Of a stretch of DNA of 40,523 nucleotides, positions 1 through 40,523 are shown piece after piece. How positions within the stretch are numbered: position 1 is the stretch's first letter; every line of letters starts with the position of its first letter. The stretch spans positions 1-40,523 of the forward strand of contig PQAJ01000034.1 of assembly GCA_003105185.1 (NCBI GenBank), written 5' to 3'. Below the pieces are notes generated by a model. The model saw only the letters and a program-made list of their open reading frames with translations. It had not been told where the DNA came from and searched no databases. The DNA is from Holophagae bacterium (lineage in GTDB: Bacteria > Acidobacteriota > Thermoanaerobaculia > Thermoanaerobaculales > Sulfomarinibacteraceae). The position numbers were made by a program, and so were the translations under genes.

Positions 1-99
1 GTGACTGACTGACCGGTGGGCCGAGCGGACCGATTCCGCGGCAATCGGCGGCCGCCGGGCCACCGATGCCGCAAAGACGCACGGAAACGGGAGGACCGA

Positions 100-471
100 A
101 TGAGCAAGAGTGCGGCGAGCGTGAAGGTGTTCGCAGGCTACCTGCTGCTGCTCGGCCTGGTGCTGCTGCTCAGCCCCAACAGCCTGCTCCGGGTCTTCCG
201 GATGGCGGCGACCGGCGAGGTCTGGATCCGGGTCGTCGGCATGCTGGTGCTGCTGCTCGCGTACTACTACTGGAACGCCGCCCGCACCGAGCTCACGGGC
301 TTCTTCCGCTGGTCGGTCGCGGCCAGGACCTCGGTGCCGCTGTTCTTCATTGCCTTCGTCGTCGCAGGCCTCGCCCCGCCGACCTTCATCCTGTTCGGCG
401 TGATCGACCTGGCCGGCGCCATCTGGACCGCGCTCGCGCTCCGCGGCGAGGCCGGTCACCGGGCGGCGTGA
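100..471 (+). CDS. small integral membrane protein, about 4 TM helices
   Basis: ATG at 100 within ORF 16..471; hydrophobic segments KVFAGYLLLLGLVLLL, VGMLVLLLAYYYW, VPLFFIAFVVAGL. Confidence 0.7.
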   Translation: MSKSAASVKVFAGYLLLLGLVLLLSPNSLLRVFRMAATGEVWIRVVGMLVLLLAYYYWNAARTELTGFFRWSVAARTSVPLFFIAFVVAGLAPPTFILFGVIDLAGAIWTALALRGEAGHRAA

Positions 472-474
472 GCC

Positions 475-1101
475 GTGGCTCTGCTGGTCACGCTGTTGGT
501 GCTGGTCGGCGGGGTGATAACCCTCTGTGTGGTCTGGCGGGTCGCCTCCCTGCCGTGCCCATGGTGGCTGGTGCCCTTGCTCGAGAACCCCTACTTCCAG
601 GTGGTGGCCGGCGCCGAGCTGCTGATGGATCGGGCTGGGATCGGGTCCGGCATGTCGGTGCTCGACGCGGGCTGCGGGCCCGGCCGGATGACGGTGCCGA
701 TCTCGAGAAGGGTCGGCGACGCCGGTCGCGTGGTGGCGTTCGATCTCCAGCCGCGGATGCTGCGGCGGTTGCAGCGGAGGATCGCCGACCACGGCCTCGC
801 CAACGTCGAGACCGTTCTCGGCAGGCTCGGCGAGGGCCGCCTGCCGGCCGCGACCTTTGACGTCGCGGTGCTGGTCACCGTGCTCGGCGAGATCCCGGAC
901 AAGGCGGGCGCGCTGGCTGAGATCCGGGATGCGCTGCGCGACGGCGGCGTGCTCTCGATCACCGAGGTCCTGCCCGACCCCCACTACCAGTCGCTGGGGA
1001 GAGTGCGCGCGCTGGCGGCCGCGTCCGGGATGCGCGAGCAGGGGCTCTTCAAGGGCTGGGCAGGGTACACGATCAACCTGGTCCGCGAGGCCCGCGCCTG
1101 A
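475..1101 (+). CDS. class I SAM-dependent methyltransferase with N-terminal TM segment
   Basis: motif VLDAGCGPGRMTVPISRRVGDAGRVVAFDLQ; GTG start. Confidence 0.85.
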   Translation: MALLVTLLVLVGGVITLCVVWRVASLPCPWWLVPLLENPYFQVVAGAELLMDRAGIGSGMSVLDAGCGPGRMTVPISRRVGDAGRVVAFDLQPRMLRRLQRRIADHGLANVETVLGRLGEGRLPAATFDVAVLVTVLGEIPDKAGALAEIRDALRDGGVLSITEVLPDPHYQSLGRVRALAAASGMREQGLFKGWAGYTINLVREARA

Positions 1102-1165
1102 CGCGCAGCCGGCCGGGTGGCGCGACCGCCTGGGATGTGGCAGGATCACGGGGAAGGAACGCCCC

Positions 1166-1642
1166 ATGAAGGTCGAGCCACCCACCAAGGTCAGTCGGAG
1201 CTTCACGCAAACCCTGTGCGCCCCGCCGGACGAGGTCTTCCCGCTGCTCTGCCCGGTGCGCGAGGCGGAGTGGGTCAACGGCTGGCGGCCGTCGCTGGTG
1301 CTGACCGACTCGGGCGGCGGCGAGCCCGGATGCATCTTCGTCACGCCCGGGATCCCGCAGGACTCGGTCTGGATCATGACCGAGTTCGATCGCGAGCGGC
1401 ACGCCGTCGAGATCCTGAAGGTGATTCCCGGCGTGGTGGTCGGCAAGATCGAGGTCCGGCTGCGTCCGCACGGCGACGGCGAGTCGCAGGCCGACATCAC
1501 CTACACCTACACCGCGCTCAGCGACTACGGGACGGAGATGCTCGAAGGGTTCACCGAGCCGCACTTCGTGTCGTTCATGGAGACCTGGGAGAACGAGCTC
1601 AACCACTTCCTGACCACCGGGACCAAGCTCGACCTGCGGTGA
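1166..1642 (+). CDS. SRPBCC (START-like) domain protein
   Basis: SRSFTQTLCAPPDEVFPLLCPVREAEWVNGW resembles polyketide cyclase/START-like proteins; ATG at 1166. Confidence 0.65.
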   Translation: MKVEPPTKVSRSFTQTLCAPPDEVFPLLCPVREAEWVNGWRPSLVLTDSGGGEPGCIFVTPGIPQDSVWIMTEFDRERHAVEILKVIPGVVVGKIEVRLRPHGDGESQADITYTYTALSDYGTEMLEGFTEPHFVSFMETWENELNHFLTTGTKLDLR

Positions 1643-1700
1643 GGCCCGGCCTCGTCGCGTGCCCGGCGGTCGCGTCAGGCGAGGAGACCGGAGGGAAGCC

Positions 1701-2327
1701 ATGAAGCGGGTCCTGCTCCTGCTCTGTGACGGCGTCGAGATCTTCGAGGCCGCCGCCTTCCACGATGTCCTCGGCTGGGCCTCGGAGTACGGCAGCGAGC
1801 CGGTCGAGGTGGTTCCCGTTGGCCTGCGACCGGAGGTTGTCTGCACCTTCGGTCTCCGCGTCGCGGCCGCCCGGCTCCTCGGCGAGGTTGAGGCCGACGA
1901 CTTCGACGCGCTGGCGCTGCCGGGGGGGTTCGTCGAGTACGGCTTCGACGAGTGCGCGCTCTCCGATCCGGTGGCGGCCTTGATCCGGCGAATCGATGAG
2001 CTCGGCCGTCCGATCGCCGCGATCTGCACCGGCGCGGTGCCGGTGGCGGCCAGCGGCGTGCTCGAGGGGCGGCGGGCCACGACCTACCAGCTCCTCGGGG
2101 GCCACCGCCGCCGCCAACTCGCCGGCTTCGGGGTCGAGGTCGTCGACCAGCCGGTGGTGACCGACGGCGAGGTCACGACGTCGGCCGGCCCGTCGACGGC
2201 GGCCGAGGTCGCCTTCCGGCTGCTCGAGCAGCTCACCGGCGCCGCCAACGCGTCCCACATCCGCTACCTGATGGGTTTCAGCCAGCCGATTGCGAGCGAC
2301 CAGCCGCTCGGTCAGGAGGGATCATGA
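1701..2327 (+). CDS. DJ-1/PfpI family protein
   Basis: VLLLLCDGVEIFEAAAFHDVL, ALPGGF, nucleophile elbow AAICTGAVPVAASGVLEGRRATTY. Confidence 0.85.
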   Translation: MKRVLLLLCDGVEIFEAAAFHDVLGWASEYGSEPVEVVPVGLRPEVVCTFGLRVAAARLLGEVEADDFDALALPGGFVEYGFDECALSDPVAALIRRIDELGRPIAAICTGAVPVAASGVLEGRRATTYQLLGGHRRRQLAGFGVEVVDQPVVTDGEVTTSAGPSTAAEVAFRLLEQLTGAANASHIRYLMGFSQPIASDQPLGQEGS

Positions 2328-2701
2328 TCGACCACATCATCGTCACGGTCTCCGACTACGCCCACAGCAAGGCGTTCTACCTCGCCGCCTTGGCGCCCTT
2401 GGGCTACGAGGTCATCATGGAGTTCGGGCCGGCAGGCGGCTTCGGCGTCGCCGGCAAGCCCGACTTCTGGATCCGCCAGGCGGAGCCGGTGCGACCGCCG
2501 GTCCACGTCGCCTTTTCGAGCGGCGACCGCGCGACCGTCGACCGCTTCTGGGAGGCCGCGATCGCGGCGGGCGGTCGCGACAACGGCCCCCCGGGATTGC
2601 GGCCGGACTATCATCCGAACTACTACGGGGCCTTCGTGTTCGACCCGGACGGCAACAACATCGAGGCGGTCTGCCATCGGCCGCTGACCGAGGGCTCCTG
2701 A
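2324..2701 (+). CDS. VOC/glyoxalase-bleomycin resistance family protein
   Basis: MIDHIIVTVSDYAHSKAFYLAALAPLGYE...FVFDPDGNNIEAVCH; ATGA overlap with the upstream stop. Confidence 0.9.
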   Translation: MIDHIIVTVSDYAHSKAFYLAALAPLGYEVIMEFGPAGGFGVAGKPDFWIRQAEPVRPPVHVAFSSGDRATVDRFWEAAIAAGGRDNGPPGLRPDYHPNYYGAFVFDPDGNNIEAVCHRPLTEGS

Positions 2702-2753
2702 ACCGAGGCGCCGATGCGGAGCTGTGTCCGCGCCGGCGGTGGTGAGGACGGCC

Positions 2754-3074
2754 ATGGATGAAGCTGCCGTCGCGCGGTCGTTCGCGACCACGCTCGGGCT
2801 GTTCGTGGCGGTGGCGGCGGTCGCGCTGCCGGTGACCGTCTGGCGGCTGCGGCGGCACCACCGCGAGGCGTGGGAAGCTCTGGTCGCGACCCCCAGCGGC
2901 CGGCTGCCGGCGCTGGTGCTGGTCTGGCGCGTGATCCGCTTCAGCCTTTCGCCGCGCCATCTCGGGATGACCGACCTGACCTTGAGCCTCGCCTGCGTCG
3001 CCTTCCTGCTCGGCGTGCTGGCGGTGCTGGTGGGGTTCATTGGCTGGATGCAAGCCATGTTTGCCGCAGGCTGA
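2754..3074 (+). CDS. small membrane protein of unknown function
   Basis: two hydrophobic segments; ATG at 2754. Confidence 0.55.
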   Translation: MDEAAVARSFATTLGLFVAVAAVALPVTVWRLRRHHREAWEALVATPSGRLPALVLVWRVIRFSLSPRHLGMTDLTLSLACVAFLLGVLAVLVGFIGWMQAMFAAG

Positions 3075-3116
3075 CCGCGACCGGCCGTGGGCCGGCCGCT
3101 CACTAGGGGAGGGACG

Positions 3117-3395
3117 ATGCGTTTTTCGTTGAGCCACCGCAGAGCGCTGATCGGTCACGACATCGCGGTCAAGGTCACGGCCGCCGCCAAGGAGACGATC
3201 GCCCGCGTTGCGACCGAGCTCGACGGCCGCACCCTGGCCCGGGATGCGCTCGCGCCGCCCGAGGTGCAGTACGAACGGATGTTCCACCAAGTCGGAGGCG
3301 CGGGACCGGGACAGGACCATGTGCTGGCCGTCCGCGCCACCAGCGCCGACGGCACGACAACCGTCGCCAGCCTGCGCTGGAACGACGTCTCGTAG
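3117..3395 (+). CDS. hypothetical protein
   Basis: ORF with ATG at 3117 preceded by GGGGAGGGACG (SD-like). Confidence 0.5.
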   Translation: MRFSLSHRRALIGHDIAVKVTAAAKETIARVATELDGRTLARDALAPPEVQYERMFHQVGGAGPGQDHVLAVRATSADGTTTVASLRWNDVS

Positions 3396-3495
3396 GGGTT
3401 CGTAGCAGAGTGGCCGTTTCGCCGAGCGTGGTGGACCGAAGCGCAGAAGGTCGGCGGCTGCGCCACGAACCCCTGAGGATGCGCCGAGCGCATCC
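3394..3495. repeat. intergenic long inverted repeat plus adjacent hairpin
   Basis: AGGGGTTCGT (3394-3403) / ACGAACCCCT (3465-3474) perfect 10-bp arms; inner GCAG/CTGC; then GGATGCG-CCGAG-CGCATCC (3477-3495). Confidence 0.7.
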
Positions 3496-3507
3496 ATCGA
3501 GGAGCGG

Positions 3508-4071
3508 GTGGAACCGATGCCAACCAGGAGAGGAACGAGGGGAGCGCGCACGATGCCTGCGCCCTCCGCGCTCCTGTGGGGGTGGATGATGGTGAAGCAG
3601 GACGACGTCGTCTATCACAGGACCCAGTTTGGGGCAGCGATCGTCGCCGCGATGGGCTCCGCGGTGGTGCTGGTCGGGGCACTTGGTGTCCTGACCGTCC
3701 GCCATCCGGTCGCGGTTGCGGTGCTGGTCCTGCTGGTCGCGGCGCTGGCCATGTTCTGCTGCCTGACCATCGAGATCGACAGGCGGCAGCTGCGCTGCTT
3801 CTTCGGCCCGGGTCTGATCCGGCGGACGATCGCTGTCCATGAGATCGTGTCGGCGCAGCCGGTGCGCAACCGCTGGTACTACGGCTGGGGCATCCGGATG
3901 ACCCCGACCGGCTGGATGTTCAACGTGTCCGGGCTCGACGCGGTTGAGCTCGCCCTGGCGTCCGGAAGCCGCTTCCGGATCGGCACCGACCGTCCCGACG
4001 AGGTGATCCGGGCTCTCGCTTCGGTCACCAGCCTGGCGGTCTCCCCGCCCGTCGATCCGGGCCGCGGCTGA
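3508..4071 (+). CDS. membrane protein, PH-like domain possible (true start may be 3553 or 3586)
   Basis: two TM segments followed by a beta-rich region LTIEIDRRQLRCFFGPGLIRRTIAVHEIVSAQPV. Confidence 0.55.
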   Translation: MEPMPTRRGTRGARTMPAPSALLWGWMMVKQDDVVYHRTQFGAAIVAAMGSAVVLVGALGVLTVRHPVAVAVLVLLVAALAMFCCLTIEIDRRQLRCFFGPGLIRRTIAVHEIVSAQPVRNRWYYGWGIRMTPTGWMFNVSGLDAVELALASGSRFRIGTDRPDEVIRALASVTSLAVSPPVDPGRG

Positions 4072-4135
4072 CGGGCTGCGAGCTGCGCGGGTCTGCCCGT
4101 CGATCCGCGGTCCAAACCGCGTACAATCGTCGACG

Positions 4136-4627
4136 ATGAGAGTCCTCCTGCTCGTGGTGGTGCTGGCCGCCTCCCTGGTGGGAGGGTTCTTTTTCCGCGG
4201 CGACGTCGACCACTCGGTGTCGGCGCCGGCGGTGATCGTGCTGTCCGTGTGCGTCCTGGCTGCCGATCTCCTCGGTTCGCCGAAGAGCCGGACGGCACGG
4301 ATGGGCGCCGCCGTGCTGGCGGGCGTGCTGTTCGCCGTCGGCTGGTACCTCGGCGGGCGGGAGCTCGAAGCCGCGACCAACGACTGCGCGCAGCGCGCCG
4401 AAGAGGTGCGCACCGCCCTCGCCGAGCACCGCCAGCGCACCGGGAGCTTCCCGGCATCGCCGGACGAGCTGGTCGGGCTCGAGTGGCCGGGCAAGCGGTT
4501 GCTGCGGGCAAGCCCGCTGCAGTACATGCGTACCGAGGACGGCTACCTGCTGTGGTACCGCGACGGCCGCCTCAACTTCACGGCCACCGACGAGCACGAG
4601 CTCTCGGTGGAGCGCCAGTACGAGTGA
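4136..4627 (+). CDS. hypothetical membrane protein
   Basis: N-terminal TM helices; soluble tail RTGSFPASPDELVGLEWPGKRLLRASPLQYM. Confidence 0.55.
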   Translation: MRVLLLVVVLAASLVGGFFFRGDVDHSVSAPAVIVLSVCVLAADLLGSPKSRTARMGAAVLAGVLFAVGWYLGGRELEAATNDCAQRAEEVRTALAEHRQRTGSFPASPDELVGLEWPGKRLLRASPLQYMRTEDGYLLWYRDGRLNFTATDEHELSVERQYE

Positions 4628-4664
4628 GTGGAACAGTCACCCCGTCGCTGCGTAGATCACGACG

Positions 4665-4946
4665 ATGAAGGTCGTTCTCGTGTTGGCGCTGGCCTGCGGT
4701 GCGCTCTACCTTCTGCACCGGCTCGCGCTGTGGGCCGAGGATCGCGGTTGGATCTACTACCAGCGCCGCAAGCCGTCGCGGACGGCCCTGGGCAGTGCTT
4801 TCCTGGAGGTCCAGGCGATCGTCGAGCCGGGCAAGCGGCTGCTGCTCGAAGCGAGGCAGGAGCAAGGCTGCGAGGAGGACGAGTCTGGAGAGCCGCCGGA
4901 GCCGACCGGCGTGCGTGCGGAGATCTCCGCAGGGGAGGACGCGTGA
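4665..4946 (+). CDS. hypothetical protein with N-terminal hydrophobic segment
   Basis: ATG at 4665; MKVVLVLALACGALYLLHRLALW. Confidence 0.45.
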   Translation: MKVVLVLALACGALYLLHRLALWAEDRGWIYYQRRKPSRTALGSAFLEVQAIVEPGKRLLLEARQEQGCEEDESGEPPEPTGVRAEISAGEDA

Positions 4947-5058
4947 CGCGGATCCGGCGAGCGCTGCGGCGGTGCGATCTGCTGGTTCGTGGGCGTTCAC
5001 GTCGGCTGCACCGACCCCGGCGGCCCCTGGTCCCCGCCGAGCCTCGCGGGGTGGGTCG

Positions 5059-5658
5059 ATGAGCGGCGCAAGCGCCCCGGCATCGCCGCTCCAGATCGCG
5101 CCGCTGACGGTCGGCGCCTGGCCGGACTTCGAGCGGCTGTTCGGACCCCGGGGAGCGTACGGGGGCTGCTGGTGCATGTGGTGGCGGCTGACCCGAAGGG
5201 AGTTCGAGCAGCAGCAGGGGGACGGCAACCGTCGCGCCATGAAGGCCCTGGTCGAGGCTGGAGTCGTGCCGGGGATCCTCGGCTATCTCGACGGCGAGCC
5301 GGTTGCCTGGTGTTCGGTGGCGCCGCGGGAGCAGTTCCTCGCGCTCGAGCGGTCGCGAGTGATGGCGCGGATCGACGACACCCCGGTGTGGTCCATCGTC
5401 TGCTTCTTCTTCGGGCGTGGAGCGCGGCGCCGAGGGCTGATGCGGCCGATGATCCGCGCCGCCGTCGCACACGCTGTGCGTCACGGCGGACGGGTCGTCG
5501 AGGCCTACCCGACCCTGCCGCGCGACCGCCCGCTGCCGCCGGTCTCGAGCTTCATGGGCGTCCCTGCGGCCTTCGCGGCCGAGGGATTCGTCGAGGTTGC
5601 GAGGCCGTCGGCTCGGCGTGTCATTCTTCGCCATGTCATCACGGATGGGTCGGCATGA
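5059..5658 (+). CDS. GNAT-family N-acetyltransferase
   Basis: GGCWCMWWRLTRREF, FFFGRGARRRGLMRPMIRAAVAHAVRHGGRVVEAYP. Confidence 0.7.
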   Translation: MSGASAPASPLQIAPLTVGAWPDFERLFGPRGAYGGCWCMWWRLTRREFEQQQGDGNRRAMKALVEAGVVPGILGYLDGEPVAWCSVAPREQFLALERSRVMARIDDTPVWSIVCFFFGRGARRRGLMRPMIRAAVAHAVRHGGRVVEAYPTLPRDRPLPPVSSFMGVPAAFAAEGFVEVARPSARRVILRHVITDGSA

Positions 5659-5689
5659 CGAGGCTGCCATCTCGCGGGGAGGAGGAGTC

Positions 5690-6085
5690 GTGAGGAGGTA
5701 CCACCACCTCGGGATTCCCACCACGACCCCGCGGCCGGACGAGACCTACCTTGCCAACTTCGGGGTCTTCATCTCGGGCTACGAGTCGAGCCCGTACGGC
5801 ATCGAGTGGATGCGCTTCGAGGCCGACTCGCCGCTGCCCGAGCTGGTGAGGACCGTCCCCCACGTCGCGTTCGAGGTCGACGACCTGGCACGCGAGCTCG
5901 AGGGCCACGAGCTCCTGATCGCGCCCAACTCGCCGTCCGCGGGGGTGACGGTGGCATTCATCGTCGACAACGGTGCGCCAGTCGAGCTGCTCTGCATCGA
6001 CCGGACGCCGGAAGCGGGCGACACCGCGGTGGACAGGAGCGGCGCAGCTCGGCGCGGGTGCGGCAGCGCTGGCAAGGGGAAGTGA
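5690..6085 (+). CDS. VOC-like protein
   Basis: RRYHHLGIPTT...VPHVAFEVDDLARELEG...VAFIVDNGAPVELLCI; GTG start after GGAGGAG. Confidence 0.65.
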   Translation: MRRYHHLGIPTTTPRPDETYLANFGVFISGYESSPYGIEWMRFEADSPLPELVRTVPHVAFEVDDLARELEGHELLIAPNSPSAGVTVAFIVDNGAPVELLCIDRTPEAGDTAVDRSGAARRGCGSAGKGK

Positions 6086-6086
6086 C

Positions 6087-6530
6087 ATGAGCGAGTCACG
6101 TGAGCCGATCTCGGACGAGGTCCGGAGGATCTTCGAACAGGCGGCCTTCATCACCGACCTCGGTGTCTCACTGGACAGGGTCGCCCCCGGCGTGTGCGAG
6201 ACCTCCCTGCGTTTGGAGCGGCGGCACCTCCAGCAGGACGGCTATGCGCACGCCGGGGTGCTGGCCACGCTGGCCGACCACACCGCGGGCGCCGCCGCCG
6301 CGACCCTGGTCGGGCCCAACGAGTACGTGCTGTCGGTCGAATTCAAGATCAACCTGCTGCGTCCGGCGCACGGCGAGCGGCTGCGCTGCCGCGCCACGGT
6401 GCTGAAGCCGGGGTCGCGGATCGACGTTGTCGAGTCCGAGCTGTGGGCCGAGGACGGCGGCGACTCCAAGCTGGTGGCCAAGGCGACGGTGACCTTGGCG
6501 GTGCTCGCCCGCGCGCCGAGGGAGGACTGA
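6087..6530 (+). CDS. PaaI-type hotdog thioesterase
   Basis: QQDGYAHAGVLATLADHTAGAAAATLVG...VEFKINLLRPA. Confidence 0.85.
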   Translation: MSESREPISDEVRRIFEQAAFITDLGVSLDRVAPGVCETSLRLERRHLQQDGYAHAGVLATLADHTAGAAAATLVGPNEYVLSVEFKINLLRPAHGERLRCRATVLKPGSRIDVVESELWAEDGGDSKLVAKATVTLAVLARAPRED

Positions 6531-6859
6531 TGTTCAATCGGTATGCCGGCGCTGACCCTCGCGAGCTGCTGCCGGGCGTGACGTTGCGGACGCTGGCGCA
6601 CGGCGAGCGGACCTTGCTCGCCGAGGTGCGTCTCGCTCGGGGTGCAGTCATCCCGGAGCACCGCCACCCCCAGGAGCAGACCGGTTACCTGGTGTCGGGC
6701 CGGCTCGAGTTCTCGGTCGCGGGCGAGAGCCTCATCGCCGAGCCGGGCTCGTCGTGGAGCCTGCCCGCCGACCTCCCGCACGGCGCGAGCGCGCTCGAGG
6801 ACAGCGTCGTCGTCGAGGTGTTCTCTCCGGTGCGCGACGACTACCTGCCCCTGCACTAG
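6530..6859 (+). CDS. cupin domain protein
   Basis: GAVIPEHRHPQEQTGYLVSGRLEFSVAGES cupin motif. Confidence 0.85.
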   Translation: MFNRYAGADPRELLPGVTLRTLAHGERTLLAEVRLARGAVIPEHRHPQEQTGYLVSGRLEFSVAGESLIAEPGSSWSLPADLPHGASALEDSVVVEVFSPVRDDYLPLH

Positions 6860-6932
6860 CTTCTGCTCCGGCGGGCAAGATCGGGAGTAGACTGGGCGCG
6901 CCACATCTGATCGGGATCCAAGGAGGTGAACG

Positions 6933-7568
6933 ATGCCCACTCAGGCCGCGATGGAGGCCGCCCGGATTCTGCGCGACGGGAGCCTCTTCCAGTGGTACGT
7001 CATCCCCCTGTTCGCGCTGGTCGTGTACGTCTACTCGGTCGAGATCGAGCGCCGGAACTGGAACCTGGTGTTCGCCGGCCTCGCGTTCTGGGGCATGGAC
7101 TGGTTCAACGAGATCTGGAACTCGCTGGTCTTCCACTTCACCAACTACGCGCCGGTGTGGGGTGCGCCCGGCAAGACCGCCTATCTGATCCTGATCGGGC
7201 TCAACATCGAGATCACCTTCATGTTCGCCATCGCCGGCATCGCGTTCGGCAAGATGCTGCCGCCGAACAAGGGCCTGCGGATCCTGGGCATCCCCAACCG
7301 ACTCTTCCTGGCCGTGGTGAACGCGGCGTTCTGCGTGATTGTCGAGATCTGGCTGAACTCGGTTGGCGCCCTGACCTGGGACTACTCGTGGTGGAACGTC
7401 CGCTCGCCGATCCCGATCTTCCTGTTCGGCTACCTGACCTTCTTCCTGGTCTCCTACTGGGTGCACGACATGAAGGCGGTCCGCTCGAAGGTGGCCACGG
7501 TGGCCGTGATCTTCGGCGTGGACATCGTGGCCGCGATCGTGTTCGGCGGGATCCTGGGCTGGATCTGA
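6933..7568 (+). CDS. polytopic membrane protein of unknown function
   Basis: about 6 TM segments; strong SD AAGGAGGTGAACG before ATG. Confidence 0.75.
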   Translation: MPTQAAMEAARILRDGSLFQWYVIPLFALVVYVYSVEIERRNWNLVFAGLAFWGMDWFNEIWNSLVFHFTNYAPVWGAPGKTAYLILIGLNIEITFMFAIAGIAFGKMLPPNKGLRILGIPNRLFLAVVNAAFCVIVEIWLNSVGALTWDYSWWNVRSPIPIFLFGYLTFFLVSYWVHDMKAVRSKVATVAVIFGVDIVAAIVFGGILGWI

Positions 7569-7659
7569 GCGGGTGCCTGCGCGGTGGAATTGGTGCGTCC
7601 CCAGCGCGCTGGCCGTGCGCCACGCTGGGGAGGCGTGATTCGGATCGGGGGTGGTCGAG

Positions 7660-7920
7660 ATGTCCCTGACAACGATCGCTGACGCCATGGGCGTGCCGCT
7701 GCACGCGCTCGAGGAGCTCCTCGACGGTCACTCGACCGAGGCCATCGCGTCACGGCTGCGGACCGGATCCCAGCTCGTGCAGGAGTTCATCGACGGCCGC
7801 ACGAGCACCGGGGTCGCCGCCGCGATCGGAGCGCCGCCCGCCTTCGTTCAAGACCTGCGCGAGCGGTTGGGCCACGACGGCGCGATCGGCCTGCTGGTGG
7901 GCCTGTGCCTCTCCCGCTAG
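7660..7920 (+). CDS. hypothetical protein
   Basis: helical ORF MSLTTIADAMGVPLHALEELLDGHSTEAIASRLRTG. Confidence 0.4.
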   Translation: MSLTTIADAMGVPLHALEELLDGHSTEAIASRLRTGSQLVQEFIDGRTSTGVAAAIGAPPAFVQDLRERLGHDGAIGLLVGLCLSR

Positions 7921-8068
7921 GGCTGATGCCGGGCGCCTGCACGAGCGGATCGACACGGGAGCCGGAGCCGGCTCCGGACCACCGGCTCACCGCCGCCGAT
8001 CTCCGGCGGTCGGGCGCGGCCGCGGCGGCAGGTGGCCTTTGAAGACATCGGGTGTGTGGGAGGGAGCC

Positions 8069-8416
8069 ATGTCACTCAACGAGCGTGACGCGAGGTTTGT
8101 CGAGCAGCGTCGCCTGCTGGTCCGGCGCTGGCGCGTGGTGGGGTGGGCCCTGTTCGCCGCCATCGCCGCGGTGGTCGGCTTCCTGTTTCTGAGAAGCCCG
8201 ATGCTGGTCTCGCCGTGGGAGGTGGCGGGGCGGATCCGCACCGACTCGGTCCCGCCGACGACGCTGCAGATCATGAGCGTGATGCTGCCCTTGACCATGC
8301 TGGGCTGCTTCGTGCTGCTCGCGATTGTCGTGGCCTTCCAGTTCGCGGCCGCCGCCAACGAGCGCCGCCTGCTCGCGATCATCGACTCCCTGCTCGCGCG
8401 GCCGGGCGGCGGCTGA
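8069..8416 (+). CDS. hypothetical protein with two TM segments
   Basis: ATG at 8069 after GGGAGGGAGCC; VVGWALFAAIAAVVGFLFL and MLPLTMLGCFVLLAIVVAFQ. Confidence 0.6.
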   Translation: MSLNERDARFVEQRRLLVRRWRVVGWALFAAIAAVVGFLFLRSPMLVSPWEVAGRIRTDSVPPTTLQIMSVMLPLTMLGCFVLLAIVVAFQFAAAANERRLLAIIDSLLARPGGG

Positions 8417-8542
8417 CCACCGAACGCCGTCGCCAGGCCCGGTGCCCAGCGTGCCCGTGCGGGCTGCCTTGTTCCGTGCGCGTCCGCCGCACGTCGCTCG
8501 CTGGAGGCCATCGCACAGGGCGTAGCCAACCCCAGATCTCGC

Positions 8543-8580
8543 CGGGAGCGGGGACGGGGACGGCAACGGGGACGGGGAGA
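8543..8580. repeat. G-rich hexamer-like tract (GGGGAC)n
   Basis: CGGGAGCGGGGACGGGGACGGCAACGGGGACGGGGAGA in the intergenic space. Confidence 0.65.
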
Positions 8581-8635
8581 CCGCCACCCTGATCCGAAGT
8601 GGGAGGCGAATCGGCGGGTTTCCACCGCCGCGAGC

Positions 8636-9385
8636 TCAGCGCGCGGGGTCGCGGTACCAGTAGTCCTCGACCAAGGCGTTGCGAGCGCTCGGCGAGCGGA
8701 GCATCGGCCCGAGCAGACGGAAGAGCATCGGGAAGTAGTGCCAGTCGCCGTAGCGGTCGAACTTGCGGGTCGAGGCGATGGCCTTGGTGCGGCGGGCGCG
8801 GCCGAGCCGCTGGCCGCGGGGACGGCCGAGCCGACGCAGGTCGAGCAGGAACTGGACGTCCTCGCCGAACGAGCGCCGCTCGTCGAAGCCGCCGACCGCT
8901 CGGAAGTCGGGGGCCCGGCAGAACACGACGCCGGTGTCCATGCGCAGCAGCCAGATCCACGGCACCATCAGCGCGTAGGTCACGGCGAGGCCCAGGGACC
9001 ACCGCTCGAGGGTGACGCCGGTGGCCCCGGCGACGATCCGGCCGCTCCCGAGCATGTCGTCGATCGCGTTGAAGGTCTCCGGGTGGACCCGCATGTCGGC
9101 GTCGGCGAAGCTGAGGATGTCGCCGGTCGCAACCGCGGCGCCGGCGTTGCGGGCGGCGGCGATGCGGCGGGCGGCGAGGCGGACGACGCGGCAGCCCCAC
9201 TGCTCGGCGATCGCCGACGTGGCGTCGGTCGAGCCATCGTCGGCGACCACCACCTCGACCGCTGCGGCGCCGAAACGGCAGCGCGAGCGGGCGATGTCCG
9301 CGGACTCGAGGAGGCGCCCGAGGTAGGACTGCTCGTTGTGTGCCGGCACGATCAGCGAGAAGCGAGGTGTGGGACCCGAGTTCAT
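8636..9385 (-). CDS. family 2 glycosyltransferase
   Basis: PRFSLIVPAHNEQSYLGRLLES...VVVADDGSTDATSAIAEQ...ARNAGAAVATGDILSFADADMRVHP. Confidence 0.9.
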   Translation of the reverse strand: MNSGPTPRFSLIVPAHNEQSYLGRLLESADIARSRCRFGAAAVEVVVADDGSTDATSAIAEQWGCRVVRLAARRIAAARNAGAAVATGDILSFADADMRVHPETFNAIDDMLGSGRIVAGATGVTLERWSLGLAVTYALMVPWIWLLRMDTGVVFCRAPDFRAVGGFDERRSFGEDVQFLLDLRRLGRPRGQRLGRARRTKAIASTRKFDRYGDWHYFPMLFRLLGPMLRSPSARNALVEDYWYRDPAR

Positions 9386-9448
9386 GCCCCAATCATAGGC
9401 TGGCCGCTGCGCCGCCCTCGCGCGGCCAGTCGGTCCCTCGGCTGCATT

Positions 9449-9508
9449 TTCACGGGAGCTACTGCGGCGTCGATTCAGGGCAGCTCTCGATGCAAAGAGC
9501 TCCGTGAA
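9449..9508. repeat. intergenic inverted repeat
   Basis: TTCACGGGAGCT (9449-9460) / AGCTCCGTGAA (9498-9508), one bulged base. Confidence 0.5.
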
Positions 9509-9592
9509 TCGAGTTCTGTACTGGGAGGCGCGCAGCGCATCCCAGCAGGATGCTGTGGGGAGCGGGCCGAGCAGAATCTCCGTCTCAAGAGA

Positions 9593-9612
9593 GGGTGCGG
9601 GGTTCCGCACCC
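9593..9612. other. perfect 8-bp stem-loop, possible processing or termination site of the minus-strand gene
   Basis: GGGTGCGG-GGTT-CCGCACCC; no clear T-tract. Confidence 0.5.
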
Positions 9613-9621
9613 CACGCGATC

Positions 9622-10323
9622 CTAATTGATGACCCCGGACTCGCCGAGGTTGCGCTCGGCGAACTCGAGCGCTCGGTCGTAGCCATCGTACTCTCGGCAG
9701 TGGTTCTGCATCAGGTGGAAGACCTCGGTGGCCTTGGCCATCTCGCCGGCGTTCGCGTAGCTGACCATCAGGTGCTCGAGGGACTCGCAGTCGTTGTGCC
9801 GGGTGAAGGCGGCGGCCTCGGAGAAGACCAGCGCGGCCTCGTTCTGGCCGGTTCCCTGGAAGGACAGGTTGAGGAAGGTGAGGATGTTGCCGATGTAGGT
9901 CTCGTCGTAGACGTCGTGCATGTACGGCAGGCAGCGCAGGAAGTAGGGGATGGCATCGGCGAAGCGCTTGGCGTCGAACAGGATCACGCCGAGCGTGTAG
10001 CAGGACTGGCAGTAGACGCTGAGCACCTCATCGAAGGTCTCGAGAAAGGCCTTGTACCCGGCCACCGACTGCTCGAGGATCCTGCTGGCCGGCTCGATCT
10101 CCTCGAGGTCGTAGTGAATCGTCCCGAGCAGGCCGAGCAGGAAGCACCGCCAGTTGGGCTCCTGCTCGAGCTCGAGCAGCGCGCCGAGCTTCTCGATGTC
10201 AGTGTGATCGGCGGTACGAGCGTCCATGCGCTCGATGGCGACCTCGATGCCGGCCGCCACCCGACCCGTGAGGTCGGTGCCGCTGTACCACTCAGGAATC
10301 GCCATGACGTCCACCTCGTCCAT
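9622..10323 (-). CDS. TPR-like tetratricopeptide protein
   Basis: repeating helical hairpins: YKAFLETFDEVLSVYCQSCYTLGVILFDAKRFADAIPYFLRCLPYM, NILTFLNLSFQGTGQNEAALVFSEAAAF, VSYANAGEMAKATEVFHLM. Confidence 0.65.
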   Translation of the reverse strand: MDEVDVMAIPEWYSGTDLTGRVAAGIEVAIERMDARTADHTDIEKLGALLELEQEPNWRCFLLGLLGTIHYDLEEIEPASRILEQSVAGYKAFLETFDEVLSVYCQSCYTLGVILFDAKRFADAIPYFLRCLPYMHDVYDETYIGNILTFLNLSFQGTGQNEAALVFSEAAAFTRHNDCESLEHLMVSYANAGEMAKATEVFHLMQNHCREYDGYDRALEFAERNLGESGVIN

Positions 10324-10503
10324 ATCGGGCGGACAGTGTAGCGGCTCCTGCTTTCCGGGTAAACCATGGCAGTCGAGAATCTTCCATGTGCCGGGCCGGC
10401 GCGGCGCCGGCTGTCGCACGAAGCTGGCTGAAATCCCACGCAGCCGTCGGCGGTTGTGGGGCGGGCAGCTACCGGACCGGCTCGGGGTCGTGCGGGCCGG
10501 CAC

Positions 10504-10531
10504 TTGACGGCGCGGCGGGAGCGAGTACAAT
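10504..10531 (+). promoter_or_regulatory. sigma70-type promoter upstream of small ORFs
   Basis: TTGACG (10504-10509), 16-nt spacer, TACAAT (10526-10531). Confidence 0.65.
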
Positions 10532-10632
10532 CGCGACCTCATCTCATGTTTGTCGCGGCTGATGGAGGCCCTCATGCTGAAGAAACGAGCGGTACGAGGC
10601 GCCGACCCAGGCGTCGTGACCTGAGCGCCGCC

Positions 10633-10755
10633 ATGAGCTGCCGCAAGGGCAAGTCCAAGACCAAACCGAAGGTCGGCGCTTTCAGGTGTGCGGAGTGCGG
10701 TGCGTTCGTCAAGCAGAAGAAGGATGTCTGCGAGCCCAAGAAGATCAAGAAGTGA
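10633..10755 (+). CDS. 40-aa Lys-rich protein with one CxxC and a third Cys
   Basis: MSCRKGKSKTKPKVGAFRCAECGAFVKQKKDVCEPKKIKK. Confidence 0.7.
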   Translation: MSCRKGKSKTKPKVGAFRCAECGAFVKQKKDVCEPKKIKK

Positions 10756-11070
10756 CAAAGCTGCCGTCGGCTGCCGTCGGGTGGCGCCGGACGTCGCGCG
10801 CGATCACGACTCGCGCCGGGCGCCCGCCGTCGTTCGGTGGTCAGAGGGAAAAGAGCGCCCGTGCCCCCGAGGCGAGCGGACTGATCCGTCCGGCTGCGGT
10901 ATGGCACGGGCGCTTCGATGCTGCACCGCGCAGTATACGAGACCCTCGGGCGATGCAATAGCCCCCCTTCGCTTCGGACGCCCGGGGCCATCGCGGTTGA
11001 GCCGACCCCGCCGAAGCACTATGCTTCGCGCTCGGACCGGCTGCCGGCGGCAAGCGGAGCGCAGAGATTC

Positions 11071-12738
11071 ATGAACAACGCCCACGTTGACATCTCCTAC
11101 CGCGGTGCGCCGCATCGGGTGCGAGCCGGCACCCGGATCGACGAGTTCCTGCGTGAGGTCGATGGCGAGATTCCCGACACCGTGCTGTCGGCGCTGGTCA
11201 ATCGGCGGCAGGTGATGCTCGATTTCCCGCTCCGCGGCTCGGTGGAGCTCGACCTGGTCCGCTACGGCGACCGCGAGGGCGAGTCGGTGTACAAGCGCTC
11301 GGTGAGCCTCATGTTCTACGAGGCCTGCCTCGAGCTCTTTCCCCAGGCCCGGCCGGTCATCGGCCAGTCGCTGGGCAACTGCTACCACTATCAAATGCGC
11401 GGCGAGCATCCGCCGCTCGACGAGATGGCGGCGTCCCTCGACCGGCGGATGGGTGAGCTGCACCGCGAGCGGCGCCCCTTCGTCCGTTCCACGGTGACCA
11501 TCGAGGAGGTCGAGAACCACTTTCGGGCGATGGGTTACGTCGGCAAGCTCGAGCTGCTGGAGACGCGGCGTTCGTCGACGGTGCACACGGTGAGCTGCGG
11601 TCGGTTCGTCGACATCGCCCACGGGCCCTGCGCGCCGCACACCGGCTGCCTGCCGACCTTCGGCGTGCTGCCCTACGGCGACGGGCTGATTCTCCAGTTC
11701 CCTAGGCGGGCAGACCGCAGCCGGCTGCCGGCGTTCACGCCCCGGCCGAAGCTGTTCGCCACCTACCTCGAGACCCGCGCCTGGCAGGAGCTGCTCGGCG
11801 TTCACCACGTCGGGCAGCTGAACCGGCTGTGCCTCGACGGCGGAATCCGCGACATCGTGCGTGTGGCCGAGGGGCTGCACGAGAAGAAGATCAGCCAGAT
11901 TGCGGACCAGATCATGTCCCAGCAGCCGCGGGCGAGGCTGGTGCTGGTGGCCGGGCCATCGGGATCCGGCAAGACCACCTTCGCCCACCGCCTCGGCATC
12001 CAGCTGCGGGTCAACGGCATCGAGCCGGTGGCGCTGTCCCTCGACAACTACTACGTCAACCGCGAGATGACACCGCGCGGCGAGGACGGCGAGCCTGACT
12101 TTGAGGCGCTCGAGGCGATCGACTTGCCGCTGTTCCGGCAGCACCTGGCGGAGCTGCTCGACGGGAACGAGGTGGCAACCCCGCGGTTCGACTTCCCGCG
12201 CGGCCAGCGGACCGACCCCAGCTCGTGGGTGCCGCTGCGCCTCCTCGAGCACCAGGTGCTGGTGATCGAGGGCATTCACGGGCTGAACGAGCGGCTGACC
12301 GAGTCGATCCCGGCGTCGAGCGCCTTCCGGATCTTCATCTCGGCGCTTTCCCAACTGGCGGCCGACGACCACAACCGGCTCTTCACCGCGGACGCGCGGC
12401 TGGTCCGCAGGATTGTCCGCGACCGCAGGTATCGGGGATTCTCGGCCGAGCGCACGATCGAGCTCTGGGAGCAGGTGCGGCGGGGGGAAGGCCGCTGGAT
12501 CTTCCCGTTCCAGGAGCGTGCGGACGTGATCTTCAACTCGGCGCTGGTCTACGAGCCGGCGGTGCTGAAGACCTACGCCGAGCGCTTCCTGCTCCAGGTA
12601 CCGCGGACCAGCCCCGCCTACACGGAGGCGTTCCGGCTGCTCAAGGGCCTGTCGATGTTCGTGCCGATCTTCCCGGACGAGGTGCCGCAGACCTCGATCT
12701 TGCGCGAGTTCATCGGCGGCAGCGGCTTTGACTACTAG
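11071..12738 (+). CDS. TGS / ThrRS second-domain-like / uridine kinase (phosphoribulokinase-family) fusion
   Basis: N-terminal TGS-like VDISYRGAPHRVRAGTRIDEFLRE; ThrRS-like CGRFVDIAHGPCAPHTG; kinase P-loop LVLVAGPSGSGKTTFAHRL and LSLDNYYVNREMTPRGEDGEPDFEALEAID. Confidence 0.9.
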   Translation: MNNAHVDISYRGAPHRVRAGTRIDEFLREVDGEIPDTVLSALVNRRQVMLDFPLRGSVELDLVRYGDREGESVYKRSVSLMFYEACLELFPQARPVIGQSLGNCYHYQMRGEHPPLDEMAASLDRRMGELHRERRPFVRSTVTIEEVENHFRAMGYVGKLELLETRRSSTVHTVSCGRFVDIAHGPCAPHTGCLPTFGVLPYGDGLILQFPRRADRSRLPAFTPRPKLFATYLETRAWQELLGVHHVGQLNRLCLDGGIRDIVRVAEGLHEKKISQIADQIMSQQPRARLVLVAGPSGSGKTTFAHRLGIQLRVNGIEPVALSLDNYYVNREMTPRGEDGEPDFEALEAIDLPLFRQHLAELLDGNEVATPRFDFPRGQRTDPSSWVPLRLLEHQVLVIEGIHGLNERLTESIPASSAFRIFISALSQLAADDHNRLFTADARLVRRIVRDRRYRGFSAERTIELWEQVRRGEGRWIFPFQERADVIFNSALVYEPAVLKTYAERFLLQVPRTSPAYTEAFRLLKGLSMFVPIFPDEVPQTSILREFIGGSGFDY

Positions 12739-12796
12739 CTCGACCTCGGATGTCGAAAGCCCCGGCGCAGGGGAGCGAACCGCCACCAGCGCGGAG

Positions 12797-12860
12797 CCCG
12801 CAGAGACGGCCGCGGAGAAGGTCAACAGGTTCTTCCCCGTGTTCCCCGCGGTCTCTGCGG
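12797..12860. repeat. intergenic imperfect inverted repeat (CCGCAGAGAC...GTCTCTGCGG)
   Basis: CCGCAGAGAC (12798-12807) / GTCTCTGCGG (12851-12860) with inner CCGCGG on both arms. Confidence 0.7.
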
Positions 12861-12936
12861 TTCAAGTGGCGTGCGGCCTTGCACGGAAGCGAATGGAGGC
12901 AGGAAGCACCAACCTGCTGCGAAGGGGGACCCAGCC

Positions 12937-13569
12937 GTGACGAAGCCTGAGCAGGCGAGGGCGGTGGCCGAGCTGCTCGCCGGCGCCTACCCGGACGCCA
13001 GGTGCGAGCTCGACTACCGGGACCCCTGGCAGCTGCTGGTCGCGACCGTACTGTCGGCGCAGTGCACGGACCAGCGGGTCAACCAGGTGACCCCGGGCCT
13101 GTTCGCGAGGTGGCCGACGCCCGCTGCCGTGGCTTCGGCGCCCCTCGAAGAGCTCGAAGAGGCCGTCCGCCCGACCGGCTTCTATCGCAACAAGGCGCGC
13201 GCCGTCCGCGACGCGGCGCGGGTGCTCGTGTCACAGCACAGCGGCGAGGTCCCGCAGGACTTGGAGGCCCTGGTGGAGTTGCCCGGCGTCGGCCGCAAGA
13301 CCGCCAAGGTCGTGCTCGGCGAGGTCTTCGGTCTCGCTGCCGGGATTGCGGTCGACACCCACGTCCGGAGGGTCGCCGGGCGGATCGGCCTCACCCGGTC
13401 CAGCGACCCGGAGCTGATCGCCGGCGAGCTCGAGCGGCTCGTCCCGCGGTCCGGCTGGGTGGCGTTTTCGATGCGGATGATCCTTCACGGCCGGCGGGTG
13501 TGCGCGGCGCGGCGGCCGCGCTGCACGGAGTGCGCGCTCGAGCCGGTGTGCGAGAAGGCCGGAGTCTGA
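12937..13569 (+). CDS. nth: endonuclease III
   Basis: LLVATVLSAQCTDQRVN, LPGVGRKTAKVVLGE, VDTHVRRV, FeS ligands C-X6-C-X2-C-X5-C (CAARRPRCTECALEPVC). Confidence 0.95.
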   Translation: MTKPEQARAVAELLAGAYPDARCELDYRDPWQLLVATVLSAQCTDQRVNQVTPGLFARWPTPAAVASAPLEELEEAVRPTGFYRNKARAVRDAARVLVSQHSGEVPQDLEALVELPGVGRKTAKVVLGEVFGLAAGIAVDTHVRRVAGRIGLTRSSDPELIAGELERLVPRSGWVAFSMRMILHGRRVCAARRPRCTECALEPVCEKAGV

Positions 13570-13652
13570 GAGCCCGAGCTGACGGCGCCCCGGCCCGGAG
13601 TCGGGCCTCGCGCACCGGCCGGCGGGGCGAGAGTCGCTCGTTTGGCTGCTGG

Positions 13653-14603
13653 TCAGCCGGCGACGGCTGATCCCTCGCCGGAGAGAGTGCCGCCGGCCGC
13701 TGCAGCCGGCTGCCGCCGCCACCGCCGGTGCATCCACACCCACTGCTCGGGGTAGTCTCGGACCTGGCGCTCGATGGCGGCGGTGGCGTCCGCGGTGAGC
13801 GCGGTGATCCGTTCCTCGATGGGGCCGGGCGGCGGCTCGGGCAGTGGAGGGTGGATCTCCGCCAGGTGCCGGCCATCGGCGAGGCGGTGGTCGAAGACGG
13901 GCAGAACCGGGCAACCCCGGCGGAGGGCCAGCGACGCGGCGCCGAACGGCGTCCAGGCTGCGCGGCCGAAGAACGGCACGAACACGCCCGGGATGTCCTT
14001 GATGTCCTGGTCGATGAGCAGGCCGTTGACCCGGTTGGCGGCGAGGGCGGCGAGCAGACGGCGGCCGGCGTCCTGGCCGCGCGGCACCATTTCCGCTCCG
14101 AAGCGCGACCGCAGGGTGGTGGCGATGTGGTCGAGCCGCGGGTCGTGCATGCCGCGGACCGCGACCGTCAGCGGGATGCCGGCGACCCCGAGCCGGGCGT
14201 TGAGCAGCTCCCAGTTGCCGCAGTGGCCGGTGATGATCACCGCTCCGGTTCCGGCGTCCAGCGGGCGTTGCACGTGCTCGAGCCCGGTGATCGTGCACTG
14301 CGCGGCCACCTCCTCGGGTGTCGCCTGCAGCAGCCAGGCGACCTCGGCCAGCAGCATACCGACGTGGTGGGCGTTGCGGCGCAGCAACTCCCGGACCGCC
14401 CTCTCGTCGAGGTCGGGGAACGCGATCCGGAGGTGGTCTCTCGAGCGCCGCCGGTCGCGGGCGTTGAGCGCCATGACGAGCGCCCCGACCTGCGCTCCGA
14501 CCGGCCGGGTGACGCCGAGCGGCAACCGGCCGGCACCTGACAGGAAGGTCACGATGGCCCGGTACAGGAGGTGATCGCGCAGGCGCAGCGGACGCTCGCT
14601 CAT
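13653..14603 (-). CDS. LpxL/HtrB-type lysophospholipid (lipid A) acyltransferase
   Basis: ITGHCGNWELLNARLG, FGRAAWTPFGAASLALRRGCPVLPVF, YPEQWVWMHRRWRR. Confidence 0.9.
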   Translation of the reverse strand: MSERPLRLRDHLLYRAIVTFLSGAGRLPLGVTRPVGAQVGALVMALNARDRRRSRDHLRIAFPDLDERAVRELLRRNAHHVGMLLAEVAWLLQATPEEVAAQCTITGLEHVQRPLDAGTGAVIITGHCGNWELLNARLGVAGIPLTVAVRGMHDPRLDHIATTLRSRFGAEMVPRGQDAGRRLLAALAANRVNGLLIDQDIKDIPGVFVPFFGRAAWTPFGAASLALRRGCPVLPVFDHRLADGRHLAEIHPPLPEPPPGPIEERITALTADATAAIERQVRDYPEQWVWMHRRWRRQPAAAAGGTLSGEGSAVAG

Positions 14604-14679
14604 CGCAGGGCTCCAGCGCGAGGGCCGGCCGAGATGGTCGCCAGGATGTGCGACACCCGACCGGAAACGGCGTGCGTGG

Positions 14680-16833
14680 TCATCGCGCGATCGGCCACGC
14701 GTCAATCCTCGAGATCGTCGCCCGCTGGCCGTCGACCTCGACCTCATCGCCGACGCGGCTGCCGAGCAACCGCTGCGCCAGCTCGCTGCCGTTGGCGTAG
14801 ATCCGGCGCCCGACGTCGGCGTCCCACGAGCCGAGGATGGTGACCGGCGGCAGCGCAGTTCCTGCGGGGTCCTGGAGTTGGACCACGGTGCCGATGTTGA
14901 CACGGGAGGTGTCGGCGGCGCCGGGCTTGAGGGTCCTGACCAGCCCGAGCTCCCGCTGCAGCTTGGCCGCCTTGGCCGACTGCAGCTCCTGGCGGTCCCT
15001 GAGCATGTGGTACTCGAAGTTCTCGCGGAGGTCGCCCTCGGCGGCTGCCGCGGTGATGCCCTTCAGCGTTCTCGGGATCTCGACCTCGAGGAGCTCCTTC
15101 AGGTCGCGGCGCTTGGCCTCGATCGCCTCGGCGCTCGCCACGAACAGCGGCGTCTCGACCGCGGTCGCCGGCGCCCCCCGCCGCTGGATGGCCGCCTGCT
15201 CGATGAGGCGCGCGCGCTGCGGCTCGACTGCCGAGATCCGCGCGACCCGGGCCACGAAGCGGTCCACCTGCTGGGGTGAGGCGGACTCCAGGATGATCCG
15301 TACCGCCACGGCGCCGCCGTCGAGCAGGGCCTTCGCCCGCCCTCGCAGCGGCCCGAACTCGGACCGGGTCAGGGTGTCCGGGAGCTTCTCGAGGAGGGAT
15401 GGCGTCGCTCGTCGGCGGACCGGCTCCGGCGCGCCGGGCTGCACCATCGCCTCGCAGGCCCACACGAACTGGGCGGGGTGCTCGAAGTGGTTGCGGAACA
15501 CAGCCTCGACCGCGGCGTCCAGGAGGTCGCCTGCGCCCGCGTCGTCGAGAGCGCGGGCCACCATGTCGAGCACGGCCGGATGCTGCTCGTGCAGCATCCA
15601 GTCGCTCCACAGCTCGGTCCAGAGGTCAGGGCGCGCCGCCTGGACGGCCGCGAGGGCCGCCTCGCGCTCGCCCCGGTCCTGGATCCCCATCAACAGCTGG
15701 AGCGGCGGGCACTCCGCGATGAGCCGATCGCGCGACGTGGCGGCGTCGCCGGAGCCGCGAGCCATCCCGGCCAGGACCCCAGCGGTCTCCCAGGCGAGCC
15801 CGGGGTCGCGGCCGGCCAGCTCGGCGAGCGTGCCGGTGAGAAACGCCGCCGTCTCCGCCGCCTCGGCCGGACCCCGCGCGGCGAGGCGGCGGGCGACCGC
15901 CAGCCGCTGGCGGGGCTCAGCGGAGCGGAGCTCGTCGAGCAGGGCCTCGATGGTGGCCGTCGCGCTCGCGCCGACCGTGTAGCGCAGCCGCGACCCCGAG
16001 CCCGAGGCGAGCAGCCGCGGGTGCTTGCGCGCCTTCGCCCACCAGCCGGTCCAGTCGTCCGCTTCGACGATTCCTTCGAGAGCCGCCTTGATGGCGGCGA
16101 CGTCGGCCGGCTCGCCGAGGCTCTCGAGGAGCCCGACCAGCGCCTCTCCGGGAGACTCGAGCGCCTCGCGCCGGAGGCCGCCCGGGTCTTCGACCCCGCG
16201 GCGCCGGAAGTCGCCCGGGGGAAGGCGCCGCAGGAAGCGGGCGGCGGCTCCGAACGGCACCGACACCGGGCGCCGTCCGCCACCGAGGTCGACCTTGATG
16301 TTCTCGAGCTCGAGGTTGGCGTCGACCACCCGGCCGACCCCCTGGCCGATGACCTCGACGATGGTGTCCCGGTCGTGATCCAGCCAGCGCTCGATGACGT
16401 CGAGCTGTTCGAGCGGTCGACGCGAGTCGCGGAGCGGGTGGCGATCGAGGACCTGCTTGAGCGACGGGCTGCCGGCGCGAGCCGCGATCAGAGCCTTCTC
16501 GAGGCGTGCGATCGGCTCGGCGCCCGGTTTCTCGGCCAGCCGGACGATCTCCCGCAGCACTGCGAGCGCGTCGTCCCGCTCGCGGCGCTGCTCCAGGGTG
16601 TCCGCGAGCAGCTCGAGCAGCGTCGCGGCGAACGGCTTGTGGCCCTTCTTCCAGAGGGCTCGCCGGACCTCGAGCAGGCTGGCGGTCGCGATCGTTGGCG
16701 CCTCGAGAGCCTCCAGCCACAGCTCCTCGATGCGCTCGAGATCGTCGGCCTCGAGCGCGGCGTCGAAGAGGCTGTCCACTGTTGGTTGCTCGTCCAACGC
16801 TGTCCCCCTTACCGGGCCCCGGGATTGTACCAA
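14680..16833 (-). CDS. GreA-type transcription elongation factor fused to a large alpha-helical N-terminal region
   Basis: C-terminus: AAAEGDLRENFEYHMLRDRQELQSAKAAKLQREL (GreA coiled coil) and PVTILGSWDADVGRRIYANGSELAQRLLGSRVGDEVEV (GreA C-terminal domain). The true start may be a few codons downstream. Confidence 0.85.
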   Translation of the reverse strand: MVQSRGPVRGTALDEQPTVDSLFDAALEADDLERIEELWLEALEAPTIATASLLEVRRALWKKGHKPFAATLLELLADTLEQRRERDDALAVLREIVRLAEKPGAEPIARLEKALIAARAGSPSLKQVLDRHPLRDSRRPLEQLDVIERWLDHDRDTIVEVIGQGVGRVVDANLELENIKVDLGGGRRPVSVPFGAAARFLRRLPPGDFRRRGVEDPGGLRREALESPGEALVGLLESLGEPADVAAIKAALEGIVEADDWTGWWAKARKHPRLLASGSGSRLRYTVGASATATIEALLDELRSAEPRQRLAVARRLAARGPAEAAETAAFLTGTLAELAGRDPGLAWETAGVLAGMARGSGDAATSRDRLIAECPPLQLLMGIQDRGEREAALAAVQAARPDLWTELWSDWMLHEQHPAVLDMVARALDDAGAGDLLDAAVEAVFRNHFEHPAQFVWACEAMVQPGAPEPVRRRATPSLLEKLPDTLTRSEFGPLRGRAKALLDGGAVAVRIILESASPQQVDRFVARVARISAVEPQRARLIEQAAIQRRGAPATAVETPLFVASAEAIEAKRRDLKELLEVEIPRTLKGITAAAAEGDLRENFEYHMLRDRQELQSAKAAKLQRELGLVRTLKPGAADTSRVNIGTVVQLQDPAGTALPPVTILGSWDADVGRRIYANGSELAQRLLGSRVGDEVEVDGQRATISRIDAWPIAR

Positions 16834-16901
16834 GGGTTGCGGCGGCGCTTTGCGATCGCCGGGCGAATCGCGTAAGGTGACGGCGGTTCGGGGAGGCTGC
16901 C

Positions 16902-18515
16902 ATGAGAAGCATCCTGATTGTCATCCTGGCCGGCGCACTGACCGCCTTGGCATCTCCGGCAGCGGGCGAAGAGCTCGATCTGCTGCCACTCGGCGGCGGC
17001 GAGCTCGCGACCCAGCTCGGGAGCGCCCCGGCGGGCACCTTCGTCGACACCGCCGCCAACAGCGAGCTCTCCCTCGGGGAGCTGGCCGCGGAGCTCGTGA
17101 AGGCGCGCGTCGTCTTGATCGGCGAGGCGCACACCGAGATCGAGCAGAAGAGGTTTCACGGCGAGCTGCTCGACGTCATGGCGGCCCTCAAGGGCGAGCT
17201 CGTGCTCGGCATGGAGTTCTTCCTGCGCACGGACCAGGAGGCCCTCGACGCCTGGCTCGCAGGCACGATCGACGACGCCGAAATGCTGCGGCGGACCGCC
17301 TGGTACGACCGCGGCAGCTACCGTTTCGAGTACTACCGCCCGGCCATGGAGGTGGCGCGCTCTCGCGGCCTGCGCGTGGTCGGGTTGAACGTCCCCCGGG
17401 AGATCCCCCGGGCGGTGAACCGCGGCGGTCTGGAGGCGCTGAGCGATGAGCAGCGCGCGCTGGTGGGGGAGGTCACGACCGGCGGTTCGCCCGAGCACCG
17501 CTACCTGATTGCCCGCTACTTCGGCGACACCGTGGCCGTGATGCCGCCGAGCTGGTTCGAGAACATGTATGCGGCGCAGTGCCTGTGGGACGTGGTCATG
17601 GCGCGCTCCATTCTCGCCAACCTCCGCCCCGACGAGACGATGGTGGTCATCGTCGGCACCGGGCACGTCGCCTACGACCTCGGCATCTCGCGGCGGATCG
17701 CTGACGAGCTCGCCGCGGCCGGCCGGCCCGCGATGGCGGTGGCCACCTTCTGCCCGGTGACCGCGCCGCCGCCTCCCGACCCCGAGGAGGACCCGGCTGG
17801 GCACCCGATGGGCGGAGGGGGCAAGGGCATGGGCACCGGAGCCGCGACGGCCAGTCCGGCCAGCTTCACTCGCAGCCTCGCCGACTTCGTGGGCGTGTTC
17901 CCGGACGCCGGCGGCGTCGAGGCCTACCCCCAGCTCGGGTTCCAGCTGACGGAGAAGGACGAAGGCTCCACAGTGTCGATGGTCTGGCCCGACAGCATTG
18001 CGGCTGCGGCCGGACTCGCCTCGGGCGACCGCATCGTCGACCTCAACGGGGTTCGTCCGGCCAGCCGCTCCGAGCTGCGCACGCTGTTGGCGGCAACCGA
18101 GTGGCGGCAGCGCGTCGGCTTCCTGGTCGAGCGTGGCGGCGCGCAACAGGAGGTCGCGATGCTGCTCTACCCCAAGGTCGACATCGGCGAGCCGGCGACC
18201 GCTCCGGGCTGGTCGATCGCGACCGCGGCAGATGTCGATCCGGAGGCGGGATCGCCGGTGGTCGAGGCAGGGGCAGACCCGCGTCCGCGCTCGATCCTGG
18301 TCCGCCGCGACGGCATTCCGCAGTGGGTCGAGGTGCGGACCGGAGACGCCCTCGATGTGGTGCATGAGCTGGATGCCGACGGTCGGGTGGTGCGCAGCCT
18401 CTACCGGACGCAGCAGCCGGACGGCGCGGTCGAGGTGCGCTACCGGCGAACGGCGGGCGGCGTGCTCGAGTCAGCGGTTCGCGTCGACCGCACCGGCAGC
18501 GAGCTCGCGCCCTGA
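16902..18515 (+). CDS. secreted ChaN-family (DUF399) protein with C-terminal PDZ-like region
   Basis: signal peptide; VVLIGEAHTEIEQKRFHGELL...LGMEFFLRTDQEALDAWL...VVIVGTGHVAYDLGI; PDZ-like VSMVWPDSIAAAAGLASGDRIVDLNGVRPASRSELRTLL. Confidence 0.85.
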   Translation: MRSILIVILAGALTALASPAAGEELDLLPLGGGELATQLGSAPAGTFVDTAANSELSLGELAAELVKARVVLIGEAHTEIEQKRFHGELLDVMAALKGELVLGMEFFLRTDQEALDAWLAGTIDDAEMLRRTAWYDRGSYRFEYYRPAMEVARSRGLRVVGLNVPREIPRAVNRGGLEALSDEQRALVGEVTTGGSPEHRYLIARYFGDTVAVMPPSWFENMYAAQCLWDVVMARSILANLRPDETMVVIVGTGHVAYDLGISRRIADELAAAGRPAMAVATFCPVTAPPPPDPEEDPAGHPMGGGGKGMGTGAATASPASFTRSLADFVGVFPDAGGVEAYPQLGFQLTEKDEGSTVSMVWPDSIAAAAGLASGDRIVDLNGVRPASRSELRTLLAATEWRQRVGFLVERGGAQQEVAMLLYPKVDIGEPATAPGWSIATAADVDPEAGSPVVEAGADPRPRSILVRRDGIPQWVEVRTGDALDVVHELDADGRVVRSLYRTQQPDGAVEVRYRRTAGGVLESAVRVDRTGSELAP

Positions 18516-18540
18516 CCGCCGCTGGTGAGGGGGCCCCGCC

Positions 18541-20349
18541 TCAGCCCCCGACCTGACGGCCGGGGATCTGCAGCACGTCGCCCGGATTGATGCGCGAGCC
18601 CCGCAAGCCGTTGGCGCGCTGCAGGAGCGCCACCGTGATGCCGAAGCGCCGGGCGATGTCGAACAGCGTGTCGCCGCGCCGGACGGTGTAGGTTGCCGGA
18701 CCCGACCCCGACCAGGCGGGCGTCGTCGCGGCGACCGGCTGACCACCCGGAACGGTCAGCCGCTGCCCAGGTCGGATCGGCTGTCGGGGCGACAGTCCGT
18801 TGGTCGCGCACAGGCGGTCGACAGAGACCCCGAACGACCGGGCAATTTCCCACAGGGTGTCGTTGCGCTGGACGACGTAGGTGTCACCATGGGCCACCCG
18901 CTGCTGCACCGGCTCGACCGGCGCGCTGCTGGCAGTGCCGGCGCGCGGCACGATCAAGGTCTGCCCAGGGTGGATGAGCGTGCTGCGGAGGCCGTTGGCC
19001 GCCCGGATGTCCGACACCGTCGACCCGTGGTGTCGAGCGATCACAGACAGCGTGTCGCCCTTCCGCACCGTGTACATCGTGCGCGGGGCCCACTGCGAGG
19101 TCGGTGTCGAGGCGAGCACCTGCTCGGCCCGAGCGCCGTAACCAGCCGGCAGCCGGATCGCGGTGTCACGGCCGGCCGGCGTCAGGTCGAGGCGGATCGC
19201 GGGGTTGAGCTCGCGGACATCGGCGACCTCCAGGTCGAGCTCCCTGGCGAGGAACTGGAGGTCGAGCGGGTCGCCGACCACGACCCGGTCGTACGTCCAG
19301 TCGTCTTCCGCGATCGGCGGGAAGCCGAAGCGCTCGGGCTGCTTGGAGACGATGACCGACGCCATGAAGGCCGGGACGTAGTTCCTCGTCTCCTTCGGAA
19401 GGTGGTTCTGGAGCGTCCAGAAGTCGCGGCTGCCCGACCGTTGGATGGCCCGTCGCACGTTGCCTTCCCCCGAGTTGTAGCCGGCGAGGGCCAGGTTCCA
19501 GTCGCCGAACTCGAGGTAGAGGTCCTTCAGGTACGCGATCGCGGCGTCGGTCGACAGCTCCGGATCGCGGCGCTCGTCGAGCAGTGAACCGACGGCGAGC
19601 CCATACCGGCGTCCGGTGCCGGCGATGAACTGCCACAGCCCGTGAGCTTTGGCCCGCGAGTAGGCGGTGGTCGAGAAGGCCGACTCGATCAGCGGCAGGT
19701 AGGCGAGGTCCTCTGGGAGACCCACCCTGGCCAGCTTCTCCCGGATCATCGGCAGGTAGGCGCCGGCGCGGTCGAGACCGCGTGCGATCCGGTTGTGGTA
19801 CTCGCCGGACGCCGACATCACGTCAACGAACTTGAGGACCGTTGGGTTGAGCTCGAGCGGGAAGTCGCTCGAGGGCAGCAGCGACGCGGTGCCATCGTCA
19901 CGCGCGATCGCCGTGGGAAGGCCCTCGATCGGCGGCAGGTCCACGAGCTCGCCGTCAGCCGCAGTCTCGGTGATCAGTGCGAGGTCGTCTTCGAGGACGT
20001 CGGCCTCGGTGATCAAGCGCGCCACCCAATCGAGGTGGTCGGGAGAGGTGGTGCGGCCCTCAGGCAGCTCGAGGGCCACGCAGATCGCCTCATCGATCCG
20101 GGCAAGGGCCTCCTCGGTCCGGCCCTCGGCAGCGAGGCTGCGCGACTCGTCGAGCAGACCCTCGGCGTGGCGACGCGCCGCCTCCTCCCAACCGGTGTCG
20201 GTTGCAGCCGACGTGCCGGTCATTGCCGTCGACGCCGTCGTGCGCAAGTTGGCGGTGGGAGCGCTGGGCGCCGACGCGCAGCCGGCTGCGAGCACCGCAA
20301 CGAGGACGGCCGAGCATCGCAGGGCCACGGCCGTCCGTCGGGACGGCAT
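18541..20349 (-). CDS. MltD-like lytic transglycosylase with three LysM repeats
   Basis: SLT motif YLPLIESAFSTTAYSRAKAHGLWQFIAGTGRRYGL...ALAGYNSGEGNVRRA; three LysM units TVRKGDTLSVIARHHG, VVQRNDTLWEIARSFG, TVRRGDTLFDIARRFG; lipobox-like VLAAGC. Confidence 0.95.
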   Translation of the reverse strand: MPSRRTAVALRCSAVLVAVLAAGCASAPSAPTANLRTTASTAMTGTSAATDTGWEEAARRHAEGLLDESRSLAAEGRTEEALARIDEAICVALELPEGRTTSPDHLDWVARLITEADVLEDDLALITETAADGELVDLPPIEGLPTAIARDDGTASLLPSSDFPLELNPTVLKFVDVMSASGEYHNRIARGLDRAGAYLPMIREKLARVGLPEDLAYLPLIESAFSTTAYSRAKAHGLWQFIAGTGRRYGLAVGSLLDERRDPELSTDAAIAYLKDLYLEFGDWNLALAGYNSGEGNVRRAIQRSGSRDFWTLQNHLPKETRNYVPAFMASVIVSKQPERFGFPPIAEDDWTYDRVVVGDPLDLQFLARELDLEVADVRELNPAIRLDLTPAGRDTAIRLPAGYGARAEQVLASTPTSQWAPRTMYTVRKGDTLSVIARHHGSTVSDIRAANGLRSTLIHPGQTLIVPRAGTASSAPVEPVQQRVAHGDTYVVQRNDTLWEIARSFGVSVDRLCATNGLSPRQPIRPGQRLTVPGGQPVAATTPAWSGSGPATYTVRRGDTLFDIARRFGITVALLQRANGLRGSRINPGDVLQIPGRQVGG

Positions 20350-21743
20350 CACTGCTTGTTCTCCAGGTCGACGATGAACCGCAGCGACAGCCTCTCGAGC
20401 TTGCCGGCGCGGCTCACGGCGACCGTGATGGGGTCCAGCGCGTGGATCGTCTCGCCGTCCTGGTTGTGGATCCGGACCGCCACCTGGACGCCGCGCATGT
20501 TCTTGAAGATGTCTGAGTTGAGAGACTCGTGGACCCGCTCGCGCAGCTCGCGGACCGGATCGGAGCCGGCCAGCAGAGACTCGATGTCGACGTCCCGATC
20601 GGCCGGCCGCGACCAGCGCCCGCCGCCCATCGTCGCCTGCTTGCGCAGGCCCTCGAGCTCGGCGAGGATGTCCATCTGGTTGGACAGCTGCACCCTCTTC
20701 AGCGGCGGTGGCGTGACGGCCCCGGAGTCAACGTCGGTCTTGTCGAACTCCACCGAGACCTCGGTTTCCTCGCTCACCGGCAGGGCGGCAGCCTCGATCT
20801 GCGGCATCGGCTCGTGGACGGGTGCGGCCGCCGATCGTTCATCGACCGGGAACGGCTCGTCGAAGTCGGGCATCGCCCCGACCGGAGGCGGTCCGGCGTC
20901 GACGTCCGGGCTCTCGTCGTGCGTGACGAATGCCGGCTCGGCAGGCGGCGGCGCCTCGGCGGGCGGGGACGTCCGGGTGGCCGCGCGGTGCGGCGCGTGG
21001 GCAGGGCCCGCTGCGGCCGCCGTGTCGACACCCTCCTCCGCAGCCCGCGCCAGGCGGGCGGCGGACACCGTGGTCGGACGCCGGGGCGCCGCGATTGATG
21101 GCCGAGCAGGCGCGCCCGGTACACGTGCCGCCGGCCCCGCCGCGTGCGGGGCGACCATCCGCTTGCGCAGCTTCTTCAGGGTGAGCTTGGTGATCTCCTT
21201 GAGGGTCTCGAAGACGCCCAAGCCATGGATCGCCTGCGCCTCGAAGAATGGGTAGGCGCGATCCGAGTTGAGGTCGCTGTTGAGCTCGTCGACCGCGAGG
21301 ATGTTCTTGAGGTCACGCTTGTTGTACTGCAGAACCAAGGGCAGGTCTTTGACGTCGAGCCCGAGCTCGGTGAGGTTGTCGATCAGGCTCTCGAAGCTCT
21401 CGATGTTCGCCTCGCGCATCGGCCGCTGCGAGTCGGCCACGAAGACCAGGCCGTCGACCCCCTTCAGGACGAGCTTGCGGGTGGTGTTGTAGAAAACCTG
21501 GCCGGGCACCGTGTAGAGCTGCAGACGGGTCTTGAACCCGCCGATCGTGCCGACCTCGATCGGCAGCAGGTCGAAGAACAGCGTCCGGTCGGACTCGGTC
21601 TCCAGCGACACCATCTCACCCCGCGAGTTGGGGGAGGTCTTTGCGTAGATGAAGCTCAGATTTGAGGTCTTGCCGCAGAGGCCGGGACCGTAGTACACGA
21701 TCTTCGCGGCCATCTGCATGGTTGCCCAGTTGAAAAAAACCAT
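20349..21743 (-). CDS. MglA-like small GTPase with long disordered linker and C-terminal domain
   Basis: AAKIVYYGPGLCGKTSNLSFIYAKT, LPIEVGTIGGFKTRLQLYTVPGQVFYNTTRKLVLKGVDGLVFVADSQ, QYNKRDL; ATG at 21743. Confidence 0.9.
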   Translation of the reverse strand: MVFFNWATMQMAAKIVYYGPGLCGKTSNLSFIYAKTSPNSRGEMVSLETESDRTLFFDLLPIEVGTIGGFKTRLQLYTVPGQVFYNTTRKLVLKGVDGLVFVADSQRPMREANIESFESLIDNLTELGLDVKDLPLVLQYNKRDLKNILAVDELNSDLNSDRAYPFFEAQAIHGLGVFETLKEITKLTLKKLRKRMVAPHAAGPAARVPGAPARPSIAAPRRPTTVSAARLARAAEEGVDTAAAAGPAHAPHRAATRTSPPAEAPPPAEPAFVTHDESPDVDAGPPPVGAMPDFDEPFPVDERSAAAPVHEPMPQIEAAALPVSEETEVSVEFDKTDVDSGAVTPPPLKRVQLSNQMDILAELEGLRKQATMGGGRWSRPADRDVDIESLLAGSDPVRELRERVHESLNSDIFKNMRGVQVAVRIHNQDGETIHALDPITVAVSRAGKLERLSLRFIVDLENKQ

Positions 21744-22023
21744 TCCTAGTCCGACCTCGATCGACGCTCCCACGCTAACACAGCGGCGAGCGGTGGTCAA
21801 ACCTGCTAAGTCGTTGCACTTGGACGCGTTCGCCGCCGTTGCGGCGGCCTCGCGGCACCCCCTGGGCGGGCCCGAGCCGTGCGAGCCGTCCCCCAGCAGG
21901 CCGCAAGTTCAACGAGTGATGCAAGATCCGAACCGACCTGGGGGCGATGCTAGAATACGGTCAGGCCGCCTCCGAGTGTTCGTCAGCTTCATGACGCGCG
22001 GCCCAGGTGAGGATTGTCTCCGG

Positions 22024-23088
22024 ATGAACACGTGGACTGAGGACGTCGACCTGACTGCGAGAGACCGCGCGGTGCTCGCATGCGTGGTCGAGCTCTACAT
22101 CGGCTCCGGCGCCCCGGTTGCATCCCGGCAGATCGTTGCGAGCTCGGGTCTCGAGTTGTCGTCGGCCACCATCCGCAGCATCGTCGCCGGGCTCGAGGCC
22201 AAGGGGCTGCTGACGCGACCGCACGCCTCCGCCGGCAGCCTGCCCACCGACCGCGGCTACCGGACCTTCGTGGACTCGCTGTCGGTGCAGCGCAATCTGC
22301 CGGTCGCGTTCAGGCGCCAGCTCGAGGCCCGTATCTTCTCGTTGCGCAGGGAGTTGGTCGAAGACCTGGAGTGGGTGGCCCAGGTTGCGGCCGACCTGAC
22401 CCAGGAGGCCGGTGTTGCCATGCGGCCGATCGGCGAGGAGCCGGTCGTCGAGGCGGTGTCGCTGGTGCCGCTGGGTGGGCGCCGAGTGCTCGGCGTCATC
22501 GTCACCACGGACGGAGCTGTCGACAAGCGGGTGCTCGCCTTTGACGACGAGCCGCGCGCCGAGAACCTCCAGGAAGAGAGCAACTACCTCACCACGACCT
22601 TCCGCGGCGCGGCTCCCGAGCGGATCCGGCGCTGGATCGAAACCGCCGGCGAACCGGACGCGGGCCTTGACGTGGTCGCCCGGCGGGCGGCGACCACCGC
22701 TCGGCAGCTGTTCGCGGAGCGCGGGGAGGACGTCGAGGTTCAGCTCGCTGGCACCGATCGCCTGCTCCAGTCGGCTGAGTTCACCGAAGCCGACCGGATC
22801 CGATCCTTGTTGTCGGCGTTGCACGACCGGCGGCGGATGGCGAGCGAGTGGCGGAGGGCGCTCGACAAGGGCCCGACCCAGGTCATCATCGGCCGCGAGT
22901 CGGAGGTCACAGCCTCCGGCAGCCTCGGGATGGTCGCGACCCTGTTCTTCAAGGGTGGTCGACGTGCCGGCGCTGTCGGGGTGGTCGGGCCGCGGCGGAT
23001 GAACTATGGTCGTATCGTGCCCGTTGTCAAGTTCATCGGCGACGCCCTGACGCGCATGCTTGAGGAGCCGGGAGCCAGTCATGCCTGA
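22024..23088 (+). CDS. hrcA: heat-inducible transcription repressor HrcA
   Basis: LTARDRAVLACVVELYIGSGAPVASRQI...SSATIRSIVAGLEAKGLLTRPHASAGSLPTDRGYRTFVD; C-terminus FFKGGRRAGAVGVVGPRRMNYGRIVPVVKFI; followed by grpE/dnaK. Confidence 0.95.
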   Translation: MNTWTEDVDLTARDRAVLACVVELYIGSGAPVASRQIVASSGLELSSATIRSIVAGLEAKGLLTRPHASAGSLPTDRGYRTFVDSLSVQRNLPVAFRRQLEARIFSLRRELVEDLEWVAQVAADLTQEAGVAMRPIGEEPVVEAVSLVPLGGRRVLGVIVTTDGAVDKRVLAFDDEPRAENLQEESNYLTTTFRGAAPERIRRWIETAGEPDAGLDVVARRAATTARQLFAERGEDVEVQLAGTDRLLQSAEFTEADRIRSLLSALHDRRRMASEWRRALDKGPTQVIIGRESEVTASGSLGMVATLFFKGGRRAGAVGVVGPRRMNYGRIVPVVKFIGDALTRMLEEPGASHA

Positions 23089-23737
23089 GGACAAGGACAA
23101 CGACCGTCCGCTCGTGGACGACCTCGACGACAAGATCGAGATCGAGTTCGTCGACGTGGACGAGGAGGAGCCGGTACCGCACCCGGCTCCGGTCGAGGTT
23201 GCCCCTGCGGAGCAGGCCGGGGACGAGGAGATCCGGCGCCTGAAGGCGGAGGTCGATCACCTGCGCGAGATGTACCTGCGCAAGCTGGCCGAGTTCGACA
23301 ACTACCGCAAGCGAGTCGATCGCGAGCGGCAGGAGTTGCGGCGGACCGCCGCCGAGGGCCTGATCGGTGAGCTGCTGCCGGTGCTCGACAACTTCGAGCG
23401 CGCCGTCCAGCACGCCGAAGAGAGCGAACCGGCGGCCTTTCGCGAGGGCGTGGCGATGATTGCGCGCCAGTTCTCGGAAATCCTCCAGCGCGGCGGTCTC
23501 GAGACGATCGACCCGACCGGGCAGCGCTTCGACCCGGAGCTCCACGAGGCGGTGCAGCGGATCGAGGGCTCCGAGTTCCCGACGGGCAGCGTGGTGGGTG
23601 TGTTCTCGAAGGGATACCTATTCGGCGGCCGGCTGATTCGACCGGCGATGGTCGCGGTGGCGGTTGAGCCGGTGTCACCCCTCGGGGACGGATCGCGCAG
23701 CCGTGGCGTGGAAGCTGACGAGGGGGGCGGCTCGTGA
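23081..23737 (+). CDS. grpE: nucleotide exchange factor GrpE
   Basis: YLRKLAEFDNYRKRVDRERQELRRTAAEGLIGELLPVLDNFERA; GGLETIDPTGQRFDPELHEAV. Confidence 0.95.
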   Translation: MPEDKDNDRPLVDDLDDKIEIEFVDVDEEEPVPHPAPVEVAPAEQAGDEEIRRLKAEVDHLREMYLRKLAEFDNYRKRVDRERQELRRTAAEGLIGELLPVLDNFERAVQHAEESEPAAFREGVAMIARQFSEILQRGGLETIDPTGQRFDPELHEAVQRIEGSEFPTGSVVGVFSKGYLFGGRLIRPAMVAVAVEPVSPLGDGSRSRGVEADEGGGS

Positions 23738-25611
23738 GCAAGATCATCGGTATCGACCTCGGCACCACGAACTCGTGCGCCGCGGTCGTGGATGTCACGA
23801 AACCGGTCGTGATCCCGAATCGCGAGGGGGCCCGCACCACGCCGTCGGTGGTCGCCTTTACCGCCAGCGGCGAGCGCCTGGTCGGCCAGATCGCCAGACG
23901 CCAGGCGATGACCAACCCCAAGAACACGGCCTATGCGGTCAAGCGGCTGATCGGCAGGAAGTACAGCTCCGACGAGGTGAAGTGGGCTCGGACCCTGGTG
24001 CCGTACGCGATCGTCGAGGCTGACAACGGTGACGCCCACATCGAGTTCCAGGGCCGGAAGTACAGTCCCCCCGAGATCTCGGCGCTGCTGCTGCGCGAGA
24101 TCAGGGAGTTTGCCGAGGAGTTCCTCGGGGAGGAGATCTCGCAGGCGATCATCACCGTGCCGGCATACTTCGACGACAGCCAGCGCCAGGCCACCAAGGA
24201 CGCCGGAACCATCGCCGGGCTCGAGGTGGTGCGGATCATCAATGAGCCGACCGCCGCCTCGCTCGCCTACGGGTTCGGCAAGGACACCCACGAGGTGATC
24301 GCCGTCTACGACCTGGGCGGCGGCACCTTCGACATCTCGATCCTCGAGATCGGCGACGGCATCTACGAGGTCAAGTCGACTGCCGGCGACACCTTCCTCG
24401 GTGGCGAGGACTTCGACGCGCGGGTGATGGAGTACCTGCTCGACCAGTTCAAGCAGGACACCGGCCTCGATCTGTCCGAGGACATGATGGCGATCCAGCG
24501 CATCAAGGAGGCCGCAGAGGCTGCCAAGTGCGACCTCTCGGCCAACGAGGTCACCGAGATCTCGCTGCCGTTCATCGCGGCCGACCACACCGGGCCGAAG
24601 CACCTCCAGGTCCGTCTCACCCAGAGCCAGCTGGAGGATCTGGTCCGTGATCTCGTGGAGCGGACCCTCGAGCCGTGCCAGAACTCGCTCGAGGCGGCGC
24701 GGGTCGAGCGCGAGCAGATCGACCAGGTGATCCTGGTCGGCGGCCAGACCCGGATGCCGATGGTCGTCCGGGTGGTCTCCGAGTTCTTCGGGCGCACGCC
24801 CTGCCAGGACATCAATCCGGACGAGGTCGTGGGCATCGGTGCGGCGCTCCAGGCCGGGATCCTGCAGGGCGAGGTCAAGGACCTCATCCTGCTCGACGTC
24901 ACTCCGCTGTCGCTCGGCATCGAGACCCACGGCGGGCTGTTCACCAGGATCATCGAGCGCAACTCGACCATTCCGACCAAGAAGTCCATGATCTTCACCA
25001 CGGTTGCCGACAACCAGACCACGGTCGAGGTCCACGTCCTCCAGGGCGAGCGCGGCATCGCGGGCGAGAACCGCTCCCTCGGCCGCTTCGATCTGGTCGG
25101 CATCCCGCCGTCGCCGCGCGGCGTGCCGCAGATCGAGGTGACCTTCTCGATCGACTCCAACGGCATCGTCCACGTCGGTGCCCGCGACCTGGCCACCGGC
25201 AAGGAGCAGGGCATCGAGGTTCAGCCCGCCGGCGGCCTGTCGAAGATCGAGATCGACGGCCTGATCGCGGAGGCCGACAAGTACCGCTCGGAGGACGAAC
25301 GACGGCGCACCGTCCGCCAGCTCCAGAACCGCCTCGAGGGCCTGCTCTACACCAACGAGCGAGTGGTGCGGGAGTTCGGCAACAGCCTGTCGCCGGACGA
25401 CCGCGAGTCGGTCCGGGCGACCCTCAACCGCGCCCGCAAGGCGATCACCAGCGAAGAGCGCACGGTGCTCGAGGAGGCGATCGGTGCGGTCCAGGAAGTG
25501 TCGCAGACCCTGACCGAGGTCGTGATGATCAATCCCCTGGCGGCGCTCGGGGGAAGCGGATCATCCGACAAGGCGGGCTCGTCCGATGACACCCCTGACG
25601 GTGACTCCTGA
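23734..25611 (+). CDS. dnaK: molecular chaperone DnaK
   Basis: [49 protein letters not shown]. Confidence 0.98.
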
Positions 25612-25617
25612 GGACCG

Positions 25618-26760
25618 ATGGCGACCGGGACGAGGCGTGATTACTATGAGGTCCTGGGCGTCGGCCGCGACGCCTCCCTGCCTGACATCAAGCGCGCCTA
25701 CCGCAAGCTCGCAGTGCAGCTCCATCCCGATCGCAACCCCGACAGTCCCGAGGCCGAGGAGCGGTTCAAGGAGGCGTCGGAGGCCTACGCGGTCCTCTCC
25801 GACGCCGAGAAGCGCGCCCGCTACGACCGCTTCGGCCATGACGGCGTGGCGGCGAATGGCTTCACCGGATTCGACCCGACGGCGTTCGGCGACTTCGCGG
25901 ATGTGCTGGGTGACCTGTTCGGGGTCACCTTCGGCGACATCTTCGGCACCCAGCGTCGCCGCGGCGGTCCGCGCCGGGGCCACGACCTGCAGTACACGCT
26001 GAAGATCGCGCTTGAGGATGCGGCCCGGGGTATCGAGCGCGTCATCCGCATTCCAAGGCTGGTGCGGTGTGCTGCGTGCAGCGGTTCCGGAGCCGAGCCC
26101 GGCACCACCCTCGAGCCGTGCGGGACCTGCCGCGGAGCCGGTCAGGTGCTGTTCCAGCGGGGGTTCCTGTCGGTGTCGCAGACCTGCCCGACGTGCGCCG
26201 GGGCGGGTCGCATCAACCGGCACCCATGCCAGGAGTGCGGAGGACGCGGTCGGGCGGAGGAAGAGAACAGCCTGCGGGTGAAAGTGCCGCCGGGCGTTGC
26301 CACCGGGATGAGGCTCCGGCTGTCCGGGGAAGGCGAGGCGGGAGAGCGCGGCGGGCCTGCCGGTGACCTCTACGTCGTAGTTGCCGTTGACGAGCACGAG
26401 CGATTCGTGCGCGAGGGTGCCGACCTCCACGTCGAGGTGCCCGTGTCGGTCTTCCACGCCATGCTCGGGGGGGCCCTCGAGGTGTCCACGGTGCTCGGCG
26501 AGAACCGGACCGTTATGGTCGAACCCGGATCGCAGCCTGGCGACGTGCTGCGGCTGCGGGGCGACGGCATGCCGCACCTCGACTCGAAACGCCGCGGCGA
26601 CCTCCACGTCCACCTCAGGGTCGTGGTGCCTCGGCGCTTGACCGATGAGCAGCGCAGGCTGATTGCCGAGATCGCGGCAGCCGGCGGCGACGGACTCGAC
26701 CAGGAGCCCCAACGTGGGTTCTTCGATCGGCTGAAGCGGGCGCTCGGCGGGGACGACTGA
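25618..26760 (+). CDS. dnaJ: chaperone DnaJ
   Basis: [34 protein letters not shown]; four CxxCxGxG-type zinc motifs. Confidence 0.97.
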
Positions 26761-26821
26761 ACTTCGAGCCGGCCCGAGGGTCGTGGGCTGGCCGGGAGCT
26801 GCCGGGAGACGACCGAGACCG

Positions 26822-27676
26822 ATGACGGACTGCGTCGAAGTCAGCTGCGAGCTGCCGGTCGAGGCGGAGGAGCTCCTTCCGGAGATTCTCGGGCAGCTGA
26901 CCGTGCTCGGAGCCCACCTCGGGGACGCGGTCGGGACCGCGGTTGCGCTGCGCGTCTACATCGACGGCGACCGGGCCGGTGAGCCGGCCAGATTGCAGGC
27001 CGCCCTCGCAGGGGCGGGCGCGCGTCGGATCGAGGTGCGCGTCCTCGAGAGCCAGGACTGGCTGGCCGGGTACCGTGAGTCGGCGCGACCGTTTGCCGCC
27101 GGACGGAGCTGGTGGATCGACCCGCACCCCGACGCGCCCACGGCGGCTCCGATCGGCAGGCGCCGGCTCGCGATCGAGCCGAGGACCGCCTTTGGCAGCG
27201 GGAGCCACGAGTCGACCCGGCTGGTGCTGGCGGCGCTCGAGGCGCTGTCGGTGCGCGACAAGTCGGTGCTGGACATCGGCACTGGCTCGGGCATTCTCGC
27301 GATCGCCGCCGACCGCCTCGGTGCTCGCCCGGTGGTCGCGTTCGACGTCGACCGCGAAGCGATCTGGGTCGCGAGGCGGACCGCGATCGAGCAGGATTGG
27401 CTAGCGCGCCCGCTGTTGTTTGCCGGGCCGATCGCCGCCGTCGGACGGTACGAGTTCGACGTGGTGCTGTGCAACATGATCACCGAGCACTTCCGGCCCC
27501 TCTTGCCGGACATCCGGCGCGTCCTCGCCCCGACGGGATTCGCGGTGCTGTCGGGGATGCTCGAGACCGAGCTCGCCGACGTGTCCTCGGTCCTGCGCGG
27601 CGTCGGGCTCGACGTGCGCGACCAACGGAGGTCGGGGGAGTGGCTCAGCCTGACGGCGGTGCGCGATGACGGCTGA
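26822..27676 (+). CDS. prmA: ribosomal protein L11 methyltransferase
   Basis: AFGSGSHESTRLVLAALEAL...VLDIGTGSGILAIAADRLG; follows dnaJ and precedes rsmE. Confidence 0.9.
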   Translation: MTDCVEVSCELPVEAEELLPEILGQLTVLGAHLGDAVGTAVALRVYIDGDRAGEPARLQAALAGAGARRIEVRVLESQDWLAGYRESARPFAAGRSWWIDPHPDAPTAAPIGRRRLAIEPRTAFGSGSHESTRLVLAALEALSVRDKSVLDIGTGSGILAIAADRLGARPVVAFDVDREAIWVARRTAIEQDWLARPLLFAGPIAAVGRYEFDVVLCNMITEHFRPLLPDIRRVLAPTGFAVLSGMLETELADVSSVLRGVGLDVRDQRRSGEWLSLTAVRDDG

Positions 27677-28412
27677 CCGCTGGGTGCTCGTCGAGGCGGG
27701 GAGTCTCGCGACGGGCGCCCGGATCGTCCTCGACCGGCTGGAGTCTCGCCACCTCGCAGCCACGCTGCGCCTGCGACCGGGCGACCACGTCACGCTCTGC
27801 GACGGCCGCGGCGGGGTTGCTGATGCCGCGCTGGTCACCGTTGATGCACGGCGCTGCGAGGCCGAGGTCCTCGCGCCTCTGGAGCCGCCGGGCGACCGGC
27901 CCCCGCGCGTGGTCGTCGGGCTGGGAGTCCTGCACAGCCAGGCCATGGACTGGGCGGTGCAGAAGTGCGTCGAGACCGGGGTCGCGGTGCTCATTCCGCT
28001 GCTCGTCGAACGCTCACAGCTCGGCGCGCGCGCTGCCGAGGGTCGCAGCGAGCACTGGCGGCGAGTGGCCATGCAGGCGCTCAAGCAGTGCCGGCGGCCG
28101 TGGCAGATGGAGATCGCCCGCCCGCAGGGTCTCGATCAGCTGCTGTCCGACATGGATGATGCTGCCGGGCTGGTTGCCGACCCGGCGGGAAGGCCCCTCG
28201 GCGAGTACCGCGGGCCGCTGCCCGAGGTACTGGTGGTCGGCCCCGAGGGGGGCCTCGCACCCCGCGAGCAACAGTTGCTGGCCGCGGCGGGCTGGCCGAG
28301 CGTTCGGTTCGGCAGGTGGGTGCTCCGTGCGGAGACGGCGGCTGTCGTCGGCGCCGCGATGCTGATGGCGGCGCATGAGGAGCCCGCGAAGGGTGCGAGC
28401 GGTAGCGGGTAG
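27666..28412 (+). CDS. rsmE: 16S rRNA m3U1498 methyltransferase
   Basis: VVVGPEGGLAPREQQLLAAAGWPSVRFGRWVLRAETAAV. Confidence 0.93.
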   Translation: MTADRWVLVEAGSLATGARIVLDRLESRHLAATLRLRPGDHVTLCDGRGGVADAALVTVDARRCEAEVLAPLEPPGDRPPRVVVGLGVLHSQAMDWAVQKCVETGVAVLIPLLVERSQLGARAAEGRSEHWRRVAMQALKQCRRPWQMEIARPQGLDQLLSDMDDAAGLVADPAGRPLGEYRGPLPEVLVVGPEGGLAPREQQLLAAAGWPSVRFGRWVLRAETAAVVGAAMLMAAHEEPAKGASGSG

Positions 28413-28459
28413 ACTGCCGAAACCACCTCGACGCGAAGACACTTGCTAGACTCCCGCCG

Positions 28460-29269
28460 ATGCCCGCCGACTCGCAACCGCTTTGGATCGACTCCCACGC
28501 GCATCTGACCATGTTCGAGGACCGCGAGCTGGCCGCCGCACTGGACCGGGCGGCCGAGCTGCGGGTCGGTGGCGTGCTGGTGCCCGCAACCGGGCCGGCC
28601 GACCTCAAGCGGACCATCGAGCTGGCAGCAGCATGGCCGGGGCGAGTGGTGGCCGCGGTCGGGGTCCACCCGCACGACGCATCATCGCTGGACAGCACCG
28701 TGAAGGAGCGCGTCGAGCGCGCTCTCGGCGAGGGCGGCGTCGTCGCGGTCGGCGAGATCGGCCTCGACTACCACTACCTGCAGTCGCCGCGCGAAGATCA
28801 GCTGCGGGCGCTCGACTGGCAGCTCGACCTCGCGCGCGGTGCCGGCCTGCCGGTGGTCCTCCACAACCGCGAATCGTGGCCGGACCTCGAGTCGCGGCTG
28901 GCCCGTCATCGTGGCGTCCTGCGCGGCGTCTGCCACTCGTTCACCGAGGGCCCCGCCGAGGCGGTGAGGGTGGTCGACCACGGACTGCTGGTCGGGGTGT
29001 CGGGAATGGTGACGTTCAAGGGTGCGCACAACATCCGCGAGATGGTCGGCGCGCTGTCACCGTCCCAGGTGCTCGTCGAGACCGACAGCCCCTATCTCGC
29101 CCCGGTCCCCCACCGCGGGCGGCGCAACGAGCCGAGCTATGTGGTGCACGTCGGCGAGGCGCTCTCCGAGATCTGGGCCGTCACCAGCGCGGAGGTGGCG
29201 ATGGCGTCGACGCGGAGCTTCCGGGAGCTGTTCGCGTTGCCTCGGGAGTGGCCGGGGAACCTGGCCTGA
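28460..29269 (+). CDS. tatD: TatD family hydrolase
   Basis: WIDSHAHL, AVGEIGLDYHY, VLVETDSPYLAPVPHRGRRNEPSYV. Confidence 0.95.
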   Translation: MPADSQPLWIDSHAHLTMFEDRELAAALDRAAELRVGGVLVPATGPADLKRTIELAAAWPGRVVAAVGVHPHDASSLDSTVKERVERALGEGGVVAVGEIGLDYHYLQSPREDQLRALDWQLDLARGAGLPVVLHNRESWPDLESRLARHRGVLRGVCHSFTEGPAEAVRVVDHGLLVGVSGMVTFKGAHNIREMVGALSPSQVLVETDSPYLAPVPHRGRRNEPSYVVHVGEALSEIWAVTSAEVAMASTRSFRELFALPREWPGNLA

Positions 29270-29320
29270 GCTCGGCGGCGGATGGCGGCCGGCTGGAGCG
29301 ACAGTACGCGCCGGGCTTGG

Positions 29321-29707
29321 TCAGCTCTTCTTGGGGCGGCGCCCACGCCGCCGCTGGACGTTCTTCATGCTGATGGTCAGCATCTTGCTCGTCCGATCGT
29401 CGCTGATGTCGAAGCGCTGAGATTCCTCGAAAGCCAGGCCGTATTGCGTGAGGAACTGCGGCGCTTTCAGACTCACCGATCGACGGCGGCGGGACAGCGG
29501 GAATGCACCCACTTCGTTTCCGTTGTTGGTGATCTGTACGCCGATCAGCTTGCGGCTCTTGTCGAAGAAAAGCACGGCGTGCGATGCCTTGTTGAGGCCG
29601 AAAGCCGCGACTGCTGCGGCATCGAATGAAATCAGCCCGCTCGGCCGAACCGTCGCCCGGGGTTTCATTCCGGCTGTTCGTGGAGGAACGTATCTTTCGA
29701 AAGCCAT
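29321..29707 (-). CDS. conserved-looking small basic protein of unknown function
   Basis: MAFERYVPPRTAGMKPRATVRPSGLISFDAAAVAAFGLNKASHAVLFFDKSRKLIGVQ...RRRGRRPKKS; promoter and SD support ATG at 29707. Confidence 0.7.
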   Translation of the reverse strand: MAFERYVPPRTAGMKPRATVRPSGLISFDAAAVAAFGLNKASHAVLFFDKSRKLIGVQITNNGNEVGAFPLSRRRRSVSLKAPQFLTQYGLAFEESQRFDISDDRTSKMLTISMKNVQRRRGRRPKKS

Positions 29708-29735
29708 CGAGTCACCCCCCCGAGACTTTGTACTA

Positions 29736-29764
29736 ACGATAGACGGATTTTCTTCTAGAGTCAA
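29736..29764 (-). promoter_or_regulatory. sigma70-type promoter for 29321..29707
   Basis: minus strand TTGACT-N17-TATCGT. Confidence 0.65.
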
Positions 29765-29997
29765 GCCCAAACTGATGTCGAATTTGCGCCGCTATTGAGT
29801 GTGGTTTACGTTCGAATATGGCGCCGTCGACGTCGGCAATTGTGCGTCACATGGGAGACTGCCGGGAGGCGGCGAGGCAGCGGCCGCTGCGGAGCGCCCC
29901 GCTGGGTGGGGGCTCACCGCCCGCAACGGCCACTGGACCCGGGCGCCGGCAGGGCGGGACTTTGCGGGGCCTGAGCCGACCGGGTACACTCGGTCGC

Positions 29998-31173
29998 ATG
30001 GAATGCCGTGGCAACCACTCGCAGTGGCTCGAAGTTGACGTTCGAGCTCTGGCGCACAACTTGAGTGTCTTTCGAGAGATCTTGACCCGCGGCACGAAGC
30101 TGGCTGCGGTCGTCAAGGCCAACGCCTACGGGCACGGCACGGCTGAGGTGGCTCCGTTCGCCGCTGCACATGCGGACTGGCTGGCTGTGCACACGGCCGA
30201 GGAAGCGCGACGCCTCCGCCGGTTGGGGCTCTCGAGCCCGGTCCTGATCATGGGCTTCATGGCCCGCGGCGAGCTCCACGATCTCGATGCCGACGTCCAC
30301 GTTTTCGTGTCGACCGACGAGGTCCTCAGGTGGCTTGGTGAGTACCGCAGATCGAGCGGTATTTCACTGCCCATTCACCTCAAGATCGACACCGGAACGA
30401 AGCGCCAGGGTTTCGAGCGTTCGCGCATCGCCGACGTTTGCCGGACGGCGGCCGGCGAGGGCCTTTCGATCGTCGGGATCGCCACTCATTTTGCCAACAT
30501 CGAGGACACACTCGAGCACGATTTCGCACGCCGACAGCTGGCCCTATTCGGTGACGCCGTCGCGGCATTACGGCGCGAGTTGAGCAGCGACGTGCCGTAC
30601 GTCCACGCCGCGTGCTCGGCCGCATCGCTGCTGTTCCGAGAAACCGATTTCAACCTCGCCCGGATCGGGATATCGATGTACGGGCACTGGCCGTCGCGAG
30701 AGACCAGGTTGACCTGGATCCTCGACCACGGCCGCAACGGCGTCAAGCTGGAGCCGGCGCTGGCCTGGCGGACCGTGATCGGGCAGTTCCAGCACGTGGC
30801 CACCGGCGAGACCGTCGGCTACGGCCGGACTTGGAGAGCTTTGCGCGCGACTCGCTTGGCGGTTCTGCCGGTGGGCTACGCCGACGGCTACGCGCGCGCC
30901 TTGAGCAACCGCGCTCGGGTCCTGGTCGGCGGCCGGCCGGTGCCGGTCGTGGGCCGGGTGTGCATGAACATGATGATGGTTGACGTCACCGACGTGCCGG
31001 AGGCCGCGGTGGGCGACGAGGTGGTGCTGCTCGGCCGGCAGGGAGACGCGGCGGTGACCGCCGAGGAGTTGGCGGAGCTGAGCGGGACCATCAACTACGA
31101 GTTCCTCTGCCGGCTGTCCCCGGCGATCCCGCGCTTCGTGGTGGGTGACGCTGGCGAGGTCGCGGCCCGATGA
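29998..31173 (+). CDS. alr: alanine racemase
   Basis: LAAVVKANAYGHG, IHLKIDTGTKRQGF, VGRVCMNMMMVDVTD. Confidence 0.95.
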   Translation: MECRGNHSQWLEVDVRALAHNLSVFREILTRGTKLAAVVKANAYGHGTAEVAPFAAAHADWLAVHTAEEARRLRRLGLSSPVLIMGFMARGELHDLDADVHVFVSTDEVLRWLGEYRRSSGISLPIHLKIDTGTKRQGFERSRIADVCRTAAGEGLSIVGIATHFANIEDTLEHDFARRQLALFGDAVAALRRELSSDVPYVHAACSAASLLFRETDFNLARIGISMYGHWPSRETRLTWILDHGRNGVKLEPALAWRTVIGQFQHVATGETVGYGRTWRALRATRLAVLPVGYADGYARALSNRARVLVGGRPVPVVGRVCMNMMMVDVTDVPEAAVGDEVVLLGRQGDAAVTAEELAELSGTINYEFLCRLSPAIPRFVVGDAGEVAAR

Positions 31174-31213
31174 CCCGCGCGGCCGCCCGTCCGCAGGCAT
31201 TCGGGTGGTGAGC

Positions 31214-32143
31214 ATGCGGGACCACTACCCGCCGGCGAGCGTGGTCATTCCGACCCACAGCCGTCTCCGCGACCTGCAGAGGGTGGTGGCCGCAGTCGAG
31301 GACCAGTTCGCGCCCGGCGGTCGGCGGCCGGAGTTGATCGTCGTTGACGACGGCTCGAGCGACGGCACCGGAGACTGGCTGCGCCAGGAGTCGGGGAGTG
31401 GCCGCCTCCGCGCCCTGAGCCAGAGCAGCGCGGGCCCGGCGGTCGCCCGCAATCGGGGCGCAGCCGCTGCCACCGGCGAGGTGCTGCTGTTCCTCGGTGA
31501 CGACACCGTTCCGGAGCCCGGGTGGTTGCTGGCTCACCTCGAGGAGCACCGGCTGCACGGGGTCCGCCATCACCCGTTGGCAGTGGTCGGCTATACCGGC
31601 TTCCCGACTGCCGGGGAGACTCCCTTCCTTCGTTTCATCAATGAGTACGGGCCTCAGTTCGGCTACCTGCTGATCGAAGACGCGCGACGGCTTCCGTTCA
31701 ACTTCTTCTACACCTCGAACGTCTCGATCGACCGCGCGGAGATGGTGCGGCTCGGCGGGTTCCGGGAGGACTTCCCGGCGGCAGCCTGGGAGGACATCGA
31801 GTTCGCCTACCGGGCGGTCCGGGAAGGGCTGAGTATCCGCTACCAGCCGCAGGCCAGAGTCACTCACCACCACCGTATCCATCCACGGACGTTCTGTCGC
31901 CGACAGAGGACGGCGGGCCGCTCGGCTGCGATCTTCGCTCGGCTCCACCCCGAGCTCGCCAACTTCCTGGGCGTCGACCGGGTGCGGGCGCTGCGGCCCG
32001 GACAGCCCCTGCTGCGGGGGCTGTTGGCGCTGGCGGTCGGGCTCGGAGAGCGCGTGCCTGGACTGGTCCCGCCTCAGTTCCTGCAGCGATTCGTCGACGC
32101 CAGCTATCTGCAGGGTCTGGCAGGAGCCTTGCAGGAGATGTGA
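31214..32143 (+). CDS. family 2 glycosyltransferase
   Basis: ASVVIPTHSRLRDLQRVVAAVEDQ...LIVVDDGSSDGTGDWL...GPAVARNRGAAAATGEVLLFLGDDTVPE. Confidence 0.92.
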   Translation: MRDHYPPASVVIPTHSRLRDLQRVVAAVEDQFAPGGRRPELIVVDDGSSDGTGDWLRQESGSGRLRALSQSSAGPAVARNRGAAAATGEVLLFLGDDTVPEPGWLLAHLEEHRLHGVRHHPLAVVGYTGFPTAGETPFLRFINEYGPQFGYLLIEDARRLPFNFFYTSNVSIDRAEMVRLGGFREDFPAAAWEDIEFAYRAVREGLSIRYQPQARVTHHHRIHPRTFCRRQRTAGRSAAIFARLHPELANFLGVDRVRALRPGQPLLRGLLALAVGLGERVPGLVPPQFLQRFVDASYLQGLAGALQEM

Positions 32144-32157
32144 GCCGGAGGTGGTGC

Positions 32158-33012
32158 ATGCGCGGCAAACACTCCTGGACGCTGATGGCGGCGGTGGCTG
32201 GGTTTCTTGTCGCCGCTGCCGCGGCTGACGATGGTCCGCCGGCCGCGGGCGGGAAGCCCAACCCGACGGCGTCGGCCGAGGACGGCGCACGCGACGTACC
32301 GTGCAGCCCGGTGGCGACGGCGTGGCCCGTGTCCGGGTCCGGGCCCGCCACGCTCCAGGCGCCGCAGCTTGCGGTGGCGGTCACCGACATCAGACCCAAG
32401 GACGGCCTGGTCTTCCTCGATGGCCGGTTCGCCGGCCGCGCGCGGTACTTCAACGGCACCAATGGTTTCCTCTACCTCGAGCCGGGCGACTACCGCCTCG
32501 AGCTGCGGTTGGACGGGTACCGGACCGAGGCCTTTCAGATCGCGGCGCGACCGAGCTGTCTGTTCGAGATCCGGCACCGGATGCAGCGGTCCCACGGTCC
32601 GGCGGCCGAGGGAACGGCCCCCCCGGTTGGCAAGGGCGAGCCCGAGCAGTGGATCTGGGAGCCGGTCGCGGGCGCGGCAGCGGCGCCATCCGGCCCCACC
32701 CCACCAGCCGGGCCGGACGCCGCCTTGCGGCCGGACCTCGATCTCGGGCCCTCGACGGCAGCAGGGGTCGGTGCGCCCCGGGGATCGCTCCGGTTGCGCG
32801 TGAAGCCGCCCACGGCGGAGGTCTTTCTGGATGGCTCGTTCCTCGCCACCGGCCGGGAGCTCGACCTCATGGTCGCGCCGCTCGCCGTGCCTGCGGGGCG
32901 CCATGTCCTCGAGGTGCGGGCTCCGGGTTTTGCCAGTCGAACCGAGGAAATCTCGGCGGCTGCGGGAGGCGTGGTGGAGGTCGAGATCGTTCTCCAGAGG
33001 GGTCCCAGCTGA
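32158..33012 (+). CDS. secreted protein with two PEGA-like domains
   Basis: signal peptide; GLVFLDGRFAGRARYFNG..LEPGDYRLELRLDGY and AEVFLDGSFLATGRELD...VPAGRHVLEVRAPGF. Confidence 0.85.
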   Translation: MRGKHSWTLMAAVAGFLVAAAAADDGPPAAGGKPNPTASAEDGARDVPCSPVATAWPVSGSGPATLQAPQLAVAVTDIRPKDGLVFLDGRFAGRARYFNGTNGFLYLEPGDYRLELRLDGYRTEAFQIAARPSCLFEIRHRMQRSHGPAAEGTAPPVGKGEPEQWIWEPVAGAAAAPSGPTPPAGPDAALRPDLDLGPSTAAGVGAPRGSLRLRVKPPTAEVFLDGSFLATGRELDLMVAPLAVPAGRHVLEVRAPGFASRTEEISAAAGGVVEVEIVLQRGPS

Positions 33013-33029
33013 GCGAGCAGCCGCGGGTC

Positions 33030-33058
33030 TTGACACGGTCCGGACGGGGCTTTACAAT
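33030..33058 (+). promoter_or_regulatory. near-consensus sigma70 promoter
   Basis: TTGACA (33030-33035), 17-nt spacer, TACAAT (33053-33058). Confidence 0.8.
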
Positions 33059-33064
33059 TTGCCG

Positions 33065-33257
33065 ACCAGACAGTAGAATGAGGCAACATTAGAGCATGGG
33101 AGGGATCCGGGAAGGCTTTCCACCTTGAGCCTGCCAACAACGGCCAACCTTTTGCGGCCAACCTATTGACTGCCTTTCATTTGATCCTGCCTGAAAAGCT
33201 CAACGGTCCCTCCCGACTCACGCTCGACGGCCCAGCCCCAACGGGCTGGGCCCTTTT
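33065..33257 (+). ncRNA. candidate orphan structured non-coding RNA (class unknown)
   Basis: promoter just upstream, intrinsic terminator at the end, no ORF between; 11-bp closing stem GGGAGGGA(U)CCG / CGGUCCCUCCC; inner stem GGCUUUC/GAAAAGCU; motif GCCAAC repeated three times. Confidence 0.6.
33229..33257 (+). terminator. intrinsic terminator
   Basis: GGCCCAGCCC-CAAC-GGGCTGGGCC followed by CTTTT. Confidence 0.85.
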
Positions 33258-33323
33258 ATGAGCCGGTTACTTACCGAACGGTAGGTCCGGCGGGTGCCGG
33301 GGGCGGAATCCACTGGAGGGCCC

Positions 33324-33347
33324 GCGCCCGCTTCCGCGCCCGCTTCC
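33324..33347. repeat. 12-bp perfect tandem duplication
   Basis: GCGCCCGCTTCC x2. Confidence 0.8.
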
Positions 33348-33523
33348 GATCCGGTTTCACGACGAACGCACACCGTTTCGTGGCTGGCTCGAGCTTGTGC
33401 CTGCACGAGGACCAGCGGGTGAGGTCGCGTGGGTCGGGCCGTCAACTCGGCGCCGTGGCACCTCGATCAAGTCGAGCGTGCGAGATCGTTGCAGGTGAAC
33501 AACGACCCTGACCGCGGGCGGAT

Positions 33524-33624
33524 CGTTTGATGTTTCCGACACGTGGTTGCTGGGAGAACGCCAGGTGAGGAGTCGGCGTCGAGTCGCGGCCTGGGTGGGA
33601 GGGTGGGCGAGCCGTCAACTCGGT
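33524..33624. repeat. dispersed repeat copy A (overlaps 3' end of yqgE)
   Basis: GTCGGCGTCGAGTCGCGGCCTGGGTGGGAGGGTGGGCGAGCCGTCAACTCGG; nearly repeated at 34849-34900. Confidence 0.75.
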
Positions 33625-34190
33625 GCGCCCGAGCCGAGGTCGACTAGGGCTCCCGGCTCGACGCCGATCGAGCGCAGAGCGGCGGTCCAGCGCTCCTCGA
33701 CCGGCACTTCAAAGATGATCGAGGTATTGAGGGGCGCCACCAGCCAGGAGTTGTCCTCGATCTCCTGCTCGAGCTGGCCGGGGTACCAGCCCGAGTAGCC
33801 GAGAAACAGGTGATAGCGGCCTCCGAGGCGGCCTCGCGCGAGGTTGGCGAGGGTCTCGGTGCTGCCCGAGACCATGATGTCGCTGTCGACGGCGAGCGCG
33901 GTCTCGTCGGGCTCTTGGCCGCTGCCCTCGAAGACGACGAAACCGTGGTTGGGCTCGACCGGGCCGCCAGCCAGGACCTGAGGGAGCTGCGCCTCGGCCA
34001 CCGTCTCGCCGAGCTCCTCGAGGATCTCGTTGAGCTCGACGCTGAGTGGGCGATTGATGACCAAGCCGAAGGCGCCCTCCTCCGTGGAGTGCACGCCGAC
34101 CAGGACCACGGCGTGCCAGAAGTTGGGATCGACCAGACCTGGCATGGCGATGAGCAGCTTGCCAGCCAGCGGGGTTGCGGCGTCGCTCAC
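33615..34190 (-). CDS. YqgE/AlgH (UPF0301) family protein
   Basis: LAGKLLIAMPGLVDPNFWHAVVLVGVHSTEEGAFGLVINRPL; VLAGGPVEPNHGFVVFE; YSGWYPGQLEQEIEDNSWLV. Confidence 0.95.
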   Translation of the reverse strand: MSDAATPLAGKLLIAMPGLVDPNFWHAVVLVGVHSTEEGAFGLVINRPLSVELNEILEELGETVAEAQLPQVLAGGPVEPNHGFVVFEGSGQEPDETALAVDSDIMVSGSTETLANLARGRLGGRYHLFLGYSGWYPGQLEQEIEDNSWLVAPLNTSIIFEVPVEERWTAALRSIGVEPGALVDLGSGAPS

Positions 34191-34245
34191 GGCTTCATGC
34201 TACCAGAGTCGGCAAGGGGGTCGACTGTCCGCGGGGGACCCATGG

Positions 34246-34342
34246 CGTCTCCGTCTCCCTGCCCCTCTCCGTCTCCGAACAGGCCGCCCAAGAGTGGACG
34301 ACACGTCCGGAACCGGGCATGGAGACGGGCATGGGCACGGAA
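34246..34342. repeat. pyrimidine/purine hexamer-type inverted repeat
   Basis: GTCTCCGTCTCCCTGCCCCTCTCCGTCTCCG ... AACCGGGCATGGAGACGGGCATGGGCACGGAACG. Confidence 0.6.
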
Positions 34343-34367
34343 CGCGCCACGCCCCCGCTCAGGTACC

Positions 34368-34769
34368 ATGCTCAGGATGCGCGGCGCGGACGAGCTGGTC
34401 ATCTCTCCCCCGGAGCAGCCGCTTGACCCACGAGTCAAGACGCGGCTGGCGGAGGAGCTGGCGAGCTGCCCGGACCTCGCCTTCGCCCACCTCCCTCAGG
34501 TCATGGTCCCGGCGCGCCAGAACGCGCCGTCGCTGGTGCTTTTCGTGTGGCTGCGCCCGCCCGCGCTGCGCTCCCTGCGCTTTGCCCTCAACCTCGTCAG
34601 CGAAGCCGTCGCGCGCGCGCTTCCCGACGGCGACTTCCTCGACGTCGTGGTGCTCAACTCGGCGCCGGAGCTGCTCGCCGATGTCGAGGGTGCGAGGTCG
34701 CTGCTGGTGGAGAACGATCCGGAGGAGCGGGCCCGAGCGTTGGCGGCGGCCTCCGCGGACGAGCGGTAG
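34368..34769 (+). CDS. SseB C-terminal-domain-like protein (ATG at 34377 also possible)
   Basis: FAHLPQVMVPARQNAPSLVLFVWLRPPALRSLRFALNLVSEAVARALPDGDFLDVVVLNSAPEL; weak pattern match only. Confidence 0.6.
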   Translation: MLRMRGADELVISPPEQPLDPRVKTRLAEELASCPDLAFAHLPQVMVPARQNAPSLVLFVWLRPPALRSLRFALNLVSEAVARALPDGDFLDVVVLNSAPELLADVEGARSLLVENDPEERARALAAASADER

Positions 34770-34800
34770 CCGAGTCCAGGGCGCCCTCCCGCAGGTGTGT

Positions 34801-34902
34801 CGTCTGATCCTTCCACGACGTGGCCTCACAGAGCGCTGGTGGCTCGGGGTCGGTGCCGAGTCGCGGCCTGGGTGGGGGACGGGCGAGCCGTCAACTCGGC
34901 GC
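34801..34902. repeat. dispersed repeat copy B
   Basis: GTCGGTGCCGAGTCGCGGCCTGGGTGGGGGACGGGCGAGCCGTCAACTCGGCGC; same spacing to upstream CGTYTGAT..TTCC..ACGTGG-like segment as copy A. Confidence 0.7.
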
Positions 34903-35004
34903 CGGAGCTGCTCGCCGATGTCGAGGGTGCGTCCGCTGCTGGTGGAGAACGATCCGGAGGAGCGGGCCACAGCGCTCGCGTCGGCCGCGGCTCAAGGGGC
35001 TTGA
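34891..35004 (+). pseudogene. frameshifted duplicate of the 3' end of the 34368..34769 gene
   Basis: TCAACTCGGCGCCGGAGCTGCTCGCCGATGTCGAGGGTGCG then GCTGCTGGTGGAGAACGATCCGGAGGAGCGGGCC match 34654-34733 with a 2-nt length difference. Confidence 0.8.
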
Positions 35005-35040
35005 ACTCCGCGAGCCGACACGCGAGTTGACAGTCCCCCC

Positions 35041-35107
35041 GTCTCTCCGTGCCCGTCTCCATATCCGATTAATTCCCCTCCGGAATCGTGTTCGGGCACG
35101 GGCACGC
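35041..35107. repeat. hexamer-type inverted repeat
   Basis: CCGTGCCCG (35047-35055) / CGGGCACGG (35093-35101) perfect arms. Confidence 0.65.
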
Positions 35108-35170
35108 GAACGACGTGCGCCGGACTGGCGGGGCCGCCCGACCGTGAACGTGCCGCACCCTTGAGGCGGC

Positions 35171-36223
35171 CTAGACCGGAATGCGGTGCCGCCAGCCGAA
35201 AGGATCTGCTGCGGTGGCGGTCTCGATCCCAACCAGCTCGTCGTAGAGCCGTTGCCAGCGCTCGTCGAACGGGAACTCCCAGACCCGGTCGCCGTCGGCA
35301 ATCTGCCGGATCCAGGTGATGACGGCGGCAGTACCGCAGCAGGCCGCGGCGCGGATCTCATCGAGCTCCTCGAGCGGGATCTTCCTCCGCTCCGTCGGCC
35401 AGCCGAAGATCTCGGCCGCGATCTGCAGCAGCGACTCGCGCGTGATCGATGGCAGCACGCTCGTCGAGTCTGGGGTGATCAGGGTCCGGTCGCGGAAGGC
35501 GAGGAAGTTGGCGGCTCCGATCTCGTCGATGTAGCGGTGCTCGGCAGGGTCGAGATAGAGCGCCTCGGCGAAGCCCTTGGTCTTGGCCTCGACGCCGGGC
35601 CAGAATGAGCAGGCGTAGTTGCCGCCGGCCTTGACGTGGCCGCTGCCATGGGGAGCCGCGCGGTCGAAGCGCGTGACCATGAAGGCCTTGCCCTGATCGG
35701 CGCCGAAGCCGCCCTTGAAGTAGGGGCCGACCGGGGTCACGAAGATCCGGAACACGAAGCGCGAGGCGGGTTTGACGCCGACGTTGTCGCCGATCCCGAT
35801 GTAGAACGGCCGCAGGTAGAGCGCGGCGCCACTGCCGAAGGGAGGCACGAACGGGAGATTCGCCGCCACCACCTCCTCGATGCCGCGGACGAACAGCGCT
35901 TCCGGCAGCTCCGGGCCGCGCAGGTAGCGGGCCCCGGCGTTCATGCGCCGCGCGTTGTCGTGCGGCCGGAAGGCGTACACCTCGCCGTCGGCCCCGGCCT
36001 GCGCCTTCATGCCCTCGAACAGCTGCTGCCCGTAGTGCAGGCACTGGCTGCCCTCGGGAATCTCCATCGAGGACCCCTCCAGGAGCCCGCGCACCCGCCA
36101 CACGCCGTACTCGTAGACCGCCTCGAATCGGTAGGGACAGGCGATGTAGCTGAAGTCGAGCTTCGAGAAGTCGAGGTCGACCTTCTCACTGTCCCCGGTG
36201 AAGTAGTACCGCGGCTTGTCCAT
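35171..36223 (-). CDS. ilvE: branched-chain amino acid aminotransferase
   Basis: LHYGQQLFEGMKA, YLRPFYIG, VKAGGNYACSF (PLP Lys region), class IV fold order. Confidence 0.93.
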   Translation of the reverse strand: MDKPRYYFTGDSEKVDLDFSKLDFSYIACPYRFEAVYEYGVWRVRGLLEGSSMEIPEGSQCLHYGQQLFEGMKAQAGADGEVYAFRPHDNARRMNAGARYLRGPELPEALFVRGIEEVVAANLPFVPPFGSGAALYLRPFYIGIGDNVGVKPASRFVFRIFVTPVGPYFKGGFGADQGKAFMVTRFDRAAPHGSGHVKAGGNYACSFWPGVEAKTKGFAEALYLDPAEHRYIDEIGAANFLAFRDRTLITPDSTSVLPSITRESLLQIAAEIFGWPTERRKIPLEELDEIRAAACCGTAAVITWIRQIADGDRVWEFPFDERWQRLYDELVGIETATAADPFGWRHRIPV

Positions 36224-36306
36224 GCGCGTCTCCCTCGCCCAGCCGATGGGGTGGCATCGTGCCGCCCCGCGCGACAGCCCCTCGCGGGCTGTCGAACGCC
36301 GCCCCT

Positions 36307-36337
36307 ACTATAGCGAGTCCGGCTCGGGAAAGGTCAA
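36307..36337 (-). promoter_or_regulatory. possible ilvE promoter
   Basis: minus strand TTGACC-N19-TATAGT; spacer longer than ideal. Confidence 0.4.
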
Positions 36338-37260
36338 CCGGGATGGTCGGATCCGACCACCGGCACGCGGGCGGGGTCCCCTAACAGCAACGCCGGATCG
36401 ACGCGTGCGCCGTGCCAGCGGACGCCGAAGTGAAGGTGGGGGCCGGTGACGCGGCCAGTCGATCCGACCGTGCCGATGACCTGACCGCGCTCGACGGCCT
36501 CGCCGTCGCGCACCTCGATGCGGTCGAGGTGGAAGTACATCGTGACCAGGTCACCGCCGTGGTCGATGAACACGCTGTTGCCGGAGAAGTAGAGGTCGCT
36601 GGCGATCGCCACCCGGCCGCGCTCTGCCGCAAGCACCGGCGTGCCCGTCGGCGCGCTGAGGTCGACCCCGCTGTGGGGGTCGCGCGGCTGGCCGTTGAAG
36701 ATCCGGCGCGAGCCGAAGCTCCTCCTGTTCGGCATCGGGGCGAGCGGCGGCCCCAGAGGGAGGCGGAACAACGGCGTCCCGCCGAGACTCCACACCGCGC
36801 CGACCCGCTCCGTCTCCCGGCGGATGCGACCGAGCTGATCAGCCGGGGGGTCGGCCATCTCGGGGGCCACCCGCAGGCGCTGGACGGCGTAGGGGTAGTC
36901 GGCAACGGTGACGATGAGCCGCTCGCTGCTGCCGAGCCGGACCCGCTCGAGCTCGAGCGGCCCCGCCTCCTGGAGCAGGTCGACGGCGAACCAGCAGGCG
37001 CCATCCCACGGAGGCCATTGGAGATCGCCGAGCTGGCAGCGGTCGATCCCGCGGCCCGGCCAGCGGACGACGCCCCCGGGTGCCACGCTCGACGCGGCGG
37101 CCGGCGCGCCGGTGGAGGTCGCGGCGCCAGGGCTACCGGCGGCCTCTCTCGCGGCCGGCCCGATCGCCGGCACCAGCAGCAGTACCGCGAGGGCGGCCGT
37201 AACTGTGAAGGGGGGCGCCGTGGGGGTCACTGGATCGCGCACGTGGTGCTCCCAATTCAC
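36334..37260 (-). CDS. M23 family metallopeptidase
   Basis: HSGVDLSAPTGTPVLAAERGRVAIASDLYFSGNSVFIDHGGDLVTMYFHLDRI...TGPHLHFGV. Confidence 0.93.
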   Translation of the reverse strand: MNWEHHVRDPVTPTAPPFTVTAALAVLLLVPAIGPAAREAAGSPGAATSTGAPAAASSVAPGGVVRWPGRGIDRCQLGDLQWPPWDGACWFAVDLLQEAGPLELERVRLGSSERLIVTVADYPYAVQRLRVAPEMADPPADQLGRIRRETERVGAVWSLGGTPLFRLPLGPPLAPMPNRRSFGSRRIFNGQPRDPHSGVDLSAPTGTPVLAAERGRVAIASDLYFSGNSVFIDHGGDLVTMYFHLDRIEVRDGEAVERGQVIGTVGSTGRVTGPHLHFGVRWHGARVDPALLLGDPARVPVVGSDHPG

Positions 37261-37624
37261 GCCGTCACACAGACCGAATCTTCACCGGTGTCGACCGCTC
37301 CCGTGGTTCGCCGCCAACCCGTCGTATCCGAAGGTGAGAGAACGTCGGCGCCGTTGACCGCAACGACCGCGACGCGACCGCTCCGGCTTCCGCCGAGCAA
37401 TCTGCGTGGTCGCCACCGGCGCCTCAAATCATGCTATCACGCGCGGGGGGCCGCGAGCGGGAAGCTTCGGGCAGCCACGGCGGTTGACGATGGCGAATGA
37501 GTGAACCACGTCACCACCGATCCGTACTCCCGGGATGACAGCCGCTGCGCGTGGGCTGAAGTTGAAACCGTGTTGCATCTTGGCATCTGAATTGCACAGA
37601 CGATTGCGGTGCGAAAGGGGGACC

Positions 37625-38221
37625 ATGACCATGAAGCGGATGACACTCTTGACTGTGCTGCTGGGGGCCGTCGTTGCGGCGTCGGCCTGCTCGAGCGCGG
37701 TGCCGACTGAAACTCCCGGCGTCGAGCAGCTCGGCCAGTACATCATGCGGCAGAACGGATCCGAAGCCGACGTCGTCGTCGGGTACAAGCACGCCGCCCA
37801 GTCCCTGGGTGACGAGTGGCTGCTGCTCGAGCTGGCCATCACTTCGCCTTCAGGCGAGTCGGCGAAATTCGAGCGAAAGAACATCTGGGTGCGGACTCCG
37901 GCGGGTGTGCAGGTGCCGGCAGCCAGCCAAAAGGCGTTCGGTGAGGCCTACGGGTCGATGCGCAACAAGATCGCCCAGGCCAATGTGGCGCGCGACCCGA
38001 TGGACTACTTCCCGCCCAACCGACTGCCGTGCGACCTCGACCTCTACGTGGCGCCGGGGGAAGGCGTCGCCTTCGATCAGGTGACCGTCAACCAGCGCCG
38101 CGCCTGCGAGGGCAAGCTCTTCTTCTACATTCCGGGCGGCGTGCAGCCCGGCAAGTACGTGCTCGGCATCGACCTCGAGGAGGACGAGATCCGCATCCCG
38201 TTCACGCTCGGGTCCGAGTGA
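37625..38221 (+). CDS. putative lipoprotein of unknown function
   Basis: signal peptide with lipobox-like VVAASAC|SS; SD GGGGACC near ATG. Confidence 0.65.
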   Translation: MTMKRMTLLTVLLGAVVAASACSSAVPTETPGVEQLGQYIMRQNGSEADVVVGYKHAAQSLGDEWLLLELAITSPSGESAKFERKNIWVRTPAGVQVPAASQKAFGEAYGSMRNKIAQANVARDPMDYFPPNRLPCDLDLYVAPGEGVAFDQVTVNQRRACEGKLFFYIPGGVQPGKYVLGIDLEEDEIRIPFTLGSE

Positions 38222-38250
38222 CGGCGCGCTGTCGAGCCGGCAAACCGTGA

Positions 38251-38290
38251 CCCTGCCCCCAGGGTTCGCACCCAGGGGGCAGGGCCTTTT
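38251..38290 (+). terminator. intrinsic terminator
   Basis: CCCTGCCCCC ... GGGGGCAGGG then CCTTTTTC. Confidence 0.85.
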
Positions 38291-38300
38291 TCGCATGGTC

Positions 38301-39719
38301 TCAGGGGAAGATCCCGCGGTCGGCGTAGGCGAGGGCGACCTTGTCGATGGCGTCGATCATCGACGCCGCGCGCAGGTCGTAGGCGCCGCCGCCGCGCTTG
38401 AAGATTTCGCGGATCTCGTGGTAGGCCTCGATCATTGTCTCCTCGAGGCCGGAGTTGACGAGGTCGATCTCCTCCGCGCCACGGGCGATCGACGAGATCT
38501 CCTGGTCGGAGAAGGCGCGGCCGGTCGCATGCTCGATCGCGGTCAGCAGCCTGCGGGCGGACTGCTCGTCGAAGCGCTTCTCGAGGCGTCCGAATCGAAC
38601 GTGCTCGAGGTTCTTCAGCCACTCGAAGTAGGACACCGTGACGCCGCCGGCATTGATGAAGGCATCCGGCAGGACCAGGACGCCGCGCTCGAAGAAGAGG
38701 TCGCTGGCCTCGGAGCTGGTCGGTCCGTTGGCGGCCTCGGCGATGATCTTCGCCTTGACGCGTGGGGCGTTGTCCATGGTGATCGCGTTCTCGAGCGCGG
38801 CGGGGACCAGGATGTCGCAGTCGAGCTCGAGCCCGAGCTCGCGGCTGGCCAGATCGGTGGCGCCAGGGAAGCCGAGGATCGAGCCGGTCTCACGGCGGTG
38901 GGCCATCAGGGCCTCGACGTCGATGCCGGTTCGCTTGGCGATCGCTCCCTCGTGCTCGATCGCGCCGACGATGACCGCACCACCGTCCTCCTGGAGGAAC
39001 TTGGCCGTGTGGTAGCCGACGTTGCCGAGGCCCTGGACGACCACCCGCTTGCCCTCGAGGCCGGGGGAAAGGCCGAGCCCGCGCATGTCCTCGGCGACGC
39101 TGCAGACCTCGCGCAAGCCGTAGAACACGCCCCTGCCGGTCGCTTCGACCCGGCCGTCGATGCCGCCCTCGGAAACCGGCTTGGCGGTGACGCAGCCGAG
39201 GGCGTTGATGTCGTGCGGCGCAAGGGTCGAGTAGGTGTCGGCGATCCACGCCATCTCGCGCGGACCGGTGCCGAAGTCGGGCGCCGGCACGTCGAGGCCC
39301 GGGCCGATGAAGTGCTTGTTGAACAGCTCGAAGGTGAAGCGCCGCGTGATCCGCTCGAGCTCGCCCTCGGAGTACTCGTGGGCGGCGATCCTGATGCCGC
39401 CTTTGGCGCCGCCGAAGGGCACGTTGACGATCGCGCACTTGTAGGTCATCAGCGCGGCCAGCGCCATCACCTCATCCTCGTTGACGGTCATGGCGTAGCG
39501 GATGCCGCCCTTGGTCGGGAGCTTGTGGTGGCTGTGTTCGGCTCGCCAGCCGTGCATCACCTGGATCGAGCCGTCGTCCCGCTTGATGGGAAAGGCGAAG
39601 TGAATCACGCTGTTGATCTGTTTGATCTGCTCGAGGATGCCGTGGGGGTGGTTGGTGAACGCGGCGGCCTTGTCGAAGTTGCGATTGACCTGATCGAAGA
39701 AGGTGAGCGGTTCGGACAC
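38301..39719 (-). CDS. gdhA: Glu/Leu/Phe/Val dehydrogenase (glutamate dehydrogenase)
   Basis: LPTKGGIRYAMTVNEDEVMALAALMTYKCAIVNVPFGGAKGGI; VVVQGLGNVGYHTAKFL; GTG start after GGGAGG. Confidence 0.95.
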   Translation of the reverse strand: MSEPLTFFDQVNRNFDKAAAFTNHPHGILEQIKQINSVIHFAFPIKRDDGSIQVMHGWRAEHSHHKLPTKGGIRYAMTVNEDEVMALAALMTYKCAIVNVPFGGAKGGIRIAAHEYSEGELERITRRFTFELFNKHFIGPGLDVPAPDFGTGPREMAWIADTYSTLAPHDINALGCVTAKPVSEGGIDGRVEATGRGVFYGLREVCSVAEDMRGLGLSPGLEGKRVVVQGLGNVGYHTAKFLQEDGGAVIVGAIEHEGAIAKRTGIDVEALMAHRRETGSILGFPGATDLASRELGLELDCDILVPAALENAITMDNAPRVKAKIIAEAANGPTSSEASDLFFERGVLVLPDAFINAGGVTVSYFEWLKNLEHVRFGRLEKRFDEQSARRLLTAIEHATGRAFSDQEISSIARGAEEIDLVNSGLEETMIEAYHEIREIFKRGGGAYDLRAASMIDAIDKVALAYADRGIFP

Positions 39720-39889
39720 GGTTGCCTCCCGTCGCGGGCGCATCGACTCACTGGTGAGCGCCGACTGCGGAGGACCGATGATAGCACCGGATTCGGTCGG
39801 AATTCGGGCCGTGGTCCCGACGCAGCTCGATGGTCACCAGCGGCATGGCGAGGGCGCTATCGGCGGCTCCCGGGCCGGCGGAGGGAAAC

Positions 39890-40507
39890 ATGGACAGGAT
39901 CTGGACGTTGATCATGCTGCTGGTTGTTGCGGGCGCTGGCCAGCTGGCCGCGCAGACGGCAGACCAGGACGAGCAGGGGGGCGGGAACATGATGCGGCGC
40001 ATCGAGGTCTACTCGGTCGAGCTCGGGCAGACCATCACCGTCGACGCGGTCGAGCTGTCAGACGCGGAGTGGCGCGAGAGGCTCACCGAGCAGCAGTACC
40101 AGGTGACGCGGCGGCAGGGGACCGAGCGGGCCTTCACGGGGCTGCTGCTCGACAACCACGGCGCGGGGGTGTATCGCTGCGCGGCCTGCGGCAACGACCT
40201 CTTCCTGTCGACCACCAAGTACGACTCGGGGAGCGGCTGGCCGAGCTTCTTCGCGCCGGTCGACCCCGCCAACGTTGACACCGAGATCGATCACTCGCTG
40301 GGGATTGTGCGGATCGAGGTCCGCTGCAGCCGCTGCGGCGCTCACCTCGGGCACGTCTTCGAGGACGGCCCTCGGCCGACCGGCCAGCGCTACTGCGTCA
40401 ATTCCGCCTCGCTGACCTTCACTTCGATGGAGGTGGGCGACCAGGGGGACGCGACCGCCGGCGACGGTGCCCACGCCCCCGCAAAGGCCAGCTGCGCGCC
40501 CGACTGA
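39890..40507 (+). CDS. msrB: peptide-methionine (R)-S-oxide reductase with signal peptide
   Basis: [54 protein letters not shown]-terminus [22 protein letters not shown]. Confidence 0.95.
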
Positions 40508-40523
40508 TGTAGCGCCAGCCTGC

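Follow-up and report, generated by a model that had tools for sequence, protein, structure and literature searches.

A free-standing RNA gene with six C-rich boxes

The window, by which we mean the whole 40,523-nucleotide stretch of DNA that was analysed, comes from a bacterium of the Acidobacteriota (Thermoanaerobaculales) and carries a gene that defines a new bacterial RNA family. Its repeating architecture is sharply defined, with about six CCNNYC boxes at a pitch of 14 nt in a loop closed by a long stem, and the family occurs in acidobacterial lineages that lack CsrA. The geometry poses a testable question, namely which protein reads CCNNYC six times. The explanation that we prefer, and to which we give roughly an even chance, is that the RNA acts as a multivalent decoy for a C-reading single-strand RNA-binding protein.

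The predicted transcript, about 170 nt long, extends from position 33086 to 33257 of the plus strand; its start was placed from the -10 box and its end from the terminator. A plain sequence scan recovered the intrinsic terminator at 33229-33257 (plus strand), a GC-rich 10-bp hairpin (33229-33252) followed by CTTTT, as the first-pass annotation had described it. The predicted fold of the segment 33064-33258 was better than that of 200 out of 200 dinucleotide shuffles (z -3.0). Most RNA cores of the homolog set had no open frame.

Upstream of the RNA, on the same strand, lies a gene for a PEGA-domain protein (32140-33012, domain search). The downstream gene, which is not part of the RNA, is yqgE/AlgH-like (33615-34190, PF02622, E 2e-44) and convergent, located on the minus strand as the annotation had it. 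A convergent yqgE adjoins the RNA in 14 of the 19 loci of the family. In the other loci the neighbours change and the RNA is retained. Because the RNA stays while its neighbours differ, it was taken to be a free-standing gene. A yqgE leader was ruled out by the opposite orientation of yqgE and by the persistence of the RNA where yqgE is not a neighbour. The earlier call of an orphan gene for a non-coding RNA, not a leader, that has both a closing stem and an intrinsic terminator is supported. All the sequence elements were confirmed where they had been placed.

Comparison with known RNA classes

The view that the RNA belongs to no known class also held. The Rfam 15 search detected no family in the window at the gathering threshold, the best match at the locus in a permissive search had 15.7 bits (E 0.94), and six distant members gave no match up to E 1. 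A tRNA/tmRNA search of the window was negative. The loose resemblance to 6S RNA that had been noticed did not extend beyond size and the long closing stem: the 6S covariance model (RF00013) did not match the locus even at E 10, and the bona fide 6S RNA of the same genome was found elsewhere (G000:C136:2379-2557, 66.9 bits). Identity with 6S RNA was therefore ruled out.

Promoters

Promoter scanning and alignment of the oriented homologs identified a conserved sigma-70-type promoter, TTTACA-N17-TAGAAT, at 33051-33079 of the plus strand. Its counterpart in the homologs, TGGACA-N17/18-TATAAT, keeps a constant spacing of 16-21 nt from the stem that follows it. The promoter proposed in the first-pass annotation, TTGACA-N17-TACAAT (33030-33058, plus strand), is indeed present 21 nt further upstream, and with a score of 11/12 it is the better-looking of the two, but it is not conserved in the relatives and is probably not the one used. 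The expectation that goes with this score was 0.1 promoter-like sites in the 2.5 kb scanned; two promoter-like sites were recovered in all. The two sigma-70-like promoters overlap in tandem: at 33051-33058 the -10 box of the strong, non-conserved promoter overlaps the -35 box of the conserved one.

Copies belonging to a second paralog (see below) are preceded by sigma-54-type -24/-12 elements, TGGCACG or TGGCATG followed by N4-TTGC (TGGCAYG-N4-TTGC). Such promoters were seen at L073-L078, L155 and L142, which are paralogs or members of the RNA family; one of these is in a different class of the phylum.

The closing stem

Sequence inspection, folding and the family alignment agreed on the closing stem (P1+P2). 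Its 5′ strand, GGGAGGGA(U)CCG, occupies 33098-33109 and its 3′ strand, CGGUCCCUCCC, 33204-33214, both on the plus strand; the two strands enclose 94 nt, which bears out the original description. Of the inner stem that had also been proposed, approximately the GGC/GCU part is conserved (P3, GGC at 33114-33116 pairing with GCU at 33198-33200, plus strand, family alignment), whereas the rest is not. The alignment further indicated a family-level hairpin, GGCC/GGCC with ACCU in its loop (33142-33159, plus strand), which appears as GGCU/AGCC in three homologs and is gone from most of the sister family.

Covariation within the family was modest because the stem is nearly invariant: 96.7% of the cells were paired, three pairs had double changes, and one in 500 shuffles scored as high. 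Between lineages the stem sequence drifts and pairing is maintained, as illustrated by GGGAGGG/CCCUCCC, GGGCGG/CCGCCC, GGCGGUCA/UGACCGCC, and GGGGAUGCAA/UUGCAUCCCC versus GGGGAUGUAA/UUACAUCCCC. An inner stem CAAG/CUUG is also among the lineage variants that retain pairing. Little of the loop is conserved beyond the boxes and the stem, and no conserved tertiary-type helices were seen.

The six-box array

The stem-closed loop, 80-90 nt long, holds about six CCNNYC boxes spaced by approximately 14 nt. The motif GCCAAC, singled out in the first-pass annotation, does occur three times; the repeat that is conserved, and that is the real hallmark of the RNA, is the periodic CCNNYC. In the window five boxes are exact and one is imperfect. 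The imperfect box 1, CUUUCC (33116-33121), was assigned by box chaining and overlaps the conserved CCACCUUG at 33120-33127. Box enrichment and chaining together located box 2 (CCUGCC, 33130-33135), box 3 (CCAACC, 33144-33149), box 4 (CCAACC, 33158-33163), box 5 (CCUUUC, 33173-33178) and box 6 (CCUGCC, 33186-33191), all on the plus strand.

The spacing of the C doublets was compared with shuffled sequences using 34 homologs. CC-N2-CC occurred 118 times (shuffle mean 44, maximum 63), whereas CC-N0-CC, i.e. CCCC, was found once versus 53 in the shuffles. Six chained boxes were counted in 18 of 38 RNAs and seven in 17 of 38. The pitch had its mode at 14 (90 of 209 spacings), with 80% of the values between 13 and 15, in a table that is partly built in since the chaining rule favours pitch 14; looser spacing lists compiled without the chaining rule likewise gave 14.

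The usual form of the box is CC[U/A]A[C/U]C with a non-C on either side. Purines are almost never found at positions 0, 1, 4 and 5; a pyrimidine stands at position 4 and a C at position 5 (96%), and positions 2-3 vary. U is tolerated at positions 1 and 4, where C is usual. This pattern suggests that YC dinucleotides are recognised, not one antisense seed. The predicted probability of being unpaired was modestly higher for boxes than for spacers (0.65 versus 0.56, in silico), and in the window's family some of the box Cs pair within the GGCC/GGCC hairpin.

Distribution of the RNA

When 100 relatives were searched with blastn, no family but that of the window gave the block (E 1e-4 to 1e-26). 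A pattern scan of named records assigned the relatives to Thermoanaerobaculales/Thermoanaerobaculia. A covariance model based on 16 of the blastn homologs detected exactly one copy in 19 of the 20 family genomes (E 1e-16 to 1e-22), and the sole genome without it is 65% complete; the RNA block is thus conserved in related genomes. The covariance-model searches covered genomes of this phylum. At the sensitivity used, the RNA was absent from most of the class.

In the sister family a weak model match led to a divergent homolog, from which five more were reached by DNA similarity; all of these are preceded by sigma-54-type elements. Rebuilt covariance models then revealed a sigma-70-type ortholog in most sister-family genomes, in many cases directly 3′ of a PEGA-like gene, an arrangement also seen in the window. 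The copies with sigma-54-type promoters constitute a second paralog present in part of the sister family, and several genomes hold both types. G030, from another genus, has its own sigma-54-type second copy. In the sister-family genus g11 the sigma-54-type paralog adjoins a convergent secA (L115:5153-7993).

RNAs of the same architecture were found in four genomes of another class of the phylum (G478, G500, G502 and G498), and an RNA with a sigma-54-type element in a further genome of that class (G161); the models that detected members outside the order had themselves been built from sequences containing the boxes. The closing helices of the four RNAs have 9-14 pairs, which was reached by 0-5 of 500 shuffled flanks. 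The E value of 0.001 at which G478 was detected, with a model built without it, is not significant by itself over 396 genomes. The case for the other class is carried by the 14-pair closing helix of G478, by the six near-perfect boxes of G500 inside GAGGGAUGC/GCAUCCCUC, by a base pair that differs in a compensatory way between G502 and G498 (C-G to U-A), and by a TPR-type gene that lies beside the RNA in both G500 and G502. These RNAs may be homologs or convergent designs, homology being less certain than within the order.

Two matches, in G143 and G270, were set aside because they are probably coding or due to chance. A weak match at L157 (G027:C167:10620-10695, E 0.9) has TTGACA...TACAAT upstream and is followed by a frame led by a start codon; it may represent a relative of the leader type or be due to chance. 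A holB-like gene (DNA polymerase III delta′, judged from the translation) lies beside the RNA, convergent and downstream, at the sister-family loci L133, L135 and L144, and upstream on the same strand at L140 in G478; this is possibly old synteny.

A proposed multivalent decoy and its alternatives

According to the preferred explanation, the RNA would be transcribed independently and terminated intrinsically, and pairing of its 5′ and 3′ parts would form the loop that exposes the boxes. A C-reading single-strand RNA-binding protein would then occupy several boxes at once and be held away from other transcripts. What was found agrees with such a role in that the RNA contains many copies of one short motif, enriched over shuffles and periodic, with a predicted single-strandedness that is modest. 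A second paralog under a sigma-54-type promoter is what one would expect were the supply of decoy under regulation.

Decoys of this general kind are known. CsrB/CsrC and RsmX/Y/Z are small RNAs that sequester CsrA/RsmA by many short protein-binding motifs, and their paralogs are under different promoters. They resemble the present RNA in being stand-alone, in carrying many copies of one motif and in their differing promoters, but their motif is GGA presented in hairpin loops, whereas here CCNNYC is arrayed in one large closed loop. A decoy for CsrA itself was ruled out: CsrA was found in none of the order's 37 genomes, and the RNA has no GGA array, its unit being CCNNYC. CrcZ/CrcY of Pseudomonas and Azotobacter are multi-motif decoys under sigma-54 control, which parallels the sigma-54-type paralogs described above; unlike the present RNA they have CA-rich motifs for Hfq/Crc and no stem-closed six-box loop, and Rfam gave no match to them. 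Judged by these analogies, equally pitched motif copies, variable middles, paralogs sharing little else and the use of different sigma factors resemble CsrB/CrcZ decoys more than antisense RNAs. A literature search on acidobacterial small RNAs found no precedent.

The modest unpairedness of the boxes and the pairing of some of their Cs count against a decoy, as do the modest covariation within the family and the less certain homology outside the order. So does Hfq, found in 36 of the order's 37 genomes, which would allow an Hfq-assisted antisense role. In that case several C-rich seeds would pair with G-rich sites near the ribosome-binding sites of many mRNAs, a reading to which we assign a little over a quarter of the probability. 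The tolerance of U at box positions 1 and 4 is compatible with pairing to G, two families have a conserved CCACYUUG block in common, and the literature offers a precedent in Listeria LhrC, described in terms of UCCC motifs and Shine-Dalgarno sites. LhrC1-5 and similar C-rich antisense RNAs share with the present RNA the repeated, single-stranded C-rich motifs. The UCCC motifs of LhrC, however, pair contiguously with Shine-Dalgarno sites, whereas here the unit is CC-N2-YC at fixed pitch. GGAGG would require CC-N1-CC, a spacing that is depleted (31 observed versus 42 in shuffles) where the two-base gap is enriched. Because the boxes have a two-base gap, anti-Shine-Dalgarno repeats are disfavoured. 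Moreover, pairing does not require six evenly pitched, near-identical boxes.

The deep conservation within one family and the stable closing stem could also suit a structural or catalytic RNA (a ribozyme or housekeeping RNA) in which the loop repeats are scaffold. This appears improbable in view of the poor conservation of the loop outside boxes and stem, the lack of conserved tertiary-type helices and the absence from most of the class noted above. Least credible by far, to the point of being negligible, is that the pattern arose by chance or is the remnant of a coding sequence, for instance a pentapeptide-repeat gene that has degenerated, with GCCAACCTG every 15 nt. The box pattern does match pentapeptide-repeat-like arrays in viral contigs; a pattern scan of such contigs returned mainly coding-like repeats of 15-nt period, a few period-14 or simple-repeat arrays with unconvincing closing stems, and no convincing viral homolog. 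The pitch of the RNA, 13-14 rather than 15, shows single-base variation; most cores lack an open frame, and promoter, stem and terminator are conserved. Data on frame and promoter already refute a pentapeptide-repeat origin.

Candidate readers of the boxes

Among the proteins named as candidates for the multivalent decoy, the Rho hexamer comes first; it has six primary sites that bind C-rich segments joined by short linkers. In a 2024 structure 60 nt of RNA are reported to extend over six protomers, each reading 5 nt and linked by 5 nt, with the consensus (AACCC)6 (PMC11018607). Descriptors of rut sites include YC dimers spaced 9-13 nt (PMC9160355). The six C-containing segments with an invariant YC match the number of protomers, and about six boxes at a modal pitch of 14 fall within a rut-like spacing of about 10-15 nt. 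The RNA may thus be a dedicated antagonist of transcription termination, a stem-closed mimic of the Rho loading site that wraps the primary sites of one hexamer per RNA and lowers termination; besides a constitutive copy, some lineages would have one induced through sigma-54. This special case, which is counted within the decoy explanation, we regard as tentative, with a chance of about one in five. The second C doublet, the fixed 2-nt gap and the non-C flanks exceed Rho's preference for YC, the 14-nt pitch is larger than the 10 nt per protomer, Rho is nearly universal whereas the RNA is found in few lineages, and no Rho decoy RNA was found in the literature searched. Rut sites are likewise unstructured, C-containing and regularly spaced for six protomers; they differ in being sequence-poor parts of mRNAs that are neither closed by a stem nor conserved as a gene. 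If the Rho reading is true, the RNA would be a dedicated regulator of Rho, which has no precedent in the literature searched.

Other readers that would fit a multivalent decoy are an oligomeric or multi-domain protein of the KH or cold-shock type, a second Hfq-like protein, and ribosomal S1. With any of these the RNA would serve as bait for discovering a regulator that binds RNA globally, in a phylum that has been little studied. The genomes of the order that encode Hfq usually have two paralogs, one of them typical. The second Hfq-family protein is divergent (about 30-38 bits, ORFs mostly of 115-160 aa, e.g. in G000:C61 and G000:C101) and could be a partner that binds RNA with an altered specificity.
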